DNA of 64,000 bases, taken from the NCBI GenBank assembly GCA_026398615.1, contig JAPLSN010000015.1, positions 1 through 64,000 on the forward strand. The letters are read 5' to 3'. Of the stretch, positions 1-64,000 are shown piece by piece. A program made the translations under genes and the position numbers. Every line of letters starts with the position of its first letter. Position 1 is the stretch's first letter. A model generated the notes under the pieces. It did no database searches, was not told the origin of the DNA, and was given only the letters and a program-made list of their open reading frames with translations. Source of the DNA: Spirochaetota bacterium (GTDB lineage: Bacteria; Spirochaetota; Spirochaetia; Treponematales; UBA12059).

Positions 1-68
1 CCATAGAGAGCCCTTCTGTCAATACAGATTCGAAGGATAAATAAGGTGGATAATGCTCCCTCCTGTTT

Positions 69-866
69 CTATGCAGCTGCACGTTCTTCGATCCCTCTGT
101 CTTGGAACTTACTCGCATAGACTTCGTTTGGAGTCTGGTAGTCTTGCGATTCGTGAAAGCGTTCGCCGTTGTAGAAATCCATGTACCTTTTCAACCCGGC
201 CTTTAGCTCGATCGCAGTCCGGTAGTCGTTGAGGTAAATGTCCTCGTACTTCAAGGTCCGCCAGAATCGCTCGATGTAAATGTTGTCCAAAGCCCGATTC
301 ACGCCATCCATGCTGATCTGTATACCATTCGATTCCAGGACGGCGATGAAGGCATCGGACGTGAACTGGCAGCCCTGATCCGTGTTGAAGATCGCCGGAA
401 TGCCGTAGAGCGCAATTGCCTCCTCGAACGCTGCAATGCAGAACTCGGCGTCAAGGGTGTTCGATACCCGCCATGCGAGTATCTTCCTCGAATAGATGTC
501 GATGATGGCTGCGAGGTAGACATCGCCGCCAGCGAGCTTGATGTACGTGATGTCCGTAGCCCAGACCTGGTTCGGCAGCCATATGGCCTTGCCCCATAGC
601 AGGTACGGATGTTTCTTGTGCTGCTTGGCCGGCATGCTCGTCCGTTTTCCTGGATAAATTGCCCTTAATCCAGCTCGCTTCATGATTCGTCGTATCTGTT
701 TTCGGGTGACACCAAGATCCACGAGCTCGCGTGCTACTTTGCGATAACCGTAAAAAGGTCGCCGCCCGAGAACGTCCAGGATCGCCTTCAAGATGGCGAG
801 ATCACGCTCATCATCGGTCTGCCCTGGCTTGTAGTAGTACGCCGACCGGCTGATGCCCAAGATCAC
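69..866 (-). CDS. IS3-family transposase OrfB (DDE integrase core)
   Basis: This is the catalytic half of an IS3-family transposase with an RNase H-like DDE integrase fold, which cuts and joins the IS ends. The HTH_21-like stretch (FYGYRKVARELVD) precedes the core. The catalytic acids are visible as WATDITYI, FNTDQG and the Glu of YIERFWRTLKYE. The nominal start is a GTG at 866, but the frame is open upstream to the A-run at 942-950 and reads VEPSHPTLSIAKQC, a conserved IS3 segment. The natural product is therefore an OrfAB fusion made by -1 frameshifting, not a free OrfB. The C-terminus ends normally near the left inverted repeat. Confidence 0.93.
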   Translation of the reverse strand: MILGISRSAYYYKPGQTDDERDLAILKAILDVLGRRPFYGYRKVARELVDLGVTRKQIRRIMKRAGLRAIYPGKRTSMPAKQHKKHPYLLWGKAIWLPNQVWATDITYIKLAGGDVYLAAIIDIYSRKILAWRVSNTLDAEFCIAAFEEAIALYGIPAIFNTDQGCQFTSDAFIAVLESNGIQISMDGVNRALDNIYIERFWRTLKYEDIYLNDYRTAIELKAGLKRYMDFYNGERFHESQDYQTPNEVYASKFQDRGIEERAAA

Positions 867-904
867 ACATTGCTTTGCGATGGAGAGCGTTGGGTGGCTC
901 GGTT

Positions 905-1210
905 CTACAACTTCGGCTCGCTCCCGTACAGTTGCCGATGCTTTTTTTTTAGAAAATCGTTCTCGACCTGGAGCTGGCCGATCTGTCTGAAGAGCGCATC
1001 CATTTTGCGTTCGGCCTCTTCAGCTGCTGCGTTCCCCTTCCCTGCTTTTTCAAAGAGCTGCGCAGCCATTTCGATCAGCTGCCGTTTCCACTGCGCGATG
1101 AGATTCGGGTGAACCTCATACTGCGTGGCTATCTCCTGGAGCGTCTTATCGCCCTTCATAGCCTCGATGGCGACCTTCGCCTTGAATTCCTTGTCGTACC
1201 GTTTGCGCAT
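905..1210 (-). CDS. IS3-family transposase OrfA (HTH DNA-binding)
   Basis: A 101-residue OrfA with the HTH_Tnp_1 fold: RYDKEFKAKVAIEAMKGDKT, then EIATQYEVHPNLIAQWKRQL, followed by a leucine-zipper-like coiled coil (IGQLQVENDFLKKK). It binds the IS ends and regulates transposition. It is the first gene of the element and starts about 50 nt inside the right inverted repeat. The run encoding the KKK near its end is the slippage site into orfB, and the orfA frame ends at 905 shortly after it. The frames (orfA first bases congruent to 1 modulo 3, orfB to 2) fit a -1 shift. Confidence 0.92.
   Translation of the reverse strand: MRKRYDKEFKAKVAIEAMKGDKTLQEIATQYEVHPNLIAQWKRQLIEMAAQLFEKAGKGNAAAEEAERKMDALFRQIGQLQVENDFLKKKHRQLYGSEPKL
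942..951 (-). promoter_or_regulatory. Programmed -1 ribosomal frameshift site
   Basis: On the minus strand the orfA frame reads CTA AAA AAA AAG, nine consecutive A followed by G, which contains the A_AAA_AAA_G slippery heptamer used by IS3 elements. Slipping back one base enters the orfB frame, which is open from here to 69. I did not fold the downstream sequence for a stimulatory pseudoknot. Confidence 0.75.
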
Positions 1211-1318
1211 GGTGAAACTCTATGCCTCCTTCTCGTCTTCTTCAAGAAGGGAGTCTCCACCTTATTCAGCTCTCCTGAGCTGTCCGATTTCTTGGGCTCA
1301 TTATAGTCCGTGGCCTTT

Positions 1319-1331
1319 GGGGACAGTCCCC
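1319..1331. repeat. GGGGACAGTCCCC palindrome
   Basis: A perfect 13-nt inverted repeat, GGGGAC-A-GTCCCC. It shares its first eight bases with the GGGGACAGAGCT family found elsewhere in the window. It lies in the 115 bp between the IS3 element and the truncated mazE, in a stretch where I see no gene. It may mark the breakpoint that removed the mazE 5' end. Confidence 0.5.
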
Positions 1332-1380
1332 GCACCAGAAATGGGGCAATAGCCTCGGCGTACGCATCCCCAGTCATATC

Positions 1381-1553
1381 GCGAAAGATCTATTTCTGAA
1401 AAATGGATCGGCAGTGGAAATACTCGAGGAAGGTGACAAAATAATCATTCAACCCGCAAGAAAAAGCGTCTGAAAGATATTCTGGAAATGATCACGGAAG
1501 AAAACCTTCATTCGGAGGCTTTTGATATTCCCGCCGGGAAGGAATTATTGTGA
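1381..1553 (+). pseudogene. MazE/AbrB-type antitoxin remnant
   Basis: Reading from 1381 gives AKDLFLKNGSAVEILEEGDK and IIIQPARKS, then a stop. One base out of frame it continues RLKDILEMITEENLHSEAFD to PAGKELL and a stop at 1551-1553. Together these match the second half of a MazE antitoxin: the SpoVT/AbrB end and the MazF-binding tail. The first 25 or so residues, including the usual KWGNS-like start, are absent. The frame break sits in a run of five A near 1476 where six would restore the frame. The gene overlaps mazF by GTGA, the normal TA arrangement. Either the antitoxin is dead or the A-run is a sequencing error, but the missing 5' end argues for real decay. Confidence 0.75.
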
Positions 1554-1882
1554 GTGTCCATATTCCCGATCGGGGAGATATCGTCTGGCTGGACTACAAC
1601 CCGCGACTTGGCCACGAACAAGCCGCGAAGCGACCAGCATTGGTAATGTCTCCGGAAGAATACAACAAGAGAGTCGGGCTTGCATTGTTTTTCCCGATTA
1701 CATCACAAATAAAAGGTTATCCATTTGAAGTAGGAATCTCGTTGTCCAGGATCGATGGGGTCATATTGGCGGATCAAATCAAGAGCCTTGACTGGAAAGC
1801 CAGGGGAATTCAATACATCGAATCAGCGCCGGAAGAAATCCTGCTTGAGGTCCGAAGCAGGCTGGATACGATACTTGAATAA
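1550..1882 (+). CDS. mazF: MazF/PemK-family endoribonuclease toxin
   Basis: A 110-residue toxin of normal length for MazF/PemK enzymes, which cut mRNA at short motifs. It carries the family hallmark PDRGDIVWLDYNPRLGHEQ, followed by KRPALVMSP and an ALFFPIT-like central strand. The C-terminal strand-helix (ILADQIKSLDWKARG) is also typical. The GTG start overlaps the antitoxin stop by four bases. The gene looks intact although its antitoxin is truncated and frameshifted, so the toxin may be silent, neutralised in trans or slightly defective. The surrounding sequence is more AT-rich than the core genome, as expected for an acquired TA module. Confidence 0.9.
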   Translation: MSVHIPDRGDIVWLDYNPRLGHEQAAKRPALVMSPEEYNKRVGLALFFPITSQIKGYPFEVGISLSRIDGVILADQIKSLDWKARGIQYIESAPEEILLEVRSRLDTILE

Positions 1883-1987
1883 TCAAACCAAGCGGGTTTT
1901 CGGGCAAGGCTTGTCCTCGTTGGATGCCGCGTGGGTTCGCGGCAATGGCGGCTTGGATAGATCATGCTCGAGTATTATAGTGATGAT

Positions 1988-2373
1988 ATGAATAACCGGG
2001 CGCAGGATTGGCTCAAGCAGGCGGAAGAAGAATTTGATGGGCCAGGGAAGCATGTACGTTGAAACGATGGGCGGTAGTCTGTTTTACGGCGCAACAAGTC
2101 GCGGAGAAGAGTCTAAAGGCTATCGCCCTCCACCGTGGAGTCTTGCAGGTAAAAAGCCATTCGACAAAAGAGATTGCTGCAGCGCTGGAAATAAGCGGCC
2201 ATCTCGACGAGAAGGCGCGCATTCTTGATCAATACTATATCACTACGCGATACCCCGACGCATTTCCCTCAGGAGCTCCTTTCGAGTATTTTGTGGAACG
2301 GCAGGCTCTTGAATCCATACAGTTTGCCCAGGCTTTCGTAGATCGGGCTCGAGCGGAGCTGGAAGATGCCTGA
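1988..2373 (+). pseudogene. HEPN-domain protein, frameshifted
   Basis: The reading frame from ATG 1988 gives MNNRAQDWLKQAEEEFD and then runs into a stop. The next frame picks up with REACTLKRWAVVCFTAQQ and continues to 2373. Inserting one base near 2037-2041 (GATGGGCC to GATGnGGCC) restores a continuous HEPN protein of about 128 residues with the usual AQDWLKQAEEEF start and CFTAQQVAEKSLKA helix. HEPN proteins pair with minimal nucleotidyltransferases (MNT) in type II/VII toxin-antitoxin modules, and the MNT gene follows with an 8-bp overlap. A TTG at 2059 could start a shortened product. The lesion may be a sequencing error. Confidence 0.7.
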
Positions 2374-2776
2374 TGACGGCCACATTCTCGTCTGGGAAAA
2401 TACCAATCCCGCGGCCTCACCTGGTGAAGACGCGTCCATATTGGTCTGGAATACGCGCGATCCGCTCGCGGGCAGGACGCGCGAGCAGTTCGAGGCCGAA
2501 GCAAGGCGTCTTCTTGCGGGGCGAGTCGAATCCGCATATGTTTTCGGTTCTTACGGGACAAGGGATTTCGGCCGCGATTCGGATTTGGACGTGATGCTCG
2601 TCACGAGAACCGACAAACGCTTTGTCGACCGAGCCCTCGATTTCGCCGATTTCATGGACCTTGTTCCCGACATGGATCTGATGGTCTACACCCCCGAGGA
2701 GTTCGCTCGACTGACACACGAACCCTCGCCGGGTTTCTGGACGAGTGCGATGGAGAGTTTCAAACGAATCATCTAG
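2366..2776 (+). CDS. MNT-domain nucleotidyltransferase (HEPN partner)
   Basis: A 136-residue minimal nucleotidyltransferase. The signature is complete: FGSYGTRDFGRDSDLDVMLV supplies GSx(9-10)DxD, and DMDLMVYTPEEF supplies the third acidic residue. In HEPN-MNT modules the MNT protein adenylylates and neutralises the HEPN RNase. It overlaps the upstream HEPN gene by eight bases, so the pair is translationally coupled. The N-terminal 45 residues are unusual for such a small family and contain a repeated ILVW(E)NT pattern about 20 residues apart, perhaps a local duplication. Because HEPN is frameshifted, the MNT may be an orphan. Confidence 0.85.
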   Translation: MPDDGHILVWENTNPAASPGEDASILVWNTRDPLAGRTREQFEAEARRLLAGRVESAYVFGSYGTRDFGRDSDLDVMLVTRTDKRFVDRALDFADFMDLVPDMDLMVYTPEEFARLTHEPSPGFWTSAMESFKRII

Positions 2777-2817
2777 CCAGCTTCATCCACTGAATCCATA
2801 CCCTATACCTCCAACGT

Positions 2818-2950
2818 GCGTGTCTTTTGTGGGGACAGTGGGGACAGAGCTCGATTATTGTGGGGACAGCGTGTCTTTTGTGGGGACAGAGCTTGATTAT
2901 CGTTTTGTGGGGACAGAGCTTGATTATCGCCAGAGCTTGATTATCGCCAG
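2818..2950 (+). repeat. Tandem GGGGACAGAGCT repeat cluster
   Basis: Three exact copies of GGGGACAGAGCT (2840-2851, 2882-2893, 2909-2920), two partial GGGGACAG copies (2831, 2862) and a terminal AGAGCT (2932) sit in the same orientation. Flanks also repeat: GTGTCTTTTGTGGGGACAG occurs twice (2818 and 2870) and AGCTTGATTATCG three times. Start spacings are 42 and 27 bp. The rest of the gap 2777-3040 holds no gene that I can see. Confidence 0.9.
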
Positions 2951-3043
2951 AATACTGGCGCTCGCGGTTCGTGACATTTGGATGAACCGCTGCGAAAATC
3001 GCGCATCAAAAAGGCAGCTCTTCCAAAATACATCCGCATTTAA

Positions 3044-3371
3044 ATGAGCCTCATCAGGCAGTTCTCCACGATCGTTTCCACCGGCGACCGCGGACTTCGA
3101 ACGGATCGTCGAGGTGATCAAGGCCGACGGGCGCGCGACGCGCATCTGGCAGAGGGGTTCGCTGTTGGATCGTGCCCGGTTCAGTGAAATTTCGGATATC
3201 GACGTCGCGGTGGAAGGGATCGCCGGCGCGGCAGACTACTTCGATCTTCTCGGGCGCCTCATGGACCTCACGATGTTCCCGCTCGATTTCCTCGAGCTCG
3301 AGAAGGTCGGTAAGTCGAATGCCTGGCATATCCGTGAACAAGGGAGGCTGGTGCATGGGAGATCCTCGTAG
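3044..3371 (+). pseudogene. Second MNT-like nucleotidyltransferase, 5' frame broken
   Basis: From 3114 the frame encodes ATRIWQRGSLLDRARFSEIS followed by DIDVAVEG, which is the GSx(n)SDIDV nucleotidyltransferase signature, and then FDLLGRLMDLTMFPLDFLEL, a usual MNT tail. The same frame is open upstream only to a TGA at 3045 and has no good start codon there. The nearest ATG (3044, reading MSLIRQFSTIVST) is one frame out. This suggests an indel between about 3080 and 3110. A GTG at 3114 could give a shorter 85-residue product. The next ORF (3390) is a HepT-like fragment, so this is a second decayed MNT/HepT antitoxin-toxin pair. Confidence 0.55.
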
Positions 3372-3389
3372 CGCAGCGCTCTCCGGAAT

Positions 3390-3608
3390 ATGACCTTTCG
3401 CATCGAGTCGGTGCGCATCCCTGCGGTTTCCGAATCGAATTACGGGCCGCTCCTGGAACTGCAGATATTCCGGCATTTCCGCCGTTACTATTTCGAACTG
3501 GAATATGACTGGGATCGGATCGATTCCCTCGTGAAAAAACTCAAGACCGCCCATCCGGTAGCAGTGGCCGACTTGCGGGTTTTCCGGGAATTTCTCGGGA
3601 AGATCTAG
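3390..3608 (+). pseudogene. HepT-like toxin, C-terminal fragment
   Basis: Seventy-two residues with the C-terminal half of a HepT-like domain: LLELQIFRHFRRYYFELEYD, where FRHFRR is the conserved RNase-like motif, then WDRIDSLVKKLKTAHPVAVA. A complete HepT-like protein is roughly twice this length, and the N-terminal helices are missing. It starts 18 bp after the MNT-like stop at 3371, so the deletion probably lies at this junction. The role would have been the HEPN-type RNase toxin of the pair. A function for the fragment is unlikely. Confidence 0.5.
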
Positions 3609-3623
3609 TCCGGTTCAAGGGAA

Positions 3624-3659
3624 TTCCTCGAACCCCTCCGATGCACTATACTTCTTTCC
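3624..3659 (+). promoter_or_regulatory. Putative leaderless promoter of the EIIA gene
   Basis: TATACT at 3647-3652 is followed by seven bases and the ATG at 3660, with TTCCTC as a weak -35 17 bp upstream (3624-3629). Transcription would start within a base or two of the ATG. There is no ribosome binding site (TCTTTCC precedes the ATG). Confidence 0.5.
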
Positions 3660-4139
3660 ATGAACGATACCTTGCTGGCGCGGCTCCTGGGACGGGGCGG
3701 CGTGTATTATTCCGTGCCCGGCGACGGGGCAAAGAGCGTACTCCGGGCCGTGATGGATGTCGCGGAGCTGCCAGCTTCGGTGGATCGTGACGAACTGTAC
3801 CGAGTCCTGGTCGAACGGGAAGAGCTCAACTCGACGGCGGTGGGGCGGGGTATCGCTTTTCCCCATCCGAGAAACCCGATCGTCCGCGACGAGCCTTGCG
3901 AAAGCGTTTCCGTTTTTTTTCCCACGAAACCGGTGGAATACGGGGCCCTGGACAGGACTCCCGTCAGGGTTTTGTTCCTGATCCTTTCGTCGTCCCCCAA
4001 GAATCACCTGGCAGCATTGTCCCGTCTGTCATATCTCTGCCGCACGGAGGAATTCGGAATTCTCCTGGCCCGGCTCCCCGCGCACCGGGAACTCCTGGAC
4101 TACGTGGCTGCCAGGGAACGGGAATGGGAGAAAGCATGA
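3660..4139 (+). CDS. PTS EIIA protein, fructose/PtsN type
   Basis: A 159-residue PTS EIIA domain of the fructose-mannitol/nitrogen class (PTS_EIIA_2). It accepts phosphate from HPr on a histidine. The active-site segment GRGIAFPHPR places the phosphohistidine at about H69, and the downstream VRVLFLILSSSPKNHLAALS strand-helix is also conserved. No EIIB or EIIC gene is nearby, so a regulatory PtsN-like role is more likely than sugar transport. The ATG at 3660 is preceded by a -10-like box only seven bases away and no ribosome binding site. The stop overlaps the next small ORF by ATGA. Confidence 0.85.
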   Translation: MNDTLLARLLGRGGVYYSVPGDGAKSVLRAVMDVAELPASVDRDELYRVLVEREELNSTAVGRGIAFPHPRNPIVRDEPCESVSVFFPTKPVEYGALDRTPVRVLFLILSSSPKNHLAALSRLSYLCRTEEFGILLARLPAHRELLDYVAAREREWEKA

Positions 4140-4324
4140 AAAATAAAACGGATGACCGAATGGAGCGCTTGGCTCGACCATGCATGCGTGGCCGTCCGAT
4201 GATTTTCCTTGCAGCAATGGCGGCTTGTTTCGCGGTTTCATCGCTTGCCGCGAATGAGAAATGCCTGAAGGGGGACAGAGCTGCGAATAGAGACCTTCAC
4301 GCCGCTCGTCATCGAATGATGTAA
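4136..4324 (+). CDS. Short exported ORF truncated at a repeat
   Basis: Sixty-two residues starting at an ATGA overlap with the EIIA gene, so it probably once formed an operon with it. A basic region is followed by a signal-peptide-like stretch, MIFLAAMAACFAVSSLAA, with likely cleavage after SLAA. Five residues later the reading frame enters the 12-mer repeat (4271-4282, encoding GDRA), then a low-information tail ending at 4324. It looks like a secreted protein whose mature part was lost at the repeat. I do not recognise the original protein. Whether it is expressed is uncertain. Confidence 0.45.
   Translation: MKNKTDDRMERLARPCMRGRPMIFLAAMAACFAVSSLAANEKCLKGDRAANRDLHAARHRMM
4271..4282 (+). 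repeat. GGGGACAGAGCT copy
   Basis: Exact copy, in frame as Gly-Asp-Arg-Ala (residues 46-49) of the short exported ORF, at the point where sequence resembling a real secreted protein ends. Confidence 0.9.
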
Positions 4325-4440
4325 TACTGCATTGCGAAAGCCTATGGTTCGGAAACGCTTCCCTTTTCGTGCCAAAGCGGTTTACTCAAATGTTTTCAAG
4401 GGATTGGCGGTATCCACGGGCTTCTGCTGGCTTTTCCCGG

Positions 4441-4469
4441 TTGACGATGCCCTGAAACCATGTTTATAT
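4441..4469 (+). promoter_or_regulatory. Sigma-70-type promoter of serA-serC
   Basis: TTGACG (4441-4446), a 17-bp spacer, and TTATAT (4464-4469). This gives a leader of roughly 95 nt before serA. The leader holds a small hairpin (CGGC/GCCG near 4508-4521) but no riboswitch that I recognise. The remainder of the 4325-4572 gap shows no gene. Confidence 0.6.
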
Positions 4470-4572
4470 GGGGAAAGTCCATATTTTACATGCCATGATG
4501 AAATTCGGCCAATTAGCCGGATGAAAGACCCAGGGTGAACCATCACCAACATCCAAACAAAGGAGGAACGCA

Positions 4573-5442
4573 ATGGTCATTCTTCTGGCCGACGCTTTCG
4601 CCACCGACTTGCCTGACAGGCTGAAAGCCTTCGGCGACCTGACATCGGACATGAACAGGCTTCCCGAAGCTGAGATCATCATCGTCAGGTCCAAGACCAA
4701 GGTGGACAAGGCGATGATCGACAAGGCGCCGAAGCTCAAATACATCATCCGTGGCGGCGTGGGCGTCGATACGATCGATGTCGCGTACGCTGCTTCGAAG
4801 AACGTGAAGGTGGACAATACTCCGGAAGCTTCGAGCCTCGCGGTGGCGGAACTGGCATTCGCGCTCATGATCGCCATGCCCTGCAACGTGGCCGAAGCCG
4901 ACGCTTCCATGAAGCAGGGGAAGTGGCTCAAGAAGGAAATGGAGCGTGTCGAGCTCCACGGCAAGACGATCGGTTTCGTGGGTATCGGCCGCATCGCGCG
5001 CGAAGTGGCGATCCGGGCCAAGGTCTTCGGTATGAATGTGATCGCGTACGACAAGTACGTGGCAGCTTCCGACGTCGCCACGATGACGACGTTCGACGAA
5101 GTGCTCGCGAAGTCCGACTACATCAGCCTCCACACCCCGCTCACCGACGAAACCCGCGGGATGATCAACGCCGCGGCCATCTCGAAGATGAAGAAGGGCG
5201 CCCGCGTCATCAACACAGCGCGCGGCCAGCTGGTCGTGGATGCCGATGTCGCGGCGGCGCTCAGGGATGGGAGGCTGGGAGGCTATGCGGCCGACGTGTA
5301 CGACAAGGAACCGCCGGAAGGTTCCGCGCTCCTGACCGCACCGAAGACCGTGCTCACGCCGCACATCGGCGCGTCCACCGCGGAAAACCTCCTGCGCCTG
5401 GGCGACTGCATCGTCGAACGGGTGAAGGCTTTTGCCAAATAA
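4573..5442 (+). CDS. serA: D-3-phosphoglycerate dehydrogenase, short form
   Basis: The first step of serine synthesis: NAD-dependent oxidation of 3-phosphoglycerate to 3-phosphohydroxypyruvate. The 289 residues cover the substrate-binding and NAD-binding domains of the D-2-hydroxyacid dehydrogenases only. Visible features are the NAD motif GFVGIGRIAREV, the catalytic Arg of INTARGQLV, the Glu of YDKEPPEG and the His of LTPHIGAST. The C-terminal ACT/regulatory domains of E. coli SerA are absent, so serine feedback through ACT is not expected. It starts after AGGAGG (4561-4566) and is followed 13 bp later by serC, which supports the assignment over a generic hydroxyacid dehydrogenase. Confidence 0.88.
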   Translation: MVILLADAFATDLPDRLKAFGDLTSDMNRLPEAEIIIVRSKTKVDKAMIDKAPKLKYIIRGGVGVDTIDVAYAASKNVKVDNTPEASSLAVAELAFALMIAMPCNVAEADASMKQGKWLKKEMERVELHGKTIGFVGIGRIAREVAIRAKVFGMNVIAYDKYVAASDVATMTTFDEVLAKSDYISLHTPLTDETRGMINAAAISKMKKGARVINTARGQLVVDADVAAALRDGRLGGYAADVYDKEPPEGSALLTAPKTVLTPHIGASTAENLLRLGDCIVERVKAFAK

Positions 5443-5455
5443 GGAGAGACTAAAG

Positions 5456-6541
5456 ATGAATCGCGTAGTCAATTTCAATGCGGGCCCCGCGGCCCTTCCG
5501 CTCGATGTCCTCAAGCAGGCCGCCGAAGAGATGTTCGACTGGCGCGGGACGGGAATGTCCGTCATGGAAGTGTCCCACCGCGGCAAGGAATACGACGAGC
5601 TCCACCACGAGTCGATGACGCTCTTCCGCGAGATCGCGGGAATGGGCGCTGACTGGAAGATCCTCTTCTGCACGGGCGGCGCGAGCAGCCAGTTCGCGAT
5701 GCTGCCGATGAACATGCTGTACGATGGCAAGGGCGCCGATTACCTGGTGACCGGCCACTGGGGCAAGGTGGCGGTCAAGGAAGCCAAGTACTTCGGCGCG
5801 ATCAACGAGAGCACGGTCGAGGAGAACGGCGCCTTTCGCCGCATCCCGAAGCAGTCCGAGCTCAAGCTGGACCCGAAGGCCGCCTACGTCCACATGACGA
5901 GCAACAACACGATCTTCGGCAGCCAGTGGCATTACTGGCCCGAGGTCGGGAACGTCCCCCTGGTCTGCGACATGTCGTCCGACGTTTTCTCCCGGCCCTT
6001 CGCGGCGGACAAGTTCGCCATGGTCTACGCCGGAGCGCAGAAGAACCTGGGGCCTTCAGGCGTCACGGTCGTGGCGGCGAAGGAATCCTTCCTGGCCAAG
6101 GCCAAGGCCGACCTGCCGACGATGTTCGCGTACAAGACCTACGCCGACAACGATTCCCTTTTCAACACGCCGCCCTGCTTCTCCATCTACATCCTCAACC
6201 TGACCCTCCAGTGGATCAAGAAGGCCGGCGGGCTTGCCGCCATGGAAGCGATGAACAAGGAGAAGGGAAAGATCCTCTACGGCGCCATCGACTCGTCCGA
6301 CGGCTATTATACCTGTCCCGTGGAAAAGGACGCCCGTTCGCTCATGAATGTCGTGTTCCGCCTCAAGGGCGTGGAGCTCGAGGAGAAGTTCGCCAAGGAA
6401 GCGAAGAATGCCGGAATCATCGGCGTGAAGGGCCACCGTGCCGTCGGCGGGATCCGCTTCTCCACCTACAACGCGTCGAGCGTTGCCGATGTCAGGAAGT
6501 CCGTGGACTTCATGGCTGACTTCAGGAAGAAAAACGGGTAG
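5456..6541 (+). CDS. serC: Phosphoserine aminotransferase
   Basis: PLP-dependent transamination of 3-phosphohydroxypyruvate to phosphoserine with glutamate, the second step of serine synthesis. The 361 residues match SerC length. The N-terminal NFNAGPAALPLDVL, EVSHRGKEY, CTGGASSQFAMLP and the PLP lysine in YAGAQKNLGPSG are all diagnostic. The ATG at 5456 was chosen over an upstream in-frame TTG because AAGGAGAG precedes it and NFNAGPA is the normal SerC start. It is co-transcribed with serA, and a strong terminator follows 28 bp after the stop. No serB was seen in the window. Confidence 0.95.
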   Translation: MNRVVNFNAGPAALPLDVLKQAAEEMFDWRGTGMSVMEVSHRGKEYDELHHESMTLFREIAGMGADWKILFCTGGASSQFAMLPMNMLYDGKGADYLVTGHWGKVAVKEAKYFGAINESTVEENGAFRRIPKQSELKLDPKAAYVHMTSNNTIFGSQWHYWPEVGNVPLVCDMSSDVFSRPFAADKFAMVYAGAQKNLGPSGVTVVAAKESFLAKAKADLPTMFAYKTYADNDSLFNTPPCFSIYILNLTLQWIKKAGGLAAMEAMNKEKGKILYGAIDSSDGYYTCPVEKDARSLMNVVFRLKGVELEEKFAKEAKNAGIIGVKGHRAVGGIRFSTYNASSVADVRKSVDFMADFRKKNG

Positions 6542-6568
6542 CTCGCGCCTCTTCCATTTTTCCCCCGG

Positions 6569-6598
6569 CCGCCGCGGAACCACCCGCGGCGGTTTTTT
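6569..6598 (+). terminator. Intrinsic terminator of serA-serC
   Basis: Perfect 9-bp stem CCGCCGCGG/CCGCGGCGG with a six-base loop, followed directly by six T. Confidence 0.92.
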
Positions 6599-6625
6599 GT
6601 GGACGTTGTCGTGTCGGGGTGGGGT

Positions 6626-6698
6626 GGGGACAGAGCTGACAGGTAGTGCAGTGGTGCGACAGAGCTGATGAACGAGGGAGATTTGTGGGGACAGAGCT
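6626..6698 (+). repeat. Repeat cluster upstream of the RAYT gene
   Basis: Exact GGGGACAGAGCT copies at 6626-6637 and 6687-6698, with a degenerate copy (10 of 12 matches) at 6655-6666. All have the same orientation and start spacings of 29 and 32 bp. The cluster lies between the serC terminator and the RAYT start at 6750, the position where REP sequences usually flank their transposase. Confidence 0.9.
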
Positions 6699-6749
6699 AG
6701 TAATGGAAAGCATTCAATCAAAAACTGAAATTTCCGGCGTTTACCCAAC

Positions 6750-7232
6750 ATGCGAAGAAAAAGGATTCTCCAGGAGGGCGCTCGCTATCATGTGGTCGCT
6801 CGAGCTAACCGAAGGGAATTGATCATGGATTCGGATGCCATGAAAGATCTTTTCCTGGATGTCGTGAAACGCGCCAAGCGCAAGTATGATTTCCGGATAG
6901 AGAATTTCTGCATCCTGGGAAACCATTTTCACTTTATCATCCAGCCCGGAGACCGCTGTTGTCTTTCTTCCGTCATGCAATGGATCCTGAGTGTATTTGC
7001 CATGACGTTCAATCGTCTGCATCACTACACGGGGCATGTATGGGGTGAACGCTTCCATTCCGTGATCCTGGGTTGTCTTCGTGATTTCTTGCGCGTATTT
7101 TACTACATCGATCAAAATCCAGTGCGAGCAGGGCTGGTCGACGATCCGAAGGATTGGAGATATGGAGATCTGCATCATCGGCGGAAAGGGCTCCATGATG
7201 TCGTCGAGGAAGTCGATTGGATAACTGGTTGA
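6750..7232 (+). CDS. REP-associated tyrosine transposase (RAYT, Y1_Tnp)
   Basis: A 160-residue HUH single-strand transposase of the IS200/IS605-related RAYT group. The HUH pair is GNHFHFIIQ (H59, H61), and the catalytic tyrosine lies in FYYIDQNPVRAGLV (Y118/Y119). The N-terminal ARYHVVARANRRE and the TGHVWGERFHS segment are also family-typical. RAYTs are usually single-copy, domesticated enzymes that move or process short repeats nearby. Here three members of the GGGGACAGAGCT family lie within 125 bp upstream, none downstream. A second, truncated RAYT next to the same repeat occurs at 41722. The gene is less GC-rich than its neighbours. Confidence 0.92.
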   Translation: MRRKRILQEGARYHVVARANRRELIMDSDAMKDLFLDVVKRAKRKYDFRIENFCILGNHFHFIIQPGDRCCLSSVMQWILSVFAMTFNRLHHYTGHVWGERFHSVILGCLRDFLRVFYYIDQNPVRAGLVDDPKDWRYGDLHHRRKGLHDVVEEVDWITG

Positions 7233-7329
7233 TCTCCGATCACGCTTTCCATGTCGAGAATTGATGGAACTGCAGTCGAAAATGGTGCGGCATGTACGCA
7301 TGAATGCTGCAGACCGACATGATTTGGTT

Positions 7330-8760
7330 TCAATCCGTCTTGGCCAACCTTTTCACGATGGCGCCGAGCCGGGCGAGGTCATTTTCCGTGCGCTCCGACC
7401 AGAGGGCTGCGTTGAGTCGGATGTAGTCGCGGTGCTTGTGCGAGGGGGAAAAGATGTAGCCGGGCGCGATGCTGATCCTGGCCTTGACGGCTTCGCGGTA
7501 GAGGGTCAGGGAATCGACGCCGGGCGGCAGGCGGAGCCAGATGACGTAGCCCCCGAGGGGCCGGGCGATCCTCGTTCCCGCCGGGAAGCAGCTTTCGATG
7601 GCACGGTACATCCGGGAGGTTTTTTCGGCGTAGGCCTTGCGGATCTTGCGCAGGTGCTGGTCGTAGCCTCCGCTTTCCAGGTAGCGCTCGATGACGAGCT
7701 GGGGTATGACCGAGGTGCCGGAGTTGAGCGCCATCTTGCGCTTGCGCAGTTCCGGCAGGAAGCGCCCCGGGGCCACCCAGCCGATGCGGTAGCCGGGGGA
7801 GATGTCCTTGGAAAAGGACGAACAGAGGAGGACGAGGCCGGATTCGTCCCAGGACTTGGCGACGCTCGGCCGGCGATCGCCGTAGTAGATCTCCCCGTAG
7901 ATGTCGTTTTCCACGAGGGGGACGCCCTTGAGCGCGAGGAGCTCCACGAGGCGGCGCTTGGACTCGTCTGGCATGAGGCTACCCAAGGGATTGGAAAAAT
8001 TGGTCATGGCGACGACCGCGCGCACCGGGTGGTTTTCCAGGGCGAATTCCAGGGCATCGAGGCTCATGCCCGTGCCGGGATTGGCGGGTATTTCGAGGGC
8101 GTTCAAGTGCAGGGATTCCAGGGCCAGCAGGATGCCGAAGTAGGTGGGCGATTCGATGGCCACGAGGTCGCCGGGGCGGCAGACGGTCTGGAGGCAGAGC
8201 GACATGGCTTCCGAGCAGCCGGCGGTGATGACGAGCTCGTCAGGGCCGAAACGGCAGCCGTAGCCGAAAGCTCGCCTGGCGACCTGGACGCGGAGTCCCT
8301 CGCAACCTTCGGGATAGTCCGAAGTGTCGATGTTGAAGGCGTTGTCCCGCGCCAGTTCGCCGACGATGCGGTTGAGGCGAGCCGTGGGGAGGAGCTCGGG
8401 ATCCTGCGACACGGCGCCGAACTTGGCGAAGTCGGGTTCGTGGTTGTCGCGGAAGAGCTGCATGGACAGTTCATCGATGCTGACGATGGTCGGGTCGCCC
8501 CGGGCGGGGGAGGCTTCGGCCTCCAGGGCAGTACCTCGTGGACGGAATGTGACGTAGTAGCCGGATTGCGGGCGGGCTTCGATGACCCCTCGGGTTTCCA
8601 GGAGCCGGTAGGCCTGGAGGACGGTCATCAGGCTCAAGTCGTGCGTGGTGCTGGATTCACGGAGCGCGGGAATCCGGCTTCCTTCCGGAAAAGTGCCGGC
8701 CTGGATCTGGGCTTCGAGTTCCCGTGCGAAACGTTCGTAGAGTGGTTCTTTCTTTCCCAT
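7330..8760 (-). CDS. MocR-family regulator (GntR HTH + aminotransferase domain)
   Basis: A 476-residue fusion. The N-terminal winged HTH (PLYERFARELEAQIQAGTFP, LMTVLQAYRLLETRGV) binds DNA. The C-terminal fold-type I aminotransferase domain senses PLP or an amino acid, with the PLP lysine in LCSSFSKDISPGYR and the NFSNPLG and CSEAM motifs preserved. MocR proteins often regulate themselves and a divergent gene. The divergent gene here encodes a DUF2917 protein, with repeats of ACTGTTAT between them. A role in vitamin B6 control is not supported by neighbours, so the target pathway is unknown. The gene ends near the RAYT without a clear terminator. Confidence 0.9.
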   Translation of the reverse strand: MGKKEPLYERFARELEAQIQAGTFPEGSRIPALRESSTTHDLSLMTVLQAYRLLETRGVIEARPQSGYYVTFRPRGTALEAEASPARGDPTIVSIDELSMQLFRDNHEPDFAKFGAVSQDPELLPTARLNRIVGELARDNAFNIDTSDYPEGCEGLRVQVARRAFGYGCRFGPDELVITAGCSEAMSLCLQTVCRPGDLVAIESPTYFGILLALESLHLNALEIPANPGTGMSLDALEFALENHPVRAVVAMTNFSNPLGSLMPDESKRRLVELLALKGVPLVENDIYGEIYYGDRRPSVAKSWDESGLVLLCSSFSKDISPGYRIGWVAPGRFLPELRKRKMALNSGTSVIPQLVIERYLESGGYDQHLRKIRKAYAEKTSRMYRAIESCFPAGTRIARPLGGYVIWLRLPPGVDSLTLYREAVKARISIAPGYIFSPSHKHRDYIRLNAALWSERTENDLARLGAIVKRLAKTD

Positions 8761-8828
8761 CGTGTTGCATCCTTGTTATTACTCGCGTAATACAGCATAA
8801 AACAGCACAGATTTCATTATTAAATACT

Positions 8829-8889
8829 ATAACAGTTTGAAAAAAACTCAACTGTTATATGGATAATTGTTGTTTTCTGGTACTGTTAT
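8829..8889. promoter_or_regulatory. Putative MocR operator: ACTGTTAT repeats
   Basis: ATAACAGTT (8829-8837) and AACTGTTAT (8850-8858) form a perfect 9-bp inverted repeat with a 12-bp gap. A further direct ACTGTTAT occurs at 8882-8889, 31 bp from the previous one, about three helical turns. The block lies in a very AT-rich island between the divergent regulator (starting 8760) and the DUF2917 gene (starting 9034). MocR operators commonly combine direct and inverted repeats. Confidence 0.6.
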
Positions 8890-9033
8890 TTTTCTAAAAA
8901 ACAAGCGATGTTCCTTGTTGAAAGCATGAGGCGAGAGTGACCGGAAACGGCATGCAGCCTCACGATCATACTACGGAATATCCGGGTAAGTGCCTGTCTG
9001 AAGGGCGGCGGAAAGCCCGGGAAAGAGGATGAT

Positions 9034-9303
9034 ATGACGACGAATGCCATGAGGACCATCATTACGCCGGAGAAGGGTGCGGGCACAGATTCCATCGACT
9101 CGGGACGCCTGTCCCCGGGACAGGTCGCGAACCTGTCCGCGGTCAAGGGACGGACCCTCGTTTGCACGTCGGGTTGGCTCTGGATCACGTTCGAAAACGA
9201 CTGGCACGACTACGTACTCTGGTCTGGCCAGGAACTCGAGATCGATGTGAATGCCGGCGTCGTGCTCACCGGTCCCCAGGGTGGAAGCTACCGCCTGGAC
9301 TGA
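9034..9303 (+). CDS. DUF2917 family protein
   Basis: An 89-residue protein matching DUF2917: LSPGQVANLSAVKGRTLVC, TSGWLWITFENDWHDYVL, WSGQELEIDVNAGVVL. The pattern is a small all-beta, cupin-like domain with no known reaction. It has no signal peptide and is probably cytoplasmic. AGAGG precedes the ATG. It is divergent from the MocR regulator with ACTGTTAT repeats between, so it is the best candidate target of that regulator. An intrinsic terminator follows. Confidence 0.75.
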   Translation: MTTNAMRTIITPEKGAGTDSIDSGRLSPGQVANLSAVKGRTLVCTSGWLWITFENDWHDYVLWSGQELEIDVNAGVVLTGPQGGSYRLD

Positions 9304-9326
9304 TACGTTCCCTCGTACCGCTGGAG

Positions 9327-9366
9327 AAAGTCCGCATCGCCCGTATGGCGACGCGGACTTTCGTTT
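9327..9366 (+). terminator. Intrinsic terminator after the DUF2917 gene
   Basis: AAAGTCCGC (9327-9335) pairs with GCGGACTTT (9353-9361). The stem ends in T residues and is followed by CGTTTT. Confidence 0.85.
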
Positions 9367-9458
9367 TGGATGGACGGTGCTTGCCCGCTGGACTGCATCC
9401 GCATACACTGGGTGCGGGGGTGTTCCGTCAGACTTCCCCGCCCCGCCAGGAGAACGCC

Positions 9459-9941
9459 ATGCCCATCAGGAAGAAGAGCGACGACACGCCGGAGCTGTCC
9501 AATGCCCAGATCAAGCGGCTCCTTGACCAGACCATGACTCGCTTCGAAAACTGGCGGATAGAGATGGAGCGTAACCCGAACCCGATGATGGTGCATTCCC
9601 TGCGCAACGTGGTGTCCATCGTGGATTCGCTCTCGACGATGGTCGGGAACAAGATGGAATATTCCTACAAGGAACTCGTGGAGCGGATGGCCAGACTGAC
9701 CTCGGACACGGCCAGGCTGAACATGACGATCGTCCAAAGCCTCAAGGACGATGACCTTGCCGACGAGGCGGAACTGAAGAAGATCTCAGGCAGCCTTCTC
9801 GCGCTCGTAAATTCGGCCGTGGCCCTCGCGAAGATGGTCCAGGACGCCTTCGGATCCCCGTCGTTGGTCGGGCCGCATGGCCGTGCCGCGATCGCCAAGG
9901 ATGCCGGCACGGAAGAATCGGGACGGAAGAGGTTGGATTAG
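9459..9941 (+). CDS. Hypothetical helical protein
   Basis: A 160-residue, highly charged, predicted all-helical protein without a signal peptide or membrane segment. Heptad-like stretches (LVERMARLTSDTARLNMTIV, AELKKISGSLLALVNSAVAL) suggest a coiled coil or four-helix bundle. I do not recognise a family. The ATG is preceded by CAGGAG with good spacing. Its 3' end overlaps the convergent DUF4954 gene by four bases. Confidence 0.65.
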   Translation: MPIRKKSDDTPELSNAQIKRLLDQTMTRFENWRIEMERNPNPMMVHSLRNVVSIVDSLSTMVGNKMEYSYKELVERMARLTSDTARLNMTIVQSLKDDDLADEAELKKISGSLLALVNSAVALAKMVQDAFGSPSLVGPHGRAAIAKDAGTEESGRKRLD

Positions 9942-12196
9942 CCTGCGGCGTTTCCGAAGAGTTTCGAGGAGACCAGGGCCGCGCGGGTGCGCCACGCTTC
10001 CATCTCGTCGCGTATCTTCAGGACGAAGGGATTGGTTTTCATTTCGCCCATGACCGCGGCCATTTCCGCCTCGTCCTCGAAGGTCGCTTTCCTGAAGCGG
10101 TTGTCGTAGTCCTTCCTGCGCGTGAGGAACACCTGCTCTTCGACGTATGCAGTCGTCTCGACGAAGCGTCCGAATTCCCCGGCCAGGAAATTCGGCGATC
10201 CGGCCGCCCGGGTTTCGCGCACCCGGTTATCCCGGGCTTCGCGGTACTGGGGGTCGAGATCCCGGAGGCAGGCGTACGCGTGCTCCGCGCGGTCGGCCGG
10301 GTAGTCGGCGACCATGGCGTCGTAGCACGCGTGGACCTCCTTCCACGACGAGACCTCGCCGTCGGTGATCCGCCGCTCCAGCTCGTCGACGCGGAAGCGC
10401 GGAGTGACGAATCCGCCCAGGTTTTCCCACTTCGTGATCCGCTCGTCGCGGAACAGGTCCGCGAGGCGTCCCGCTGCGGCATCGGGCGTATCCTCGAGAT
10501 ATGAGACGAGCGCGCGGACGGCATAGAAGCGGATCATCCTCCGGTAGGCCTTCCACGCCTTGCCCGCCTTGAGCACGACGACGGGTCTTCCCGAATTCTC
10601 GACGTTCTCGGCGAGTACTTCGACCCGGTCGACGTCGGCTTCGGCCGACGAGAGCAGATCGGCACCGATCTTCCTCAGGGCGTCGCGATCGGCCGGAATT
10701 GCCGTCCCGTTCGCGCGCGCCGCGGCGCGGCCGGCCCATTCCTCGAGGAGCGCGATGGCCCGGAACATCTCCTCGGCCGTGTCCGGCGCGAAGGGGGAAA
10801 ACTCCATGGCCTGAACGCGGGTGAGCCGCATGTCGCGGGCGGCGAACTTGGATTCGTTCCGCATCAGGGCATACATGTTGTAGAGCCACCAGTAGGCGGG
10901 CAGGAGTTCCAGGCGGTCGTTCGAGCGGTCGTCGTTGACGAGGCAGAACGGCAGGGGCAGGTCGAGCTCGTGGGGATAATCGCCCTTGGCGAGCAAAGCG
11001 TAGGAGGCGAAACGTGACGAGTGCTTGAGCGAGGTGGACAATCCGGGCCAGAACCCGCGCCCAGCGTCGATCTCGCCGTCGTTGGAGCGGGAGTTGTGGT
11101 TCGAGCCGACGGTGGCCCCGGCGGCCATGTTGGATTGCCCGCGGACGAGGGCCGCTATGAGGAAGCTCGTGTTGTGGTGCTGTTCGTGCGCCGGGAAGAC
11201 GAGGTTGTTGAGCATCTCGCAGCAGGATACCGAGGAGTTGTCGCCGAGCACCGAGTGGATGAGGCGGGCGCCGTACTTGAGGGCGGTGTTGTTGCCGATG
11301 ACGAAGCGCACGGCCTTGCAGCCGTAGAACACGCGGCAGCCGTAGCCGATGATCCCGTTGACGAGCTCGACGCCTTCGCCGATCTGCGTGCGCTCCGTTT
11401 CGCTTGAGTTGATGGTCAGGTTCTTGAGCTTGTTCGCGCCTTTCACGTAGGCGCAGGGGCCGATGCGGACGTCCTTGATGATGCGGTTGTGCTTGATGAC
11501 GCAGCAGTCGCCGATCTCCCCGTAGCGCCCGCGGCGGAGGTCGAAGGCGGACTGGGTCATCTCCCTGAAGCGTTCGAGGAGGCGCGGGTTTCCCCTCCGC
11601 TTGGCCCAGAGGTAGGCGTCGGCGCAGATCATCCCGTCGAAAGGCAATATCGAGCGGCCGCCGGCCTCGTTCATGACGTCGATCCAGACGCGGACGTCCT
11701 CGCTTTCTCCCTCCATCACGATGCCGTTCCCGAACTTGGCGTGGTTGGTCGCGTGGATCTCGTTGTTGCCGATGAGGACGCATTCGTCGCCGATCAGGTA
11801 ATGGGCGATGTACGAGCAGTCGTGGATGGCGCAGCCGTCGCCGATGTCGCAGGACACGATCCGCGAATGGCTCAGGCCCGCCGGGACGGTCAGGTCGTGG
11901 TGCTCGATGACGGTCCGGGAAAGAGTGCCGATGCGGACGAGCCCCGAGAATTCGCAGTCGCGTACGAGCGTGGCGTCGAAGGGGTCGCGCACGAGCAGCC
12001 TTGCCCAATCCGTGCAGGAGTTGGCGTTGAGCACGAGGGTTTCGATCTCGCCGGCGTCCAGGGGACGATAGGATTCAAGCGGTTTCCGGAGCTGGGTATC
12101 GCGTATATGGTATTCGTCGGCGCCGGGCGGGAGCCATTCCGGCGGGACGAAATCGAAGCCGAGTGACGCGTACGGAAGGGATTTGATGTCGTTCAT
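9938..12196 (-). CDS. DUF4954 left-handed beta-helix protein
   Basis: A 752-residue DUF4954 protein, a family known mainly from Spirochaetes and Bacteroidetes. Residues of about 100-400 contain hexapeptide-like repeats of a left-handed beta helix (IGDGCAIHDCSYIAHYLIGD, IGEGVELVNGIIGYGC, VIGNNTALKYGARLIHSVLG), the fold of nucleotide-sugar acyl- and nucleotidyltransferases. The C-terminal part is helical. No nucleotidyltransferase N-domain is seen, so the reaction is unknown. The ATG has no ribosome binding site but a TAGACT box six bases upstream, suggesting a leaderless transcript divergent from the gene at 12272. Confidence 0.85.
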   Translation of the reverse strand: MNDIKSLPYASLGFDFVPPEWLPPGADEYHIRDTQLRKPLESYRPLDAGEIETLVLNANSCTDWARLLVRDPFDATLVRDCEFSGLVRIGTLSRTVIEHHDLTVPAGLSHSRIVSCDIGDGCAIHDCSYIAHYLIGDECVLIGNNEIHATNHAKFGNGIVMEGESEDVRVWIDVMNEAGGRSILPFDGMICADAYLWAKRRGNPRLLERFREMTQSAFDLRRGRYGEIGDCCVIKHNRIIKDVRIGPCAYVKGANKLKNLTINSSETERTQIGEGVELVNGIIGYGCRVFYGCKAVRFVIGNNTALKYGARLIHSVLGDNSSVSCCEMLNNLVFPAHEQHHNTSFLIAALVRGQSNMAAGATVGSNHNSRSNDGEIDAGRGFWPGLSTSLKHSSRFASYALLAKGDYPHELDLPLPFCLVNDDRSNDRLELLPAYWWLYNMYALMRNESKFAARDMRLTRVQAMEFSPFAPDTAEEMFRAIALLEEWAGRAAARANGTAIPADRDALRKIGADLLSSAEADVDRVEVLAENVENSGRPVVVLKAGKAWKAYRRMIRFYAVRALVSYLEDTPDAAAGRLADLFRDERITKWENLGGFVTPRFRVDELERRITDGEVSSWKEVHACYDAMVADYPADRAEHAYACLRDLDPQYREARDNRVRETRAAGSPNFLAGEFGRFVETTAYVEEQVFLTRRKDYDNRFRKATFEDEAEMAAVMGEMKTNPFVLKIRDEMEAWRTRAALVSSKLFGNAAG

Positions 12197-12271
12197 GACG
12201 CGAGTCTAGCCGCAAATGGCGCGAAAACGCAACGTATTGACAAAGGCCGACCGTAGGGGCAATGTTCCCGC
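12197..12271. promoter_or_regulatory. 75-bp divergent promoter region, both sides leaderless
   Basis: Rightward: TTGACA (12237-12242), a 17-bp spacer and a poor CAATGT -10 six bases before ATG 12272. Leftward: TAGACT six bases before ATG 12196, with TTGCGT about 18 bp upstream. Neither start has a ribosome binding site. Confidence 0.5.
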
Positions 12272-12844
12272 ATGGCGTTCACCCAATACGCGACCGACGA
12301 CCCCGTCGCCGCCGAAGTGGAAAAAGCTGCATTTGAAATCTTCCCCCTGCTCGTCGGCGCCGAAAGCCGCCTGCTCCGGGAGCAGTACGCTCTGGCCTTT
12401 TCCAACATCCTCGGCAACCCCGGAGAATTCACCCGCTGCGTCACGGGTTCATCGGGCGACCGCCTCGCGAAAATCAGTGCGCTGCTCGAAGCGTTCCGCG
12501 AGAATGCCGAGCTTCTCGTGGACAAGACCTGGGTCGAAGCCCGCGATGAAGAACGCAAGTCGGCGGTAGCGAAAGAGATCGGCCTGTTCCTGGACTGCTA
12601 CCGTTCGGGCAAGGTCCGCGAAGCGTTTCCGCGATTCCTGTCCCTGGTTCGCGGACTGGCCCACCTGCTGTTCGGCGAGCAGTCTTCAGACCGCGATTTC
12701 GCGGAATACGTGTTCCGCATCGATCCCAGGCTCGGACTCTTTTTCTGGTACGTCGATGAACTCGGGCGAGTCGAAGCTTCAGTCGCGGACGGGATCATGG
12801 AAACCCTGCTCCTGCTCGGAGTTTTCTTCATCGCCAGTTTCTGA
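12272..12844 (+). CDS. Hypothetical helical protein
   Basis: A 190-residue, mostly helical protein with no signal peptide. The last 25 residues (VADGIMETLLLLGVFFIASF) are hydrophobic and could anchor it in the membrane as a tail. Repeated segments such as EKAAFEIFPLLVGAESRLLR and FLDCYRSGKVREAFPRFLSL give no family I can name. It is divergent from the DUF4954 gene across 75 bp, and a TTGACA box lies 29 bp upstream of the start, again without a ribosome binding site. Confidence 0.65.
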   Translation: MAFTQYATDDPVAAEVEKAAFEIFPLLVGAESRLLREQYALAFSNILGNPGEFTRCVTGSSGDRLAKISALLEAFRENAELLVDKTWVEARDEERKSAVAKEIGLFLDCYRSGKVREAFPRFLSLVRGLAHLLFGEQSSDRDFAEYVFRIDPRLGLFFWYVDELGRVEASVADGIMETLLLLGVFFIASF

Positions 12845-12863
12845 AAAATAACCCCTGCATCTT

Positions 12864-12892
12864 TTGATTTTCCCCGCTTTCTGTCGTACAAT
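12864..12892 (+). promoter_or_regulatory. Sigma-70-type promoter of the chemoreceptor gene
   Basis: TTGATT (12864-12869), 17 bp, TACAAT (12887-12892). Transcription would begin about 85 nt before the chosen ATG at 12983. Confidence 0.6.
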
Positions 12893-12982
12893 GGAGTCTC
12901 ATGCCCGGGGCGGGTGGCCCTGAATTCCCCGCCGGGGACATCTCCGCCGGATCGCGTCCGGCGTCCCGAACGGAGCCGTTAC

Positions 12983-14641
12983 ATGGGAAAAAATGCGGTC
13001 GCCGATTTTTTCACGAAGCCGTACCTGGCTTCCCCGCTGATCGTCAGGAGCAAGAGCGCGACCCTATCGGTCGTGGCGATGTCGCTCGGGGGCTTCGCCG
13101 CCACGCTGGCGGCGATCATGTCGGTCACGGGCGCCTTCGCCGTGGCCGCCCTCGTCGCGGGCTTCGCGTGTTTCTGCGCCGCGGTCCTCGGGCTGCTCCG
13201 CGCGGGGCGCTACCGTTTCGCGTCGGGCGCCTTCCTGTATGGCTTGTTCGCCGTCATGTTCCTCGCGATCAAATTCGACCAGTACCGGAACATTTACGAG
13301 TGCTACGTCTTCGGGACCCTCGGAGGGATCCTCCTCATCACGTCCACCCTCGTGTCGGGTAAATCCGCCCAGCCCGTAACCCTTACCGTCCTCATTTTGG
13401 CGGCCATCGCCGCGCTGTACGTCCTGGACACCCTGCCCGGGTCCGGCGGGGCGCCGACCCTGCTGGACATACAATCGCTGGCGACCAGTTTCATCATGGT
13501 GACGGTCGGAGGGGCGTTCGCGCGATCCGTCGTCGCGACGCAGTCGCGGCTGGTGGAGACGGTGGAGCGCGACGCCCTCGTCGAGCGCGACAGGCGCGAA
13601 GCGATCGAGCGGGCGGTCAGCCTCGTCCAGGCCAAGGCGGACGAAATCGGGAAGCGGCTGGTCGCCGCGATCGAGCGCATGACGGCTTCCATCCGGTCGG
13701 CGGAAGTCGCCGTCCGCGGCATAGAAACCGGAGCCGGCGGGCTCGAAACCGCGCTCGACCGCTCCGTTTCCGACAACGAGTCGGCGGTATCCGGCCAGGT
13801 GACCGTGTCGGGCGCGCTGGTCGGATATTCCAGGGAAGTCGATGCCGTGTCCGCAGCGATCGGGCAGATGGCCGCCTCCATCCGCTCCATCGGCGCGAAG
13901 ACCGCGGAAAAACGCGATTCCGTCCGCGCTCTCTCGGGGCTGGCCCGGGACGGCGAGGAGCGGCTCTCCTCCATCCGCAAGGCGGTCCAGGAAGCGCTCG
14001 ACTCGGCCGACCGCATGCTCGAGCTTTCGGCTTTCATCGTGGATGTGGCCGACAGGACCAACCTGCTCGGCATGAACGCGTCGATAGAGGCAGCCCATGC
14101 CGGGGTCCAGGGCCGCGGGTTCGCGGTGGTGGCCGACCAGATCAGGAAACTGGCGGAAGAGGCGGCGAAAAGTTCGCGCGTCATCGCCGACACCCTGAAG
14201 GACACGAGGGAGAGCATCGGGAAGATCGCCGAGGAGGACGCTCGCCTCGAAAAATATTTCAGGCGCATCGCGGACGAAACGAAAGACGTCGCTTCGATGA
14301 TCGAGGAGCTCATTTCCGGCGTGGAGGAGATCTCCGCCGGGGCGGGGGAGATCGTCGGATCCGCGGACCGGGCTTCGTCCCTTTCGGCGCCGACGAAAAA
14401 GGCCGTGGAAACCTCCCGTGAGGCTATCGGGCGATCGTCGGAGAGCATCCGGGCCGTGGAGGAAACCACGGGGGCCGTCCTCGGACGCTGCCGCGAAGCC
14501 TTGGCCCATTTCGGCGACATGACGGGTTCGATAGGCGGGTTGCGCGATCTCGGCATGGAAAACGAGCGGGGCATCGTTGAACTCAGGCGTGCCCTGGACC
14601 TGGCCGGTCCCGACCCGGAAACCGGCGGGTCTCGGACGTGA
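12983..14641 (+). CDS. Methyl-accepting chemotaxis protein, polytopic N-terminus
   Basis: A 552-residue chemoreceptor. Instead of a periplasmic sensor flanked by two helices, the first 190 residues form about six membrane segments (SVVAMSLGGFAATLAAIMSV, VAALVAGFACFCAAVLGLL, ITSTLVSGKSAQPVTLTVLI). It may sense within the membrane. No clear HAMP domain follows. The signalling hairpin tip is conserved (DVADRTNLLGMNASIEAAHA, then GRGFAVVADQIRKLAEEAAK). The output would be CheA/CheW and the periplasmic flagella. The start at 12983 was chosen because translation upstream (GTG 12914) gives a low-complexity extension. The stop overlaps the next gene by GTGA. Confidence 0.88.
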   Translation: MGKNAVADFFTKPYLASPLIVRSKSATLSVVAMSLGGFAATLAAIMSVTGAFAVAALVAGFACFCAAVLGLLRAGRYRFASGAFLYGLFAVMFLAIKFDQYRNIYECYVFGTLGGILLITSTLVSGKSAQPVTLTVLILAAIAALYVLDTLPGSGGAPTLLDIQSLATSFIMVTVGGAFARSVVATQSRLVETVERDALVERDRREAIERAVSLVQAKADEIGKRLVAAIERMTASIRSAEVAVRGIETGAGGLETALDRSVSDNESAVSGQVTVSGALVGYSREVDAVSAAIGQMAASIRSIGAKTAEKRDSVRALSGLARDGEERLSSIRKAVQEALDSADRMLELSAFIVDVADRTNLLGMNASIEAAHAGVQGRGFAVVADQIRKLAEEAAKSSRVIADTLKDTRESIGKIAEEDARLEKYFRRIADETKDVASMIEELISGVEEISAGAGEIVGSADRASSLSAPTKKAVETSREAIGRSSESIRAVEETTGAVLGRCREALAHFGDMTGSIGGLRDLGMENERGIVELRRALDLAGPDPETGGSRT

Positions 14642-15594
14642 CGGGCATGTCGCCTGGAAAGGCCGTTCCGGTCGGCATGGCGGGCGCCGACGATCCCGTA
14701 CTCGTGTTCGCGCGCTCAGGCGGAAGGAGCGGCGCCGCGGCCTCATTGCGCAAGGCCGCGTTGGCCGATCCGAGAATCCGGGCGCTCGCCGCGGAACTGG
14801 AAACCTGGCCGGGGCCCGCGATCGCGAGCCACAAGAGCTCGAAACAGCTGTTCCACAAGCTGTCGTTCCTGGCCGACTGCGGTTTCGGCGCAGGCGACTT
14901 CCCCCGCACGATCGACCGCATCCTTTCAGCGCGCTGCCCCGACGGAATTTTATCGCTGACCATGAACATCGGGAAGGCTCACGGGGGTTCGGGGACGGAC
15001 AGCGCCGCGTGGGCGCTCTGCGACGCGCCCGTGACGACCTGGGCCCTCGCCGCCATGGGAATGGCGCAAGATCCCCGCGTGCTCGCCTCCGTTGCGGGGA
15101 TAGCCGCCTTGGCCGGGGACGTTGGCTGGCCCTGCGCGGTTTCAGCGTCGCTCGGTTCCTGGCGGGGGCCCGGAAAGAAATCCGATCCCTGTCCCTTCGC
15201 GACCCTCGCGTCGCTCCGGATGCTCTCGCCGTACGAAGGGTACGAAGCCGAAAAAAAAGCCGGGATCGAGTGCCTCCTCGGACTCTGGGAACGGAGCCGG
15301 ACGGACCATCCCTACATCTTCCACATGGGCACCGATTTCAGGAAGCTCAAGGCGCCCCTCTTCTGGTACGATCTGCTCTGCGTCGTGGACGTCCTGTCGA
15401 GGCATCCCGCCGCGGTCCGCGACGCGCGATACAAGGACATGCTCGCCCTGGCGCTCGGGAAGCGGACGGAGGGAGGGTTCGTCCCGGAATCGGCATACCT
15501 CGACTGGAAGGATTGGGATTTCGGGCAGAAGAAGAAACCCTCCGCCTGGCTCGATCTCTACGTGGATCGCATCAGGTCAAGATCCGGTACCTGA
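14638..15594 (+). CDS. Alpha/alpha-toroid (prenyltransferase/cyclase-like) protein
   Basis: A 318-residue protein of an uncharacterised family with the all-helical toroid architecture of prenyltransferases and squalene cyclases. Recognisable conserved segments are HKSSKQLFHKLSFLADCGF, GWPCAVSASLGSWRGPGKK, DPCPFATLASLRML, FHMGTDFRKLKAPLFWYDLL and WDFGQKKKPS. The cyclase DxDD and QW motifs are not evident, so terpene chemistry is not supported. The GTG start overlaps the chemoreceptor stop by four bases, with an ATG alternative at 14647, suggesting co-transcription. The gene is convergent with EF-G, 13 bp apart. Confidence 0.65.
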   Translation: MTGMSPGKAVPVGMAGADDPVLVFARSGGRSGAAASLRKAALADPRIRALAAELETWPGPAIASHKSSKQLFHKLSFLADCGFGAGDFPRTIDRILSARCPDGILSLTMNIGKAHGGSGTDSAAWALCDAPVTTWALAAMGMAQDPRVLASVAGIAALAGDVGWPCAVSASLGSWRGPGKKSDPCPFATLASLRMLSPYEGYEAEKKAGIECLLGLWERSRTDHPYIFHMGTDFRKLKAPLFWYDLLCVVDVLSRHPAAVRDARYKDMLALALGKRTEGGFVPESAYLDWKDWDFGQKKKPSAWLDLYVDRIRSRSGT

Positions 15595-15607
15595 GGCTTT
15601 CGGGCGA

Positions 15608-17641
15608 TCAGCCGCGCTTGCGTTCGAAGTGGCTGAACTCCATGTTGAAGGATGCGCGGCCCTGCGTGACCGAGCGCAGCGCCGTCGTAAAGCCGAACAT
15701 CACGGCCAGCGGTGCTTCCGCGTGGATGCTGTCCACCGCGGCCTTCGAGTCGGTGGCGTTGATGACGCCGCCGCGCTGCGACAGCAGGCTGATCGCCTCT
15801 CCGAGGAAATCCTTCGGGGTCAGGACTTCGACCTTCATGACCGGTTCGAGCATCACGGGCGACGCCTTGCGGCAGGCCTCGTCGAAGCCGATCGCGGCGG
15901 CTGCCTCGAAGGCGAAAGTCGTCGCGGTGAGCTCGTCGTACCTGATGCCGACGAGTTCCGCCTTCACGTCCACGCAGGGATATCCGAACCGGATCCCGCT
16001 CGAGAACTGGTTGGTCACAGAGCGCTCGATCGCGTCCCATATCTCGTCCGGAACGGCGTGGTCGCGCACCGACTTTCCGTAATGGTTGCCCGAGCCCCGC
16101 GGCATGGGCGAGACGCGGATGCGCACCGTCGCCGCGACTTCCTTGTTTCCCATCGCCTTGTGGAAGGTTTCCTCGTGCTCGACGGTCGCGGTCACCGATT
16201 CGCGGTAGGTAACCTGCGGGGTTCCGACGCGGGCGTCGACCTTGAATTCCTTGATGATGCGCGTGACGAGCACGTCGAGGTGCAGTTCGCCCATGCCCGA
16301 GATGACGAGCTGGCCCGTCTCCTCGTTGTCCTTCTGGATGAAAGTCGGGTCTTCCCGCATGAGGACTTCGATGGTCTCCTTGAGCTTGTCGCGGTCTGAA
16401 AGCGTCCTGGGCTCGATCGCGACGGAGATCACCGGCTCCGGGAACTGCATGCGCTCGAGGAGGAGGGCATGCCCCTCGCTGCCGAGCGTGTCGCCGGTCT
16501 GCGCGGTCTTCATGCCGACGATCACCGCGATGTCACCCGCGCGGACCTCGTCGAGCGCCTCGCTCTTGTTGGCGTGCATCCGCAAGAGGCGCGTTATGCG
16601 TTCCCGTTTTTTCCTGTTGATGTTGAAGACGGTGCTGGAATTCCTGAGGCTGCCGGAGTACATCCGGACGAAGCAGAGGGGTCCCGCCTCGCGGTCGTAC
16701 TGGATCTTGAAGACGAGCCCCAGGGGCGCGGACGCGCCGGGGTCGCAGGGCACCTCGACGTGTTCTTCCTTCTTGGGATTGAACGCATGCGCTGGCGGAA
16801 CCTCGTCCGGCGAGGGAAGGTAGTCGACGATCCCGTCGAGGAGGGCCTGCACCCCTACGTTTCGCCTGCTCGCGCCGCAGAAGACCGGCACGATGGAACG
16901 GGCGAGCGTGGCATCGCGGAGCGCTTTCCTGATGAGGGATGCGGGAACGTCCTCCCCGCCGATGAAAAGTTCGGTGATCTCGTCGTTGCCGGATGCAGCC
17001 GCGTCGACGAGGCGCTCGCGCCATGCCCTGGCTTCGGCTTCCCGCTCGAGGGCCACGGGGGATCGGTGCATCGTCTGGCCGTCGTCGGACTGGTCCCAGC
17101 GCACTTCCTCCATCGCGACGAGATCGATGACTCCCTCGAACCCGCTTTCCTTGCCGATGGGAAGGAACACGGGCAGCGGGTTGGCCCCGAGCTTCGCCCT
17201 CATTTCCTCGAGCACGCCGTGGAAATCCGCGCCGAGGCGGTCCATCTTGTTCACGTAGGCGATGCGCGGGACCCTGTAGCGATCGGCCTGGTGCCAGACG
17301 GTTTCGGACTGGGGCTCAACGCCGCCGACGGCGCAGAATACGCCGACCGCGCCGTCCAGGACGCGCAGTGCCCGTTCGACCTCCGCGGTGAAGTCGACAT
17401 GGCCGGGCGTGTCGATGATGTTGATCTGATGATCGCGCCAGAACGTCGTGGTCGCGGCGCTCGTGATGGTTATTCCGCGCGCCTGCTCCTGCTCCATCCA
17501 GTCCATGACGGCCTCGCCGTCGTCGACTTCGCCTAGGCGATAGGTTTTACCCGAATAGAAGAGCATCCGTTCGGTGGTGGTGGTCTTCCCGGCGTCGATA
17601 TGCGCCATGATGCCGATATTTCGCATTTTATCGAGATCCAT
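15608..17641 (-). CDS. Elongation factor G-type translational GTPase
   Basis: A 677-residue EF-G, which moves tRNA-mRNA through the ribosome or helps recycle it. G1 is [15 protein letters not shown], the switch region includes [15 protein letters not shown]3 is DTPGHVDF and G4 is [10 protein letters not shown]. Domains II-V follow ([39 protein letters not shown]). The sequence [20 protein letters not shown] resembles the spirochaete EF-G group (spdEFG), of which these bacteria often have two specialised copies. It is not beside rpsL/rpsG/tuf, so it may be the second, non-str-operon copy. Confidence 0.88.
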
Positions 17642-17971
17642 GGGAATGGCTCCGAATATGGAAAAGCTTTCGCGATTGGAAATGATCCTTCGCGCCGGGG
17701 GGCACTGGCCATGGGTTACGGCAAGCCGGCCGTACCGGCGTCCGGGTTCGATCCATGATACAGGAACTCGCGGCCTTGCGCAATGACGGCAGCAGCTCCC
17801 GACGACGAGACGGAACGGCGACGCGAAGCCCTGTACGCGAAGTTTCTCGCGTTTTCCCCGGGTTGCACGGCTTCCGAAGCAGTATCATTGAAACTATGCC
17901 GTTTTCGGGACCCTGCGGACGGAAGGACCTTCCGCCGTCGCCAGGGCCGGAGACATCGAGGAGGAGAAGGT
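17642..17971. other. Intergenic region between divergent genes
   Basis: This 330-bp stretch separates the EF-G start from the gene at 17972. A frame in line with the downstream gene is open from 17783, but its translation is low-complexity and the ribosome binding site lies at 17961-17969. I see no RNA gene or repeat. Confidence 0.4.
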
Positions 17972-18415
17972 ATGGGCGAGATCAACATGAGCATGAGCCG
18001 AAAGAGCTTCAGGGAGTTGGTGAAACATGTCGTCATCGGCAACTGGGTGCTCACGGCCTTCAAGTCCGAAGAGGATTCCGACGAGGACGAGGAACTCATG
18101 AGTCTCGTCCTGGACTGCGCGCGCACGAACGACGCGCTCGACGGAGTGGAATACGACAACGACGAGAACCGGTTGTACCTCGACGCGGAGACCCAGGCCG
18201 AGTTCCTCGAGCACATGGAAGCATACGATGACGGTACCTTCTGGGACGAGCTGACGGAAGAGCTGGCCAAGCGCGATCTCAGGAAGAAATACGGCGAGGA
18301 AGCCATCACCGCGATGTCCGAGGACGAGGCCAGGGAAAAGTTGGGCGAGGAGCGGGCTCGGTACGAGGAGGAATTCGAAAAGTACGGGGTCGAGCGGATG
18401 GAGATCAGGAGCTGA
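17972..18415 (+). CDS. Conserved hypothetical acidic protein
   Basis: A 147-residue, strongly acidic, cytoplasmic protein with no signal peptide. The N-terminal segment SFRELVKHVVIGNWVLTAFK is followed by an Asp/Glu-rich linker, and the C-terminal half is charged and helical (DELTEELAKRDLRKKYGEEA). I do not recognise a family. The ATG at 17972 follows GAGGAGAAGG at ideal spacing, which decides against the longer frame from 17783. It is convergent with rlmE, 22 bp apart. Confidence 0.65.
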   Translation: MGEINMSMSRKSFRELVKHVVIGNWVLTAFKSEEDSDEDEELMSLVLDCARTNDALDGVEYDNDENRLYLDAETQAEFLEHMEAYDDGTFWDELTEELAKRDLRKKYGEEAITAMSEDEAREKLGEERARYEEEFEKYGVERMEIRS

Positions 18416-18437
18416 CCGGCCCCTTCATGCGGAGCCT

Positions 18438-19034
18438 TCATGCGCCGCGGTACCCGAGGCCTACCAGGTAGGTTTCGAAGCTCTCCGGACGGCAGGTCTT
18501 GGGCTTGAAGCCCCGGGCTTCGCGGAAGCGGGAACGGAGGCGGTCCAGCAACTCCCGCTCGCCGCCGCCGACAAAGAGCTTCGCGATGAACGCGCCCCCC
18601 GGCGACAGCAGCTCGTCCGCGTAATCGGCGACGGCCTCGACGATGGCTTCCGAGCGGCAGGTGTCGAGGGTGCGGTTGCCGGAAGTGGCCGGCGCCGCAT
18701 CGCTCATGATGATGTCGTAGGGTCCCTTCCCGCGCAACGCAGCGCGGATATCCGGCGAATGGAGATCGCCCTGCACGAAGAAAAAATTCGGGAAGGGCGG
18801 CTGCATCCGGAGCGGCGAAAGGTCGACGGCCGCGAGGAACCCCCCGCCCTTGAGCTTCCTGAGGGTCCAGAGGCTCCACGAACCCGGGGCCGCGCCGATG
18901 TCGAGAACGCGGACGCCCGGTCTGAAGATGCGGAATTTCCCGTCGATCTCCATGAGCTTGTAGACGGATCTGGCCGGGTAGCCCTCGCTTCTCGCCTTTT
19001 TCGACCAGTAATCCGGTTTTTCGTAGCCCGACAT
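18438..19034 (-). CDS. rlmE: 23S rRNA 2'-O-methyltransferase, RlmE/FtsJ family
   Basis: A 198-residue FtsJ-type methyltransferase that modifies U2552 in the A-loop of 23S rRNA, using SAM. The SAM motif is VLDIGAAPGSWS. The K-D-K-E catalytic tetrad is represented by the Lys of PARSVYKLMEID, the Asp of MSDAAPATSGN, the Lys of FIAKLFVGG and the Glu of PESFETYLVG. The start MSGYEKPDYW at 19034 was preferred to an upstream in-frame codon because GGAGGG precedes it and family length fits. It stands alone; the next minus-strand gene upstream is the response regulator at 19145. Confidence 0.9.
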   Translation of the reverse strand: MSGYEKPDYWSKKARSEGYPARSVYKLMEIDGKFRIFRPGVRVLDIGAAPGSWSLWTLRKLKGGGFLAAVDLSPLRMQPPFPNFFFVQGDLHSPDIRAALRGKGPYDIIMSDAAPATSGNRTLDTCRSEAIVEAVADYADELLSPGGAFIAKLFVGGGERELLDRLRSRFREARGFKPKTCRPESFETYLVGLGYRGA

Positions 19035-19144
19035 GGACCCTCCCGCCTCTTCCGGGGGGCAGTATACGCGAAACGAGCCTGCGCTTGAAGCGCGACGCGC
19101 GTCGTGCGCGGGACCGCCGCCCGGGAGATCAGGCTGGCGCCCCC

Positions 19145-19831
19145 TCAATGGCCGCGGAAGCGGTATCCCATCCCCCAGACCGTCTCGACGATGTGCGGAT
19201 CGGACGGATCGTCCTCGATCTTTTCGCGGAGCCTGCGGATATGGACGGTGATGGTGGACTCGTCGCCGTAGTAGTCCCCGCCGCGAACCTTGGAGAATAT
19301 TTCATCGCGCGAATAGACGCGCCCGGGGGCGGAGGCAAGGAGTTCGAGGATCGCGTACTCGGTGGCCGTGAGGGCTATCGGTTCGCCGTCCCGCGTGGCC
19401 ACGCGCCGTCCCGGATCCACGCAGATCCGGCCGGCTATCGTCGTTCCGGGCGACGCGGGGCCGGAGAGCCTGACGTAGCGCTGGTGGTGCGCCCTGATCC
19501 GGGCGACCAGCTCGGCGGGGCTGAACGGCTTCTGCACGTAGTCGTCGATGCCGAAGCCGAGGGCCCGAACCTTGTCGCCGTCCGCGGTGCGCGCCGATAC
19601 CACTATCACCGGGCGTTCGATCGATTCCCGTACCCGGCGGCAGATTTCGAAGCCGTCCGTCCCCGGCAGCATCAGGTCGACGACGAGCACGTCCCACTCC
19701 CCCGCGAGGGCGAGTTCGAGCCCGCGCGTGCCGTCGACTTCGATCGTCGCGTCGAAGCCGGCCAGGGCCAGGTAATCGCGTTCCAGTTCCGCGATCTGCA
19801 GGTCGTCTTCGATGATGAGCACGCGGTTCAT
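19145..19831 (-). CDS. OmpR-family response regulator
   Basis: A 228-residue response regulator. The receiver domain has DD at residues 9-10, the phosphoacceptor Asp in VVDLMLPGTDGF, Ser in IVVSART and Lys in YVQKPFSP. The C-terminal winged helix (LTATEYAILELLASAPGRVY, TVHIRRLREKIEDDP, TVWGMGYRFRGH) binds DNA. It overlaps the sensor kinase start by four bases and closes a six-gene minus-strand operon with an ABC export system, which it probably regulates. Confidence 0.93.
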   Translation of the reverse strand: MNRVLIIEDDLQIAELERDYLALAGFDATIEVDGTRGLELALAGEWDVLVVDLMLPGTDGFEICRRVRESIERPVIVVSARTADGDKVRALGFGIDDYVQKPFSPAELVARIRAHHQRYVRLSGPASPGTTIAGRICVDPGRRVATRDGEPIALTATEYAILELLASAPGRVYSRDEIFSKVRGGDYYGDESTITVHIRRLREKIEDDPSDPHIVETVWGMGYRFRGH

Positions 19832-21342
19832 GACGATCCCCCTTCAGGAGACAGGGCTTGGGCGGCGGGCGCGAGGGGAAGCCTGAACGAGACAAGGGCG
19901 CCGCCCCCCGCAGCCTGTCCGAGCGCGATCGACCCGCCCGAGGATTCCGCGATCTCCCTGGCGATGGCAAGGCCGAGACCCCCGAAGCCGCCGCCGCGGG
20001 CCGGATCCCCGCGGTAGAAGCGGTCGGTCGCCAAGCGGAGTTCCTCGTCGCTGAAACCGCGGCCGTCGTCCCCGATGTCGATTTTCGCGAAACCGTCGTC
20101 GATCGACAGGGAAATGTACACGGTCACCGGGCGCCGCCCCGAATGGTGGATGGCATTCTGCACGACGTTCTCGATGGCGCGGCGGAGGGTCAGCGGGTCG
20201 GCGATGACCGTGACCGGCGGCCCGTCGCGGCCCTCCATGTCGATCGCAAGTACGTCCGTGTCGCGCGACAGGCGCATCTCTTCCGTGCCTGCGGACAGGA
20301 AGGCCCGGAGATCGAGGGTAATGGCGGACCGGGATGCTTCGCGGCTTTCCAGCGTGGACAGGAGGAATATCTCGTCGATCATCCGCTCGAGCTGGCCTGC
20401 CCTGTCCCTGAGCACGTCGATGTAGCGTGCCCGTTTTTCCGGCGTGTCGGCCACCCCGTCCGCCAGCCCGTCGGCATAGCCCTTGATCGCCGCCACGGGC
20501 GTGCGGAGGTCGTGGGAGAGGTTGGCTATGAGCTCCCTCCGCCCTCGTTCCATGGTGCGTTCCCGTTCGCGGATGGCCGCGAGGCTGGCGCGCATGGAAT
20601 CGAAGGCAGTGAAGACGGGTTCGAGCTCGCGGACCCCCGGAGAAGCCACGGGCAGTCCGAATTCCCCGGATCCGACGGCGTCGGCGGCTCTTTCGAGGAC
20701 GCGCAGGGGGCGCGTGACACGAAGGAGGAAGAAGACGCCCAGGCTACCGTTGAGCGCCACGAGTCCCGCGATGACGAGGATGGACACCTGTCTGGAGAAC
20801 GGGGGCGCCGGGGGCCTCGGATGCCTGGATGCCATGATCAGGAAAAGGGACGCGCGCTCGCCCGACGCGGTCAGGAAATCGGTATGGCTCAGGATGTTGT
20901 GGCGCCCGCGGTCGGGGTCGGGGGGCGGTTGGCTCGGATCGGCCAACGCGCCGAACGGCGGGAGGGCGTCGAGCCTGCGCATGTCCACGGAGCCGAACAC
21001 GCGGACGGGGCCGGAACCAACGCGCAGGGCGGCGGCGAGGCTTTCCGATCCCGCGACGAGCGACTCGATGAAAGCCGGATCGGCGAGCTGCCCGGGGGAT
21101 TCCATGAGCGCGAGGTTGATCTTCCGCTCGGCCACCTGGACGTCCCGCGAGAGCCGGGCGACGGACGAGGGCGGCTTGAGCACCTGCGTCAGGACGTTCG
21201 TCTCGCCGCGGTAATAACCCGAGATGGCTGATTCGAATGCCGCGAAGAGCAGGATCGGCGCGAGGGTGAGGAGCAGGGTGGACGCGGCGGCCGATCCGAT
21301 CATGGACCGCGAGCGGCGATGCGCGGGAGGATGCGCTTTCAT
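19828..21342 (-). CDS. Sensor histidine kinase
   Basis: A 504-residue membrane kinase. One helix near residues 12-35 and a second around 195-215 (ILVIAGLVALNGSLGVFFLL) flank a periplasmic sensor domain. A HAMP-like region and the dimerisation helix LIANLSHDLRTPVAAIKGYA follow, with the phosphorylated His in SHDLRTP. The ATP-binding domain shows N (VVQNAIHHSG), G1 (IGDDGRGFSDEE) and G2 (GFGGLGLAIAREIAESSGGS). It overlaps the response regulator and the permease genes by four bases each, so the pair is translated with the exporter. BaeS/CpxA-like envelope or drug sensing is plausible; the ligand is unknown. Confidence 0.92.
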   Translation of the reverse strand: MKAHPPAHRRSRSMIGSAAASTLLLTLAPILLFAAFESAISGYYRGETNVLTQVLKPPSSVARLSRDVQVAERKINLALMESPGQLADPAFIESLVAGSESLAAALRVGSGPVRVFGSVDMRRLDALPPFGALADPSQPPPDPDRGRHNILSHTDFLTASGERASLFLIMASRHPRPPAPPFSRQVSILVIAGLVALNGSLGVFFLLRVTRPLRVLERAADAVGSGEFGLPVASPGVRELEPVFTAFDSMRASLAAIRERERTMERGRRELIANLSHDLRTPVAAIKGYADGLADGVADTPEKRARYIDVLRDRAGQLERMIDEIFLLSTLESREASRSAITLDLRAFLSAGTEEMRLSRDTDVLAIDMEGRDGPPVTVIADPLTLRRAIENVVQNAIHHSGRRPVTVYISLSIDDGFAKIDIGDDGRGFSDEELRLATDRFYRGDPARGGGFGGLGLAIAREIAESSGGSIALGQAAGGGALVSFRLPLAPAAQALSPEGGSS

Positions 21343-22529
21343 TCGTAGGCCAATGCGATCACCGGGTCGAGCCGGGCCGCCCGCGACGCGGGATAGAGGC
21401 CGAAGAAGACGCCGGTCGCCGCCGCGACGCCGAGGGCGAGGGTGATCGCTCCAAGCGATACCGCGAAGCCCCAGCCGAGCGCCAGCGTGACGATGCGGCT
21501 CACGCCGAGCCCCAGGCCGACCCCGAGGGCGCCGCCGGTGGCGGTCAATGCGACCGCTTCGACGAGGAACTGCGAGCGGATCGCTGCGGGCGTGGCGCCG
21601 AGGGCCTTGCGCACGCCGATCTCCTTCGTGCGCTCGGTCACCGAGACGAGCATGATGTTCATGATGCCGATCCCGCCGACGAGGAGGCTGACCGCGGCGA
21701 TCCCGGTGAGGAAGGCGGACAGGGTCTCGGTGACGCCTGACATGGTGTCGGCGATGGTGGAAGGACTCATGACGCGCACGGCGGTCGAGCTGCCGGTGCG
21801 CGCCGTGAAGAAGGTTTCGACCCGCTTCGCGGTCTCGACGACGTCGCGTGAAGCATCGGCGTAAAGCACGAAGCTGCCGACCCTCGTCGACCGCGCGATG
21901 CGGGCCAGGTAGGTGGTTCGCGGCACGAAGAGGGTGGAGTCGAAGCTCACGCCCATGGACGAGCTTCTCTGGGTGAGGATGCCGACGACGCGCAAGATCT
22001 GGGGAGCCTCGCCGAGGAGCCTGATCGTGGAGCCCAGGGCGTCGCCGTCGGGGAAGAGCGACGTCGCCAGCTCGCTGCCCAGCACCGCGACGGGCGACCT
22101 GTCGCTCATGTCGGCCGCGGAAATGAAGCGGCCTTCCGTCATCGAAAGCGAAAAGATGTCCGTGAACGCGGGCGACGCGGTGGCGACGCTGTCGGATGCG
22201 TCGTTCTGACCGGCGCGCATCTGGAATGAGCGCTGGTCGTACGCCAGCGCGTCGCGTATCCCGTCAATCTCCCGGAGCTCACCCGTCAGATCGTCCTTGA
22301 AGAGCCTCTCCACCTCCGCGCCGGAATGGCGGCCTGCTGTCACGAAGATGGTCTGCAGGCCGGCCTGCGCGATCCGGTTCTTGATGTTCGCCGACGCGCT
22401 CTGGCCGAGGGCGGTGATCGCGACGACGCTCGCGACGCCGATGACGATGCCGGTGATGGACAGGAGCGTCCTGAGCTTGTTGCCGCCGAAACTCTGGGCG
22501 GCGCTCCTCATGTTCTCGAGCAGCATCAT
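21339..22529 (-). CDS. MacB-type ABC transporter permease
   Basis: A 396-residue permease of the MacB/FtsX type. An N-terminal helix (KLRTLLSITGIVIGVASVVA) precedes a large periplasmic core domain, and three C-terminal helices form the FtsX domain (TGIAAVSLLVGGIGIMNIML, then SVTERTKEIGVRKALGA, the coupling helix). It works with the ATPase encoded immediately upstream and the fusion and TolC-like proteins as a mechanotransmission exporter for a drug, toxin or lipoprotein. Four-base overlaps on both sides show tight coupling. Confidence 0.92.
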   Translation of the reverse strand: MMLLENMRSAAQSFGGNKLRTLLSITGIVIGVASVVAITALGQSASANIKNRIAQAGLQTIFVTAGRHSGAEVERLFKDDLTGELREIDGIRDALAYDQRSFQMRAGQNDASDSVATASPAFTDIFSLSMTEGRFISAADMSDRSPVAVLGSELATSLFPDGDALGSTIRLLGEAPQILRVVGILTQRSSSMGVSFDSTLFVPRTTYLARIARSTRVGSFVLYADASRDVVETAKRVETFFTARTGSSTAVRVMSPSTIADTMSGVTETLSAFLTGIAAVSLLVGGIGIMNIMLVSVTERTKEIGVRKALGATPAAIRSQFLVEAVALTATGGALGVGLGLGVSRIVTLALGWGFAVSLGAITLALGVAAATGVFFGLYPASRAARLDPVIALAYE

Positions 22530-23245
22530 GCCGCGCCCTCCAGGAGCCCGTCCTTGAGCCGTACGGCGCGGTGGCAGGAAGCCGCCACGTCGGGATCGTG
22601 GGTGACGAGGATCACCGTCGTCCCTCTCGCGTTGATCACCTTGACTGAATCCAGTATGGCCTGCCCGGTCAGGCTGTCCAGAGCCCCGGTGGGTTCGTCG
22701 GCGAGGAGGATGGCGGGATCGTTGGCCAGGGCGCGTGCGATGGCCGCACGTTGACGCTGCCCGCCCGAGAGCTGGTTGGGGTTGTGCGAGAGACGGTCGC
22801 CAAGCCCGACCGATTCGAGAAGCTCCTTGGCGCGAGCGCGCCTGGCCTTGAGCGGAACACCCGCATACATGAGCGGCAGAGCGACGTTCTCGAGGATGGT
22901 CAGCCGTGGAAGCAGGTTGAAGCTCTGGAAGACGAACCCGATCCTCCTGTTCCGTATGCTGGCGAGGCGGACTTCCCCGAGGCGGCTCACGTCCTCGCCG
23001 TCGATCTCCAATATGCCGGCGGTCGGCGAGTCGAGGCAGCCCACGATGTGCATGAGCGTGGATTTTCCGGAACCCGACGGACCCATGATCGCGATCATCT
23101 CTCCGCGGTGGATGTCCAGGTCTATCCCCCTGAGGGCATGGACTTCCTCGTCACCTACCTTGTAGATGCGTTCCAGGCCGCGCACCCGCACGAGGATGCC
23201 GTCATCCTTCACTACGCCGGTTCCGACTGCGATGCCGCCGCTCAC
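22526..23245 (-). CDS. MacB/LolD-type ABC transporter ATPase
   Basis: A 239-residue ATPase with Walker A GPSGSGKSTLMHIVG, Q-loop FVFQSFNLLPRLT, signature LSGGQRQRAAIARAL, Walker B ILLADEPTGALDS and the switch His of ILVTHDPDVA. The family couples ATP hydrolysis to MacB- or LolCE-like permeases. The GTG start at 23245 overlaps the fusion-protein stop by four bases. A longer open frame to 23458 lies wholly within the fusion-protein gene and is not likely to be translated. ATPase and permease domains are separate here, whereas they are fused in E. coli MacB. Confidence 0.93.
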   Translation of the reverse strand: MSGGIAVGTGVVKDDGILVRVRGLERIYKVGDEEVHALRGIDLDIHRGEMIAIMGPSGSGKSTLMHIVGCLDSPTAGILEIDGEDVSRLGEVRLASIRNRRIGFVFQSFNLLPRLTILENVALPLMYAGVPLKARRARAKELLESVGLGDRLSHNPNQLSGGQRQRAAIARALANDPAILLADEPTGALDSLTGQAILDSVKVINARGTTVILVTHDPDVAASCHRAVRLKDGLLEGAA

Positions 23246-24432
23246 GGGTTGCCTCCACGGTTCGTTGAACCCGACGGGCCGGACGATCGCTGCGTCCCGC
23301 CCGAATTCTGGCCCTGGTCCTGCCGATCCCTCCCGCCTGGCGGAGGACCGCCCGGACCCATCATCATGAAGGGAAGGCCCGAGTTGCCGGATGATCTGGC
23401 GGCTGCTTTCTGCACGAGGACGGTGTCGCCTTCCGCGAGCCCGGAGACGATCTCCCACGATCCGTCCGCCAGCTTGTTCGCCTCGATTTGCCTCGGCCCG
23501 ATGGAGCCATCGCTTTCCTTGACGATGACCATGGTGCCCCTTGGCGTTTCGGTGACCGCGGCCTTGGGAAGGGTCAGGATCTCACGGGCGGTGGAAGCGA
23601 TGACCTTGGCCGAAAAGCTGTAGGCAGGCAGGAGCTCGGGAGGCGGATTGTCGATGCGGGCTTCGACGTCGAACACCGCGAGACCCTGCGAGGTCACGCG
23701 ACCTTCCGGCGGAATGGAAGAAACCTTCCCTTCGTATTCCTTCCCCGGCAGGGCATCGACTTCGAACAGCGCCTTCTGCCCCGTGCGGACGACCGGCAGG
23801 TCGATCTCGTCGATCTCGAGCATGGCGATCAGGTACGACCGGTCGATGATCCTCACGGCGGCGACGGACGCACCCGTCGCATCGCCGACGGAGATAGCCA
23901 CGTCGCTCACGACCCCGGCATAGGGCGCCCGGAGCGCGGCCTTGGCGAGATCGGCCTTGCGGAGATCCAGTTCGAGGGCGATGAGCCCGGCGTCCTTGAT
24001 GTTGCCCGAGATTTCCGCTTTCTGCAGGCGGTTTTCGACATCCGCGACTTTATAGCGCTGGTCCGTATCGTCGAGCCTGGCGAGCACTTCTCCGGTTTTC
24101 ACGTACGCGCCTTCCCTGGCCGCGACGGATGCCACCGTGCCCGATATCGAGAACGCGAGGTCGGCGGAACGGGCGGGCGAAAGGTTCCCCGATGCCTCGA
24201 TAACCCGCTGGTCCGTGGCTTTTTTCACCACTACCTCGTCGAAGTCGGAAGCCTTGAGGCTGGCGTATCGAGCTCTGTCCCCGGTACCCGATGCCGCGCC
24301 GGCGCCATTTTTCGCCGGCGCGGCGAAATGCAGCTTGAACGGCGTGATCCCAGAGACCAGGATGATCGCCGCCGCGACGAGGATCGCGGCCGATGCAAGT
24401 ACGAGTGTTCTCATTTTATGTGTTGTTTTCAC
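23242..24432 (-). CDS. Periplasmic membrane fusion protein (MacA/HlyD type)
   Basis: A 396-residue adaptor linking the inner-membrane ABC exporter to the outer-membrane channel. An N-terminal membrane anchor (LVLASAAILVAAAIILVSG) is followed by a short linker, lipoyl/biotinyl half-motifs (IEASGNLSPARSADLAFSIS, APYAGVVSDVAISVGDATGA), a short coiled hairpin and beta-barrel domains. The GTG at 24432 was preferred because GGAGG lies upstream and it overlaps the TolC-like stop; ATG 24414 is an alternative. The linker contains an exact repeat 12-mer encoding GDRA at residues 51-54. The C-terminal tail is Gly/Pro/Asn-rich. Confidence 0.9.
   Translation of the reverse strand: MKTTHKMRTLVLASAAILVAAAIILVSGITPFKLHFAAPAKNGAGAASGTGDRARYASLKASDFDEVVVKKATDQRVIEASGNLSPARSADLAFSISGTVASVAAREGAYVKTGEVLARLDDTDQRYKVADVENRLQKAEISGNIKDAGLIALELDLRKADLAKAALRAPYAGVVSDVAISVGDATGASVAAVRIIDRSYLIAMLEIDEIDLPVVRTGQKALFEVDALPGKEYEGKVSSIPPEGRVTSQGLAVFDVEARIDNPPPELLPAYSFSAKVIASTAREILTLPKAAVTETPRGTMVIVKESDGSIGPRQIEANKLADGSWEIVSGLAEGDTVLVQKAAARSSGNSGLPFMMMGPGGPPPGGRDRQDQGQNSGGTQRSSGPSGSTNRGGNP
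24271..24282 (-). repeat. GGGGACAGAGCT copy in the fusion-protein gene
   Basis: Exact copy, in frame as Gly-Asp-Arg-Ala in the linker just outside the membrane anchor. The following bases CGA match the flank of the copy at 25921. Confidence 0.9.
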
Positions 24433-25853
24433 CTGGAACCTCCGTTGGTGTCCATGGATGCTTTCATTGTTTCGATCAGGACGGCCCGGGACCACGCGAG
24501 CGCAGCCGCCTCGCGATCGAGATCCAGGATCGCCCTGCGGGCCTTCCGCGTTTCCCGTGCGGAACCGTAGCCGGCAGCCTCCCGCGCCGCGATCTCCGCG
24601 AGCGAAGCCTCGGCTGACGCGCGGTTCGCCTGAACTATCGCGCCGTCGAGTTCCTGGGCCGCCGCTGATTCGATCCATGCCGCGAGAGTCGATACCGCGT
24701 CGTCGAGGGCCTTTTCATGCGTTGCCTGGGATTTTTCGAGCTGGGCTGCGGCGACGATACCGTCGGCTTTTTCGTCCGAAACCCTGGAAGGTTTCCAGGC
24801 GAACGAGAACGATGTGTAGGGATAGCCGCCGGCATGCCTGGACCATCCGCCTCCGAGCGAAGCGGAGAAATCGCCGTACCCGCCCTCTACGCCGGCGTAG
24901 ATGTCGCCCCACGTGGCCAGGCTGGAGGTGATCTGCTCCTGGACGGTCTTGTAGGATCCGACCGCGGAGAGGGAAAGCCTGTCGCCCCCGAGGGCTTCCG
25001 AGGCGATACGTTCGGCGGCGTAGAGCTCCGACTTGGAGGCCGCGATTTCGGCGAAGGATTCGGGCGCGACCTTGGCCAGGTCGGGGAAAGCCTGGGACTC
25101 AGGCGGTGGAGGCGGTTTCGATGCCGAGAGGCCGGTCCGGCGCTCGACCGCAGCCGCGCGCAGCTGCGCGACGCGCTTCGCGTTGGCGAGCCTGGCTCCG
25201 GCCGAAGCGACCGCGGTTTCGAGCGTGGCGAGGGTGGCGCTTCCGGGTTTGTAGGACCCGAGCTTCGACGCTTCCTCGAGATCCGTCCGCGCCTCGCCGA
25301 GTTTGAATTCGGCGTCATCTACGGCCAGAACCGCGTCGGCCCAGGCTTTGAGCGCCGAGAAAGTTTCGGTTCTCACCCCCGCCTGGGCAGAACGCAAGGT
25401 CGTCCCGGCGCGGAGCAATTCGGCGCGCGCGGAGAGTATGTCCGTCCGCTCCGCAGCCAAGCCCAGGACGTCGTCGAGGGGCTGCGTCACGCTCACGCCG
25501 GGAGTGGTGTCCGGGGCCGATCCCGGCATGGCATCGATGCCTACGCTTGCGGTGATTTTGGTCCCGAAGGGTCGAGCCAGGTCCACGGTGGCTTCCGGGG
25601 CCGTCTCGATGACGGTTCCGCCCGCGGGAAAGGAGAAGCGCGTTTCACCGCTGCCGAGGGACAGGAGAGCCGTGCTTGGATGCTCAAGGGCAGCCAGCCT
25701 TGCGCTGGCTGACGTGACTGCGGCGCGTGCGGACGTGACTGATACGCTGTTCGCCTCCGCGGCGACGGCGTATTCTTCCGCCGTCTGGGCTCCCGCGACC
25801 GCTGCGGCCAAGGCGAGCGATATCGCTGCCCATTGTTTTGATGGTCGTCTCAT
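24429..25853 (-). CDS. TolC-like outer membrane efflux protein
   Basis: A 474-residue protein with a signal peptide (KQWAAISLALAAAVAGAQ, cleavage near AGAQ-TAEE). It then shows two alanine-rich helical halves typical of outer-membrane efflux proteins (SARAAVTSASARLAALEHPS, LATLETAVASAGARLANAKR, ARETRKARRAILDLDREAAA). It would be the exit duct for the exporter encoded downstream. It is the first gene of the six-gene operon. The ATG at 25853 has TACAAT seven bases upstream and no ribosome binding site, so the operon mRNA is probably leaderless. An upstream in-frame extension to 25895 would read through that promoter and was rejected. Confidence 0.85.
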   Translation of the reverse strand: MRRPSKQWAAISLALAAAVAGAQTAEEYAVAAEANSVSVTSARAAVTSASARLAALEHPSTALLSLGSGETRFSFPAGGTVIETAPEATVDLARPFGTKITASVGIDAMPGSAPDTTPGVSVTQPLDDVLGLAAERTDILSARAELLRAGTTLRSAQAGVRTETFSALKAWADAVLAVDDAEFKLGEARTDLEEASKLGSYKPGSATLATLETAVASAGARLANAKRVAQLRAAAVERRTGLSASKPPPPPESQAFPDLAKVAPESFAEIAASKSELYAAERIASEALGGDRLSLSAVGSYKTVQEQITSSLATWGDIYAGVEGGYGDFSASLGGGWSRHAGGYPYTSFSFAWKPSRVSDEKADGIVAAAQLEKSQATHEKALDDAVSTLAAWIESAAAQELDGAIVQANRASAEASLAEIAAREAAGYGSARETRKARRAILDLDREAAALAWSRAVLIETMKASMDTNGGSR

Positions 25854-25860
25854 GCGGTAG

Positions 25861-25866
25861 ATTGTA
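25861..25866 (-). promoter_or_regulatory. -10 box of the exporter operon
   Basis: TACAAT on the minus strand, seven bases before ATG 25853. I found no clear -35 at the standard distance. Confidence 0.5.
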
Positions 25867-25920
25867 TCCAACCCGGCTGACGAAAGGCTTGGCAATTCCT
25901 TTCTTTTTCCTTACGGCTCG

Positions 25921-25932
25921 AGCTCTGTCCCC
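25921..25932 (-). repeat. GGGGACAGAGCT copy, intergenic
   Basis: Exact copy in the divergent intergenic region between the exporter operon and the bifunctional-nuclease gene, followed by CGAGC. Confidence 0.9.
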
Positions 25933-25962
25933 AACGGCCATGACGTCCTTCTTTTCGGGATA

Positions 25963-25991
25963 TTGAGGAAGCCCCCTTCCGGTTCTATACT
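25963..25991 (+). promoter_or_regulatory. Promoter of the bifunctional nuclease gene
   Basis: TTGAGG (25963-25968), a 17-bp spacer and TATACT (25986-25991), nine bases before ATG 26001. The predicted start site leaves only about three bases of leader. Confidence 0.6.
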
Positions 25992-26000
25992 TGAACCACG

Positions 26001-26606
26001 ATGGCAGCGAATACCTTCGTCGAAGCGGAAATCTGGACTCTCGCCCAGACCGAACAGGGCAACGTGGTCCTCGTGCGGCCGAAAAACTCGGAACTGGTGG
26101 TTCCCATCTTCATCGGTCAGCTGGAGACGCAGGCGATCCTGATCGGACTCGGTCAAGTGGAAATGCCCAGACCCCTCACGCACGACCTCATTCTATCCGT
26201 CATGGAAAAGCTCGGAGGGCGTCTTCAGAGGATCGAAATACACGATCTGAAGGAAGGCACGTTTTTCGCGCGGCTGATTCTCGATCACGAAGGCCGGGAA
26301 CTGATCATCGATTCGCGGCCGTCGGACGCCATGAGCCTGGCCGTGAGGACCGGCTGCCCGGTTTTCATAGCCGAGGACATCGTGGAGGAAGCCGGAATTT
26401 CCGTCAATCTGGTCACCGATGCGGCCGATCGCGGGGAGAAAGCGCAAGGAGGGGTAAATATGGGGCGCCTGCCGTTCCAGAACCCGGAATCCGGTGCGTC
26501 GGAGGAGCGGCTCCGGCTGGAAAGCGAACTCACGGAAGCCGTCGCCGAGGAGGACTACGAGCGCGCGGCGGTCATCCGCGACAGGATCAAGGCGCTCGGG
26601 AGCTGA
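26001..26606 (+). CDS. Bifunctional nuclease family protein with UvrB/C motif
   Basis: A 201-residue protein. Residues 5-130 form a BFN/DUF151 domain (VVPIFIGQLETQAILIGLGQ, FFARLILDHEGRELIIDSRP, SDAMSLAVRTGCPVFIAEDI), a family with reported RNase and DNase activity in some organisms. The C-terminal 35 residues match a UVR motif (LESELTEAVAEEDYERAAVI, RDRIKAL), found in UvrB/UvrC and in Clp-associated McsA-like proteins, where it mediates protein contacts. It is cytoplasmic. The start has a TATACT box nine bases upstream and no ribosome binding site. Confidence 0.88.
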   Translation: MAANTFVEAEIWTLAQTEQGNVVLVRPKNSELVVPIFIGQLETQAILIGLGQVEMPRPLTHDLILSVMEKLGGRLQRIEIHDLKEGTFFARLILDHEGRELIIDSRPSDAMSLAVRTGCPVFIAEDIVEEAGISVNLVTDAADRGEKAQGGVNMGRLPFQNPESGASEERLRLESELTEAVAEEDYERAAVIRDRIKALGS

Positions 26607-26620
26607 TCGCGATTTCGGTG

Positions 26621-26649
26621 TTCCATTGCGCACGAAATCAGGATACACT
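26621..26649 (+). promoter_or_regulatory. Putative promoter of the SpoIIE-type phosphatase gene
   Basis: TTCCAT, 17 bp, TACACT, with only six bases (GGAAGG) between the -10 box and ATG 26656. The predicted start site falls on the ATG. Confidence 0.45.
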
Positions 26650-26655
26650 GGAAGG

Positions 26656-28878
26656 ATGAATTCGATAGCACGATCGGCGGATTCCAGGCACCTTATGGCC
26701 GGGCTGGTCGCCGGTTCCGGCTTTGCGCGCACCGCGATCGCGGTGACCTTTTTCATGCTGTCGGCGTCCGCCGGCGTCCGGGCAGCGCCCGTGGATCTCA
26801 CGGCGCTGGACGTTTTCGTCCGGCCCGGGTTCCAGAACGAGTGGGCGTACCGCCTGCCCGATCCGGGAAACCAGAGCTGGAAACGCGTGCCGGCGAAGCC
26901 CGGCAACCGTCCCCTCGTCATGAGTTCCCTGGGACTGGAAGGCATGCCGAAGCCCGTCTTTTTCCCCCTGATCCGCTACAAGCCGGAAAAATTCTGCGTG
27001 GTCACGGAGTTCACCGCCGGGAGCGAACTGTTGGATTCCTCCAGCGGCGTCGGCCTCTACCTCGCGCAGATCGGGCAGAACTGGGACGTCTATGTCAACG
27101 GCACGATGGTCGCCACGGAAAGCTACCTCGACAAGGACGGCCTCATGCTCCGCGAACGAGCCGTCCGCGGAGCATTGATCACCATCGACAAGCGTTACCT
27201 CATCCTCGGGAAGAACGTGCTCGCGTTCCGCGTCATCGGCGACCCGGTCGATGCCCGCACCGGGCTGTTCGTGGGCGGTCCCTATCTCGTCGGCCCCTAT
27301 GCCGAACTGAAGGCGGTCAAGCAGGAATACGCGGATCTCATGCTCATAGGCATCTACTTTTTCTTCGCCGTGTACCACATGCTCCTGTTCCTGCTCAGGC
27401 CGAAGAGCATCTCATACCTCCTGTACGGAATCGGCGCCTTCCTCCTGTCCGTCTTTTTCCTGTGCCGGACCTATATCATCTTCGACCTCGTGCCGGACAC
27501 GTCCCTCATCCGGAGCGTGGAATTGGCGAGCCTTCTCCTCCTATTCCCGGTCTTCATCGCCTTTTTCGACAGCGTCCTCCAACGGAAATTCACGAGATTC
27601 ACCGCGATCGGTTTCACCGTCAGCCTGGTACTGGCAATCGTGCAGTTCTTCTTCCTGCGCGAAGCCGTGCTGAGGATCTGGCAGTTCGGGCTGCCGATCC
27701 TCCTCGGATACCTCGTCGTGTTCGACATGGCAAGGCCGCTCTCGAAGAAAATGAAACACTATCTTCGCAGCACCGGGAGCCGGGGGGCCGCGGTCGTTCT
27801 CGCCGCCATCGGCAGGACCTTTGCCCGGTCGGACGCCGGCCGACTCTTCCTTGCCCTCGTGGTCGTATCGGCGACGGTGCTCCTCGACGCTTTCGGCATC
27901 GGCGGGACGTCGTTTTCAAAGTACGGATTCTTCCTGCTGATCATCGGAACGGCGGCCATGCTCGCGAGCCAGTTCGTGAAAATCTACCACGACATCGAGA
28001 AGCTCAACGTCACACTCGAACGCAGGGTCGAGGATCGCACGAAGGATCTCGAGGCGATCATGAGCGAGGAGACGGAGCTCTCCGAAAAACTCACCGCCAC
28101 GAACGCCAAGCTGCAGAGCGCGGCCGAAGCCGGCGCACGCGACATGCGCATGGCGGTTCAGGTTCAGCAGGGTTTCTTCCCGAAATCGGTGCCGGATATC
28201 GACGGTTGGGACATCGGGTACACCTTCATGCCCGCCAGTGGCGTATCGGGCGACTTTTTTGACTTCTATGTCGAGGGCCGGTCGCTCCGCGGGCTCCTCC
28301 TCGGTGACGTGTCGGGACACGGCATCGCATCGGGCCTCATCACGGTCCTGGCGCGCTCCGTGTTCTACCGAGTCGTCGATGCCAACCAGAACGCCACCCT
28401 GGGGCGGGTGATGGAACTAATAAACGAGGAACTCGTTCTCGAACTGGCGATGGTGGAAAACTACATGACCGCGGTTCTCCTCAGGGTGCGCGATGACGTC
28501 GTGGAGTATACCAACGCGGCACATCCGGACGCCTTCTACAAGCGCGCCGGGCGGCCCAAGGTGTCCGTGCTGCGGCCGAAGGACGAGGACTACAAGGGTG
28601 CCATCATGGGGCGCGAAGGTTTCGAATCCCCCTACAAGACCATCAGGTTCCGGATGGAACCGGGGGATTCCATGCTTCTCTACACGGACTGCCTCAACGA
28701 GAGCAAGAACGTCGACGGCGAGATGTTCGGTGACGACGGCGTGGCTCAAGCCTTCTCGTCGGCGCCGGAAGGTTCGGCGCAGCACATGCTCGACTTCCTC
28801 ATGCAGGAGTGGCGTTTCCATATCTCGGGCGCCCGCGTCGCGGACGATCTTACTGCCATCCTCCTGAAAAAGACCTGA
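26656..28878 (+). CDS. 7TM sensor with SpoIIE-type PP2C phosphatase output
   Basis: A 740-residue membrane phosphatase. A signal peptide (ending ASAGVRAAP) is followed by an extracytoplasmic beta domain like 7TMR-DISM sensors, then seven membrane helices over about residues 225-445 (LIGIYFFFAVYHMLLFLL, SISYLLYGIGAFLLSVFFL, YGFFLLIIGTAAMLASQFV). A coiled coil (LNVTLERRVEDRTKDLEAIM) leads to the SpoIIE domain with metal-binding Asp in GVSGDFFDF, LLGDVSGHGIASG and ARVADDLTAILL. It would dephosphorylate an anti-sigma-factor antagonist in a partner-switching pathway. No partner is encoded beside it. Confidence 0.9.
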   Translation: MNSIARSADSRHLMAGLVAGSGFARTAIAVTFFMLSASAGVRAAPVDLTALDVFVRPGFQNEWAYRLPDPGNQSWKRVPAKPGNRPLVMSSLGLEGMPKPVFFPLIRYKPEKFCVVTEFTAGSELLDSSSGVGLYLAQIGQNWDVYVNGTMVATESYLDKDGLMLRERAVRGALITIDKRYLILGKNVLAFRVIGDPVDARTGLFVGGPYLVGPYAELKAVKQEYADLMLIGIYFFFAVYHMLLFLLRPKSISYLLYGIGAFLLSVFFLCRTYIIFDLVPDTSLIRSVELASLLLLFPVFIAFFDSVLQRKFTRFTAIGFTVSLVLAIVQFFFLREAVLRIWQFGLPILLGYLVVFDMARPLSKKMKHYLRSTGSRGAAVVLAAIGRTFARSDAGRLFLALVVVSATVLLDAFGIGGTSFSKYGFFLLIIGTAAMLASQFVKIYHDIEKLNVTLERRVEDRTKDLEAIMSEETELSEKLTATNAKLQSAAEAGARDMRMAVQVQQGFFPKSVPDIDGWDIGYTFMPASGVSGDFFDFYVEGRSLRGLLLGDVSGHGIASGLITVLARSVFYRVVDANQNATLGRVMELINEELVLELAMVENYMTAVLLRVRDDVVEYTNAAHPDAFYKRAGRPKVSVLRPKDEDYKGAIMGREGFESPYKTIRFRMEPGDSMLLYTDCLNESKNVDGEMFGDDGVAQAFSSAPEGSAQHMLDFLMQEWRFHISGARVADDLTAILLKKT

Positions 28879-28909
28879 CAGTCCGGACTCGCTTGCCGAC
28901 TGCGATCAA

Positions 28910-28939
28910 GGGCCGCCCCGGCTTTGGGTGCGGCCCTTT
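28910..28939 (+). terminator. Intrinsic terminator after the phosphatase gene
   Basis: GGGCCGC (28910-28916) pairs with GCGGCCC (28930-28936), followed by TTTC. Confidence 0.75.
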
Positions 28940-28962
28940 CCATTGATGGCAGCAGCCAACTG

Positions 28963-28998
28963 GCCAGCGTCAGCTGGCCAACGCCAGCGTCAGCTGGC
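28963..28998. repeat. Two direct copies of a GCCAGC hairpin at the htpG 3' end
   Basis: GCCAGCGTCAGCTGGC occurs at 28963-28978 and 28983-28998. Each copy is itself a 6-bp inverted repeat with a four-base loop. The second copy overlaps the htpG stop codon. They could stabilise or terminate the converging transcripts. Confidence 0.7.
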
Positions 28999-30849
28999 GA
29001 GGAGCCTGTTGAGGCGGGCCACGAAATCAGCGGGATCTTCGAGCTGTGCACCTTCGACGAGGAGGGCCTGCCCGAGCAGTACGAACGCCGTATCCTCGGC
29101 GAGCCTGTCGTCATCGGAAAGCGCCATGCGCTTCACGATCGCGTGGTCTCCATTCACCTCGAGAATGGGTTTGATACCTGCCATCCCTTCGCGTCCCATG
29201 GCCTTCATGAGCTGCTGGAACTGGAGCGAGGGATCGTCCGCGTCCATGACGATGCACGAAGGACTTTCAGTGAGACGGCTCGTGAGGCGCACGTCCTTCA
29301 CGCGTTCGCCGAGCGCCTTCCTTATCTTGTCGACGACGGGTTTGTATTCCTTCTCTTTCGCCTCGTCCTTTGCAGTGCCGAAATCATCCTCGGCTCCCGC
29401 GCGGTTGGCCGCCTTGAGCTCGAAAACCCCGAATTTGCCGATGGACGGCACGACGATCTCGTCGATCTCGTCGGAGCAGAGCAGGACTTCGATCCCTTCC
29501 TTGCGGTACATCTCGAGGAGCGGACTCTTGCGCAAGCGTTCCTCGGAGTCGCCGGTGAGGTAATAGATGGCTTTCTGGCCGTCCTTCACCCGGATGCCGT
29601 AATCGGCGAGGCTCGTCCATCCGTCGACCGCCGTGCTCTTGAAACGCACCAGCTCGAGGAGGGTTTCGCGGTTGCCATAGTCGGAATACAGGCCTTCCTT
29701 GATAAGACGATTGAACTCGTCCGCGAACTTGCCGTACCTGTCAGGATCGCGCGTTGACAGATCCTTGAGCTCGGAAAGCACTTTCTTCACGGATGCGTTC
29801 CGGATGTTCGTCATGACGCGGTTCTGCTGGAGGATCTCGCGGCTCACGTTGAGAGGCAGGTCCTCGCTGTCGATGACGCCGCGAAGGAAGCGCAGGTAGG
29901 TAGGCAGGAGTTCCTTCTCGTCGTCCGTGATGAACACGCGGTGGACGTAGAGCTTGACGCCCGGCCGGTAGTCGGCATGGAAGATGTCGAATGGCGCCTT
30001 GGAGGGCACGAAGAAGAGCGTTGAATACTCGATCGTCCCCTCGGCCCTTGTGTGGATCGTGAGGAGGGGATCCTCTTCGGTATCGGCGATGTTTTTGTAG
30101 AAATCGACGTAATCGGCTTCGGTGAGCTCGGACTTGGGCCTGGTCCATAGGGCTGCGGCGGAATTGATCCGCTCGTCCTTCGCCTTGGAGCCTTTCTTCT
30201 TGCCCTTGTCGTCGTACTCATCCTCGACGAAATGGAGGATGATCGGGTACGCGATGTGGTTGGAATACTTCCTGACGAGTTCCTCGAGCCGCCAGCGGTT
30301 CGCGTACTCGAGCCCTTCGTCGTTCAGGCGGAGGAGGACGGTGGTGCCCTGGCCGTCGCGGGCGGATTCCTCGATCTCGTACGACCCCTTGCCGTCGCTC
30401 TTCCAGAGCCAGGCGGCATCCTCGCCGGCCTTCCTCGTGATGACTTCGATTTTTTCGGAGACCATGAACGCGGAGTAGAACCCCACGCCGAAACGTCCTA
30501 TCAGGTTGGAATTCTTCCGGGCGTCGTCGCCGAGGTGGGAGAGGAACTCTTTCGTTCCGGAGCGGGCGATCGTGCCGAGGCTGTCGACGAGGTCGGCTTC
30601 GCTCATCCCGATGCCGTTATCGCCCACGGTCAGGGTTTTCGCTTCCCGGTCGAAGGAGATGTCGATGCGCGGCTCGAAGGACAGGGATTTGTAACGCTCG
30701 TCTGAAAGGTTGAGGTATTTGAGCTTGTCGACCGCATCGGAAGCGTTGGAGACGAGCTCGCGGAGGAATACTTCGCGGTGCGAGTAGAGAGAGTGGATGA
30801 TGAGGTCCAAGAGCTGGTTGACCTCGGTCTGGAACTGGTGCGTCGCCAT
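28990..30849 (-). CDS. htpG: Hsp90 chaperone
   Basis: A 619-residue ATP-dependent chaperone of normal bacterial length. The GHKL ATPase motifs are clear: ELVSNASDAVDKLKYL, VGDNGIGMSEADL, GTIARSGTKEFL and GRFGVGFYSAFMVSEKI. The middle-domain Arg of SREILQQNRVM and the C-terminal dimerisation region follow. AAGGAG precedes the ATG at 30849. It stands alone on the minus strand and is divergent from the hydrolase gene. Confidence 0.96.
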   Translation of the reverse strand: MATHQFQTEVNQLLDLIIHSLYSHREVFLRELVSNASDAVDKLKYLNLSDERYKSLSFEPRIDISFDREAKTLTVGDNGIGMSEADLVDSLGTIARSGTKEFLSHLGDDARKNSNLIGRFGVGFYSAFMVSEKIEVITRKAGEDAAWLWKSDGKGSYEIEESARDGQGTTVLLRLNDEGLEYANRWRLEELVRKYSNHIAYPIILHFVEDEYDDKGKKKGSKAKDERINSAAALWTRPKSELTEADYVDFYKNIADTEEDPLLTIHTRAEGTIEYSTLFFVPSKAPFDIFHADYRPGVKLYVHRVFITDDEKELLPTYLRFLRGVIDSEDLPLNVSREILQQNRVMTNIRNASVKKVLSELKDLSTRDPDRYGKFADEFNRLIKEGLYSDYGNRETLLELVRFKSTAVDGWTSLADYGIRVKDGQKAIYYLTGDSEERLRKSPLLEMYRKEGIEVLLCSDEIDEIVVPSIGKFGVFELKAANRAGAEDDFGTAKDEAKEKEYKPVVDKIRKALGERVKDVRLTSRLTESPSCIVMDADDPSLQFQQLMKAMGREGMAGIKPILEVNGDHAIVKRMALSDDDRLAEDTAFVLLGQALLVEGAQLEDPADFVARLNRLLAS

Positions 30850-30942
30850 GGGCGGCTCCTTACGATGTTGATGCGGATGTACGGGACGATCAAAAAATAT
30901 AGAAAAGGGACCCGAACGGCAAGGGCGGGGGAACGCACGCAG

Positions 30943-30948
30943 TATACT
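30943..30948 (+). promoter_or_regulatory. -10 box of the hydrolase gene, leaderless type
   Basis: TATACT seven bases before ATG 30956, with CTAGCGC between and no ribosome binding site. No good -35 was found. Confidence 0.45.
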
Positions 30949-30955
30949 CTAGCGC

Positions 30956-32029
30956 ATGATCAGGAAAATTTTCCGGAAAATTCGAGCTCTGTCCCTCCTG
31001 CTTGCGGTCGGATTGGCCTGCTCGGGCGTACATCTTCGGGCGGACTGGACCACGGGAGCGACGTTCAGCGCAGGCGATATCGAATCCGCGCGAAATACCC
31101 TCAAACCATTCGGGGACATCCTTTCGGGACCTCCCCACGAGCCGTCCCCCGGATGGAAGTCGTATCTTGCCTTCTACGGGCTGGACACCCTGCCGGGCGA
31201 TTGGCGGGCGGGATACGTGACCGTGCCAGGCGGGGCGAAGGTCTTTGCACAGGTCTTTTCGCCCAGGGACGCCGTCGGCACCGTCGTGTTCGTCCATGGC
31301 TACCTCAAGCATTCGGCCTATGCGCGCGACATAGCGGCCTTCTTCGTCCGGAAAGGATACCGGGCCGTTCTCATGGATCTGCCCGGTCACGGGTTTTCGG
31401 ACGGTGAACGCGGGGTGATCACGGATTTTTCCGATTACTCGGATGCGCTCAGGGCGGTGCTCGACGCGGTGAAGGACGGCGGGCCGCTCTACGTGGCTGG
31501 TCACAGCACGGGCGGCGCGACCGCGATCGATCTTGTCGAAAGGGGGCTCGCTGGCGACGTTGCGGCCATCGCCCTGTTCGCGCCACTGGTGCACAACGTG
31601 CTGTGGGGGCTTTCGCGTTTCGCGCTTACGACGACCGGATGGTTCCTGCCGTATGTATTCAGGATCGAATACGTCCAGAACCGGACTGCCGACTGGGACA
31701 GGCTCGAGAACAAGCTCGATCCCCTCGTGCCGCGACGGGTGCCGACATCGTGGGGGCGTTCGCTCGGCGCATGGAACCGGCGGCTTCTCGCCTCGACGCC
31801 CCAACCCTGGAACGGAAGCCTGCTCATCGTGCAGGGCGACAAGGACAGGGTCGTGGATGGCGCGTGGAATGTTCCCTTTCTCCTGAAGCGGTATCCCCGG
31901 GTCCGGGTTCTCATGGTACCCGGTGCGACGCACGATCTCTGGGAAGAACCGGCGCCTTATGGCCCTCCCGGATTCGAGGCGGCGCTGGAATTGTTCTCCA
32001 GGCAGGCGGATGCCGGCGCGCCCTTGTAG
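30956..32029 (+). CDS. Exported alpha/beta hydrolase (lysophospholipase-like)
   Basis: A 357-residue serine hydrolase of the Hydrolase_4/monoglyceride-lipase group. The triad is visible: nucleophile in VAGHSTGGATA, Asp in IVQGDKDRVVDG and His in VPGATHDLWEEP. The oxyanion segment is VVFVHGYLKHS, and DLPGHGFSDGERG is typical of lysophospholipases. A signal peptide (MIRKIFRKIRALSLLLAVGL, then ACSG) could carry a lipobox-like Cys, suggesting a lipoprotein. The hydrophobic core of this signal contains a near-perfect repeat 12-mer. The substrate is unknown; membrane lipids or acyl esters are likely. Confidence 0.85.
   Translation: MIRKIFRKIRALSLLLAVGLACSGVHLRADWTTGATFSAGDIESARNTLKPFGDILSGPPHEPSPGWKSYLAFYGLDTLPGDWRAGYVTVPGGAKVFAQVFSPRDAVGTVVFVHGYLKHSAYARDIAAFFVRKGYRAVLMDLPGHGFSDGERGVITDFSDYSDALRAVLDAVKDGGPLYVAGHSTGGATAIDLVERGLAGDVAAIALFAPLVHNVLWGLSRFALTTTGWFLPYVFRIEYVQNRTADWDRLENKLDPLVPRRVPTSWGRSLGAWNRRLLASTPQPWNGSLLIVQGDKDRVVDGAWNVPFLLKRYPRVRVLMVPGATHDLWEEPAPYGPPGFEAALELFSRQADAGAPL
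30985..30996 (-). repeat. Near copy (11/12) of GGGGACAGAGCT in a signal peptide
   Basis: AGCTCTGTCCCT on the plus strand. The preceding TCG gives a 13-base match, TCGAGCTCTGTCC, to the copies at 24271 and 25921. It encodes part of RALSL in the signal peptide. Confidence 0.65.
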
Positions 32030-32059
32030 ACTCCAAGTGCGGACGACATGGCTCCGGGT

Positions 32060-34654
32060 TCAACCCTCGTACGGAGTGAGCTCCTCCACGTCCTCCTCGA
32101 CCGCGGGACCCTCGACCGCGCCATTCCCGCGGATTCCCCGTTGTCCGGCATCCGCGTGCGGCAGCCTGCGCACGCTTGCCAGGGGGGTGCCGGGGACAGA
32201 GCTCGGACCCATGCCTGGATTCCGGACGAGATCGCGGGGCTTCGATCCCTGTGCCGGGCCGACGATGCCCTTTTCCTCCATGAGTTCCACGAGGCGGGCG
32301 GAGCGATTGTAGCCGATCTTGAGGCGACGCTGGATGAAGCTGGCGCTCGCCTTGCCCTGCTGCAGGACGATCTCGAGGGCTTTTTCGAAAAGCGGGTCGT
32401 CCGCGTCCTCGTCGAAGAGCGATGGCTCTTCCTCTTCCTCGTCCTCGTCGAAGAACATCTCCTCGTCGATGTAGTCCGGTTCGCCCAAAGTCTTCACGTG
32501 CTCGACCACCCGCTCGACCTCCTCCTCCGAGACGTATGCGCCCTGGATGCGGACGGGGAAGGGATCCCACGCGCTCGAAAAGAGCATGTCGCCGCGGCCG
32601 ATGAGCTTTTCCGCGCCGACGGAATCGATGATGATCCGGCTGTCGAACTTGCCCGCCACCATGAAGGCGATACGGCTGGGGATGTTGGCCTTGATGAGCC
32701 CGGTGATCACGTCGATGCTCGGCCGCTGGGTGGCGAGTACCAGGTGGATGCCGATGGCGCGCGACATGGCCGCGAGCCGGGCGAGGGTGGATTCGAGTTC
32801 CTTGCCCGTGGTAGCCATGAGGTCGGCGAATTCGTCGATGACAACGACGATGTAGGGGAGTTTTTCCTGCGCGAGCTTCTTGTCGGTGATCTTCCGGTTG
32901 AAGCTGCGGATATCCCGCACGCCCAGGCGGTCCAGCATGCTGTAGCGGCGCTCCATCTCGCAGAGGCAGTACTGCAGGGCCTGGAAGGCCTTTTTCGGCT
33001 CCGTGATGACCGGTGTGAGGAGATGGGGGATGTCGTTGTAGAACTTCAATTCCACGATCTTGGGATCGATGAGGAGAAGCCGTACCTCGTTCGGGGAACG
33101 GCGGTAGAGCAGCGAAAGGATGAGGGAGTTCACGCACACGCTTTTCCCGGAACCCGTCGCGCCCGCGATGAGAAGATGCGGGGTCTGCACGAGGTCGACG
33201 AACTGCACTTCACCCGAGACATCCTTGCCGAGGGCGACGGGGATTTCCATCTTCGCCGCGCGGAAGCCCTCGGATTCCACGATTTCCCTGAAGGAAACGA
33301 TGGACCTGTGTTCGTTCGGGACTTCAATGCCGACGGCGTGCTTGCCGGGGATCGGTGCGACGATGCGCACCGTGCTGGCGGCAAGCCTGAGCGCGATGTT
33401 GTCGGCGAGGTTCACGATCTTCGAGAGCTTGACGCCGGGAGCAGGCAGCAGCTCGAACATGGTGACGACGGGTCCCTTCCGGATTCCGGTAACTTCGGCT
33501 TCGATATTGAATTCGGCCAGGGTTTCCTGGAGCACCACGGCGCTCCGTCGCGTCTTGTCGTCGATGATCCAGTACTGCCCGTCCGGGTAGGTATTGAGGA
33601 TGTCGGTCGGTACGAAATACTCGGTCCGGAGCGGCTTCCGGATCGGTGCATGATGTTCCGGCGGTACGGACTCCTCAAATACGCGTATGGCCTTGCCCAT
33701 CGGTTTTACCGTCGGATCCGTTCCGGCAGCGATTTCGTTCGGACCAGGATCGAACGGCCTTGTCGGATCAGCCCTTTCGACGGGGCTCCCGCGGATCAAT
33801 GAACGTTCGCGACCAGCGGCAGCGCCAGGCGCCGCTTGCGCTTTCATGCGGATGGTGGCGGGATTGTCCGCCCAAAATGCCCCCGATGCTGCCGGGTCGG
33901 TTGGATGATCGACCGAACGTGCTTCCGTCGCCATTTCCGCAGCATGCGAATTCTCCGGCTGTCTGCGGAAAAATACGGGAACCGGTTTCTCTTCAGTTTG
34001 GTCAGCTCTGTCCCCGCTACCCGGTATATCGGATGGTGAAAGAGACTTCAGCTCCGGCAATGGCGGCAAGTCCGGCACCCTGAATTCAAAGCCAGTGGAA
34101 GGAGCCTTCCCGGCTTCCGAAGCGGGGGATCCGAGCAGTCCTGAAACCGGCCTGTGCGGCGGCGAACCGGCAATTTCAGCTCTGTCCCCTTCGGTGGCAA
34201 ACGAGCCCTCTCCGAGCACCACGTCGCGGAAACCGACCACGAGCATGACCGAAGACAGGAAGGCGACACCCCCGAGCACGCCGACGACCGGCATGCCGAT
34301 GCCCTCGAGGGCGGGCATCGTCTTGAACCAGGTATCGGGCGAGCTGAGAAAGGCATGGATCATGACGAGGATCGCGAATGGGAGGACGGACGCGGTGACA
34401 TAATAAAGAAGATCCCGGCGGAATCCCGGCAGGAACAGGACGATGGATTCGGCGAAGAGGTATAGGGGCAAGGCCAGCGCGAAGAGGCCGAGCGTATCCG
34501 AAAGGAAGGAGCCCGCGAGAGAGACCGAACCGAGTCCTTCGATGCTGAAAAAACCGACAATGGCGATGGAAAGGGAAAAAAGCCCCAAGGCCGTGAGGAT
34601 ACAGCCGGCGATGACGCTCAGGGATCTGGTATCGTTCATGCGTGATTCTGACAC
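32060..34654 (-). CDS. ftsK: DNA translocase FtsK/SpoIIIE
   Basis: An 864-residue septal DNA pump. Four N-terminal membrane helices (LSVIAGCILTALGLFSLSIA, YYVTASVLPFAILVMIHAF) are followed by a low-complexity linker (about 150-330) and the motor: Walker A AGATGSGKSVCVNS, Walker B IVVVIDEFADLM, LATQRPSIDVITG. The gamma domain, FIQRRLKIGYNRSARLVELM, reads KOPS-like sites. Unusually, the gene holds three exact repeat 12-mers: GDRA at residues 156-159 and 214-217 in the linker, and SSVP at 818-821 in a C-terminal tail beyond the gamma domain, where FtsK normally ends. The start may be GTG 34654 (GGGAG upstream) or ATG 34639. Confidence 0.93.
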   Translation of the reverse strand: MSESRMNDTRSLSVIAGCILTALGLFSLSIAIVGFFSIEGLGSVSLAGSFLSDTLGLFALALPLYLFAESIVLFLPGFRRDLLYYVTASVLPFAILVMIHAFLSSPDTWFKTMPALEGIGMPVVGVLGGVAFLSSVMLVVGFRDVVLGEGSFATEGDRAEIAGSPPHRPVSGLLGSPASEAGKAPSTGFEFRVPDLPPLPELKSLSPSDIPGSGDRADQTEEKPVPVFFRRQPENSHAAEMATEARSVDHPTDPAASGAFWADNPATIRMKAQAAPGAAAGRERSLIRGSPVERADPTRPFDPGPNEIAAGTDPTVKPMGKAIRVFEESVPPEHHAPIRKPLRTEYFVPTDILNTYPDGQYWIIDDKTRRSAVVLQETLAEFNIEAEVTGIRKGPVVTMFELLPAPGVKLSKIVNLADNIALRLAASTVRIVAPIPGKHAVGIEVPNEHRSIVSFREIVESEGFRAAKMEIPVALGKDVSGEVQFVDLVQTPHLLIAGATGSGKSVCVNSLILSLLYRRSPNEVRLLLIDPKIVELKFYNDIPHLLTPVITEPKKAFQALQYCLCEMERRYSMLDRLGVRDIRSFNRKITDKKLAQEKLPYIVVVIDEFADLMATTGKELESTLARLAAMSRAIGIHLVLATQRPSIDVITGLIKANIPSRIAFMVAGKFDSRIIIDSVGAEKLIGRGDMLFSSAWDPFPVRIQGAYVSEEEVERVVEHVKTLGEPDYIDEEMFFDEDEEEEEPSLFDEDADDPLFEKALEIVLQQGKASASFIQRRLKIGYNRSARLVELMEEKGIVGPAQGSKPRDLVRNPGMGPSSVPGTPLASVRRLPHADAGQRGIRGNGAVEGPAVEEDVEELTPYEG
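32192..32203 (+). repeat. GGGGACAGAGCT copy in ftsK C-terminal tail
   Basis: Exact copy, antisense to ftsK, encoding Ser-Ser-Val-Pro (residues 818-821). Confidence 0.9.
34004..34015 (-). repeat. GGGGACAGAGCT copy in ftsK linker
   Basis: Exact copy, sense to ftsK, encoding Gly-Asp-Arg-Ala (residues 214-217). Confidence 0.9.
34178..34189 (-). repeat. GGGGACAGAGCT copy in ftsK linker
   Basis: Exact copy, sense to ftsK, encoding Gly-Asp-Arg-Ala (residues 156-159). It lies 174 bp from the copy at 34004 in the same orientation and reading frame. Confidence 0.9.
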
Positions 34655-34812
34655 TGTGGGATCTCCCGTGAAAAATAACCTGCCATTCCGCTTCGACCGG
34701 CAGCTCCCGTTCCGGAAAGCCGGTCGCGGAGTAAAAGCGTACTGTTCGAATATCGGCGCGATCGGTCACGGGTGTTACGAAAGACCGAGCGTTCCGGTCG
34801 ATCGGCGGATTT

Positions 34813-35607
34813 CTAGAGAAAGAGGAGCCCGAGTATTCCGGCTGGTACGAGGTAGGCCGCAAACCAGGCGAGCTTCCCCATTCTAAGCAATGGGAGCAAC
34901 GCGGACAGGACGATTACGCCGACGGCGAACGCGACCGCGGCAGCCACCGACAGCTCAAGCGGACCCACCGAACCTGCAAGCGTTCCCGCGTCCTTCAGAT
35001 CGAGGACCAGGGCGCCCAGTACGGCGGGAATGGCCAGGAGGAAGGCGAATTCTCCCGCATTCCCGCGGTTCATGCCGGCGGCGAGTCCCCCGGCGATCGT
35101 GATTCCGGAACGGCTGATGCCGGGAAGCACGCCGATTCCCTGCGCGATCCCGACGAGGAGGCCCTCCCGGAGCCCGATGGCCTCGTAGCCCTTTTCACCT
35201 TTCATAAACAACGTCGCGACAAGGATGGCCGCGGTGGCGATGAAACACGCTGACACCGCTTTCGGACCGAACCCTGGCATGAATCGGGAGATGCCGAAGC
35301 CGATGATGGCGGTCGCGAAGGTAGCCGCGATGGCTGGCGGCACGATGGCCAGGTTTTCAGCATCCTTCGGGGAATTTCTACGGAGAACCCATCGGGCTAT
35401 GGCCGCAAGGACACCGCCGATGCGGGCACGGAACACGACGACCACGGAGAGGAGCGTGGCGAGGTGGAGGGTCACGTCGAAGAGCATCGGCACCCCGGAA
35501 AGGCCGAAGAGCCGCTTGAATATGAGGAGATGCCCGCTCGAGGAGACGGGCAGGAATTCCGCTGCCCCCTGGAATGCGCCAAGGAGGATGGCTTGCAGGA
35601 TGGTCAT
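34813..35607 (-). CDS. uppP: Undecaprenyl-diphosphatase UppP/BacA
   Basis: A 264-residue integral membrane enzyme that converts undecaprenyl diphosphate to the monophosphate, recycling the lipid carrier for peptidoglycan and other wall polymers. Both active-site motifs are present: QGAAEFLPVSSSGHLLIF and LPGISRSGITIAGGL. About seven hydrophobic segments follow the family pattern. It is encoded upstream of ftsK on the same strand with 158 bp between, where I see no obvious terminator. The gene upstream is the broken amylase-like gene. Confidence 0.95.
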   Translation of the reverse strand: MTILQAILLGAFQGAAEFLPVSSSGHLLIFKRLFGLSGVPMLFDVTLHLATLLSVVVVFRARIGGVLAAIARWVLRRNSPKDAENLAIVPPAIAATFATAIIGFGISRFMPGFGPKAVSACFIATAAILVATLFMKGEKGYEAIGLREGLLVGIAQGIGVLPGISRSGITIAGGLAAGMNRGNAGEFAFLLAIPAVLGALVLDLKDAGTLAGSVGPLELSVAAAVAFAVGVIVLSALLPLLRMGKLAWFAAYLVPAGILGLLFL

Positions 35608-35656
35608 GTCGATGCTCCGTTTCGCTCCGGGCGAGCGCCGGGGATATCCATCGTCA

Positions 35657-37679
35657 TCAGAAGAATTCCGGGTTCAGGTCGAAAACCCGGAAACCGAGGA
35701 AGGGCAGGTGTTCGACGACGATGTCGCCGTGGATCGAATACGGCTCCCCCGCGGGGTCGCTGAAATCGTACATCCGTCCCTGGAGTTCGGCTCCGGACTC
35801 GATCTGCGAAGTTGGAATCAGGAAGCGGCCGAGATCGTTTCCGTCGGCGGTTTCCAGCGAGGCAGCGCAGGCCACGACGCGGGACGGATCGGATCCGCGG
35901 ATGATCCACCAAGCGAGTTCCGCGCCCGTCTGCCGTTCGACGATCTTCGCGGAGTCCAGGAACGGCCTGATGCGCGCATAGACGCGTTCGATGCAGGCGT
36001 ATCGGGCCGCTGCGGCCGTGTCGTCGACCCAGATCAGGTTCTCAGGCGATATGTTCGCCTCGTACAGGCCGTAGGACAGGTCCTGGTAGCCCATGGTCTC
36101 GTACAGCGGCCGCCTGCCCGCCCCGACCGAAAGGAAGCGCGCGACGAAGTGCCTGAGCCCGACGCGTTCGTAGCCCATGACGCGGACGAGCGGCGAACCC
36201 CACAGCCGGGGGTCTCCCGTGTCATGGGTGTCCACCGCGAAGCAGACGGACGCCCTTCTCCCGCCCTTCCGTGACGCCTCGGCATTGGCTGACACCAGGC
36301 GGTCGTGGAGCGCGAAGGCGTCGTCGAGGTGTGGGCGGTCGATTCGCCTGAGCATGTCGTCGCCGAGTACGAGATCGAACCCGATTCCGGAATAATCCTC
36401 GAACTCCGTGCCTATCCGCTCGGCGAAGGCGCCGATGGCGTCGTGGCCGTCCGTCCGTGCCGCGTCGATCGCCCGGGCGAGAATGAGCGGGGTCGGACGG
36501 TCGGTGGCAGGCAGGGTACCAGCCGAGTCGAGCGTCGAGTCGAAGACATGATCGACCGAGTCGAAACGGACGAAATCGAAACCCAGGAGATCGCGCGAGT
36601 TCGGGAAGCTTGCCCGGATCGGGGGCCTTGTTGGGCGGGATGTTGTCGTAAAAGGCGTAGGGAGTCACGACCCCGTAGGAATGGGACGACACGTCGTCGC
36701 CGCGTTCGTTGCGGTAGAGGAAAACGGGATAGTTCCCTTCGCGATCGTAGCGGGCGAATTCCGGCAATCCGATCCCGTCCCAAGCCTGGGTAGGGACGGG
36801 CCAGAGTCCTTCGGCGATGAGATCCCGGATGGCTTCATAGTAGGCGCGCGTGGCAAGCGATCGTTCCTTGAGTTCCTGTCCGATCGGTTTGCCGGAGGCG
36901 TTCGTCGCTTCGACGGGTCCGGCCGCTTCGCGTGAAAACCGTTCGAACCCGGTTTTTCCCTTGACCCTGGCTATAACCCCGGCTGCTTCGCGGGCCGTCC
37001 CGATACGGGCGATCCGCTCATAGGGGTGCCCGCCCTCGAGAACCGAGTTCCGGTCGGGAGCCAACTTGATCCATGCGAATGCCTCGGGGGAATCCAGAAC
37101 CACGCGCGAGTACTGGGCGACATGGGGCGTCAAATCGTAGCCTATGACCTTGTCGAGGAGCCGGCATGCTTCCATGAAGGCACGGAGTTGCGCGAGCGGG
37201 CCGATCCCCGCGGAGGCAAGCTCGATATTCACGAGTTCCTCGGCGATCTCGTAGGGATCCTCGATGGCATAGAGGACTTCGAATTGGTACGGATGGAACG
37301 GAGCCAGGTGGACGGCCGAGGCGGTGATGCCGGGCAGCAGTTTCGATGCCGCGATGAAATCTCCCGGGCGTCCGTCGATTCCCGTCGCGCGGACGTTCAC
37401 GAAGCAGAAATCGGCGCGCAGCATCCACGAAGAACCGGTTTCGAGTTCGCACCTGCTTTCGCGCGAACGGCGATCTGCCAGGATCGAGAAGAATGCCGCA
37501 GCGGACGGATCGCTCATCCTGAGGAGCGAGCTTTGTGTCCGTTCGACGGGAAGCCCGGCTTCGACTTCCTCGACGAGCCCGGCAGCCCTTTTCCTTTCCT
37601 CGTCCGAAGGCGAAAGGACGAATTCCAGGTCCTTCCAGACGCTGGCCCCGTTCTTCGCGTGGAATCCGCCCGATCTCAC
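35657..37679 (-). pseudogene. Alpha-amylase-fold hydrolase-like gene, frameshifted
   Basis: The frame from GTG 37679 runs to about 36590 and then turns into low-complexity Arg-rich sequence. The neighbouring frame continues with LLGFDFVRFDSVDHVFDSTL, LPATDRPTPLILARAIDAAR and ends at 35657 (DLNPEFF). Joined, the gene would encode about 674 residues. FVRFDSVDHVF resembles the beta-4 nucleophile motif of GH13 enzymes, VDTHDTGDP resembles their NHD motif, and HLAPFHPY is barrel-like, so an amylase-superfamily hydrolase is a fair guess. The break is a single-base indel near 36588-36597, either mutation or assembly error. It overlaps the amidohydrolase gene by four bases. Confidence 0.55.
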
Positions 37680-38860
37680 CCCAGCTCTCCGCGCGCGACG
37701 GCGTCCGCGAGGGCTGCCGCGGCGTTGAGGTTGACGAGAGCCAGTTCCAGTATGCGCCGCTCGTCCACGTCGAAGCGAGGATTATGGTTCGGCTTGTCGA
37801 TCCCGAGCGCGGGCGCCTGGGTGTTCATGTACCAGAAGCACCCTGGCACCCGCTTGAGGAAGTAGGCGAAATCTTCGCCGCCCATGCTCGGCTTCGTCAT
37901 GTCGACGACACGGTCCGGCCCGAGTGTGGACGATGCGGCTGCCCTCGCAATCGCCGTGGCGCCGGGGTGGTTGACGAGCGGCGGGTAACCGCCGAGCCAA
38001 TCGAACAAAAAACGCGTTCCCGTAGCGAGGGCGATCCCTTCGCCGATTTCCCGGAGGCGCCGTTCGGCCAGCTCGCGGTTCCGGTCCGACAGGGTGCGCA
38101 CCGTGCCCTCGATGAAGGCCTGTTCGGGGATGATATTGTGGGCGCTGCCCGATTCCACCCTGCAGATGCTGATGACAACGGGTTCCGTCTGATTGAATTC
38201 GCGCGCGCGGAAGCTCTGGCATGCGAGAATGTATTCCGCCAGGGCCGGGATGGGATCCCGCGCGCGGTGGGGTTCCGCGCCATGACCGCCCTGGCCCGTG
38301 AACACGGCGCGGAACCTGTCCGCGGCGGCCATGAGAAAGCCCGGCATGAAACCGGCCTGCCCGGGTTCCAGCTCCTCCGACAAATCGCCCACATGCCCGC
38401 CGACGATGGCCCGCACGTCGTCGAGGCAGCCTCCTTCGATCATGCCGACGGCCCCGAAAAATCCCTCCTCGCCGGGCTGGAATGCCAGGCGGACGCGGAA
38501 GCCCGGCTCTGTCCCCGCGAGTATCTCCGCGCAGCCGAGGAGGGCAGCCGTGTGGACATCGTGACCGCACGCGTGCATCCGACCGTGGCGTTCGCTCGCG
38601 AAGGGTAATTCCGTCTCCTCGACGATCGGGAGGCCGTCCATATCGGCGCGTATGGCCACGAGCGGGCCGCTCGAGCCGAAGTCGGCGACGAGTCCCATGC
38701 CGCAACGGCGCGGAATGGCGCCAGCAGCCGCCAGTTTGGCTTCCACATATGCGATGGTCTCCGGGAGCTCGAGCCCGATTTCCGGTATCCTGTGCAGCGC
38801 CCGCCTGTGTTCGACGACGCGGGTTCCCATTTTTTCGAAGGCGTCCAGGGCGAAGGTCAT
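37676..38860 (-). CDS. M20-family amidohydrolase (amino-acylase/IAA-hydrolase type)
   Basis: A 394-residue zinc-dependent M20D peptidase. Metal ligands appear in GRMHACGHDVHTAALLG and the general base in FQPGEEGFFGA. The dimerisation domain follows (AVFTGQGGHGAEPHRARDPI), and MGGEDFAYFLKRVPG carries the late ligand region. These enzymes cut N-acyl amino acids or similar amides. It sits between the DUF2007 gene and the amylase-like gene with four-base overlaps on both sides, forming one minus-strand operon. A near match (11/12) to the repeat 12-mer occurs at 38505-38516 but could be coincidental. Confidence 0.9.
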   Translation of the reverse strand: MTFALDAFEKMGTRVVEHRRALHRIPEIGLELPETIAYVEAKLAAAGAIPRRCGMGLVADFGSSGPLVAIRADMDGLPIVEETELPFASERHGRMHACGHDVHTAALLGCAEILAGTEPGFRVRLAFQPGEEGFFGAVGMIEGGCLDDVRAIVGGHVGDLSEELEPGQAGFMPGFLMAAADRFRAVFTGQGGHGAEPHRARDPIPALAEYILACQSFRAREFNQTEPVVISICRVESGSAHNIIPEQAFIEGTVRTLSDRNRELAERRLREIGEGIALATGTRFLFDWLGGYPPLVNHPGATAIARAAASSTLGPDRVVDMTKPSMGGEDFAYFLKRVPGCFWYMNTQAPALGIDKPNHNPRFDVDERRILELALVNLNAAAALADAVARGELG

Positions 38861-39108
38861 GGCCGGGCCTCCCTTTTGACGGTTTCGCGTCTTTCGGATC
38901 TACCCTCGAAATCGGCCACGATCAGGAATGCATCCTCGGCGTCCTCATCGCTCACGGATATCCTCGTTCCCCCGAGTTCCACGGCGAACAAGGGATTCAC
39001 GTCCAGCATGTCGCCGTTGAAGACCATCGCCTCGATACCCGCGGATTCCAGGAGGCTTTTCATGACTACCGCGTCCTGGGGGAACGCGCAACGATACACG
39101 TCTTTCAT
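38857..39108 (-). CDS. DUF2007-type putative signal-transducing protein
   Basis: An 83-residue protein of the DUF2007 fold: VYRCAFPQDAVVMKSLLESA then GIEAMVFNGDML, and ISVSDEDAEDAFLIVADFEG. Similar small ferredoxin-like domains are found alone or attached to membrane proteins and are thought to bind ligands or nucleotides, without proven function. It is cytoplasmic. Its stop overlaps the amidohydrolase start by ATGA, so the two are probably translated together. Confidence 0.75.
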   Translation of the reverse strand: MKDVYRCAFPQDAVVMKSLLESAGIEAMVFNGDMLDVNPLFAVELGGTRISVSDEDAEDAFLIVADFEGRSERRETVKREARP

Positions 39109-39154
39109 CTGATGCTCCTCGGGATGATAATGGCGCGGGAAAGCCGCGCCGACG

Positions 39155-39541
39155 TCACAGCGGCGCGTCCCTGATCCCCGCGTTCGCCACCGATCCGATG
39201 TGGTCGAGGACGAGCCGGCGGAGCGTCTCGTCGAGGTACGCCGATTCGCGTTCGAAACGGTCCTTCACGGAGCCGCCGTCGAAGGCTCCGTCGGGCACGA
39301 GTATCGGCGTGAGGTTGGACAGACAGGAATCCTCACCCTCGTCGATCTTGTTGTGCGAATAGCCCCGGTCGATGGTCCAGGTGAGCGATCTTGGCTCCCC
39401 CGGTTTGTCGTAGACGAGCTGGAATCCGACGACATCGCCCTCTTCGCGGTCGTACCAGATGTACAGGTCGAAATACTCGTCCAGGTAGAGGCGGCGAAAT
39501 CCGTCCGGATTTTGGCGAACGTTCCGGAATTCTTTGATCAT
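39155..39541 (-). CDS. Conserved hypothetical protein
   Basis: A 128-residue cytoplasmic protein. The first half is beta-rich with aromatics (RRLYLDEYFDLYIWYDREEG, VVGFQLVYDKPGEPRSLTW). The second is helical (FERESAYLDETLRRLVLDHI). I do not recognise a family. The ATG at 39541 was chosen over an upstream extension because the homologous-looking region starts MIKEFRNVRQNPDGFRRLYL and the HD-domain gene ends five bases upstream, suggesting co-transcription. Confidence 0.6.
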   Translation of the reverse strand: MIKEFRNVRQNPDGFRRLYLDEYFDLYIWYDREEGDVVGFQLVYDKPGEPRSLTWTIDRGYSHNKIDEGEDSCLSNLTPILVPDGAFDGGSVKDRFERESAYLDETLRRLVLDHIGSVANAGIRDAPL

Positions 39542-39545
39542 GACT

Positions 39546-40685
39546 TCACTCCAGAAATTGCTTGAATATCTTGCGGCCGTCCGCGCAACGGTACGGGTTT
39601 TTGGCGTTGCGGAGGAACTGGCGGTAAGTGGCGCAAGCCCTGTAGTAGCCATCCGGCCCGCGGAAAGCGGAAAGTTCGTCGCAGCGGTACAGTTCCAGAA
39701 GGACAGGGAAGAGCGGATGCTCCATGAGTTCCCGGGTTCTCGCGAGCGGGAGCCTGGTGACGACGGCCGGCATCATGTGTCGAAGCACGAGGAATTCCAC
39801 GTCGTCGGCGATACCCCGCGAAAAACCGAGGCGGTCGAGGAATCTGCGCGCCTGGCCCGCCCCCAGTTCGCTGTGGCGGTCGAAGCGACGCCCTTCGTTT
39901 TCCACGGCGATCGGTTTCCCGGAATCGTGAAGGAGGAGGCCGAGCGAAAGGCGGAGATCGGGAAGCTTTCGGTAGCGGAAGGTTTCCATGGTGTGGCGCC
40001 AGACGTCGCCTTCCGGATGGAAATCCTTCGAATGGTCGACGCCCCTGAGCCCGGCGATTTCCGGCCAGTAACGATCGAGGAACCCGGTCCGGTCGAGGTA
40101 GTCGAACGCGCGTTCGGGGTCGTTCCCGGTCAGGATGAGGACGAGCAGGTCCCGCTGGTAGTCGACGGGGAGGCCTGCCGGGGCCTCCGCATCCGCTCCC
40201 GAGATCGCATAGCGGTACCTGGACAGCATGACGGCCGTGTCGAAAAGGAGATCCTCGGGAGCGCTTGTATCGGGTGTGGCCGTGGAAGCCCTCAGGTACG
40301 GATAGGATTCCTCATCCAGCTTGTATGCCCGACGCGCAGGATCGTAGAGAAGCTCGAGTTGGGGATACGAGCGTCGGGGCGTCCTGAGGCGACCGGGAGC
40401 GATGGTCTCGGCGCAGACGGCCCGGATGATGGCCGCGTCATCACGCTCGAGTCCGGTGGGAAGGGGAGCGTCCGTGGAAAAATCGGCGTAGGAAAGGCCG
40501 GCGTATTCGATCCGGTCGAAACGGGCCGCCGCTTCGCCGAGTTCCCCGGGAAAGGCCGCGAAAAGAACCGGACAGGACCGCAAACCCCAATATCGGTCGA
40601 GTGCCGTGAACGAGGCTTCGTACAAGTCCCTTGAAGCCGGCGATCCACCGGCAGACGCGGCATTTTCCATGATCTCAAGATACAT
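39546..40685 (-). CDS. HD-domain protein related to tRNA nucleotidyltransferases
   Basis: A 379-residue protein. The middle contains a polyA-polymerase/CCA-enzyme helical region (AFDYLDRTGFLDRYWPEIAG, LRGVDHSKDFHPEGDVWRHT), and the HD metal site is WRHTMETF plus LGLLLHDSGKP and the later VLRHMMP. The nucleotidyltransferase GS-DxD head is not evident: the N-terminal 150 residues contain PELLYDPARRAYKLDEES-like residues but no clear GSxxDxD. It may therefore be a phosphohydrolase or a divergent tRNA-repair enzyme rather than an active CCA-adding enzyme. The ATG at 40685 is a choice without a strong ribosome binding site. Confidence 0.65.
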   Translation of the reverse strand: MYLEIMENAASAGGSPASRDLYEASFTALDRYWGLRSCPVLFAAFPGELGEAAARFDRIEYAGLSYADFSTDAPLPTGLERDDAAIIRAVCAETIAPGRLRTPRRSYPQLELLYDPARRAYKLDEESYPYLRASTATPDTSAPEDLLFDTAVMLSRYRYAISGADAEAPAGLPVDYQRDLLVLILTGNDPERAFDYLDRTGFLDRYWPEIAGLRGVDHSKDFHPEGDVWRHTMETFRYRKLPDLRLSLGLLLHDSGKPIAVENEGRRFDRHSELGAGQARRFLDRLGFSRGIADDVEFLVLRHMMPAVVTRLPLARTRELMEHPLFPVLLELYRCDELSAFRGPDGYYRACATYRQFLRNAKNPYRCADGRKIFKQFLE

Positions 40686-40725
40686 CGAAGCCGCAGTCGG
40701 AGTAAACCATGAAGCGTCCGGAGAT

Positions 40726-40752
40726 GAAAACGACCCGCCGTAATGCGGGTCG
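40726..40752 (-). terminator. Intrinsic terminator after the lipoprotein gene
   Basis: On the minus strand CGACCCGC (40752-40745) pairs with GCGGGTCG (40738-40731), followed by TTTTC. Confidence 0.85.
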
Positions 40753-40776
40753 CCGGTTGTCAATGATGGCTGATTG

Positions 40777-41268
40777 TCACTGTTCGCCGGAAGCCGTGGT
40801 CGTCGCGTTCTGTTCGGGAGTTCCCTCCGCGAGCGGCGCGATTTCCTCCCCGGTCGGTGGAACGCCTTTCGTGACCCCTTCAGCGAGCTTGGCTTCGATT
40901 TTCGGGTATACCTTCCGCGCCAGGATGAGGTAGCGGGGAGGGAGCGAGGGTCCGAATTCATCGTACAGCGAAAACAAGGTAGTGAACTTGTCGGCTGCGA
41001 GCGCGTATTCACCCTGTTTGTAGTGTATGAAGCCTATCTCGTAGGTGCAGGCGACAACCTTGGCCGGTTCGGAGGAAAAACGCTCGAGACCGACCCTGTA
41101 GTAGCCCAAAGCGGCCTGGTAATTGTAACGGTCGGATGCTTCCTGTGCCCGCTGGACGATTTCCTCGAAGGAAAGGTTCTCGGGCACGACGACAGGCTTG
41201 GAAACGCAGGATGCGGCGAACAGAATCGCGGTCGCGATGAGGACGAATACGGTTCTTTTCATGTGCAT
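40777..41268 (-). CDS. TPR-like lipoprotein
   Basis: A 163-residue lipoprotein. The signal peptide FVLIATAILFAASCVSK contains a lipobox (AASC). The mature part has tetratricopeptide-like helices: EEIVQRAQEASDRYNYQAAL, GYYRVGLERF, YEIGFIHYKQGEYALAADKF. A role as a protein-protein adaptor at the periplasmic face or outer membrane is likely. It is encoded three bases after the gene at 41272, and a terminator follows. ATG 41262 is an equally good start. Confidence 0.8.
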   Translation of the reverse strand: MHMKRTVFVLIATAILFAASCVSKPVVVPENLSFEEIVQRAQEASDRYNYQAALGYYRVGLERFSSEPAKVVACTYEIGFIHYKQGEYALAADKFTTLFSLYDEFGPSLPPRYLILARKVYPKIEAKLAEGVTKGVPPTGEEIAPLAEGTPEQNATTTASGEQ

Positions 41269-41271
41269 AGC

Positions 41272-41601
41272 TCACTTGGAATAGAGTTCGTCACGATCGG
41301 GCAGGGTCGTCCGGAGGTCGCGGAGAAAATCCCCGGAATCCCCCATGTCCTCGTAATGGTCACAGGAAGCGATGCTGCGCCTGGCGACGGTAAAGTACTT
41401 GTAGATCTTTTCTTCCCCCAGTTTTTTCCGCCATTTTCCAGCATCGCAACGAACGCGCAGGTAGTAGGAGCCCTCGCCTTCTGCCGGCGACGGGACGAGC
41501 TTGCAGTGGATACAGTTGGCGCAATGTACCGAGCCGGTCTTGCTTCCGGCTGGCGCGAGGAGATCGTCGATTTCCGTCGCCGTGTCCACGCGATATGCCA
41601 T
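41272..41601 (-). CDS. Cysteine-containing hypothetical protein
   Basis: A 109-residue protein with VHCANCIHCKLVPSP, a C-x2-C-x2-C pattern, and later Cys (VRCDAGKW, ASCDHYEDMGD). This suggests a metal or iron-sulphur site. No signal peptide. I do not recognise a family. GAGGTGA precedes the ATG at 41601 at good spacing. It is the first gene of a two-gene unit with the TPR lipoprotein. Confidence 0.7.
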   Translation of the reverse strand: MAYRVDTATEIDDLLAPAGSKTGSVHCANCIHCKLVPSPAEGEGSYYLRVRCDAGKWRKKLGEEKIYKYFTVARRSIASCDHYEDMGDSGDFLRDLRTTLPDRDELYSK

Positions 41602-41721
41602 GCAGTCACCTCTCGTTCGCCGGCGGCAATAAAACGTCCGAATACCGGCAGACGTTACGGTCGATGATATAGTCACGGGTCTTTTTGCGCAAGCCTCGAT
41701 AGCGATTTCCGCTTTTCCGTC

Positions 41722-41871
41722 TCAACCTGCCAGGGGCGACGCATGCTCGGGGAAGAGCGTGGCAATCCAGGCTGGCGTATCGACGATGTCCCGGCAGCCA
41801 TTCCGCCGCTGATGCAGCCCGCCATGATACCAGTCCCCGGGATTGTTGACCAACCCGGCTTTCACCGGATT
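41722..41871 (-). pseudogene. C-terminal RAYT transposase remnant
   Basis: The minus strand from 41871 reads NPVKAGLVNNPGDWYHGGLH, QRRNGCRDIVDTPAWIATLF, then a tail and a TGA at 41722. This parallels the end of the intact RAYT at 6750 (NPVRAGLVDDPKDWRYGDLH, HRRKGLHDVVEEVDW). Homology begins exactly at NPV. The upstream codon is out of frame and the HUH half is gone. Fourteen bases beyond the break lies a near copy of GGGGACAGAGCT and then an exact copy, so the truncation point sits next to the repeat. Confidence 0.85.
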
Positions 41872-41884
41872 TCAGCCAGGAACG

Positions 41885-41926
41885 AGCTCTGCCCCCAGGC
41901 AAGGCAGGATTTTCAGCTCTGTCCCC
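41885..41926 (-). repeat. Two GGGGACAGAGCT copies beside the RAYT remnant
   Basis: A near copy (11/12) at 41885-41896 and an exact copy at 41915-41926, same orientation, start spacing 30 bp, similar to the spacings near the intact RAYT. Confidence 0.88.
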
Positions 41927-41980
41927 GAGGTCGAACCCCTGCCTTGACCCTGCCGGTCCTTCCGGTGAATATGGCTGACC

Positions 41981-42679
41981 ATGGCTGCAACCATCATCAA
42001 CGCGATTGCAATAATCGTCGGGTCGCTCATCGGCCTTTTCGCCAAGAAAGCGTTTTCGGAAAAAACCGAGGAGACGGTGTTCAACGCCTGCGGTTTCGTC
42101 ACCCTCGTCATCGGCATGCAGATGGCTCTCAAGAGCGGGCATATCCTCGCCTTGGCCATCGCGGTCATCGGCGGCGGCATCATCGGGACGGCGATCGGCA
42201 TCGAGAACGGCGTCCTGAAGCTCGGGGAAGCCCTCAAGCGGCGTTTCGCGGGGAAGGAAGAAGGATCGACGTTCGCATTCGGCTTCCTCAACGCTTCCGT
42301 GCTCTTCTGTTCCGGGGCGATGGCCATCGTCGGATCCTTCAAGGCCGGCACGGAGGGCGATTTTTCCATCCTTTATACCAAAAGCGTCCTCGACTTCTTC
42401 ATTTCGGTGATGTTCACCGGGGCAATGGGGATCGGCGTGGCGTTTTCCGCCCTCTCCGTGCTGGTATACCAGGGTCTCCTGACGGCGGTGTCGGTTTGGA
42501 TCAAGCCCTGGGTCACGGAGCTCATGCTCGCCGAGCTTACCGGCGTCGGCGGCCTTCTTCTCCTCATGATCTCCGTGAACCTTCTCAAGCTGAAAAATGT
42601 CCGGACGGGTGATTTCCTGCCGGCCATTCTCATCATGGCCGGACTCGTCATGCTGTTCCCGAGGTTCCCCTTCCTTTGA
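41981..42679 (+). CDS. DUF554 family membrane protein
   Basis: A 232-residue integral membrane protein of the DUF554 family (YdfK-like). It has about seven hydrophobic segments: ATIINAIAIIVGSLIGLFAK, CGFVTLVIGMQMALKSGHI, LAIAVIGGGIIGTAIGIENG, FGFLNASVLFCSGAMAIVGS. The glycine-rich membrane motifs are conserved, but the transported or sensed molecule is unknown. It starts 55 bp after the repeat copy at 41915. Confidence 0.85.
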   Translation: MAATIINAIAIIVGSLIGLFAKKAFSEKTEETVFNACGFVTLVIGMQMALKSGHILALAIAVIGGGIIGTAIGIENGVLKLGEALKRRFAGKEEGSTFAFGFLNASVLFCSGAMAIVGSFKAGTEGDFSILYTKSVLDFFISVMFTGAMGIGVAFSALSVLVYQGLLTAVSVWIKPWVTELMLAELTGVGGLLLLMISVNLLKLKNVRTGDFLPAILIMAGLVMLFPRFPFL

Positions 42680-42759
42680 GACAATATGGGCTTTCAGTCC
42701 CGGAATCCGCAGGCACCTCCGCCTCCGCGGCAGTATACTGACAGGGTGAGGGGTACCGC

Positions 42760-44097
42760 ATGCCGATCGGCGGGAAGGGTGACAAGCGGACTTTTTTCAC
42801 CGGGTTCGACGAGGAATCCGGGGCATGGTATGCGCTCGATAATGCGGCCCTCCTCATGCCGGCCATCGCCGGGCAATCCGCCACCTACCTCTTCAGGATT
42901 TCGGTCGATCTCGACGCACCGGTCAAATTGCCCGCCCTCCAGCAAGCTCTGGACAGGGTCGCCGATCGATTCCCGTATTTCACCGTCGAACTACGCCATG
43001 GAATTTTCTGGCATTACATGGAGCACCGGAACGAAACGCCGGTCGTCGAGGCCGATAGCGATTATCCCTGCCAGGCCTTCGGCATTTTCAGGCGGGGGCG
43101 CTGTCTCTACCGCGTCCGCGCGCGCGCGAACACGATTGCGTGCGAGTTTTTCCACGTCATCACGGACGGTACGGGCGGCCTCCGCTTCCTCAAGAATCTC
43201 GTCGTCGAGTATTTCCGGCTGATCGGCGTCCCGGTCGACGCTCCCGATCCGGAACTCTGCGATCTCGACGCAAAGCCTTCCGCCGAGGAATACGAGGACG
43301 CCTACAAGAAGTCCTTTCCCGACGGCTACCTGAAGCCGGAAACCGAGACCCGGGCATACCATTACCAGTCCGCGATGCTTCCGCGCGGCATCTACCGCGT
43401 GACGAGCGGCATCCTCCCCCTCAAGGCCGCGCTCGACAAGGCCAGGGAACTGGGTGTCACGCTGACGGAGCTCCTGGCGGCAGTCTACATCGACGCGCTC
43501 CAGGAGACGTGGTTCGATGCCCCGAAGTGGGCGCGCAAGCAGGGCAAGATCAACCTTGAAGTGCCGGTGAACATGCGCAAGTTCATCGAGACGAAGACGA
43601 ACAGGAACTTTACCCTCCTCGTCCGCCTGGACCAGGACGCCCGGGAAGGGCGACGCGATTTTTCCGAAACGCTGTCCAGGGTCCATCACCAGATGCGCTT
43701 CAAGCTCGACAAGAAATCGCTCCTCAGGCAGATTTTCAGGAACGTCGCCGGCGAACGGATCCTCGCGGTCCGCATCCTGCCTCTCTTCCTGAAAACCCTC
43801 TTCATGAAGTACCTGTTCTGGGTCTATGGCGACAACCGCATCTCCGGCATCCTGTCGAACCTCGGCAAGGTCTCGTTCCCGCCATCGATTGCCGGTCGAA
43901 TCCGGGACATGAACCTCGTGCTCGCGCCGAATCCCGCCATCAAGACCCTGTGCGGCGTGATCGCGTGGAAGGATATCCTGCGCGTCACCTTCGGAAGCCT
44001 GGCGCGTTCACGGGAGATCGAGCGGCTCTGCTTTTCTCGGCTCGTCGGGCTCGGACTGCCCGTGAGGGTGGAATGCAACATGGAGGCGGACGTATGA
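42760..44097 (+). CDS. Condensation-domain-like acyltransferase
   Basis: A 445-residue protein resembling alcohol acetyltransferases and WES/condensation-type acyltransferases. The catalytic motif appears as FFHVITDGTGGLRF (HxxxDG). The N-terminal half provides YLFRISVDLDAPVKLPALQQ and the second lobe includes INLEVPVNMRKFIETKTNRN, the DFG-like bridge being altered. It would transfer an acyl group to an alcohol or amine, perhaps for a lipid or cell-envelope compound. The ATG at 42760 lies 20 bp after a TATACT box. It overlaps the DUF6320 gene by four bases, a pairing I associate with this acyltransferase group. Confidence 0.72.
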   Translation: MPIGGKGDKRTFFTGFDEESGAWYALDNAALLMPAIAGQSATYLFRISVDLDAPVKLPALQQALDRVADRFPYFTVELRHGIFWHYMEHRNETPVVEADSDYPCQAFGIFRRGRCLYRVRARANTIACEFFHVITDGTGGLRFLKNLVVEYFRLIGVPVDAPDPELCDLDAKPSAEEYEDAYKKSFPDGYLKPETETRAYHYQSAMLPRGIYRVTSGILPLKAALDKARELGVTLTELLAAVYIDALQETWFDAPKWARKQGKINLEVPVNMRKFIETKTNRNFTLLVRLDQDAREGRRDFSETLSRVHHQMRFKLDKKSLLRQIFRNVAGERILAVRILPLFLKTLFMKYLFWVYGDNRISGILSNLGKVSFPPSIAGRIRDMNLVLAPNPAIKTLCGVIAWKDILRVTFGSLARSREIERLCFSRLVGLGLPVRVECNMEADV

Positions 44098-44813
44098 AGA
44101 TGTGTCCCTCGTGCAAGGTGGAACTGGCCGAATCCTCGGCCGTCTGCCCGCTCTGCGGCGCCAAGGCCGTTTCCGACAAGGTGGAATTCGTCCACGAAGC
44201 CGATCGCCTGCCTGCGTCGCTCATCGATCCGGACAATCGCGCGGACCTGAACGCCTCGGAGCGCAGGAAGGTGACCGTGGAGCTGCTGTCCGTGTCGGCT
44301 TTCATCGCCGCGCTGTCGGTGGACGCCGTGGACGTCGCCGTCAACCTGCGTTTCACCTGGTCGCCGTATCCCCTCGCGTCGATCGCGTTCGTCTGGGCTT
44401 GCGCGTGCGTGCCGGTCCTCCTTGACCGCCGTCCCGTCGCGCTGGTGCTCGTTCTGGCTGTCCTCGTACCGGCTTTCCTGGCCGCTCTCGATGCCGTGGA
44501 TGGCCGATTCACCTGGTTCCCCGCCGTAGCCCTTCCCCTGGCGTTGGGCGTGGAGCTGTCGACCGCGGCCGCCACCGTCGGCACGATCGTTTCCCGGCGG
44601 AAAGGTCTCAACCTGGTCGCGTACTGGGTATTCGCGGTGGTCGCGATCTGCGTGTCCATCGAAACCGTGCTCGACCTCCGTTTCGGCGGGGTCGTTTCGC
44701 TCCACTGGGCGAACATCGTCGCGTACGCGCTCATCCCCATCGCCGTGTTCCTCCTCTATCTCCACCTGCGAATCGCACGGACGGGTTCCTTGCGGAAACT
44801 TTTCAGGATCTGA
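44094..44813 (+). CDS. DUF6320 membrane protein with zinc ribbon
   Basis: A 239-residue protein. The N-terminal zinc ribbon CPSCKVELAESSAVCPLCG (two CxxC) is followed by a linker and six or seven membrane helices (VELLSVSAFIAALSVDAVDV, LASIAFVWACACVPVLL, VALPLALGVELSTAAATVGT). This is the DUF6320 layout. The family is of unknown function but is commonly coupled to the acyltransferase type encoded just upstream, with an ATGA overlap here. Confidence 0.78.
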   Translation: MKMCPSCKVELAESSAVCPLCGAKAVSDKVEFVHEADRLPASLIDPDNRADLNASERRKVTVELLSVSAFIAALSVDAVDVAVNLRFTWSPYPLASIAFVWACACVPVLLDRRPVALVLVLAVLVPAFLAALDAVDGRFTWFPAVALPLALGVELSTAAATVGTIVSRRKGLNLVAYWVFAVVAICVSIETVLDLRFGGVVSLHWANIVAYALIPIAVFLLYLHLRIARTGSLRKLFRI

Positions 44814-44976
44814 CGGGGAGGCGCGGTGTTTTCCGTCCCTTCAGCTGTACGCGGAGCCGGAAAACGCCGATAGTGGGATGATGAGGAGTCCCGTTCGCGA
44901 TGGCGTTCGTCGGCTCCAAAGAGGGGTCGAAGAAGGCTGTCGGCCTGCCGGAGAACCCATATCGGGAAGGACCGCA

Positions 44977-47277
44977 ATGAGGAAAACGATCACCACGGCG
45001 GCGCTCGCGCTGACCGCACTCCTGGTCTCGGCCGCTTGGGCCGATGTCGAGTTTTCGGAACCGGATGTCGCCGCGAACGACGGGCTGCTCTTTGCCGCGA
45101 AAGCCGATCTGCCGGGCGGCGGTTCGTTCTCGACGCTGTTCGCCGCGAAGCTCGGGCCGGGCGAGATCGAGCAGCTCACGGTCTTCCCGGAGGCGATGGA
45201 ACTCATCGACGGGAACCGTTCCCTGCAGGTGCGGAACCGTTTCGGCATATTCAGGACCGACGATGCGTTCTCAGGGTTCAAGCCGGTGAGCGGATTCCCG
45301 TCGTTCGTGCGGGGCAGCCCCGTCCAGTCGGGCAAGCTTCCCGGCGTCGCCACCTCCCCCGACGGAGCTTACCTGCTCTACTTCAGTCCCACGTCGTACG
45401 GTTACGGCAGGCTCATCCTTTTTGACATACGGAAGGGTGTCGAAACACCGGTGGCGTCGGGGATCGGTCATTCCATAGACATGTTCCCGGCCCTGTGGTC
45501 CCCTGATTCCCGCTTTTTCGTCTACGAACGGAAGGGCATGGTCTATTACTACTCCCTGGACCAGTACAAGGGCGGACGCGTGCTCGACGAGAGCTACCGG
45601 GGCGTCTTCCAGGGGCGGATCGAGGCATTGACCTGGGGCGGAGACGGCAGCCTCTTTTTCGTGAAGGACCGCTCGCTGTACCGGGTACGATCCTCCGAGT
45701 TCTTTACCCAAGCCCTGTATTCCGGCATCATCTCCATCGGTACGATGGTCGGGACGGTCCCGTTTTCCTTCGACCCGAACTTCGATTCCTTCCGCATCTC
45801 GCCCGACGGCGCCAAGATCCTCTTTTGCAAGGACGGCCGGAACCTCTTCCTCTATTACCTGGATCCCGACGATTACGGAAGGTCCTCGCGGGTAGCCAGC
45901 CTCCCCTATCTCTTCCTGCAGGGCGACACGACCGTCGTCGATGTACTGTGGCCGCAGAGCGGGCTCCTGACCATCTTCACGCGTTCGCTCCGCAACGGTG
46001 AACGGGTGGCGGGCGCTTACCGCATCCAGGCTCCGGGTTCGGTGGACGAGGCGAGCCTGTCCCAGACTTTCAAGGAACTCGAGGTCGCGGGCGCGCTGGA
46101 ACTGGTTCCCTCCTCGGACCTGTCCCGTGTGGCGGTCGTGACGAAGGAAGGCGTCACGGTCCGGAATTACGCCGATTGGACGAGCCAGGCCGTCCTGCCA
46201 GCACCGGGAGCCTTGCACGCCCTCTGGGTCGACGATGCCCGGCTCGTCGTGGCCGGAACGGCCACCATCGAAATCATCGCCATTGACGGAAAGACCCGAA
46301 CCCTCCTCTGCCTTTCGCAAACCGAGGCAGCAACGTGGTCATCATTGTCGGACGGCGCCGTCGCCGCGAAAGCCGGCGGAAAGGCTTTCGAGCGCAGGGA
46401 AGGAGCCTGGCGCCGCGCCGACGTGTACCGCGGCAGGACGCCGGCCACGAATTCCGTCAGCTACCGCGTCTACCTGGACGCCCTTTCCTCGGGATCCTAC
46501 CGGAACATGATCATGGTCCGGTCCATCAAGGGGCTCGGGACGAAACCCCTGTTCCCGCCGCCGCTCAAGGTTTACCAGGCCTTTCCCGACCGCGACGAGC
46601 CGTGCTCCGCGGGCATCTTTGACCATGGTTCCCGCATCAGGCGCCGCGAGGTTTCGCTCGTTTTCAACTGCTACGACACCGCCGAGGGTTTGCCGAAGAT
46701 CCTCAACACCCTGGCAGATTACGGCATCACGGCCACGTTCTTCGTGAACGGCGAATTCATCCGCCGCGCCCCGGGCGCGGCCCGCCTGATCGCCGAAAGC
46801 GGCCATGAGGTCGGGAACATGTTCTTCACGACCTTCGATCCGACCGATTCGCGTTTCCGGATCGACGCTGAGTTCATCAAGCGGGGCCTCGCGCGCACCG
46901 AGGACGAGTATTTCGCCGCGACCGGCAAGGAATTGTCGCTCATATGGCATACGCCGTATTATTCCACGAGTACCCAGCTCCTGGATGCGGCCACGGCCAT
47001 GAACTACGCCTATGTCGGGCGGGACATCGATCCCCTCGACTGGGTGGGGGCGCTCGACGGCAGGTCGATACCGGGTTCCTACCTTCCCACGGCCGACGTG
47101 GTCGAACGGGTGATGGCCCAGAAAAAGCCCGGATCGATCGTCCCGGTGCGGATCGGCGTGCCGGACGGCGGCCGCGACGACTACCTGTTCATGGAGCTCG
47201 ATCTCCTGATCGATTCGCTCCTGAGCGAGGGCTACGAGATAGTTCCGGTATCCGCGCTCATCGAACACTCCAAGTGA
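44977..47277 (+). CDS. Exported beta-propeller protein with degenerate NodB domain
   Basis: A 766-residue exported protein with signal peptide ITTAALALTALLVSAAWA. Residues about 30-500 contain TolB/WD-like blades (SPDGAYLLYFSPTSYGYGRL, WSPDSRFFVYERKGMVYYYS, ISPDGAKILFCKDGRNLFLY). From about 555 there is a polysaccharide-deacetylase-like (NodB) barrel: VSLVFNCYDTAEG, TATFFVNGEFIRRAP. The catalytic features are altered: the His-rich HTxxH motif is GNMFFTTF, and the RxPYG motif is IWHTPYY. Only one Asp of the usual DD is kept. It may bind rather than deacetylate a glycan. The gene is followed after 14 bp by the lon-like gene. Confidence 0.75.
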   Translation: MRKTITTAALALTALLVSAAWADVEFSEPDVAANDGLLFAAKADLPGGGSFSTLFAAKLGPGEIEQLTVFPEAMELIDGNRSLQVRNRFGIFRTDDAFSGFKPVSGFPSFVRGSPVQSGKLPGVATSPDGAYLLYFSPTSYGYGRLILFDIRKGVETPVASGIGHSIDMFPALWSPDSRFFVYERKGMVYYYSLDQYKGGRVLDESYRGVFQGRIEALTWGGDGSLFFVKDRSLYRVRSSEFFTQALYSGIISIGTMVGTVPFSFDPNFDSFRISPDGAKILFCKDGRNLFLYYLDPDDYGRSSRVASLPYLFLQGDTTVVDVLWPQSGLLTIFTRSLRNGERVAGAYRIQAPGSVDEASLSQTFKELEVAGALELVPSSDLSRVAVVTKEGVTVRNYADWTSQAVLPAPGALHALWVDDARLVVAGTATIEIIAIDGKTRTLLCLSQTEAATWSSLSDGAVAAKAGGKAFERREGAWRRADVYRGRTPATNSVSYRVYLDALSSGSYRNMIMVRSIKGLGTKPLFPPPLKVYQAFPDRDEPCSAGIFDHGSRIRRREVSLVFNCYDTAEGLPKILNTLADYGITATFFVNGEFIRRAPGAARLIAESGHEVGNMFFTTFDPTDSRFRIDAEFIKRGLARTEDEYFAATGKELSLIWHTPYYSTSTQLLDAATAMNYAYVGRDIDPLDWVGALDGRSIPGSYLPTADVVERVMAQKKPGSIVPVRIGVPDGGRDDYLFMELDLLIDSLLSEGYEIVPVSALIEHSK

Positions 47278-47291
47278 TGAAGGGATAACAC

Positions 47292-49700
47292 ATGGCAGCA
47301 GACCTGGACCGATTCAAGCTCAAGCCTTCCGACGTGGCCTTCGCGTTCACCGAATCCGACGCCGGGCGGCTGGACGGCGGGGACTGGGGCAAGGCTGTCA
47401 TCGGCCAGCCGCGCGCGCTCGAAGCCCTCCTCCTCGGCGTCGGTATCCACGCCAAGGGCTACAATGTCTTCGTGACAGGGGCGCCGGGCACCGGGCGGAG
47501 GACCGCGGTGAAGAAGGTGCTTTCGGAGTACCGCCCCGCCGGGCTCGCGCTCCACGACATCGCCTATGTCTTCAACTTCAAGAGCCCGCTCGAACCCCGC
47601 GTGCTCTCCTTCAAGGCCGGCGCCGCACGAGCCTTCAGGAAGGACGTCCACACGCTCATCGAGAACGTCAAGAAGATCGTGCGGCTCCAGCTCTCCAGCG
47701 CCGAGTTCAAGGCCAGGAAGGACGCCATCGTTTCGGGCTTCGAGAAGGAAGAGAACTCGCGCATCGCGGCTTTCGAGCGCGAACTCCTGTCGAACGGGTT
47801 CCACATCGTCCAGATCGAGGGCGAGGAGGGCAGCGCCGCCACCGACATCGTTCCCGTCGTCGACGGCGGGAATTCCGACTTCGACGCGCTCCAGAAGCTC
47901 GTCGCCGAGGGCAAGATGGCGGAAGCCGACTGGAACGCCCTGCGCGAGCGGTATTACGAATACATGGACCGGATGAAAGTGCTGTTCGCCGAGCTCCGGC
48001 GCGGCCGCGTCGAGCTCGAGGTCAAGCTGGAGACCTTGCGCAACGATACCCTCAAGCCCCTCATTCAGTCCGAGATCGCCCTCCTCAAGACCAGGCACCC
48101 CGACGAGCGTATCCTGCGCTGGTTTCACGACCTCGAGAAGGACTTGTTCCAGCATCTCTACCTCTTTCAGCCGCCCACGGACGAGTCCGGTGTCAAGACG
48201 CCGCGCACGCCCCCGCTTTCGCGCTACGGCGTGAACGTCTTCGTCGACAACGGCGACCTGGAGCGCATCCCGATCGTCTTCGAGGCGCATCCGAGTTTCG
48301 TGAACCTTTTCGGTTCCATCGAAACCCACCCGGAAATCCCGGGGGAATCGCGGATCGCCTACCTCAAGGTGCGGGCGGGATCCATCCACCGAGCCTCCGG
48401 CGGCTTCCTGGTGATGCGCGCCGAGGATCTCATCCAGGAAGAGGAAAGCTGGTCTTGTCTCAAGCGCGTGCTCCAGACCGGGCGCGCAGAGATTTTCCCG
48501 CCGTCCGGGCCGTACGGGACGCCGACCGCGCCGGTCAAGCCGGAGCCGGCCGAAGTCGACGTCAAGGTCGTACTCATGGGCGGGGAATCCAGTTACGACG
48601 TGCTTTACGGGGCCGATCCGGACTTCCAGAAACTTTTCAAGGTATCCGCCGAGTTCGATTCCTCCATGCCGAGGAACGACGAAACCACCCGGGAATACGT
48701 GGCTTTCATACACAAGATCGTCAGGGAGGAAGGCCTCCGTGACATCACGCGGGACGGCATCGCGGCGGTCGTGGAGCACGGCGTGCGGCTCTCCGAGTAT
48801 CGCGACCGGCTTTCCACGCGATTCAGCCTGATCGCCGATCTCCTGCGGGAAGCCGATTATCACGCGGGGCGTTCCGGAAAGCCTTCCATCGACGCCGAAT
48901 CGGTCACCGGGGCCGAACGGCGGCGCGCCTACCTTGCATCCCTGCCCGAGGAAAAACTCGGCGACATGATCCTTTCCGGGGAAATCATCCTCAAGGTGAG
49001 CGGGACGGCGATCGGCCGGGTCAACGGCCTCGCGGTCCACGATCGCGGCTACTACGCCTTCGGCTTGCCCGCGGTCATTTCCGCCCAGGTATCGCCGGGC
49101 GAAAACGGCGTCATCAACATCGAAGGCGAGTCGGGCCTGTCGGGCGAAATCTACGACAAGGCGGTTCTCATCGTGGAAGGCTTCCTCCGGAGCCGCTATG
49201 CCCGGAATTTCCCCCTCATGGTGAGCGCGAGCGTCTGCTTCGAACAGTCCTACACGGCCGTCGAAGGCGACTCGGCCTCGTCCACCGCCGTCTATGCCCT
49301 GCTTTCGGCCATCGCGGGCGTGCCGCTCCGGCAGGACATCGCCGTCACCGGTTCCATGAACCAGATGGGGCAGATCCAGCCCGTCGGCGGGGTCACCGAG
49401 AAGATAGAAGGCTTCTACCGCATCTGCGAACGCGCGGGATTCTCGGGAACCCAGGGCGTCATGATCCCGAGGCAGAACGTCGTCAACCTGACCCTATCCC
49501 GGGAGGTGCAGGCCGCGGTCACCGAAGGGCGCTTCATGCTGTACGCGGTGTCCAGCATCGACGAGGGCATCGAAGTCCTGACCGGCCTGTCCGCCGGCAC
49601 CGCGGACGCCAAGGGCGAATTCCCGCCGGATTCCTTCAATGGCCGGGTGCGCTCGGAGCTCCTCGCCATGACGAAGACGATCAAGACCTACTTGAGTTGA
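47292..49700 (+). CDS. LonB-type ATP-dependent protease (AAA_32 family)
   Basis: An 802-residue Lon-related protease lacking the classic N-terminal LAN domain. The AAA module starts early with VFVTGAPGTGRRTAV, a Walker A in which GK(T/S) reads GRR. A long helical insertion (residues about 90-270) follows. The proteolytic domain has the Ser-Lys dyad: S661 in VEGDSASSTAVY and K704 in PVGGVTEKIEGF, 43 residues apart as in E. coli Lon. It is cytoplasmic. The substrates are unknown. A hairpin terminator follows. Confidence 0.9.
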   Translation: MAADLDRFKLKPSDVAFAFTESDAGRLDGGDWGKAVIGQPRALEALLLGVGIHAKGYNVFVTGAPGTGRRTAVKKVLSEYRPAGLALHDIAYVFNFKSPLEPRVLSFKAGAARAFRKDVHTLIENVKKIVRLQLSSAEFKARKDAIVSGFEKEENSRIAAFERELLSNGFHIVQIEGEEGSAATDIVPVVDGGNSDFDALQKLVAEGKMAEADWNALRERYYEYMDRMKVLFAELRRGRVELEVKLETLRNDTLKPLIQSEIALLKTRHPDERILRWFHDLEKDLFQHLYLFQPPTDESGVKTPRTPPLSRYGVNVFVDNGDLERIPIVFEAHPSFVNLFGSIETHPEIPGESRIAYLKVRAGSIHRASGGFLVMRAEDLIQEEESWSCLKRVLQTGRAEIFPPSGPYGTPTAPVKPEPAEVDVKVVLMGGESSYDVLYGADPDFQKLFKVSAEFDSSMPRNDETTREYVAFIHKIVREEGLRDITRDGIAAVVEHGVRLSEYRDRLSTRFSLIADLLREADYHAGRSGKPSIDAESVTGAERRRAYLASLPEEKLGDMILSGEIILKVSGTAIGRVNGLAVHDRGYYAFGLPAVISAQVSPGENGVINIEGESGLSGEIYDKAVLIVEGFLRSRYARNFPLMVSASVCFEQSYTAVEGDSASSTAVYALLSAIAGVPLRQDIAVTGSMNQMGQIQPVGGVTEKIEGFYRICERAGFSGTQGVMIPRQNVVNLTLSREVQAAVTEGRFMLYAVSSIDEGIEVLTGLSAGTADAKGEFPPDSFNGRVRSELLAMTKTIKTYLS

Positions 49701-49702
49701 AT

Positions 49703-49731
49703 CGCCGGCCTGCTTCCGGCGGGCGCGTTTT
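49703..49731 (+). terminator. Probable terminator after the Lon-like gene
   Basis: CGCCGG (49703-49708) pairs with CCGGCG (49716-49721), followed by GGCGCGTTTT. Confidence 0.55.
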
Positions 49732-49734
49732 CGT

Positions 49735-49763
49735 TTGAAAAGTGGCTGAAAATGGATTATTCT
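49735..49763 (+). promoter_or_regulatory. Sigma-70-type promoter of the HDOD gene
   Basis: TTGAAA (49735-49740), a 17-bp spacer, TATTCT (49758-49763). The leader would be about 130 nt. Confidence 0.65.
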
Positions 49764-49898
49764 GGAGAAACGGGAAGGTTCCGGCCGCCGTACTCCCTGC
49801 GTTCGCGCGGGCGCCGTTCGGATCGTCGGCGATCGACCGGGAATGCCGGATTCGAGATCTTCTTCCCGAATATATTTTGAAAACGGAAGGTATCGCCC

Positions 49899-51416
49899 AT
49901 GGCTGACAATCCGCTCGTAGTTGACGTCTCCAAGATCAAAAAGGCGGCCCATAGCGCGCTTCCCCTCACGATCACCACGCACACGCTCCCGCACGAAATC
50001 GAAGTCTACATAGAGGAAGTACTCGACGTATTCCTGAGCGAACTGGGCCAGAAGAAACTCAAGGATTACCTCGTCTACGTCATCAGGGAGCTCGCGGTGA
50101 ACGCCAAGAAGGCCAACACCAAGCGCGTCTACTTCGAGGTCAAGGAACTGGATATCGACGCCGTCAGCGACTACGAGGAGGGCATGGTCTCGTTCAAGAA
50201 CGACACCCTGGAAAACATCAACTTCTACCTCCAGAAGCAGAAGGAACGCGGCCTCTACGTCAAGATCATCATGCAGGCGAAGGGCTCCAACATCATCCTC
50301 GAAGTCCGCAACAACGTCGCCATCAACAAGCTCGAATACATCCGCATCCAGGACAAGCTCGCCCGTTCGCGCAAGTACACGACCCTCGAGGAAGCCCTAT
50401 CCCAGGTGATCGACCCTTCCGAGGGAGCGGGCCTGGGCCTCGTCATCCTGGTCCTCATGCTCAAGAAGATCGGCCTCGACGAGGACTGCTTCGACATCCG
50501 GGCCGACAACGGGGACACCGTCGCGCGGATCACCGTCCCGGTGGCCGCCGCCAAGATCGAGAGCCTCTCCCTGCTCACGAACGAAGTGGTGCGACAGATC
50601 ACGAGCCTGCCGCATTTCCCCGAAAGCATCATGAAGGTCCAGCAGCTCATCAATGACCCCAAGAGCGAAATCCTGGACATAGCGCGCCACATCTCCACCG
50701 ACCCAGCGATGACCGCCGACCTCCTCAAGCTCGTCAATTCGGCCGCCTTCATGCTGCCGCGCCGCGTGGACAACATAGCCGACGCCGTGAAGCTCGTCGG
50801 GCTGCGGGGCATCCGCAACACGCTCTATTCCTACGGTACCCAGAAGATCCTCGGCGATTCTTCGGCCGCGGACAAGAAACGCCTCTGGGACCATTCCTTC
50901 CAGTGCGCCTACTACGCCTACAACCTGGCCAAGAACTTCAAACCCCAGCACAAAGCCCTCCTCGACGACTCCTACGTCGGCGGCATGCTCCACGACATGG
51001 GCAAGATCGTCTTTTCGAACATCCACCCCGACCTCCTCGACAAGATCAGGGATTTCTGCAAATACAAGCACATCGAAGCCCAGAATTTCGAGGACATGAC
51101 GGGTGGCATGAACCACGCCGAAATCGGCGCCCGGATCGCGGAGAAGTGGAACTTCCCCGAATCGCTCGTGGCCGCCATCCGCTACCACCATGAACCGGGC
51201 CTCATGACCACGGACTGGAAGGACGTGGCGTTCACCGTCTACCTGGCCAATGTCTTCTGCGAGTACGAAGGCAGCGACATGCTGTACGAACAGATCGAAC
51301 CGATCGTCCTCCAGGACTTCGGTTTCCTGAGCGAAAAACAGTTCGGCAAGGTGGTCGAGCAGTTCTCCGATGGTTTCAAGCGGGAAGTCGAACGCTCGCA
51401 CGACTACCTCAAGTAG
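49899..51416 (+). CDS. GHKL-like ATPase and HDOD domain signalling protein
   Basis: A 505-residue cytoplasmic protein. Residues about 30-215 resemble a histidine-kinase ATPase (GHKL) domain (YVIRELAVNAKKANTKRVYF as N-box, PSEGAGLGLVILVLMLKKIG as G-box) without a phosphorylated His. Residues about 225-430 are an HDOD domain (ITSLPHFPESIMKVQQLIND, HISTDPAMTADLLKLVNSAA, GGMLHDMGKIVFSNIH, MNHAEIGARIAEKWNFPESL). HDOD proteins act in signalling and often in motility control. The combination suggests a nucleotide-controlled regulator. It is followed six bases after the stop by a DUF72 gene. Confidence 0.88.
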   Translation: MADNPLVVDVSKIKKAAHSALPLTITTHTLPHEIEVYIEEVLDVFLSELGQKKLKDYLVYVIRELAVNAKKANTKRVYFEVKELDIDAVSDYEEGMVSFKNDTLENINFYLQKQKERGLYVKIIMQAKGSNIILEVRNNVAINKLEYIRIQDKLARSRKYTTLEEALSQVIDPSEGAGLGLVILVLMLKKIGLDEDCFDIRADNGDTVARITVPVAAAKIESLSLLTNEVVRQITSLPHFPESIMKVQQLINDPKSEILDIARHISTDPAMTADLLKLVNSAAFMLPRRVDNIADAVKLVGLRGIRNTLYSYGTQKILGDSSAADKKRLWDHSFQCAYYAYNLAKNFKPQHKALLDDSYVGGMLHDMGKIVFSNIHPDLLDKIRDFCKYKHIEAQNFEDMTGGMNHAEIGARIAEKWNFPESLVAAIRYHHEPGLMTTDWKDVAFTVYLANVFCEYEGSDMLYEQIEPIVLQDFGFLSEKQFGKVVEQFSDGFKREVERSHDYLK

Positions 51417-51422
51417 CGGATC

Positions 51423-52217
51423 ATGGCGGACGATGCCGCGGCGGGAACACGGATCCTCGTGGGCACGAGCGGCTATTCCTACGACGATTGGCGCGGCGTC
51501 CTGTATCCCGAAGGCCTCGGGAAAGACGAATTCCTCAAGTACTATTCCCTGCGTTTCCCTTTCGTGGAGCTCAATTTTTCCTATTACGCCATGCCGACAG
51601 CGCGCTCGCTCGCCTCGATGGCGGCGCGGACGCCGTCCGGATTCCTCTGCTCGATCAAGGCCCACCGCAGTCTGACGCACGAACCGACCGCGGACTGGCG
51701 CAAGGACGCAGCCGCGTTCGCCGACGCCGCTGCCGCCCTCGCTGCCGCCGGCAAGCTCGCCGGCATCCTCGTCCAGCTGCCCTACCGTTTCCACAGGACC
51801 CCCGAGAACCGCGCCTACCTGGGTTCGCTCTGCGACGAACTCACGGATTTCCCGCTCTTCGTGGAGTTCCGGAACGACGATTGGTTCGGGGGAAAGACCC
51901 TCGAGGAACTCGACGAACGCGGGATCGGGCTCGTCCTCGTCGACGCTCCCGACCTGAAGGGCTTGCCCCCGGATATCGACGCCGTCACCGGGAAGAGGGC
52001 ATATGTCCGCTTTCACGGGCGCAACGCAGAGGCCTGGTGGTCGGGCGACAATGTCACCCGCTACGATTACCTTTACTCGGAGGACGAGCTGGCCGGATGG
52101 GTGCCGAAGATAAGGCGGATCGCGAAGAAGGCGGAACTGGTGCTGGTGGCGTTCAACAACCACGCCCGGGGACGCGCGGTGACCAACGCCGACAGGATGA
52201 CGCAGCTTCTGCTGTAG
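51423..52217 (+). CDS. DUF72 family TIM-barrel protein
   Basis: A 264-residue DUF72 (YecE-like) protein, a TIM barrel of unknown activity. Recognisable motifs are ILVGTSGYSYDDWRGVLYPE, FVELNFSYYAMPTARSLASM, FSIKAHRSLTH-like LCSIKAHRSLTHEP, FPLFVEFRNDDWF and AYVRFHGRNAEAWW, ending LVAFNNHARGRAVTNA. It is cytoplasmic and probably co-transcribed with the HDOD gene. The second repeat family (52223-52378) begins directly after its stop. Confidence 0.9.
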   Translation: MADDAAAGTRILVGTSGYSYDDWRGVLYPEGLGKDEFLKYYSLRFPFVELNFSYYAMPTARSLASMAARTPSGFLCSIKAHRSLTHEPTADWRKDAAAFADAAAALAAAGKLAGILVQLPYRFHRTPENRAYLGSLCDELTDFPLFVEFRNDDWFGGKTLEELDERGIGLVLVDAPDLKGLPPDIDAVTGKRAYVRFHGRNAEAWWSGDNVTRYDYLYSEDELAGWVPKIRRIAKKAELVLVAFNNHARGRAVTNADRMTQLLL

Positions 52218-52222
52218 GTTTT

Positions 52223-52378
52223 ACCACGAAGTTCACGAAGGTTGTACCACGAAGGGCACGAAGAAAACGAAGGGAATGGAAGAGAAGGAAATGGAATGGG
52301 AATTCATGAGGGATTTTTTCCAGCTCCTTCTTCTCTTCCTTCGTGATCTTCATGGATATACTTCGTGTCCTTCGTGGT
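52223..52378. repeat. CCACGAAGnnCACGAAG inverted repeat element
   Basis: ACCACGAAGTTCACGAAGG (52223-52241) and ACCACGAAGGGCACGAAG (52246-52263) point one way. TTCGTGATCTTCATGG (52340-52355) and CTTCGTGTCCTTCGTGGT (52361-52378) point the other, so the ends can form a large hairpin. Read on the minus strand the right arm encodes TTKDTKYIHEDHEGREE, the tail of the hypothetical protein at 52304. Repeats of this type are common in environmental bacterial genomes. This is distinct from the GGGGACAGAGCT family. Confidence 0.85.
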
Positions 52379-52783
52379 GGGAAAGTCCGGCCGTATCTCG
52401 GGCGGTTTGACGAAGTTGCCGAAGAAGGAGGGAGCGTCCACGACATCCTCCGGCGATATCTTCACGTAGCCTTCCTCCCCCATCGTGAGGAAGAGCGCCT
52501 TGTCCCACTTGCCGAGGGATTTTTCGAGGAAGACGCGGGCCCGCTCGAGGCATTCCCAGTCGCTGCGACACGGAACGAGAAGTTCGACGTAACCCTTCGA
52601 GTAGACGCCCAGAGAGACCCAGCGTTTCGACAGGACCACGTCGCAGACGTTCCTGCAGCCGGGCACGAATTCCGCGTTCTCGGCGATCCACGCTTCATGG
52701 AAGCCCGGCACCGGGTACACCACGCCACCCTCAGTGAGCCAGCTCGCGCCATGCACCCATTCCCATCGACCCGCCGACGTCAT
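52304..52783 (-). CDS. Hypothetical protein with repeat-derived C-terminus
   Basis: A 159-residue protein. Residues 1-130 look like a genuine small domain (VHGASWLTEGGVVYPVPGFH, CDVVLSKRWVSLGVYSKGYV, RVFLEKSLGKWDKALFLTMG) with no signal peptide or family I can name. After PPEIRPDF the sequence becomes TTKDTKYIHEDHEGREEG, which is translated repeat element, so the original stop was probably lost when the element arrived. The ATG overlaps the RluA stop by ATGA. Confidence 0.65.
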   Translation of the reverse strand: MTSAGRWEWVHGASWLTEGGVVYPVPGFHEAWIAENAEFVPGCRNVCDVVLSKRWVSLGVYSKGYVELLVPCRSDWECLERARVFLEKSLGKWDKALFLTMGEEGYVKISPEDVVDAPSFFGNFVKPPEIRPDFPTTKDTKYIHEDHEGREEGAGKNPS

Positions 52784-53412
52784 CGGACGGCTCCCGCGGC
52801 GAGGGCTTCGAGGAAAGAAGCGTAGTGGGGAGGGGCGGGAGCCCGGGCCGAGATTCCCCCGGGAAGGGTCAGCGAACAGGAATACAGCATGAGCTTCCGG
52901 GCGCCGTACGCTCTGGCGACGCGCTTGTTGAGGGCGAAATCGCCGTGGCGATCGTCACCGACGATCGGGAAGCCGGCGCCGGCCAGGTGGATGCGGATCT
53001 GGTGGTTGCGCCCCGTGCCGAGGACGAGCTCGAGCTGGCTGAACTCCCCGAATCGCGCGAGGGTCAGGGCCGAGGTGTGTGCGCTTTTCCGTTCGCCCCT
53101 GACGATGACATCCTCGTGGAGCTCGAACGCGTCGGATGTGGGCTCTCCCGCCACCAGGGCGCGGTAGCGCTTTTCGCAGCCGCGGGACGCGAAAGACTCG
53201 CCGAATTCCGACGCCGCCCGGGGAGAGCGCGCGATCGCGATGCAGCCTGCGGTTTCGCGGTCCAGGCGGTGGACGAGGTACGGCTTGAAACCGAACTCGC
53301 GCTCGGCCACGTCGAGAAGACAGGTCGTCACCCCGGCGCCGGGCTGGACCGCCAGGCCGGCGGGCTTGTCTATGATGAGAAGATCGTCGTTTTCGAAGAG
53401 CACGCTGAGCAT
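52780..53412 (-). CDS. RluA-family pseudouridine synthase
   Basis: A 210-residue pseudouridine synthase, which isomerises uridines in rRNA or tRNA. The catalytic motif is VHRLDRETAGCIAIARS, with the Asp nucleophile in RLDRET. The RYRALV and GRNHQIRIHLAGAGFPIVGD segments are also typical. It lacks the N-terminal S4 domain, as RluA and TruC do. The start MLSVLFENDDLLIIDKPAGL at 53412 fits the family; the open frame further upstream (to 53850) is not protein-like. The modified site is unknown. Confidence 0.88.
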   Translation of the reverse strand: MLSVLFENDDLLIIDKPAGLAVQPGAGVTTCLLDVAEREFGFKPYLVHRLDRETAGCIAIARSPRAASEFGESFASRGCEKRYRALVAGEPTSDAFELHEDVIVRGERKSAHTSALTLARFGEFSQLELVLGTGRNHQIRIHLAGAGFPIVGDDRHGDFALNKRVARAYGARKLMLYSCSLTLPGGISARAPAPPHYASFLEALAAGAVR

Positions 53413-53459
53413 CGAGGCGAAACAATAACGCGCACGACCCCGGGATTCAAGGGTGGATA

Positions 53460-54365
53460 TCAGATTGCCAGCACCGCCGGTGCGCCTTCGTCCTTCGCCA
53501 ATCCGGCGAGAGCCTCCATCTCCGCGTCTGAAAATTCCCCGTGTACCACCATGCCCGGGCGCACGCCGGTCGGCCTGAATCGCGCGATCCGGTACAGCGT
53601 CCGCCTGCCGACGGGAGAAGCCCCGATCGTCGCGGGGTCGAAGGGGAAGGCGGCGAGGATCCTCGAAACCTCCCGCACCGTGCGGGCCGCGTCCATGTAC
53701 CCGGCCACGGCCACGGTGCGGACTTCCCAGAGTTTGCCCGATCCCGCGAGAAAGCGCAGGTTGTCGAGGACGGCCGCGTTGTCCCGCCCGGTAAGGCGAA
53801 AATGCTCTCCGGGGTCGACGCTCTTCACATCGAGGAGGATGCCGTCGCACGCCGCGAGGAGGCGATTTTCATGCTCGAGGGGAACGGAGCCGTTCGTGTC
53901 CAGCGCCGTATCGAGGCCGAGTTCCCGCGCCCGAAGGAACAGCTCCGTGACCCATTCCGTCCGGAGCGACGCTTCCCCGCCGGAAGCCGTGATCCCGCGG
54001 ATGAAACGGCGGTACGGGGCGATCCGGACGATGACCGATTCCGGCAGCATGGGGGTTGTCCGGGGCGACGCCGCGATCGGGCAGATCTGTTCGCAAGCTC
54101 CGCAGTCCCTGCAATCGGGTTCGGACCAGCGGATGCGCCTGTTCGGGGACAGAGCTTTTCTTGGGGACAGAGCTCCCGACGGGCAGCCCGGAACGCAGGT
54201 CCCGCAGGCATCGCAGATCCCGATCGTCTCCGGATTGTGGCAATAGAGGCAGTTGAAGTTGCATCCCTGCAGGAAAACGACCGAGCGGTTGCCCGGGCCG
54301 TCCACGGAGCTGAAGGGTATGATCTTCCTGACGGGCGCCAGCTGTTCGTCATCGACCGGGTTCAT
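53460..54365 (-). CDS. yjjW: YjjW-type glycyl radical enzyme activase
   Basis: A 301-residue radical SAM activase. The SAM cluster is GCNFNCLYCHNPE (CxxxCxxC). An inserted ferredoxin domain carries CDACGTCVPGCPSGAL and CRDCGACEQICP, binding two more clusters. GITASGGEAS is the SAM-binding GGE motif. It generates the glycyl radical on the partner encoded upstream, YjjI. Between the two ferredoxin Cys groups lie two exact repeat 12-mers, encoding ALSPRKALSPNR, a longer linker than expected there. All cysteines are kept. Confidence 0.88.
   Translation of the reverse strand: MNPVDDEQLAPVRKIIPFSSVDGPGNRSVVFLQGCNFNCLYCHNPETIGICDACGTCVPGCPSGALSPRKALSPNRRIRWSEPDCRDCGACEQICPIAASPRTTPMLPESVIVRIAPYRRFIRGITASGGEASLRTEWVTELFLRARELGLDTALDTNGSVPLEHENRLLAACDGILLDVKSVDPGEHFRLTGRDNAAVLDNLRFLAGSGKLWEVRTVAVAGYMDAARTVREVSRILAAFPFDPATIGASPVGRRTLYRIARFRPTGVRPGMVVHGEFSDAEMEALAGLAKDEGAPAVLAI
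54145..54174 (+). repeat. Two GGGGACAGAGCT copies inside yjjW
   Basis: Exact copies at 54145-54156 and 54163-54174, direct, 18 bp apart (a multiple of three). They are antisense to yjjW and each reads Ala-Leu-Ser-Pro. Confidence 0.92.
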
Positions 54366-54384
54366 GCCGATCCCCGGGCCCCGG

Positions 54385-55896
54385 TCAGCGGAGTGACTCG
54401 TCGAGGGTGCGCACCGGGCGGTCGAGCGCGTGGAGGTTCACGGCAGCGTCCCGGCCGAGAGCCGTCGTGTCCCGCAGGGCTGCCTTGCCGGCCGACAGCC
54501 TGGCCATTTCCGAACGCTTGACGAGGTAGCCCGAGATGCGGACCACGTCGGAATCGTCGGCGTAGAAGGACAGGAACCGCATCCCGGACGCGAAAGCCCC
54601 CTTGACCACGTCGACGATGGCCGCGGGATTGCGCTTGGCCCCGGGTTCGAAGGCGAAGATGTCGCCGATCCCGGACGGGAAGAAATCGTGGAAGGGCGCG
54701 GCGCGCAAGAGGTGCTCGTGGAGGGGCGGCTCTTCCCCGATCGGGATGCGGCATCCGGGACTCGTACCGACATCGTCGGAGAGTCCTACCTGCGCATGGA
54801 GGCTGAACCGTTCCCCTGTCGGGATGCAGAGGGGGTTCCGGTGTCCGTCCACGATCACGCGGAGGGTTTCCATCACCTCGAGGCCGAAAGCCTCCGCCGC
54901 GTCGGAATGCCCGAAACGCTCTTCCGGCTTCACGGCGCGGAGGAGGAAGTTCACGCACTCCGCGAGCCCCACGACGCCGAACATCGCGGTGAAGCGATCG
55001 GGGCGGATCAACCCCTCGGTGGCGAGGAAGCTCGACTTGAAGAACCCTGATTTTCCGACGAGGAAGCGGATCCGCTCGTCCACGTACCCGCACATCCGGG
55101 AGGCCGCGTCAGGCAGCGCGCGGGAAAGGAAATCGTCGCGGTCTGCCGCGGTCCGCGCGAGTTCGGAGAGCTTGAGCCGCACGAGGGTGTACGCGCCGCC
55201 GCCGATCGGAAGGGCGTTGTAGCAGGACGCGATCCCGTACCCCGCGGGATTTTCCCGCGAATACCACGGATGGTTGGCGAAGCTCGGACGCGCGCAGTCG
55301 AGGGCCGCCGCCGCCGCCAGTTCGGCGAACGGCTCCGGCGTCGTCGAAGGGTCGTAGAGGAACGAGATGTTCGGGGTCGGTTCGGGCCATTCCCGCGCGG
55401 CTTCGAGCACGAGCCTCCCGGCCAGCGTTTCCCGCGGGCCCACGTTCGCCTGGCAGAAGGAATCGGTGACGGTCCGGTCGATGTGCCGGAGGAAGCGCGC
55501 TATTTTCGGCTTCGGGTCCGGGTCGCGCAGGACGAAAGCTTCGAGGAGCTCGTCGAGCGCCCCGACGAAGACCGGAAAACCGGTGATGGATGGAACGTGC
55601 CGGTACAGGATGAGGAGGGAATCGAGCGCCTCGTCGAGATCGGCCGGTGGCGGCAGCTCGAGGAATTTCGAGCCCTGCGCGATGAAGCGCGCGTAGTCCG
55701 GCAGGATGTAACGCGGCCTGTACGGCGCGGCTCCTTCTCCCAGGTCGCAGATGATTCCCCGTTCGCGCAGGGCCTGCGTCCCGGGATCGATGCGGAGTAT
55801 GGAGAGGGAGTTCTCGGCGGCGCGGGCGAGCGAGGCTACCTTCTGTTCGTAGGTAAGAGTCCTGCTCGTGATGACGGAAAGGATGGTGCTGTCCAT
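54385..55896 (-). CDS. yjjI: YjjI family glycyl radical enzyme
   Basis: A 503-residue glycyl radical enzyme of the YjjI group, whose substrate is unknown. The active-site Cys appears in GIASCYNALPIGGGAYTLV and the glycyl radical loop in DVVRISGYLVKRSEM (RxSGY). It is shorter than pyruvate formate-lyase, as usual for YjjI. It is encoded 19 bp upstream of its activase gene. GGAG precedes the ATG. Such enzymes are oxygen-sensitive, which points to growth without oxygen. Confidence 0.9.
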   Translation of the reverse strand: MDSTILSVITSRTLTYEQKVASLARAAENSLSILRIDPGTQALRERGIICDLGEGAAPYRPRYILPDYARFIAQGSKFLELPPPADLDEALDSLLILYRHVPSITGFPVFVGALDELLEAFVLRDPDPKPKIARFLRHIDRTVTDSFCQANVGPRETLAGRLVLEAAREWPEPTPNISFLYDPSTTPEPFAELAAAAALDCARPSFANHPWYSRENPAGYGIASCYNALPIGGGAYTLVRLKLSELARTAADRDDFLSRALPDAASRMCGYVDERIRFLVGKSGFFKSSFLATEGLIRPDRFTAMFGVVGLAECVNFLLRAVKPEERFGHSDAAEAFGLEVMETLRVIVDGHRNPLCIPTGERFSLHAQVGLSDDVGTSPGCRIPIGEEPPLHEHLLRAAPFHDFFPSGIGDIFAFEPGAKRNPAAIVDVVKGAFASGMRFLSFYADDSDVVRISGYLVKRSEMARLSAGKAALRDTTALGRDAAVNLHALDRPVRTLDESLR

Positions 55897-56069
55897 AAAG
55901 CTTCTCCGTGGAAATGGCTAAGCTTTTAACGCGGGTCTTGGCCCCGGCGGCTTCAAATCGCGCACCCCGATCTTTCGACCTCCCTCGGGCGCGCGGTGCT
56001 GACCCCGCGTTGTTTATCATGGCGACACCGATGATGTTGACTTGAATATAGCCCTCCGGCACGGCAAGT

Positions 56070-56612
56070 TCAAGAGTCGGGGAGTGATGCGGGCGCGTCC
56101 CTCGGCGAGCCTCGGGCCGCCGAGGCATAAACGCCTACATCCTTCCTCTGGATAGCTCTCGTACACGCGCTCGACTCCCAGAACAGCTCCTCGATGTTCC
56201 AGCTGCCGGCGTTGTGGCTCCCGATGAGCGCCTCGAATTTCTCGGCGAAGTCTGCGCGGGTCCGGTTGAGTCGGATGAGCTTCTCCAATTGGGCACTGAT
56301 GGCCGCCTTGAGGATCTCCAGGTCGGTGTTCTTGTGCCCGGACTGCCGGAAGCGCCTGGCCAGGGCTTCGAAGCTGATTCTGGACAGGTCCAGCGCGGGC
56401 GGGCCCTGATCCCTGATCGTTATTCCGGTGATTGACTCGTCGAGGAGGGTGTTGATGCCGCCCATCACACCTGAGATGTCCGCCTGGTTCGGGGGTCTTG
56501 TAGTTGTCGCGGCCGGCGTTGTCGATGATGAGCCCGTCGATGACGTCGGTATCCGGCTGGATCAGCGTTGTTTCCTTCGAGCCTGCGAAATCCGGCGGAA
56601 TTCGGGGATCAT
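56070..56612 (-). pseudogene. Type I restriction subunit HsdR remnant
   Basis: The minus strand from about 56612 reads ETTLIQPDTDVIDGLIIDNA, GRDNYKTPEP. After a one-base frame break near 56490 it continues QADISGVMGGINTLLDESIT, ISFEALARRFRQSGHKNTDL, EILKAAISAQLEKLIRLNRT, NAGSWNIEELFWE. This is the C-terminal region of an EcoKI/EcoR124-like HsdR. Immediately afterwards, another frame gives VERVYESYPEEG, the very end of HsdR, so about 100 codons between are deleted. The helicase and nuclease parts, hsdM and hsdS are absent. It is a remnant of a lost restriction system. Confidence 0.75.
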
Positions 56613-56631
56613 GCCACTCCTGTCGGCGACA

Positions 56632-56746
56632 GCGCGGGTGGAAAGTCGCCCGGGCTTTCGATCTCGGGACCGCCGTCTTCCTCGTCGTGATCTTCGCGTT
56701 CTTCGGCGTGAACCTGCTGCTCGTCGGCCTGCACGGTTACGCTTGA
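56632..56746 (+). pseudogene. C-terminal fragment of a CcsA/CcsB-like cytochrome c assembly protein
   Basis: WKVARAFDLGTAVFLVVIFA followed by FFGVNLLLVGLHGYA and a stop closely resembles the C-terminal end of ResC/CcsA-type haem handling proteins, which usually finish F(F/Y)GVNxLLxGLHSYA. The remaining 200 or more residues are missing: the sequence just upstream belongs to the hsdR remnant on the other strand. Only the last membrane helix survives. Confidence 0.55.
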
Positions 56747-56801
56747 CCGGTCGACGAAATCCCCGATGCCCGTTCCGGCCGGTCCGTTCCGGCCAGGCCA
56801 C

Positions 56802-56830
56802 TTGTTTTTCGGCCTTTTTTTCGGTATATA
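56802..56830 (+). promoter_or_regulatory. Sigma-70-type promoter of slyD
   Basis: TTGTTT (56802-56807), a 17-bp spacer, TATATA (56825-56830). The leader before ATG 56986 would be about 150 nt. Confidence 0.55.
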
Positions 56831-56841
56831 TGGAAAAACAC

Positions 56842-56880
56842 CCGGAACGATCGCCCGTCGCGGGGGCCGTTCCGGTTTTT
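56842..56880 (+). terminator. Terminator-like hairpin at the start of the slyD leader
   Basis: CCGGAACG (56842-56849) pairs with CGTTCCGG (56868-56875), followed by five T. It lies just after the predicted slyD transcription start, so it could be an attenuator, or the terminator of a lost upstream gene. Confidence 0.7.
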
Positions 56881-56985
56881 CACCGGTCACGCCGCATCCA
56901 TCGGCGTTCGCTGCCGGGGCTTTCCGGTCTGTCGGCCACGGGCTGCCCTTCCGGCCAATATTTTTCCCGTCACACAGGAGTGCTT

Positions 56986-57528
56986 ATGGTCATCGAAAAA
57001 GACCGCGTGGTCAGCATCGAGTACATGCTCAAGGACGACGAGGGCGAAGTCCTCGATTCTTCCGGGGGTTCCGATCCCCTCGTCTACATCCACGGCAACG
57101 AGAACATCATAGCCGGCCTCGAAAAACACCTGGTCGGCAAGACCAACGGCGACAGCGTTTCCTGCGCCGTACCCCCCGTCGAAGCCTACGGCGAATACGA
57201 CGACAACCTCGTGTTCGAGGTCCCGAAGGAACGCTTCAAGGAGTTCGGCGATCTCGAAGTCGGGACGCAGTTCCGCACCGACGAGGGTCCCGGCCTGCTC
57301 ACCGTGACGGAAATCGAGGGCGAAACGGTCACCGTCGACGCGAACCACCCGCTTGCCGGCGAGACGCTCCACTTCGACGTGAAGGTCGTCGACGTGCGCG
57401 AGGCCACGGCCGAGGAACTCGAGCACGGGCACGTCCACGGCGAAAGCGCCTGCGGCGACGATTGCGGGTGCGACGATGCCTGTGAAGAAGGGGAACGGGG
57501 CGGCGGCTGCGGTTGCGGTTGTCACTGA
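56986..57528 (+). CDS. slyD: FKBP-type peptidyl-prolyl isomerase SlyD
   Basis: A 180-residue SlyD-type isomerase and metallochaperone. The FKBP domain with inserted flap reads VVSIEYMLKDDEGEVLDSS, DPLVYIHGNENIIAGLEKHL, VPPVEAYGEYDDNLVFEVPK and VDANHPLAGETLHFDVKVVD. The C-terminal tail is rich in His and Cys (HGHVHGESACGDDCGCDDAC, then GGGCGCGCH) and would bind nickel, cobalt or zinc for hydrogenase or urease maturation; no such enzyme is encoded in this window. CAGGAG precedes the ATG. Confidence 0.93.
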   Translation: MVIEKDRVVSIEYMLKDDEGEVLDSSGGSDPLVYIHGNENIIAGLEKHLVGKTNGDSVSCAVPPVEAYGEYDDNLVFEVPKERFKEFGDLEVGTQFRTDEGPGLLTVTEIEGETVTVDANHPLAGETLHFDVKVVDVREATAEELEHGHVHGESACGDDCGCDDACEEGERGGGCGCGCH

Positions 57529-57576
57529 CGTCCACCGGGCCCGCGGCGCTGATGCCGTGGCGCGCCGGTCCCCACC

Positions 57577-57963
57577 GTGCATGACGTCCCGCGCTCCAAA
57601 CCGACCGTCTTCGACATTCTCATCGTCATTCTCGGCATCGCCGTCGTGGCCGGGAGCTTCGCCCTGGCCTGGAACCACAGCGGAGAGCCGCGGGCTGTCA
57701 TAGAGGCGGGCGGTTCCACCTGGATCTACCCGCTGGACGAGGACCGCGTCGTCGAGGCGCGCGGCCCCCTCGGCGTCACCGTCATCCACATCGGGAACGG
57801 CGGCCTCGCCGTCGAATCGTCGCCCTGCAGGAACCAGACCTGCGTGGCCTCGGGCCGGATCTCCCGGCCGGGCCAATGGACGGCGTGCCTGCCGAACGGG
57901 GTCATGGCGCGCATCGATGGAGGAGCTTCCGATGACGGAGCGCTCGACGCGATCGTCCGATAA
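57577..57963 (+). CDS. NusG domain II-containing protein
   Basis: A 128-residue membrane-anchored protein: one N-terminal helix (VFDILIVILGIAVVAGSFAL) followed by a NusG-II (DUF1312) beta domain with VESSPCRNQTCVASGRISRP and GQWTACLPNGVMARI. The paired Cys motif CRNQTC and the later Cys are typical. The family is usually encoded with FMN-binding or Gx-transporter genes in anaerobes and is thought to work in membrane redox or quinone metabolism. The GTG start is tentative. It overlaps the next gene by 32 bp. Confidence 0.8.
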   Translation: MHDVPRSKPTVFDILIVILGIAVVAGSFALAWNHSGEPRAVIEAGGSTWIYPLDEDRVVEARGPLGVTVIHIGNGGLAVESSPCRNQTCVASGRISRPGQWTACLPNGVMARIDGGASDDGALDAIVR

Positions 57964-58477
57964 TCTGGCCCGGGTAACGGCCTTCCTCGGCGCGGTCGCG
58001 CTGTTCCTCTCGGCGGTCGAATACATGGTGCCGAAACCGCTCCCTTTCATGCGCCTCGGGATCGCCAACCTGCCCCTCCTCGTCGCCGTCGACGTGCTCC
58101 CTTTCGGCTGGTTCCTCGTCCTCGCGCTCGTCAAGGTCTTCGGCATGAGCGTCGTGTCGGGTTCGCTCTTCTCCTACGTCGCGCTGTTTTCCCTCGCGGG
58201 CACGATGGCGTCGGCGCTCTCGATGTACGGTTCGCGCATCCTCCTGCGGAACGCGGTGTCCCCGCTCGGCATCGCGGTGATCGGGGCCACCGCATCCAAC
58301 CTCGTCCAGCTCGCCCTGGCTGCCGTGTTCGTGTTCGGGGCGAGCGCGATCCTGACCGCTCCCTTCTTCCTCGGAAGCGGCCTCGCCACCGGCATCGCGC
58401 TCGGCCTCTTCGCGTGCCGCTTCGAGCGGGATTCGCTGCTCTTCGCCCTCATCAGGGAGGACGCCCGTGCCCGGTGA
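57932..58477 (+). CDS. Gx transporter family (HepS-like) membrane protein
   Basis: A 181-residue membrane protein of the Gx_transp family, often named heptaprenyl diphosphate synthase component I. Hydrophobic segments include VTAFLGAVALFLSAVEYMV, LPFGWFLVLALVKVFGMSVV, GIAVIGATASNLVQLALAAV. MRLGIANLPLL resembles substrate-binding (S) components of ECF importers. GGAGG lies eight bases before the ATG at 57932, which decides against an ATG at 57917. It overlaps the following gene by 11 bp and probably works with it. Confidence 0.8.
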   Translation: MTERSTRSSDNLARVTAFLGAVALFLSAVEYMVPKPLPFMRLGIANLPLLVAVDVLPFGWFLVLALVKVFGMSVVSGSLFSYVALFSLAGTMASALSMYGSRILLRNAVSPLGIAVIGATASNLVQLALAAVFVFGASAILTAPFFLGSGLATGIALGLFACRFERDSLLFALIREDARAR

Positions 58478-59087
58478 GCCCCTCCTCGACCGCCTGCTCC
58501 CGCCCGCCAGGCTCGCTTTCGCTGGGGCCGCGCTGTCGGTGGCCCTCGTCTTCGAACCCTGGCTGTGGGCCAGGATCGCGATGCTCGCGGCCGCGGCGCT
58601 GCTCTGCGCGCTCGGAGGCCGGCGCGTTTCGTTCATCCGCGCGGTTCTCGTCACAGCCGGGATCGTCGCGGCCAACCTGCTGGTTCCCGTCGGGAAGGTG
58701 CTGGTTTCCTGGGGACCTTTCGTCGTCACCGAGACGGCCCTTTTCGGGGGCATCGAGAAGGCGGTCACCTTCGAGGGGCTCATGTTCATCTCCAAGGCGA
58801 CGATCAGGCCGGGCCTGCGCCTGCCGGGGAAATTCGGTTCCATCGTCTCCAGGGCCTTCCGCGCCTACGGCACGCTCGCGTCGACGAGGCTGGAGCCGGG
58901 CGGCAAGGGCCTCATTGCCGACCTCGACGCGGCGCTGCTTCGCGTCTATACTGAAAACGAAGGCGGAGACTCCGGAGATGCGGCTTCGGCGGGAAACCGG
59001 AGCGCGGGGATCGTCGGAACGCTGATCCTCGCTGCGCTCTGCACCCTTGCCTACGTGCCGCACATCGCGGCCCTGATCAGGAGATGA
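58467..59087 (+). CDS. Hypothetical membrane protein, possible ECF T-like component
   Basis: A 206-residue protein with hydrophobic segments ([39 protein letters not shown]) and [20 protein letters not shown] followed by [11 protein letters not shown]. The latter weakly resembles the coupling region of CbiQ/EcfT transmembrane proteins. A terminal helix ([20 protein letters not shown]) closes the protein. Given the overlap with the S-like Gx protein, it could be its transmembrane partner, but no ATPase gene is adjacent. Confidence 0.5.
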
Positions 59088-59091
59088 AAGA

Positions 59092-61224
59092 ATGACATTG
59101 ACGATTCGCAAGCGGCTTTTTTTCCTCACGAGCGTCCCCCTGGCCTTCGCTCTGGCGCTCGCGGGATACACGGTCCGGCGCGAGCTTGCAGACATCGGGA
59201 AATTGGACCTCACGCACAAGAGCCACATGGTCATAAAGTCCTTGAGCACCCTCCTCACGAGCATCCAGGGCGAACGCGGCAAGGCGACCCTGTACCTGAA
59301 CGGCGCGATCAGCGACGGCGAGCTCCAGTCCCAGGTGGTCGAGACCGACCTCCAGATTGGGAAGCGGATGGCCGAAGTCTACGGGGCCGGCATCCTTCCG
59401 GAGGAGCTGGTGAAAGCCCTCAAGGAATTGCCGGGCGACCTCGCAACGATCCGGGAAATGGTCAACTCGCGCTCGTCGATGGCCACGACGACCTTCCTCA
59501 ATTACACGAAGCTCATCGCCAACTTCATGAAGCCGATCGAATTCGCCGTCGATTCGTCGTTCGAAGGCTTCCGCCGCGAGTTTTCCTCGATACTCCTCAT
59601 CGAAGCCGCCAAGGAATACGCGGGCCAGACCCGTGCCCTCGTATCGGCCGCGGCTGCGTCCGACATGGCCATCCTCCAGAGCGACCTCATCGACATCATC
59701 ACGGCCTACACGAGCGTCACCGCCAACCTCCAGAGCAAGGGGCTCGTACTGTCGAAGGAACTCGAGCTCAGGCGGGACGGACTCATCAACGGCACCGAAT
59801 GGCAGCAGATGAACAAGACCATCCTGCTCCTCGCCTCGAAGGCCGGCGAGGGCGGTTTCGGACTCGACGGCCCGCAGATCTCCGAAACCACCAGCGTCAT
59901 CATCGATGGCATACAGGCCCTGCTCGACGAATACCTCGCGTCCACCAAGGTTCTCGTCGACACCGCGTACGACCAGGCCCGGATCATCGTGTTCGCCGTC
60001 GCCGGCGTCGTGGCGGCCCTGATCCTCCTGTCCATCATCACGTCCCTTTTCATGATCCGCAGCATCACGCGGCGCATCGATACCCTTTCCGAGGGGCTCG
60101 TCGATATAGAAAAAGGCGAAGGAGACCTCACGAAAGAGCTGAAGCTCGCCTCGTCCGACGAGATCGGCATCCTGGCGGGCCACTTCAATTCCTTCGTGGG
60201 AACGCTGCGCGCCCTCATCACGAAGATCAAGGGCGAAACGCGGTCGCTGGCCGAAGGCACGCTGCGCCTCTCGTCGAACATGGAAGAGACCGCGAGCGCG
60301 GTTCGGCAGATCGCCGCCAATATCGATTCCCTCAGGCAGCAGACCCTGAACCAGAGCGCGTCCGTGACGGAGTCGAGCGCGACGGTCGAGCAGATAGCCA
60401 GGAGCGTGCATGCCCTCCACGGCCTCATCGAACGGCAGGGTGAAAGCGTGTCCACGTCCTCCAGCTCCATCGAGGAGATGGTGGCCAACATCCAGTCCGT
60501 GACGGTCAACCTGGAGCGCATGGGCACGAACTACGAAAAGCTCCTCGGCAAATCCGACGCCGGCCGCACGGCGCTCCACCGCGTCGTGGACCAGGTGCGC
60601 GACGTCGACCAGCGTTCCGAGAGCCTGCAGGACACCAACAGCCTCATCGCGGGCATCGCCGCTCAGACCAACCTGCTGGCCATGAATGCCGCCATCGAAG
60701 CGGCTCACGCCGGGGACGCGGGCCAGGGCTTCGCGGTGGTCGCGGACGAGATCCGCAAGCTCGCGGAAAACGCGGCGAAGCAGTCCAAGCTCATCGCGCA
60801 GAACGTCCGCGAGATCCGCGGCGTGATAGAAGCGGTGGTCGTGAGTTCCGGTTCCGCCGAGACCACCTTCGGCGAAATCCTCGAGCAGATCGAAATGCTG
60901 AGCCGCCTCGAGGAAGAGGTCAAGTACGCGATGCAGGAACAGAGCACGGGCAGCGCCCAGGTGCTCGAGTCGCTCGTGGGCATCAACGCGGACACGCAGC
61001 GGGTGCGCGACTCGGCGAACCAGATGCAGGAAGGGTCCGACACCATCCTCGAGGAGATGCGGCGGCTGCTCCAGCTCTCGTCCGAGCTCGAGAACGGGAT
61101 GAACGAGATGGCAGCGGGCGCCTCCGAGATCGAGCGCGCCGCGGAGGACACCAACACGCTCGCCGCGGAAACCAGGGAGAGCGTGGCGAAACTCGAGGGC
61201 GTTACCGACCGCTTCAAGACCTGA
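59092..61224 (+). CDS. Chemoreceptor with NIT sensing domain
   Basis: A 710-residue methyl-accepting chemotaxis protein. The first helix ([20 protein letters not shown]) and second helix ([20 protein letters not shown]) bracket a nitrate/nitrite-sensing-type (NIT) helical bundle, recognised by [22 protein letters not shown] follows ([20 protein letters not shown]), then the signalling domain with the hairpin tip [20 protein letters not shown] and [20 protein letters not shown]. It probably senses nitrate/nitrite or a related anion and signals to CheA. It starts a few bases after the preceding gene. Confidence 0.92.
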
Positions 61225-61322
61225 GCGCCGGCGGGTCCGGCGCCCGGGCCCGCCTTCCTCCTTTATCGCCCGTTCCCGGGGCATTATACTGGCCCTACCC
61301 GGAACTCAAGCGGAGCGGACAT

Positions 61323-62540
61323 ATGATCATGAAGAAACCCGTTTTACTCGCTTGGATGATCGTATTCCTTTCGGCCCCGGCGGCTTTCGCCCAATCGCCC
61401 GACGATTCATCCCTGATACCGATCGCCATCCCCGAGATGACGCCCTTCGGCAATCCCGACCGGAACGATCCGGCCGTGAGGATGGAGATCGACGCCTACA
61501 CCGCCCTCGTCACGACGGCGGTCGCCAACATCCCCCTGTTCTCGGTGCTCGAGCGCGAGCGCTCGAACGAGATTTACAACGAGATCTCGTTCCAGCTCCT
61601 GAACCCGGGCGCGCAGATGACCGAGGGCGCCTCGAACCTGCGGCTCCAGGGAGCCCGCGCCATCCTCATCTGCGGGTTCGGCAGGTTGTACGACCGGGTC
61701 GTGATCACGTCGCGCCTCGTCGACCTCCAGTCGGGAAGGATACTCTTCGCCAACACGATCTACGCCGCCGAGGAACAGCTCGGCGCGGCGATCAACGAGC
61801 TGGCCGGTTACATAATGGAGAAGGGCTTCGAGCTCAACAAGACCGTCACGAAGGCCGAGATCGAAAAGCTCGTCAGGGCGGGGAACTGGACGGAGGCGAA
61901 GCGTTCCATCGACTTCTACCTGCGGACCGCAAAGGCGGACAACGACTAGCGCAAGCGCATCGAGATGGCCAGGCGCGAGGCGGAGCTCGACAAGGGCGTC
62001 TACCGCTCGGGATTCTGGCAGGCCGTCGCCGAGAACATGGAATCGGTCACCGTCGAGGGCACCCGCGTCGCCGCGTCGAGCTCGCTCGCCGTGGATCCGG
62101 ACGCGTTGACCGCCTCGTGGGAAGGCGGCGACTGGGGCGCCGATTTCGGGTGGCAGGCGGCGTACCGCCCGCGGGGCGGGAAGGCGCTCGTCAACTGGGT
62201 CGGCTACGCGGGGCTCGCGCTCCGTTACGAGCGGTTGGAGAACGGCGACATGAGCCTCGTCGGGCAGGGGTTCCTTTCACCCCTCCTCGCGGAGAGTTTC
62301 CGTCTCGGGCCCGTCGTCGCCACCTTCGGCATCGATGCCGAAGGGATCGCGCAGCTCGGGGCGGTTTCGGACCGGGGGTACCTGGCTGGCGCCTGTGCGG
62401 GCGGCATGGCCGCGTTAGAAACCAAATACAAGGGAAGGTCCGGCTTTTTCGCTGCGGCGAAGGGCGACTACCGCTGGTACCCCGAGGATGAAACCCGCTC
62501 GGGATATGCGCTCCGGCTGCTGGCCGGGTTCAGTTTCTGA
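61323..62540 (+). pseudogene. CsgG-like outer-membrane gene split by an in-frame TAG
   Basis: The frame from ATG 61323 encodes a signal peptide (LLAWMIVFLSAPAAFA) and a CsgG/FlgO-like domain (PLFSVLERERSNEIYNEISF, ARAILICGFGRLYDRVVITS, RLVDLQSGRILFANTIYAAE). It stops at TAG 61947-61949. The same frame resumes with RKRIEMARREAELDKGVYRS and a beta-rich domain ending LLAGFSF, a C-terminal phenylalanine typical of outer-membrane beta-barrels. Without the TAG the protein would have 405 residues. The tandem paralogue at 62555 runs through the equivalent position uninterrupted. Nonsense mutation, base error or readthrough are the options. Confidence 0.65.
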
Positions 62541-62554
62541 AAGGCGGTCTTGCC

Positions 62555-64000
62555 ATGAAGAAGATCGTCACCCTCGCGTTCGCCGTCGCCCTCGCGTTCC
62601 AGCTCCAGGCCCAGGCGGGACGCCAGTCCGTCATCATTCTACAGGTCTTCCACGGTCCGGACCTGAGCGGCAGCCTCGCCGAACAGATCAGGACCACGCT
62701 CGTTTCCAAGCTGATGGAGCAGGGCGGGATAGAGATCATCGCCCAGGAGCGGGTCGCGTCGGCCGCGGCGGAGAACGGGATCGACCTGGGCGCGGACGAC
62801 GAGCGCGCCCAGCTGGCCCTGGCGAAATTCGCCAGGGCTGATTTCATCCTTTCGCCCCGGGCCCAGAAGACCGCCGCCAAGGGAGGCGCCGTGATCACCG
62901 TCACGGTGCGTCTCCTGTCGAAGGACACGGGCAAGGACCTTTTCGGGAAAGACGCGTCATTCGCCGAGAGCGCCCTCATCAGGGGCATGACGGACCTGGC
63001 CAAGCACCTGGGCGTGGCCATCCGCCAGCGCGCCGATCTTTCGCTCGACCAGATCGACGCTTTCATCAGGGCGAAGGACTGGGAAAACGCCCTGCGCTGG
63101 CTGGAACTCTACGCGTCCGCCAAGCCCTCCGAGACAGCCCAGCTCGCAGGCCGGAAAGCGCAGATCAACATTGCCATGGCGGCCATCCGGTATGCGGACG
63201 CGCAGAAAGCCGCCGAACTCTACCTCTACGCGGAAGCCATCCGGGCCGCGCGCGAGGCGTCGGAACTCGATCCGAAAAACGATACCTATCGCCTCTACCT
63301 CGAGGCCGTGCAGGAAGAGTACGCGAAGTTCGTCTCCGAATCGGTCGACCAGCGGCTCGAGCGCGTCGAAAAGTACGTGGACGGGAAGAAATACGACATT
63401 GCGTCAGCCCTCCTCGACAGGCTGAAGTCGGCGGGACCCCTCACGAGCCGGGGACAGCTGCTCGCGGAGCGTTGCACGAAGGGAATCGCGGCCTGCGAGC
63501 GCGCGAGGGCCGGCGAAACCTGGCTCAAGGCCGGCAGATACGGCGAAGCCCTCGCCGCGGTCGACGAGGCTCTTGCCCTGCTTCCGGATGACCCTGACTA
63601 CCTCAGGCTCCGTGCCGCGATCATGCGGGAGGAAAAGCGCGACGCCGCCGGCCGTGAGCGCTGGAGCCTCTACCTGCAGGAGCTGCGCGACTATGATTAC
63701 CGGAAGCTCTTCCTTTCACGGAAGCGGCCGGGCGCCGTCCTCCATGTAGACGTCCTGGCTTCCACCATCGACGCATGGGACCACAGCGCGGCCACCGCGG
63801 CGGACCCGGACTCGTGGGAGAGCGCGGAGTACGGACCGGTCCTGACGATCGAAGGCCGGTACGAGCGCCCGCTTCCGCTGAAAATCCCCATGCCCTTCAG
63901 TTTCACCAACGTCGACGCGTGCTGGTACGGCGCGCTCCGGCTGGGCGGCGGCGTCGCACGCGGGGAGAAGACCGACGGACTCGGCAATGTCTCGCTCGTG
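62555..64000 (+). CDS. CsgG-like/TPR protein, 3' end beyond window
   Basis: At least 482 residues, open to the end of the window. It has a signal peptide (KKIVTLAFAVALAFQLQAQA), an N-terminal CsgG-like domain (IRTTLVSKLMEQGGIEIIAQ, VITVTVRLLSKDTGKDLFGK), then helical TPR-like repeats (ALRWLELYASAKPSETAQLA, AELYLYAEAIRAAREASELD) and a beta-rich region toward 64000. It is paralogous to the gene at 61323 (both have a W-x-A-x-R-x-(I/L)-(D/E)-F/LY segment). It probably belongs to the cell envelope. AAGGCGG precedes the ATG. Confidence 0.75.
   Translation, partial: MKKIVTLAFAVALAFQLQAQAGRQSVIILQVFHGPDLSGSLAEQIRTTLVSKLMEQGGIEIIAQERVASAAAENGIDLGADDERAQLALAKFARADFILSPRAQKTAAKGGAVITVTVRLLSKDTGKDLFGKDASFAESALIRGMTDLAKHLGVAIRQRADLSLDQIDAFIRAKDWENALRWLELYASAKPSETAQLAGRKAQINIAMAAIRYADAQKAAELYLYAEAIRAAREASELDPKNDTYRLYLEAVQEEYAKFVSESVDQRLERVEKYVDGKKYDIASALLDRLKSAGPLTSRGQLLAERCTKGIAACERARAGETWLKAGRYGEALAAVDEALALLPDDPDYLRLRAAIMREEKRDAAGRERWSLYLQELRDYDYRKLFLSRKRPGAVLHVDVLASTIDAWDHSAATAADPDSWESAEYGPVLTIEGRYERPLPLKIPMPFSFTNVDACWYGALRLGGGVARGEKTDGLGNVSLV

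Follow-up and report, generated by a model that had tools for sequence, protein, structure and literature searches.

RAYTs (REP-associated tyrosine transposases) are widespread relatives of transposases that are kept on chromosomes. To our knowledge, no agreed mechanism exists for how RAYTs propagate their repeats. In REP/REPIN-RAYT systems, a chromosomal single-copy Y1 RAYT is accompanied by its own cognate family of short repeats (PMC2817692, PMC6006769). TIRtrons consist of a RAYT-like Y1 gene (TIRYT) and non-REP repeats with the motif GGGGWSAS, carry, by definition, inverted repeats on either flank of the gene, and comprise some TIRs that form single, dimer or grouped genomic families (Di Nocera et al. 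2013, PMC3733652); the passages on TIRtrons in that article make no mention of cis-clustering, gapless replacement in genes or within-genome matching of word and RAYT. The HIP1 octamer of cyanobacteria, a palindrome that occurs genome-wide and is tied to methyltransferases, is gained by substitution and maintained, also inside coding sequence (PMC4390886). Rickettsia palindromic elements and intragenic REPs, as discussed in PMC3733652, are long-palindrome insertions that are tolerated in protein-coding genes.

Here we describe a locus from a Spirochaetota genome, located in a 64,000-nt stretch of DNA (the window), at which a RAYT gene lies behind direct copies of a 12-mer. Like REP/REPIN-RAYTs, the gene is chromosomal and has its own short repeat family. 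In contrast to REPs, the repeat has neither GTAG nor a hairpin, neighbouring copies are almost always direct, and tens of copies, many of them intragenic, are gathered around the gene. The pairing of a RAYT-like Y1 gene with a non-REP repeat is shared with TIRtrons, and GGGGACAG matches GGGGWSAS exactly, but the copies at the gene are on the same strand and upstream only. As for HIP1, gain by substitution inside genes is seen; however, HIP1 is a genome-wide palindrome, whereas the 12-mer is an asymmetric word that occurs in clusters and goes with a Y1 endonuclease. Unlike in the Rickettsia elements, length-preserving replacement of 12 bp is common.

A RAYT-type gene behind direct 12-mer repeats

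The window contains an ORF of 160 amino acids (6750-7232, forward strand) that we analysed by profile, alignment and structure searches. The protein matched the Pfam model PF01797 (Y1_Tnp) with 49.7 bits (cut-off 23) and the NCBIfam model NF047646 (REP-associated tyrosine transposase) with 89 bits (cut-off 80), while its score of 25.8 bits against the IS200 model was below the 55-bit cut-off. It contains the motifs NHFH and YIDQNP, which are of the HUH and Y-x-x-x-NP types that mark RAYTs. H59 and H61 (codons at 6924-6932) and Y119 (7104-7106) are invariant among 11 relatives, and the catalytic motifs are retained in 79 of 80 named RAYTs. These results bear out the original prediction of an intact Y1 transposase with HUH and tyrosine motifs. 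The top Foldseek match of the predicted structure (pLDDT 81) was 4ER8, the TnpA-REP of E. coli (E = 4.6e-9); the IS200/IS605 structures 2A6O, 2VJV and 2XM3, which share the HUH/Y1 fold, were matched as well. The model terminates after a short helix, and a domain search of the 160 residues returned Y1_Tnp alone, without the C-terminal helix-turn-helix that is present in TnpAY1 subclass 2.1, which includes most published TIRYTs.

The source genome (3.38 Mb over 43 contigs) has six Y1 genes. Since these are divergent from each other and not near-identical copies, and since the score was below the IS200 cut-off, we rejected an IS200/IS605 insertion sequence; subterminal hairpins as in IS200/IS605 were not found. 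Relatives of the RAYT with names are all from Spirochaetota except one labelled only 'bacterium'. We regard the window gene as a Y1 HUH endonuclease of the RAYT type that has settled in the chromosome.

A word search identified three direct units ahead of the gene on the forward strand, two exact copies of GGGGACAGAGCT at 6626-6637 and 6687-6698 and between them a decayed unit, TGCGACAGAGCT, with two mismatches (6655-6666). The last unit ends 51 bp before the ATG at 6750, so that both the predicted cluster and its spacing to the gene were recovered. Further forward copies occur at 4271-4282 and 32192-32203, as two exact direct copies 18 bp apart at 54145-54174, and in a direct-repeat array at 2832-2920 that consists of three exact 12-mers (2840, 2882, 2909) and partial units. 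On the reverse strand, copies are located at 24271-24282, 25921-25932, 34004-34015 and 34178-34189. Another reverse copy (30985-30996) has one mismatch, a first base A that is seen in 32% of copies elsewhere, and one that ends in C (38505-38516) lies within a 394-aa ORF conserved in relatives. Two direct reverse copies at 41885-41926 comprise an exact (41915-41926) and a 1-mismatch unit (41885-41896). In total, the window had 22 matches at up to two mismatches compared to 6.3 expected, a number reached in 0 of 100 shuffles, and the source genome had 31 exact copies compared to 0 of a reversed control word. By eye, the stretch 69-2776, which adjoins the array at 2832-2920, contains an apparent IS3-type transposase ORF pair, a MazF/PemK-like ORF (1550-1882) and small HEPN-like ORFs.

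The repeat unit is a linear 12-mer

Among 309 copies, information was essentially limited to [G/A]GGGACAGAGCT, with a trace at the next base. No hairpin was common at the word (DNA fold z from +1.5 to -2.5; +1.1 in the window), a GTAG/GTGG 5' tag was not found around the 309 copies, and the units had no flanking inverted pair. Neighbours less than 100 bp apart were in direct orientation in 29 of 31 cases. Lack of a hairpin, lack of a GTAG tag and direct neighbours rule out a REP or REPIN. The expectation that the unit associated with this RAYT is the GGGGACAGAGCT family and no hairpin REP was thus upheld by the absence of hairpins and by the clustering and matching described below; the accompanying notion of REP-like mobilisation fared less well, as copies in conserved genes, where these align with relatives, are mostly length-preserving replacements.

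At 73 RAYT loci, a same-strand copy was present within 350 bp upstream of the gene in 68, with the GGGAC start at a median of -73 from the ATG. Upstream copies within this distance numbered 124 on the same strand compared to 12 on the opposite strand, which rules out a TIRtron architecture. No enrichment occurred within 350 bp downstream (12 same, 12 opposite), and no 12-mer was found downstream of the window RAYT. Tandem arrays of the word have periods of 13-42 bp. A full-text literature search for the 12-mer and near words, in which many subscription papers and bioRxiv were outside coverage, returned nothing relevant.

The word is clustered around RAYT genes

We located the word in related genomes, most of them MAGs, by pattern searches and in selected stretches. 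In the source genome, 10 of 31 exact copies were within 10 kb of three cognate RAYTs (0.55 expected, p = 1e-10) and 21 within 50 kb (2.75 expected). In genome G014, 54 of 98 copies were within 10 kb of five RAYTs (2.65 expected, p ~1e-57) and 89 within 50 kb (p ~1e-66). The single-contig genome G034 had 14 of 42 copies within 10 kb of one cognate RAYT (0.21 expected). The closed genome of the isolate Breznakiella homolactica RmG30 has 12 copies of its own version, GGGACAGAGTA, and one Y1 gene; 10 of the 12 were within 9 kb of this gene (p = 5e-23). Clustering in an isolate genome and in a single-contig genome argues against an assembly artefact. The link between RAYT and 12-mer is real, and it is general in Spirochaetota.

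Genomes with at least five copies of the repeat were mostly not devoid of a RAYT, which largely agrees with the original prediction; the exceptions were G004, G012 and G017, all fragmented MAGs. In G017, 49 copies were present and no Y1 gene was found. The source genome also has small orphan clusters of the 12-mer on contigs C41, C36 and C14 (L239-L242), near which tblastn detected no RAYT relics. Both G017 and the orphan clusters count against the RAYT as the writer of the word.

Word variants match individual RAYTs

The six RAYTs of the source genome are accompanied by three tail types of the word with almost no crossover. The same-strand upstream word is GGGACAGAGCT at three RAYTs including that of the window, GGGACAGTGCT at two and GGGACAGTCCC at one. 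Correspondingly, the surroundings contained 5, 6 and 5 AGAGC copies at three RAYTs, 3 and 3 AGTGC copies at two, and 3 AGTCC copies at one, with a single AGTCC copy in the window region as the crossover exception. AGAGC-type and AGACC-type RAYTs also coexist in G007 (16, 3 and 10 AGAGC copies; 16 and 13 AGACC copies), where own and other words occurred at 29 to 2 against 2 to 29 (Fisher p = 9e-13). In an unbiased 9-mer scan, GGGACAGAG, GGGACGGAG, GGGACAGAC or GGGACAGTC ranked first among the local words at the majority of the 80 named loci. Mapped onto the RAYT tree, the word variant required 9 changes, whereas shuffling gave a mean of 28.9 and no value this low in 200 trials; as host relatedness adds to this signal, the contrasts between RAYTs of one genome test the match more strongly.

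Replacement, insertion and maintenance of word copies

In unselected loci, 287 kb of RAYT-bearing regions contained 166 exact 11-mers compared to 3 in 283 kb of orthologous RAYT-less loci. Sites with one mismatch numbered 84 and 10, respectively, while those with two (91 and 87) and also those with three mismatches were equal. Thus, intermediates are not in excess and sites are mostly all-or-none. Among ten sites that could be aligned to RAYT-less orthologues, seven were gapless and none was a clean 12-bp insertion; the orthologues carried GGCGCCGTGCT, GGCGCAGCCGC or TGCCGACGGCT at positions of GGGACAGAGCT in RAYT genomes. At position 13388 of locus L052, G014 has GGGGACAGAGCTGT and G008, G009 and G004 have GGGGATGGAGTCGT. 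Four of the 12 bases differ while the close flanks are identical to those of G008, and several outgroups assign the gain to G014. The polarity of gain is firm at this site only and indirect at the others.

The orthologous RAYT loci of G014 and G008 are 76.5% identical. Of the sites not shared between them, 13 of 20 were gapless. Sites of G014 were intact in G008 in 30 of 42 cases, compared to a neutral expectation of 7% (p = 6e-26), with flanks near background. The bases bordering the conditioned 10-mer were raised (0.93, 0.90), indicating that the conserved unit is the 12-mer.

In G030, parC and parE lie beside a RAYT (L061, 11328-16233) and contain 15 copies of the word. Seven are gapless in aligned codons, e.g. 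MALGIEN to MALGTEH, and eight are within low-complexity in-frame inserts of 65 aa in parC and 71 and 46 aa in parE, which are partly made of the 12-mer and absent from five relatives. Insertional spread also happens, at least in linkers. A plain 12-bp insertion was rejected as the main mode, since it was unseen in alignable genes. We calculated that independent point mutation yields about 0.13 new sites per 38 kb, and fewer than 0.05 from at least three changes. Taken together, the sequence comparisons suggest that the word is written over existing sequence, including essential genes, besides being inserted.

A model of in-place writing and its alternatives

As the simplest interpretation, we propose that the RAYT recognises a linear 12-mer, [G/A]GGGACAGAGCT, at least one gene-oriented copy of which precedes its start codon by about 50-100 bp. 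The substrate of the enzyme would be single-stranded DNA, as exposed at forks or R-loops. There the word would be transferred to chromosomal sites in the vicinity, either by exchange or by templated repair, such that about 12 nt of the sequence already present are replaced all-or-none with the length unchanged. Mutated copies would be re-written. The density of the word declines with distance from the gene over about 10-50 kb, as would be expected if a source array at the gene supplied it or if the enzyme acted mainly in cis. Recognition of the word, the role as writer and the strand-exchange step are what we infer from the comparisons above. The explanation as a whole, a RAYT with a linear, hairpin-less recognition 12-mer that writes it locally in place, appears probable to us, if only slightly. 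That a Y1 HUH endonuclease overwrites the nearby chromosome with a fixed 12-nt word, essential genes included, and keeps restoring it, and would thus represent a DNA-writing system and no transposon, we put forward more tentatively, as a possibility somewhat short of probable. Nearly all window copies are in DNA where no relative aligns, so that they cannot be classified as insertion or replacement, which counts against in-place writing.

The main rival is a selected binding site, gained by ordinary point mutation and then kept, which the RAYT binds but does not write; it could serve RAYT autoregulation, local chromosome organisation or recombination. The strong maintenance between G014 and G008 and the operator-like same-strand copy just upstream of 68 of 73 RAYTs are in line with such a site, and the spread of HIP1 proceeds through nucleotide substitution, with no transposase known for it (PMC4390886). 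Between genomes as distant as those compared, each replacement could also represent several selected point mutations. However, two-mismatch intermediates are not in excess, the calculated yield of point substitution is low, and copies occupy arbitrary positions in all frames of unrelated genes, with non-synonymous changes in essential genes. We therefore consider selection rather unlikely. Conventional transposition, in which the RAYT inserts the word, or the word and a spacer, and the insertion is subsequently masked by deletions or by an uncertain alignment, would account for the in-frame inserts in parC and parE of G030 and for the tandem arrays of 13-42 bp period; it is improbable in view of the gapless state of 7 of 10 alignable sites, with no clean 12-bp insertion, and of 13 of 20 sites unshared between G014 and G008.

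A passenger role of the RAYT, with word and gene gathering in plastic regions and the word made by another local process such as methylation, repair or uptake, seems highly improbable to us: each RAYT within one genome is ringed by its own word variant, this variant tracks the RAYT tree, and copies extend beyond plastic islands into the housekeeping genes parC and parE, although orphan clusters without a RAYT exist and RAYTs can adjoin toxin-antitoxin and IS genes (window 1-2776). Chance, composition or codon usage might be invoked where copies encode the peptides GTEL, GDRA or GQS, or where positions such as GTEVS in parC are natural seeds. Such an artefact is already refuted by the reversed-word controls (0-1 copies) and by the 166 compared to 3 copies in matched DNA, and copies are found on both strands, in all frames and also between genes.

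In-place writing, if true, would be a natural short-tract DNA-editing activity with several words (AGAGC, AGACC, AGTGC, AGTCC and GGAG types), and proteins encoded near RAYTs would be altered by an endonuclease, not by selection on the protein. Because a single enzyme family comes here with numerous word variants, of which one genome can have several, each around its own gene, recognition and spread are open to direct testing.

Additional RAYT-associated repeats

At L087 (G050:C42), a locus orthologous to that of G030, the RAYT is surrounded by GGGACAGAGG[A/T], not GGGACAGAGC, possibly representing a recent word change. At L063 (G006:C82), the 20 kb surrounding another RAYT contain 56 copies of an unrelated local word, GGTGCCAGG (0.7 expected). 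Two other RAYTs in G034 (L058, L059) are surrounded by GTAGCAGGCG repeats, probably classical GTAG REPs, and this genome carries the 12-mer system besides them. On contig C14 of the source genome (L011, 1995-2600), the AGTCC-type RAYT is followed by an apparent RHH antitoxin gene and an apparent RelE-like toxin gene, after which two palindromic GGGGACTGTCCCC sites are located; the gene pair may be cargo between word copies.
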